From NCBI GenBank assembly GCA_003222835.1, contig QHXE01000517.1, positions 1-6,062 of the forward strand: 6,062 nt of DNA. Reading direction: 5' to 3'. Numbering within the stretch: the stretch's first letter is position 1; the number at the start of each line of letters is the position of its first letter. Shown one piece after another: positions 1 to 6,062 of the stretch. This stretch comes from Acidobacteriota bacterium (GTDB taxonomy: Bacteria > Acidobacteriota > Blastocatellia > Pyrinomonadales > Pyrinomonadaceae). The position numbers were made by a program, and so were the translations under genes. The notes beneath the pieces are model-generated. The model had not been told where the DNA came from and ran no database searches. It was given only the letters and a program-made list of their open reading frames with translations.

Positions 1-45
1 AAAAGATTTCGCGCGCTGCGCGACTTGATAACCGTTGAGTGATGT

Positions 46-1413
46 ATGCCGAATCTTATGCAACTTCGTCTCGCCGCGCGCGAAATTTTTGATCAGACAC
101 TGCGTGCCGTTGATGCAGGCGAAGCCGTCCGTCGTGCGCTTCACTTGGAAGGATCGCGGTTGACTGTCCAGGACGCGCCGATAAACCTGGGCAATCGACG
201 TATTTATTCAATCGCCATCGGAAAAGCCGCTTTGCCGATGGCTCTTGCACTCGAAGACGTAATTGGCGAAGGGTTCATCCGTGGTCTCATCGTCGGTCCG
301 GTACGCACGCCTCCGGCGCGCAGCCCGCAGGAGGCGTGCGTACCGCCGTCTCTTTGGCAATGGTGCGAAGGCGGTCATCCATTACCAACTGAGGCAAGTT
401 TGTCGGCGGCTAAGGAAGCATTCACCTTATTGGAACGCGTCAATGACGAACGCGCAATCGTCATCTTCCTGATTTCCGGTGGCGGCTCAGCAATGCTCGA
501 ATGGCCGATTCAGGAGGACATCACTCTCGCGGATCTGCGGATGGCAAACAAAGTCCTAATAAATTGCGGCGCTTCAATTGTTGAAATCAACTCCGTCCGC
601 CAAGCGTTCTCTGCCGTCAAAGGTGGGAGATTGGCTTCGCGGGCAGCGAATTGCGATCAAATCACCCTCATCGTCTCGGACGTTCCATCAGGCCAGGAGC
701 GAAACGTCGCCTCAGGTCCCACGCTCGCGCTATCGCGCGATTCTCCAGTTCCTCAAGAAGTGATCGCTCGTTACCATCTCCGCGCCGAATTACCCGAGAC
801 AATTCTTTGCGCTATCGAGGCTGAGCCGCATGCGCCTTTCGCTTCTGACGACGATGCAAAGGCGGTGCGAGAGCATTTTGTGCTGCTCGACAACGATGAA
901 GCCATTGGCGCGGCGACGGAAACAGCACGTCGTCGCGGATTCGCTGCTGAGATCGCTGCCGACATAACCGATCAACCGATCGCGAAAGGCTCAGTTGGCC
1001 TGATTCACAAGCTCAAACAGTTTTGCCAAAGCTCAGGTTCGCCGGTCTCCAGTCCTACCTGCCTGATCTCAGGAGGAGAGTTTGCTTGCCCGGTAAATGG
1101 AAACGGCATCGGTGGACGAAATCAGGAAACCGCATTGCGACTGGCGCTTGAAAGCGAAAACCCAGCTCAAGAGTCAACACCAATGACCTTTGTCGCGCTT
1201 TGCGCCGGCACGGATGGTATCGACGGTAATAGTCCCGCAGCCGGCGCTATCGTTGACAGCACTACGATTCAGCGTGCCCGCGCAATCGGCCTCGACCCGG
1301 AGGACTTTCTCAAGCGCAGCGACGCTTATTCTTTCTTTGTCGCGCTCGGCGATGCAATCACAACGGGCGCCACCGGGACGAACGTGCGCGATATCCGAAT
1401 CCTGCTGGCCTAG
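46..1413 (+). CDS. Glycerate 2-kinase (GckA/TtuD type, DUF4147 + MOFRL domains)
   Basis: Predicted cytosolic kinase converting D-glycerate and ATP to 2-phosphoglycerate, feeding glycerate from glyoxylate, serine or sugar-acid breakdown into lower glycolysis. Seen in the 455-residue product: an N-terminal GKAALPMA block (59-66), the glycine-rich FLISGGGSAM (141-150), NSVRQAFSAVKGGRLA (182-197) and SDVPSGQERNVASGPT (211-226), typical of the DUF4147 domain; then a C-terminal MOFRL domain with LISGGEF (340-346), GGRNQETALRLAL (356-368) and CAGTDGIDGNSPAAGA (386-401). Both domains are complete, so the gene looks functional. The ATG at 46 is preferred over the in-frame ATG at 58 because a weak GAGTG (37-41) precedes it; the choice is not firm. 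Odd point: residues 85-100 are encoded by a perfect palindrome (see 299-345) between the Rossmann-like start and the conserved GGHPLP (109-114). No terminator is evident after the stop. Confidence 0.95.
   Translation: MPNLMQLRLAAREIFDQTLRAVDAGEAVRRALHLEGSRLTVQDAPINLGNRRIYSIAIGKAALPMALALEDVIGEGFIRGLIVGPVRTPPARSPQEACVPPSLWQWCEGGHPLPTEASLSAAKEAFTLLERVNDERAIVIFLISGGGSAMLEWPIQEDITLADLRMANKVLINCGASIVEINSVRQAFSAVKGGRLASRAANCDQITLIVSDVPSGQERNVASGPTLALSRDSPVPQEVIARYHLRAELPETILCAIEAEPHAPFASDDDAKAVREHFVLLDNDEAIGAATETARRRGFAAEIAADITDQPIAKGSVGLIHKLKQFCQSSGSPVSSPTCLISGGEFACPVNGNGIGGRNQETALRLALESENPAQESTPMTFVALCAGTDGIDGNSPAAGAIVDSTTIQRARAIGLDPEDFLKRSDAYSFFVALGDAITTGATGTNVRDIRILLA
299..345. repeat. REP-like palindrome inserted in frame in the glycerate kinase gene
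   Basis: Two perfect 16-base inverted arms, CGGTACGCACGCCTCC (299-314) and GGAGGCGTGCGTACCG (330-345), flank a 15-base GC-rich loop in which GCG (316-318) can pair with CGC (326-328). The whole would fold as a very stable hairpin in DNA or mRNA. It is read without a stop and encodes about residues 85-100 of the kinase (VRTPPARSPQEACVP is its core), rich in Pro, Arg and Cys and unlike the surrounding protein. The codon triplet CCG occurs at 298-300 and again at 346-348, which could be a short target duplication or chance. The size and shape suit a REP/RAYT-type or other small palindromic repeat; the family name is not established here. No second copy lies in the window. Confidence 0.85.
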
Positions 1414-1458
1414 CAACCCCATCCGAACTCACAAGTAGGTGATTTACGAAAGCTAAAC

Positions 1459-1487
1459 TTGACTCGGAGATAAGCTAAGAATATAAG
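1459..1487 (+). promoter_or_regulatory. Likely sigma70-type promoter of the cysteine dioxygenase gene
   Basis: TTGACT at 1459-1464 and TATAAG at 1482-1487 are separated by 17 bases, close to the bacterial housekeeping consensus with ideal spacing. Transcription would begin near 1494, giving a leader of about 26 bases before the GTG at 1520. The hexamer AAGCTA occurs three times around it (1450-1455, 1472-1477, 1485-1490), one copy overlapping the -10 box, so a repressor or activator could bind here. The promoter is read from sequence only. Confidence 0.65.
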
Positions 1488-1509
1488 CTAGCGGTGTCTA
1501 ATAAGCGTT

Positions 1510-1514
1510 AGGAG
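1510..1514 (+). promoter_or_regulatory. Shine-Dalgarno site deciding a GTG start
   Basis: AGGAG lies 5 bases before the GTG at 1520, which supports GTG as the true start of the dioxygenase. It is the clearest ribosome binding site in the window. A weak 5-base stem (CTAAT 1498-1502 with GTTAG 1507-1511, one G-U pair) touches its first bases. Confidence 0.7.
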
Positions 1515-1519
1515 ATCTA

Positions 1520-2086
1520 GTGGCAATCGAACTCCGGCACCATAGCGAGTCATCCGCAAAACCTTGTAGTCTGTCACTCAAGGATTTGGGCGACGCATTA
1601 ATTGCTCGACGATCCATTCCCACGCTCCCGAACCTTTATGAACTAATTGAACGCAGCACGATTTCTGCTGGAGATATACAGCCCTACCTGGGGTTCAAGG
1701 CCGGAAATTATTCACGCCACCGCCTGATGCGCAACGAGTTTGTGGAGATGCTGGTGCTGTGCTGGAAGCCGGGACAGCGCACGCCGATTCACGATCACAA
1801 CGGCTCGCATGGCGCTGTCTTTGTTCATGAAGGAATCCTGTGGGAGACAACTTTCGAGTATGACGCTGAGAGCGGTCTGGCTTACAAAGCGCATCGCGAA
1901 CTGCGCGCGGGTGGCCTCACTGGTTCAGAGGTCCCGGACATTCATCAACTGGGTAATCCCGATGTTAGCGGACAAGACCTGATCACGATTCACATTTACG
2001 CGCCACCGCTGGGGGTGCTGAAGACTTATAAGCTCGGCAGCTCGACGATTGATCTCTACACGCCTGCCGATCCTGATTTTTTATAG
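1520..2086 (+). CDS. Cysteine dioxygenase type I family protein
   Basis: Cupin-fold, non-haem iron enzyme predicted to oxidise L-cysteine with O2 to cysteine sulfinate in the cytosol. The 188-residue length fits bacterial members. Aligning by eye to mammalian enzyme numbering, the iron ligands are H91, H93 (motif PIHDHNGSHG, 89-98) and H142 (DIHQLGN); R66 in YSRHRL matches the substrate-carboxylate Arg60; T156-H158-Y160 (TIHIY) matches the Ser153-His155-Tyr157 triad. Gly98 replaces Cys93, so the Cys-Tyr crosslink of eukaryotic enzymes cannot form, as is usual in bacterial members. The Arg at the substrate position favours cysteine over 3-mercaptopropionate, but thiol specificity cannot be settled by sequence. 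It starts at GTG with a good ribosome binding site and has its own promoter. No sulfinate or taurine pathway gene is adjacent. It converges on the toxin gene with 27 bases between stops. Confidence 0.93.
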   Translation: MAIELRHHSESSAKPCSLSLKDLGDALIARRSIPTLPNLYELIERSTISAGDIQPYLGFKAGNYSRHRLMRNEFVEMLVLCWKPGQRTPIHDHNGSHGAVFVHEGILWETTFEYDAESGLAYKAHRELRAGGLTGSEVPDIHQLGNPDVSGQDLITIHIYAPPLGVLKTYKLGSSTIDLYTPADPDFL

Positions 2087-2113
2087 AATCCACTCGATTG
2101 ACGCAGAGAGTCC

Positions 2114-2425
2114 TCACAATTTCATGTTTGTATTCCAAGTGTTTCTGATAGCTTCCTTATCAGAAGCGCTGAGAACTCCGAGCCGTCTTAGGAAGATCTT
2201 TTTCTCCGCAGTAATGATGCGATCGACTCGCGCGACAGAAGCCTTAAGCAATCCTGCCGAAGCCCAGTCGTCGAGTCGCACATCGAGTGGACCGTTGTGC
2301 AGCACCGAAGTTACGCGGCAGATAATCGCATCGCGTCGAAGGTCAAAGAGCGTCAATGCTGGCCGGATTTTGCTAGTGCGGCCCGAGGTGAACGGGAATT
2401 CGCAAAGAAAGATTTCACCAAACAT
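2114..2425 (-). CDS. MazF/PemK-type endoribonuclease toxin
   Basis: Predicted type II toxin that cleaves mRNA unless bound by its antitoxin. The 103-residue length fits the family. Visible family features are the N-terminal GEIFLCEFPFTSGRTSKIRPAL (spread over residues 3-24), in which R21 of the RPAL block matches the conserved catalytic Arg, and ICRVTS (35-40), where T39 or S40 matches the second catalytic position. The LDDWASAGL block (51-59) and the C-terminal RRLGVLSASDKEAI (80-93) are also typical of PemK-like proteins. The ATG overlaps the antitoxin stop by one base (TGATG), and no ribosome binding site is evident, so translation is probably coupled to the antitoxin. All key residues are present, so it is likely active. 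Target sequence cannot be inferred. Confidence 0.9.
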   Translation of the reverse strand: MFGEIFLCEFPFTSGRTSKIRPALTLFDLRRDAIICRVTSVLHNGPLDVRLDDWASAGLLKASVARVDRIITAEKKIFLRRLGVLSASDKEAIRNTWNTNMKL

Positions 2426-2637
2426 CAGCGCAGATTATCGTAAACAGCATCTTCCGGCATGTCATCGCGAAGAAACTGCTCGTAAGCTGTGGCTTGCCAT
2501 TCGTCATCGTCCGCAACACTGTTCGTAATCACAATCACACGCGCTTTACCGGCTTTGGGGAGTTGTTGAGCGATTTCGCTGGGGATCGTGAGCACCGGTT
2601 TCTCGCTTAACTCAGTAGTAAATTCTATAGCATTCAT
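2425..2637 (-). CDS. Antitoxin of the MazF/PemK module (unnamed family)
   Basis: A 70-residue protein immediately upstream of the toxin with a one-base stop/start overlap, hence the presumed partner that neutralises it and represses the module. I do not recognise a named family. The N-terminal half (IEFTTELSEKPVLTIPSEIA, LPKAGKARVIVI) has a strand pattern loosely like AbrB/MazE swapped-hairpin domains, with the VLTIP-E-A and VIVI segments. The C-terminal half is acidic with an EQFLRDDMPEDAVYD tail (54-68), suited to wrapping the toxin. The ATG at 2637 is preferred because the conserved-looking protein begins there. An in-frame GTG at 2700 would add 21 residues and overlap the comEC stop by four bases (GTGA), which could give translational coupling. 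That extension has no recognisable character and contains a good promoter, so it is probably not translated. Confidence 0.75.
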   Translation of the reverse strand: MNAIEFTTELSEKPVLTIPSEIAQQLPKAGKARVIVITNSVADDDEWQATAYEQFLRDDMPEDAVYDNLR

Positions 2638-2643
2638 ACTCGA

Positions 2644-2672
2644 AGGATATCGTCCTGCAAAGTTAGGGTCAA
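2644..2672 (-). promoter_or_regulatory. Likely promoter of the antitoxin-toxin pair
   Basis: On the - strand, TTGACC (2672-2667) and TATCCT (2649-2644) are 17 bases apart, a near-ideal sigma70-type arrangement. Transcription would start around 2637, at or within a base or two of the antitoxin ATG, predicting a leaderless or nearly leaderless mRNA; consistent with this, no strong ribosome binding site precedes the ATG. Short palindromes CGAATTCG (2679-2686) and AGGA-N5-TCCT (2644-2656, overlapping the -10) could serve as operators for autoregulation, but they are short and may be chance. Confidence 0.5.
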
Positions 2673-2696
2673 CCTTGACGAATTCGGAAACTCGAC

Positions 2697-5429
2697 TCAC
2701 TTCACAAAAGTGCTCACGCTCATCGTGCGGCCGTCGGTTGTGATACTGATCGTTCCACGCCGCCCTGTCGTCATTATTTCCGCGCCGCTCGCACGCCAGC
2801 GCTCCACGACTTCTTTGTTGGGATGACCGAACATCGACGTGCGACCGACGGAAATGACTGCCAGCGACGGATGCGTGGCCGCCACGAAAGCATCGGTCGA
2901 AGACGTCTTGCTGCCGTGGTGCGCGACCTTCACAATGTTGCTCCGCAAGTCTAAGCCTTCCTTCAAAACGCCCACTTCAGCTTGTCTTTCAATGTCAGCG
3001 GTGAACAAGAATGCCTGATCACCGTAGCGAAATCGCAGCACGATACCGTCGTTATTGCCCCACGGCGCGTTGATGTCAGCGGTCGGTGGCGGCCAGAGAA
3101 CGTCGGCGGTGACATTTCCGAAATGCAGGATGTCGCCGGCCCCAGTTTTTTCGACTGGCACGCCGGTGGTTTTCATAGTCGTGGCGAATCGAAGGTATTC
3201 AGGATCGTTCGCGGGGCTGCGCGCGACGATCGCTCCGCGGACTTTGAAGTTCTGCGCCACGTCATTCAATCCATCGATGTGATCGGCATCAGCATGCGTC
3301 GGCAGAATGTAATCGACTCGATCCATTCCCCGCGACCAGAGATATTCTGAGACGACGCCTTCGCCAATGCTGCGCGTGTCTCGCTCGAAAACGTCTTCGA
3401 CATCGCCATCGTCAGTACCGCGATTGATGTTTGGCTTGCCGCCGCCATCAATCAGGACCGTCGTTCCGTCCGGCATCGTCAATAACGCTGAATCGCCTTG
3501 GCCGACGTCGAGAAAATCAATATGCAGCTTGCCATCGGGCTGTGCTGCACTAAGAGGATGAAAAACAACCAGTGCGAAGAGCGCGGCAAACGCAATAGCT
3601 GCGATTCTCAACCTGATCGGTGACAGAATCTTGCGCTGCATTTTCTTAATCGCAGCCGGTCGTAGGGGATTCCACCGCGCCAACGAAAAGATCAGGAGAC
3701 CGAGCGGAATGAAATACAGCACATAAACGCAGGCGGCCAGGCCCGAGTATTGGGGCAAGCGAATCGACGCCACACCGAAGCGTGTGAAAGGATCGACGAG
3801 ATGGACCATTGCCCAGTCGACCTTTTCTGCGAACACAATCAAGAACGACCCGACCCAAAGGCTGAGATGAGAAACCACAATCGCCGCCAGAGCAACAAAT
3901 GCAAGCACCGCCATCAACGCTCCGACAAAAATATTCAGAACTATGGAAGCAAATGAAAGACGATGGAAGTAGATGATGAGCAACGGCAGCATTCCAATCT
4001 GAACGCTGGCCGAGACTATTATCGCAGCCAGGGCATAGCGCAAGAATCTTTGAAAGTGCCACCGATCGAGCTTGGCGGCAATCGGCGTTTTGAAGAGTTT
4101 GTAGCTTATATTGGAGCGCGCCATGTCCGCACGCCACTCGCGGTCATTCCAAAACAGCGCTTCCGATAACCTGCGAAACCAGCCGGGGCAATCCGGCGGA
4201 TACGGCGCCCCCGTCGTTGGCCGCCAGGCGCCGACACTTTGCATTCTTGCCAGCAAGGGCACTCCGATCAAAACGATCGACAGCACCGAAACAAACGTCA
4301 ACTGAAACGATGGATCGAAGAGATCGCTCGGCCGTATTACGAGTAAGACGAGCGCGGCGCCGCCGATCACGTTCAGCGAGTTTGCTCGTCGCCAGACAAG
4401 CGGAGCAAAAATAATCAGCGTGAACATGAACGCCGCTCGAACAACTGGCATGTGCGCGCCGACGGCGATCACGTAAGCCCAAACGAGGCCCACAGCGACG
4501 ACGAACTGCAAGGGTCGCCGCTTGGTCATTCGTCCCACAAACACAAAAACCAACCATGCTACGAAACCGATGTGCAAACCGGCTATTACCAGGACGTGAA
4601 AAGTGCCGCCGGCTCGAAGTCGCTCCCCGACGGCATGCGAGACGTTGTATCGATTCCCGAGCAGCGCCGCATCCAGGACGCCCGCGGTTTCGGCTGAAAA
4701 CCTCGCGGCGAATACCCTTTCCAAGCGCTCGCGCCATTCGAAAAGCCAAGCCAAAGGAAGAAAGACGCGGGCATCATCAAGACGTTCGACGAGCAACGGA
4801 CTCTTGATCACGCCGGTTGCCTCGTAGCCTTTGCGTTCCAAATACTCGGTGAACGGCAAGACGCCCGGATTCCGAAAATTCTCTTCTCGATCGAGCGCCG
4901 TCATGACGCGAATCCGCGCGCCGTGGCGCAAATCGAGCGCATCGTATTCTTTCCCTACTTGGCGGTCGCCTGTATGCGCGAGCAACAGGACGGTTCCAGA
5001 AGCATCGCGCTCAACTCCTTTTACTCTGATCCTTTCCGCTTGTAGCTTCAGGTAGAAGCTTTCTGGCGCCGGCTCTGGTTGCCCATCGATTGTGCCGGTA
5101 AGTTCAACCGGGTCGCCCTCAATGATAATTCCCTGCTCATACATTCGCGAGATACGATTGAGCGAAACGCTACGATTCTCGATTAGCGATAGAATGCATC
5201 CGCTGAGCAGAAATGCTGTGGCAAGAGTGACGGAAGCGGCAACGAGTTTCTTGCTCCGCGCCAGCCAAATAGAAAGAACCTCAAGGCTGAAGCTCACGGT
5301 AATGCCGAATCCAAGAGTAAACCTAGGCGCAACGCCTAGATGGTGGCCGAGCAGGATCCCGACTGAAGTTGCCACCGCGAGCAGCAAGAGCGGGCTCTGG
5401 GCGAAGCGGATTCGTGGGAGTTCGCTCAT
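2697..5429 (-). CDS. comEC: ComEC/Rec2 family DNA internalisation protein
   Basis: Inner-membrane channel protein predicted to carry single-stranded DNA into the cytoplasm during natural transformation. The 910 residues are complete. N-terminal membrane segments (about 10-30, 38-57, 63-83) lead into a DUF4131/OB-like region (about 100-215). The Competence domain follows with FHVLVIAGLHIG (277-288), PVVRA (328-332) and FDPSFQLTFVSVLSI (371-385) and many hydrophobic helices. The C-terminal metallo-beta-lactamase domain has LDVGQGDS (640-647), THADADH (711-717, metal ligands H712, D714, D716, H717), FTAD (809-812) and VAHHGS (835-840). The catalytic motifs are intact, suggesting a nuclease-competent domain. 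A soluble stretch of about 65 residues (397-462) separates two membrane blocks. It lies 9 bases after the rRNA methyltransferase stop, so is probably in the same transcript. It starts at ATG with only a weak ribosome binding site. Its presence alone does not prove competence, as no other com gene is visible. Confidence 0.97.
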   Translation of the reverse strand: MSELPRIRFAQSPLLLLAVATSVGILLGHHLGVAPRFTLGFGITVSFSLEVLSIWLARSKKLVAASVTLATAFLLSGCILSLIENRSVSLNRISRMYEQGIIIEGDPVELTGTIDGQPEPAPESFYLKLQAERIRVKGVERDASGTVLLLAHTGDRQVGKEYDALDLRHGARIRVMTALDREENFRNPGVLPFTEYLERKGYEATGVIKSPLLVERLDDARVFLPLAWLFEWRERLERVFAARFSAETAGVLDAALLGNRYNVSHAVGERLRAGGTFHVLVIAGLHIGFVAWLVFVFVGRMTKRRPLQFVVAVGLVWAYVIAVGAHMPVVRAAFMFTLIIFAPLVWRRANSLNVIGGAALVLLVIRPSDLFDPSFQLTFVSVLSIVLIGVPLLARMQSVGAWRPTTGAPYPPDCPGWFRRLSEALFWNDREWRADMARSNISYKLFKTPIAAKLDRWHFQRFLRYALAAIIVSASVQIGMLPLLIIYFHRLSFASIVLNIFVGALMAVLAFVALAAIVVSHLSLWVGSFLIVFAEKVDWAMVHLVDPFTRFGVASIRLPQYSGLAACVYVLYFIPLGLLIFSLARWNPLRPAAIKKMQRKILSPIRLRIAAIAFAALFALVVFHPLSAAQPDGKLHIDFLDVGQGDSALLTMPDGTTVLIDGGGKPNINRGTDDGDVEDVFERDTRSIGEGVVSEYLWSRGMDRVDYILPTHADADHIDGLNDVAQNFKVRGAIVARSPANDPEYLRFATTMKTTGVPVEKTGAGDILHFGNVTADVLWPPPTADINAPWGNNDGIVLRFRYGDQAFLFTADIERQAEVGVLKEGLDLRSNIVKVAHHGSKTSSTDAFVAATHPSLAVISVGRTSMFGHPNKEVVERWRASGAEIMTTGRRGTISITTDGRTMSVSTFVK
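5323..5339. repeat. Short perfect hairpin in the 5' part of comEC
   Basis: CTAGGCG (5323-5329) and CGCCTAG (5333-5339) form a 7-base perfect stem with a 3-base loop, about 90 bases inside comEC. It encodes LGVAP near residue 32. It may be chance, or could slow early translation; no U-run follows on either strand, so it is not an intrinsic terminator. Confidence 0.4.
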
Positions 5430-5438
5430 GTGATTCAG

Positions 5439-6062
5439 TCAACCGCTGAGATGAACTACCGTTTCCACGTGATGCGTCTGTGGGAACATATCAAATGCGG
5501 CGAGAGAGTCAAGAGTGTAGCCGCCGGCGATAAGCTTTTTCAGGTCGCGTGCGAGCGTTGCTGGATCGCAGGATACATAGCAGATTCGCTTGGGCCTTAA
5601 TCTTAGGATGGCGTTGATGACGCGCGACTCAGCGCCGGTGCGCGGCGGATCGAGGAGCAGAAAATCCGGTCTTCGGAGTGCGGCGACAGCGGCGCCGCTT
5701 TTGATCTGGGGAGATTGAGATAAGCCTGATTCTCGCTGGTTCTTGCGACTACGATCCAAAGCGCCATCGTTGCCGGCGCACTCCAAAGTTTCCAGCCAGT
5801 TGGCAACATCTTTGTTTGCAATCTTCGCGTTCGCTAAACCGGCATTTGCCAGATTCTTTCGCGCAAAACGCTCAGCAGCCTCATTGGATTCGACACTAAT
5901 CAAATCAGTGAACCGCCGTGCCAATGGAAGCGTAAACAGACCAACGCCGGAGTAAAGCTCGATGGCCGTCTCACCAGCAGCTTCGCCAAGCGCGGCCTCG
6001 ATTAGCGGCGGGAGCAAGTCAGCATTCGTTTGAAAGAAACTCTCGGCATTCAGGCTGTACAC
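5439..6062 (-). CDS. rlmD: 23S rRNA (uracil-C5)-methyltransferase, TrmA/RlmC/RlmD family, 5' end outside window
   Basis: C-terminal 207 residues of an SAM-dependent enzyme that methylates a uracil at C5 in 23S rRNA. The window cuts the gene; its first codon here (GTG) is internal, and the TRAM and N-terminal domains lie outside. Seen: SFFQTN (8-13), the SAM-binding IELYSGVGLFTLPLA (34-48), VESN (57-60), LLDPPRTG (136-143), VSCDPATLARDL (163-174) with catalytic Cys165, and the terminal FPQTHHVETVVHL (193-205) with the likely base Glu200. These motifs make the family secure; whether the target is U1939, U747 or a tRNA site cannot be told, so the symbol is provisional. Odd point: residues 92-131, between the strand ending NWLE and RPDFLLLDPP, come from an inserted inverted-repeat element (5671-5788). 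Homologues usually connect these blocks with a short loop. All catalytic motifs survive. comEC follows after 9 bases. Confidence 0.92.
   Translation of the reverse strand: MYSLNAESFFQTNADLLPPLIEAALGEAAGETAIELYSGVGLFTLPLARRFTDLISVESNEAAERFARKNLANAGLANAKIANKDVANWLETLECAGNDGALDRSRKNQRESGLSQSPQIKSGAAVAALRRPDFLLLDPPRTGAESRVINAILRLRPKRICYVSCDPATLARDLKKLIAGGYTLDSLAAFDMFPQTHHVETVVHLSG
5671..5788. mobile_element. MITE-like inverted-repeat element inserted in frame in the rRNA methyltransferase gene
   Basis: The ends at 5671-5706 and 5753-5788 are imperfect inverted repeats of each other: comparing 36 positions by eye, 29 match, with no gap needed. Outer blocks CTTYGGAGTGCG and inner blocks CGCTTTNGATC are best conserved. 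The left copy also holds a perfect 12-base palindrome AGCGGCGCCGCT (5688-5699). A 46-base core (5707-5752) shows no gene. Together they form a 118-base element read through on the - strand as about residues 92-131 of the methyltransferase, rich in Ala, Gly, Ser, Arg and Gln. A second - strand frame is also open across it. No transposase is encoded, so it would be a non-autonomous element. A target duplication is not clear at either edge. A GGAGTGCGGCGAC-type terminal repeat seems familiar from Acidobacteriota or Verrucomicrobiota genomes, but that is recollection only. Confidence 0.8.

Follow-up and report, generated by a model that had tools for sequence, protein, structure and literature searches.

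Introduction

The REPIN/RAYT systems, as described in the available portions of the papers that treat them (PMC3116915, PMC2817692, PMC8266576, PMC3686654, PMC6006769), combine dispersed elements made of two inverted hairpin units and a variable spacer with an HUH/Tyr transposase gene that is bracketed by the same units; the elements lie mostly outside genes, show no target-site duplication, and have units headed by GT(A/G)G. According to the available text of PMC3733652, GTAG and CGTC REP dimers also occur in frame in conserved genes, where they encode 20-30 residues, most of them in Opitutus terrae and Rickettsia conorii, and REPs are found at about one site in recB of two Xanthomonas species. 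In Rickettsia, conserved proteins contain in-frame fusions of RPE, palindromes 105-146 bases long, and an RPE-bearing guanylate kinase is reported, in work cited there, to be translated and active with a changed substrate affinity (PMC2229807, in its available portion); no link of RPE to a transposase is given in the available parts of PMC2229807 and PMC3733652. In the excerpts available, Acidobacteria come up only where TIRYT or class 3 proteins are ascribed to them and in a single table of genomes (PMC12306157). Inverted repeats lie on either side of their TIRYT, which are Tyr transposases, and some of these repeats make up families (Koribacter); the source regards them as having no relation to REPs (PMC3733652, in part). 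In-frame palindromic inserts are already catalogued; their fate is rarely visible.

The locus analyzed here lies in a window of 6,062 nucleotides (the whole stretch of DNA under study), in which a palindromic element sits in frame within a gene for an RlmD-like rRNA methyltransferase. The repeat family of this element resembles REPIN/RAYT, as far as the sources above describe it, in that it forms dispersed pairs of inverted hairpin units with a variable spacer, is for the most part extragenic in G117, the one genome counted, shows no target-site duplication and, in relatives, brackets an HUH/Tyr transposase gene, but its head is TTTGGAGT rather than GT(A/G)G. Given this head, the element works like a REPIN but is not filed as a canonical GTAG REP. 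With the intragenic REPs of PMC3733652, to the extent that their description is available, it shares the form of REP dimers set in frame within conserved genes; the window's family differs in carrying neither a GTAG nor a CGTC tag at its edges, and here one loop could be traced through 127 homologous rows in which the insert is intact, eroded, swapped or absent. The likeness to RPE, in-frame palindromic inserts in conserved genes (here RlmD and ThiC), is one of form, and the window's family differs in going with a clade of RAYT; from the TIRYT repeats it is set apart by their description.

An earlier reading of the window made from its letters alone (the sequence-only reading) had drawn the Rickettsia comparison, aptly, and had proposed that the family might be undescribed. 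In-gene REPs of 20-30 residues are already known in other phyla (PMC3733652, in its available text); in the literature searched, which included few subscription papers, and in the portions of it that were available, we found no description of the window's repeat family or of RlmD inserts.

We put a probability of roughly 85% on the reading that the feature is a REPIN-like doublet, moved by a RAYT, that landed in a surface loop of RlmD with the frame kept and was then inherited, eroded, lost or swapped. On this reading REP-like doublets and their cognate transposase, under a head that is not GTAG, occur in a group of Acidobacteriota as well, and the RlmD loop would be a readable record of mobile DNA becoming protein.

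Results and Discussion

An inverted repeat in frame within an RlmD-like gene

The features of the locus are as follows.

5439..6062, minus strand: C-terminal 207 residues of an RlmD-like 23S rRNA (uracil-C5) methyltransferase (ORF, PF05958, relatives, fold)
5667..5792, minus strand: codons of a 42-residue insert region (ETLECAGNDG...AALRRP) between VANWL and DFLLLDPP (alignments, AF2)
5671..5788, no strand assigned: REP doublet (REPIN-like element), two inverted REP-like units and a spacer (inverted-pair search, fold, library alignment)
5672..5706, plus strand: unit 2, the inverted copy, with one T to C change in the head (inverted-pair search; weaker matches in relatives)
5707..5752, no strand assigned: spacer of 46 bases separating the two units (repeat search; unit distances vary among G117 copies)
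5753..5787, minus strand: unit 1, with a TTTGGAGT head, a GCGCCGGC..GATGGCGC hairpin and a TTTGGATC tail (matches in G002 and G117)

The N-terminal part of the RlmD-like gene lies beyond the edge of the window. Its protein matched PF05958 in Pfam, a fold comparison placed RumA/RlmD of E. coli with its rRNA substrate (2bh2) closest among solved structures, and the nearest relatives are MAGs that bear the names Acidobacteria gp4, Blastocatellia or Pyrinomonadaceae. A relative was encoded in 180 of 257 matched stretches, of which 80 were kept, and the window was aligned with 34 of these loci; its loop ahead of FLLLDPPR is the longest in that alignment. The best match, L001 (UBA11740), has a smaller insert at the same loop, and given that the order RlmD, ComEC, cysteine dioxygenase is common to both (ORF translations), the two RlmD genes appear, by position, to be orthologs. 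Between ComEC and cysteine dioxygenase the window also has a PemK/MazF-like toxin gene (PF02452; 2114-2700, minus strand) with a small gene upstream of it that has no Pfam match and is perhaps an antitoxin; no listed ORF of the PemK/MazF kind lies between these genes in L001. A search of viral contigs with the RlmD homologue P0034 gave no match.

The two arms, 5671-5706 and 5753-5788, pair at 28 of 36 positions around the 46-base core; the sequence-only reading had placed both arms and core correctly and had counted 29 matches. This is the best 36-base inverted pair in the window with a core of at most 120 bases (the runner-up has 24 matches). A default repeat search over 5500-6062 listed nothing, probably because it demands an exact seed of 9; the pair was found by a whole-window search with a shorter seed. 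On the coding strand the element folds at -51.2 kcal/mol (z -3.0), a value reached by 1 of 200 shuffles, and an Rfam search of the window gave nothing at gathering score. When aligned at the DNA level with 39 REP doublets collected from related genomes, the element scored 64, the best of 60 shuffles scoring 28.

Folding is frequent in GC-rich coding DNA, and one could therefore suppose a palindrome that arose by chance or was driven by the protein, with no mobile DNA involved. The maximum in 600 first-order Markov windows was, however, 26 matches, below the 28 of the real arms, and the right arm recurs in relatives at up to 95% over 37 bases; we regard the chance origin as having next to no likelihood.

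The RlmD-like frame runs open across the element, as had been claimed, and the event is an in-frame insertion of a REP doublet. From 5671 to 5788 two of three frames are open on the minus (coding) strand and none of three on the plus strand, so that the earlier statement of openness in at least two frames holds for the former strand and fails for the latter. The encoded peptide falls, as described there, in the loop just ahead of the LLDPPR strand with the flanking motifs kept (alignment), and VANWL and DFLLLDPP are separated by 42 residues here versus 7-12 in the 13 rows without an insert. AF2 modeled the protein from 65 sequences with a mean pLDDT of 84 (at least 90 for 135 of 207 residues), and the insert segment lies in the model between a helix ending at residue 97 and a strand at 134-137. 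Mean pLDDT for blocks 91-100, 101-110, 111-120 and 121-130 is 71, 53, 53 and 55, and the insert loop is thus predicted to be disordered, adjoining a well-predicted fold.

Dispersal of the repeat in relatives

Recurrence of the repeat was counted in the genomes of relatives. The window's 118 bases matched 15 places in three of five such genomes, with the right arm involved each time, and gave 28 rows in five of seven further genomes, a count in which palindromic places may appear twice. The best match to unit 1 is 95% over 37 bases (G117:C9:38789), with 92% over 36 bases in G002, and the arm of unit 2 has weaker matches in G092, G105, G117 and G118. Of the 119 genomes in the bacterial family of G003, 25 have the exact core TTTGGAGTGCGSCG, the six richest having 98, 70, 69, 66, 48 and 44 sites and four having one site each, versus 0-2 per genome for a reversed control pattern. 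The window's repeat is therefore a dispersed, non-autonomous palindromic repeat whose family is found in relatives from Acidobacteriota (Pyrinomonadaceae, by the names of the relatives). The sequence-only reading had named two findings that would speak against a mobile element, ends confined to the window and homologues sharing an alignable loop of one length; instead the ends recur in relatives' genomes, and the homologue loops range from 7 to 56 residues with no common length.

From the 98 exact copies in G117 the repeat unit is a sharply bounded, imperfect palindrome about 29 bases long, TTTGGAGTGCGGCGAC-TTG-TCGCCGCTTT, with flanks that are near random apart from a weak A/T preference at the two bases preceding the head. 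The TTTGGAGT head is common to the window, to these 98 copies (which were selected by that head) and to the copies that flank RAYT genes. With a slightly looser pattern that allows one mismatch, G117 has 101 elements, 67 of them inverted doublets and 34 single units, and the unit-to-unit distance differs among copies. Target-site duplication was absent in the 65 doublets compared, where matching stretches of 2-8 bases (offsets 0-3) stayed within the range of shuffled controls.

Association with a RAYT-like transposase clade

In the first five relatives' genomes, 30 of 62 Y1_Tnp matches were taken as loci, and a single one of these 30, L110 in G003, has the window's repeat on both sides in inverted copies. 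The transposases of its clade scored close to the Pfam Y1_Tnp cut-off of 23 bits (G002 21.9, G003 22.3, G001 25.8). With the L110 protein as query, and among the matches listed, 78 of the 119 genomes have a match and 12 have a member of a close RAYT-like (HUH/Tyr) clade with at least 49% identity; the next listed match of comparable length is at 34%, with short fragments of 40% (G093) and 42% (G096) falling between the clade and the distant proteins. Clade membership was taken from the matches listed and is perhaps undercounted.

Across these relatives' genomes the repeat goes with the clade. At least four repeat sites are present in all 12 genomes with the clade and in 8 of the 107 others (among the matches listed; Fisher p 1.3e-11, indicative only, because the genomes are related), and all 12 clade loci hold the window's repeat family at up to two mismatches. 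In the eight clade loci where both the HUH and Tyr motifs could be placed, a copy lies upstream in 8/8, 249-331 bases ahead of the HUH motif, and an inverted copy lies downstream in 7/8, the exception being L122, where the downstream copy is direct. Among 18 distant RAYT loci the exact core was found in none and one two-mismatch match was found in three. The association of the RAYT clade with the repeat family was thus directly observed in relatives. The clade motifs, NHYH and YVH[RQ]NP, match exactly no row of the available part of the table in PMC6006769.

Other palindromes that start with TTTGGAGT lie at several of the distant loci. In L135, L145 and L147, which belong to the same bacterial family, distant RAYT genes have palindromes of other kinds beside them (TTTGGAGTTCCGCCTTTAGGCGG in L145 is one), and this suggests several RAYT/repeat pairs with related heads.

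The sequence-only reading had described a mobile, non-autonomous, MITE-like repeat. Its dispersed, non-autonomous and palindromic character was borne out; the classical MITE was not, the element behaving as a REP doublet of the type associated with RAYT. A MITE of a DDE insertion sequence would account for terminal inverted repeats, a length of about 120 bases and dispersal, but is hard to reconcile with 65 doublets that have no target-site duplication, with Y1-type transposase genes bracketed by the repeat, and with single units as common as 34 of 101 in G117, and we consider it very improbable.

We favor instead a mechanism in which a RAYT/TnpAREP-type single-strand transposase would recognize the hairpins and copy or move the doublet with no target-site duplication, the RAYT of the clade being the presumed agent. 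One or a few doublets would have landed, in ancestors of the window's clade, in the surface loop preceding the RlmD strand LLDPPR, where frame and motifs could be kept because the arms are stop-free in the coding frame and the loop faces away from the fold. The insert, presumably translated and tolerated near-neutrally, would then have been inherited, worn, lost, and in places exchanged for another subtype.

The RlmD loop across homologues

A protein search with the L001 enzyme returned 7961 homologues among 7999 scored candidates, and the best 120 were used. Omitting P0041 and P0056, which have no DPPR motif, from the tree set left 118, which with the window and eight genome loci make up the 127 rows. 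Inserts were classed by regular expression and then by hand. By this procedure the insert is REP-derived (intact, eroded or swapped) in 107 rows, absent in 13 and unclear in 7; the uninterrupted version that the sequence-only reading had suggested looking for among homologues thus exists. The classes are as follows.

Class A, 30 rows: REP peptide LECGGRAQRRRRFGS..IQSAVAAGALQ
Class V, 9 rows: class A peptide with a longer hairpin loop
Class D, 13 rows: REP peptide MECGDLSPLSEKRRQVAALQ
Class T, 4 rows: REP peptide LECGGLTPLS..KKRRQAGALQ
Class W, 5 rows: the window's type, with both arms kept in the window only
Classes E (20), Dr (18) and K (8), 46 rows: apparently eroded; read by us as remnants

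The intact classes have a common site and a common reading frame. On a tree built with the insert columns excluded, insert versus no insert requires seven changes, of which the starred branches alone force only four, and classes A, V, T, D and W require 15. A starred 31-row clade has 23 A, 4 V and 4 T rows, the T rows forming two pairs at two places within it, and class V is scattered on the tree (116 of 500 shuffles are as low). Turnover of the RlmD insert on the tree was thus observed.

RlmD matches were found in 103 of the 119 genomes, and loops were read at 30 loci. At the DNA level, against the 39 REP doublets, remnants were detected at the RlmD site in G001 (score 53; best of 60 shuffles 27) and G004 (39; 24), and the loops of G002, G003, G117 and G119 did not score above shuffles. 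All four genomes have both repeat and RAYT, yet in G002, G003 and G119 RlmD is free of an insert. The match in G118 spans residues 2-194 only, with the loop outside it. Class Dr, tested in one genome (G117), was not above shuffles (26 versus 29), and on our reading its putative REP origin is based on peptide similarity and a place in the tree beside class D.

Such a series, in which one loop presents no insert, intact subtypes, swapped subtypes, arm-only remnants and near-erased stretches over 127 rows, would let rates of gain, erosion and loss be measured, along with selection on arms versus spacer.

Two further observations concern RlmD loops. The inserts of P0044, P0089, P0100 and P0107 seemingly contain a second partial REP peptide in tandem (e.g. 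GALQKAAALQ), as if hit twice. A third repeat, GGCAGTAGCCCGACCGTGAGGGAGGGC, which contains GTAG and encodes GSSPTVREG, lies in a different RlmD loop of G097 (L265) and beside a REP-like unit in L200 (G117); it has ten further matches in other loci, one of which, L016, is the same gene as L265.

Possible constraint on arms and spacer

Within the 31-row clade, which was delimited from the core tree with the insert playing no part, the first 16 residues of the insert have an identity of 0.57-0.61 and the last 12 of 0.64-0.72 at every level of core divergence, versus 0.15-0.31 for the middle. Ends that stay alike around a randomized middle hint at constraint. Given that the ends are spared, unlike what plain neutral erosion of one insert would give, the arms may either be selected, as peptide or as hairpin, or be rewritten by genomic repeats. 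The 37 A and V rows show a sharper contrast, one that is partly circular because the rows were picked by their arms: arm identity averages 0.70-0.86 where core identity is at least 0.75, and spacer identity falls from 0.52 (9 pairs, core at least 0.90) to 0.23 (57 pairs, core 0.80-0.85). The spacer has 13 residues in 16 of these rows and 17 in 6, recurrent lengths that look like inheritance.

In the case of selection, the arms would serve the enzyme or its mRNA, for instance through RNA contacts of the Arg-rich RAQRRRR stretch or through a translation or stability signal in the hairpin, and the "exapted" loop of the sequence-only reading, sound as regards the in-frame insertion, would hold for function as well. 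The conserved ends in the 31-row clade, and the A and V rows likewise, are what this predicts. However, rewriting by genomic repeats predicts the identical pattern, the test covers one clade with the A and V comparison partly circular, 13 of the 127 rows lack the insert while 46 are classed as eroded, and such peptides were taken up by loops of ThiC and glycerate kinase too; we therefore think a selected function unlikely.

It is somewhat easier to envisage, though still doubtful, that the insert has been repeatedly overwritten or exchanged by genomic repeats, through gene conversion or re-insertion, so that it tracks the current subtypes. The two T pairs at separate places in one clade, the scatter of V and the 15 class changes argue for this, as do P0017 and P0018, which have similar spacers (0.59) and unlike left units. 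On the other hand, the starred branches alone are compatible with a single origin of T, and the spacer identity of 0.52 in the closest pairs fits plain inheritance as well.

Tolerance with turnover remains our main reading of the RlmD insert, and selection or rewriting would be the novel case. A broader proposal, that this loop of a housekeeping enzyme has served mobile DNA as a lasting niche, where from one or a few initial insertions onward the arms stayed in frame within a clade while its cores diverged by 20-30% and the spacer was randomized, whether through peptide or hairpin function or through rewriting, is one we advance tentatively; if true, it would open to direct test a way for a selfish palindrome to become part of a protein.

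Inserts in other genes

In G117, 32 of the 101 elements lie in open frames with at least 30 codons on each side, and 10 of the 32 were run through Pfam, 3 of these 10 being without a family. The domain match spans the insert in two proteins, ThiC (L229) and a DinB_2/FGE-sulfatase protein (L200) that we take to be EgtB-like; in L207 and L253 the insert precedes the domains. The 101 elements, with 10 of 32 candidate frames run, thus include two firm in-gene inserts (ThiC and L200) and one possible one (L184), and most elements lie outside recognizable genes. The genes of the L211 phosphoesterase and the L252 glycosyltransferase, which came up in G117 with one mismatch allowed, showed no sign of an insert and were not counted.

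The ThiC loop was compared across 30 loci. In G117 it holds, in frame within the ThiC domain, a doublet of the window's family, in G003 (ALECGGLTPLCND) and G095 (HLECGDLSPLS...) single or partial units of that family, and in G118 and G119 DNA of a second, unrelated repeat family (GGTACGC...GCGTACC). One ThiC loop has thus, by the inserts in these five genomes, taken two repeat families.

The window itself has a second case.

46..1413, plus strand: glycerate kinase-like gene (DUF4147 and MOFRL; ORF, Pfam), which holds the second repeat
299..345, no strand assigned: second inverted repeat, of the GGAGGCGTGCGTAC family, with arms of 23 bases, 21 of them matching, in a loop of the glycerate kinase

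Sites of the GGAGGCGTGCGTAC family were found in 7 of the 119 genomes, including 39 in G119, 14 in G003 and 12 in G118, versus 0-1 for a reversed control; this is the family whose DNA also lies in the ThiC loop of G118 and G119. The window and G118, whose protein is 77% identical, have a GGAGGCGTGCGTAC doublet in the same loop, and seven other genomes have unrelated residues there (L326, L287 and L289 are among the loci concerned). The repeat at 299..345 is the same kind of event as the RlmD insert. A separate inverted repeat of 87%, at 2-24 and 68-90, straddles the point where the glycerate kinase gene begins.
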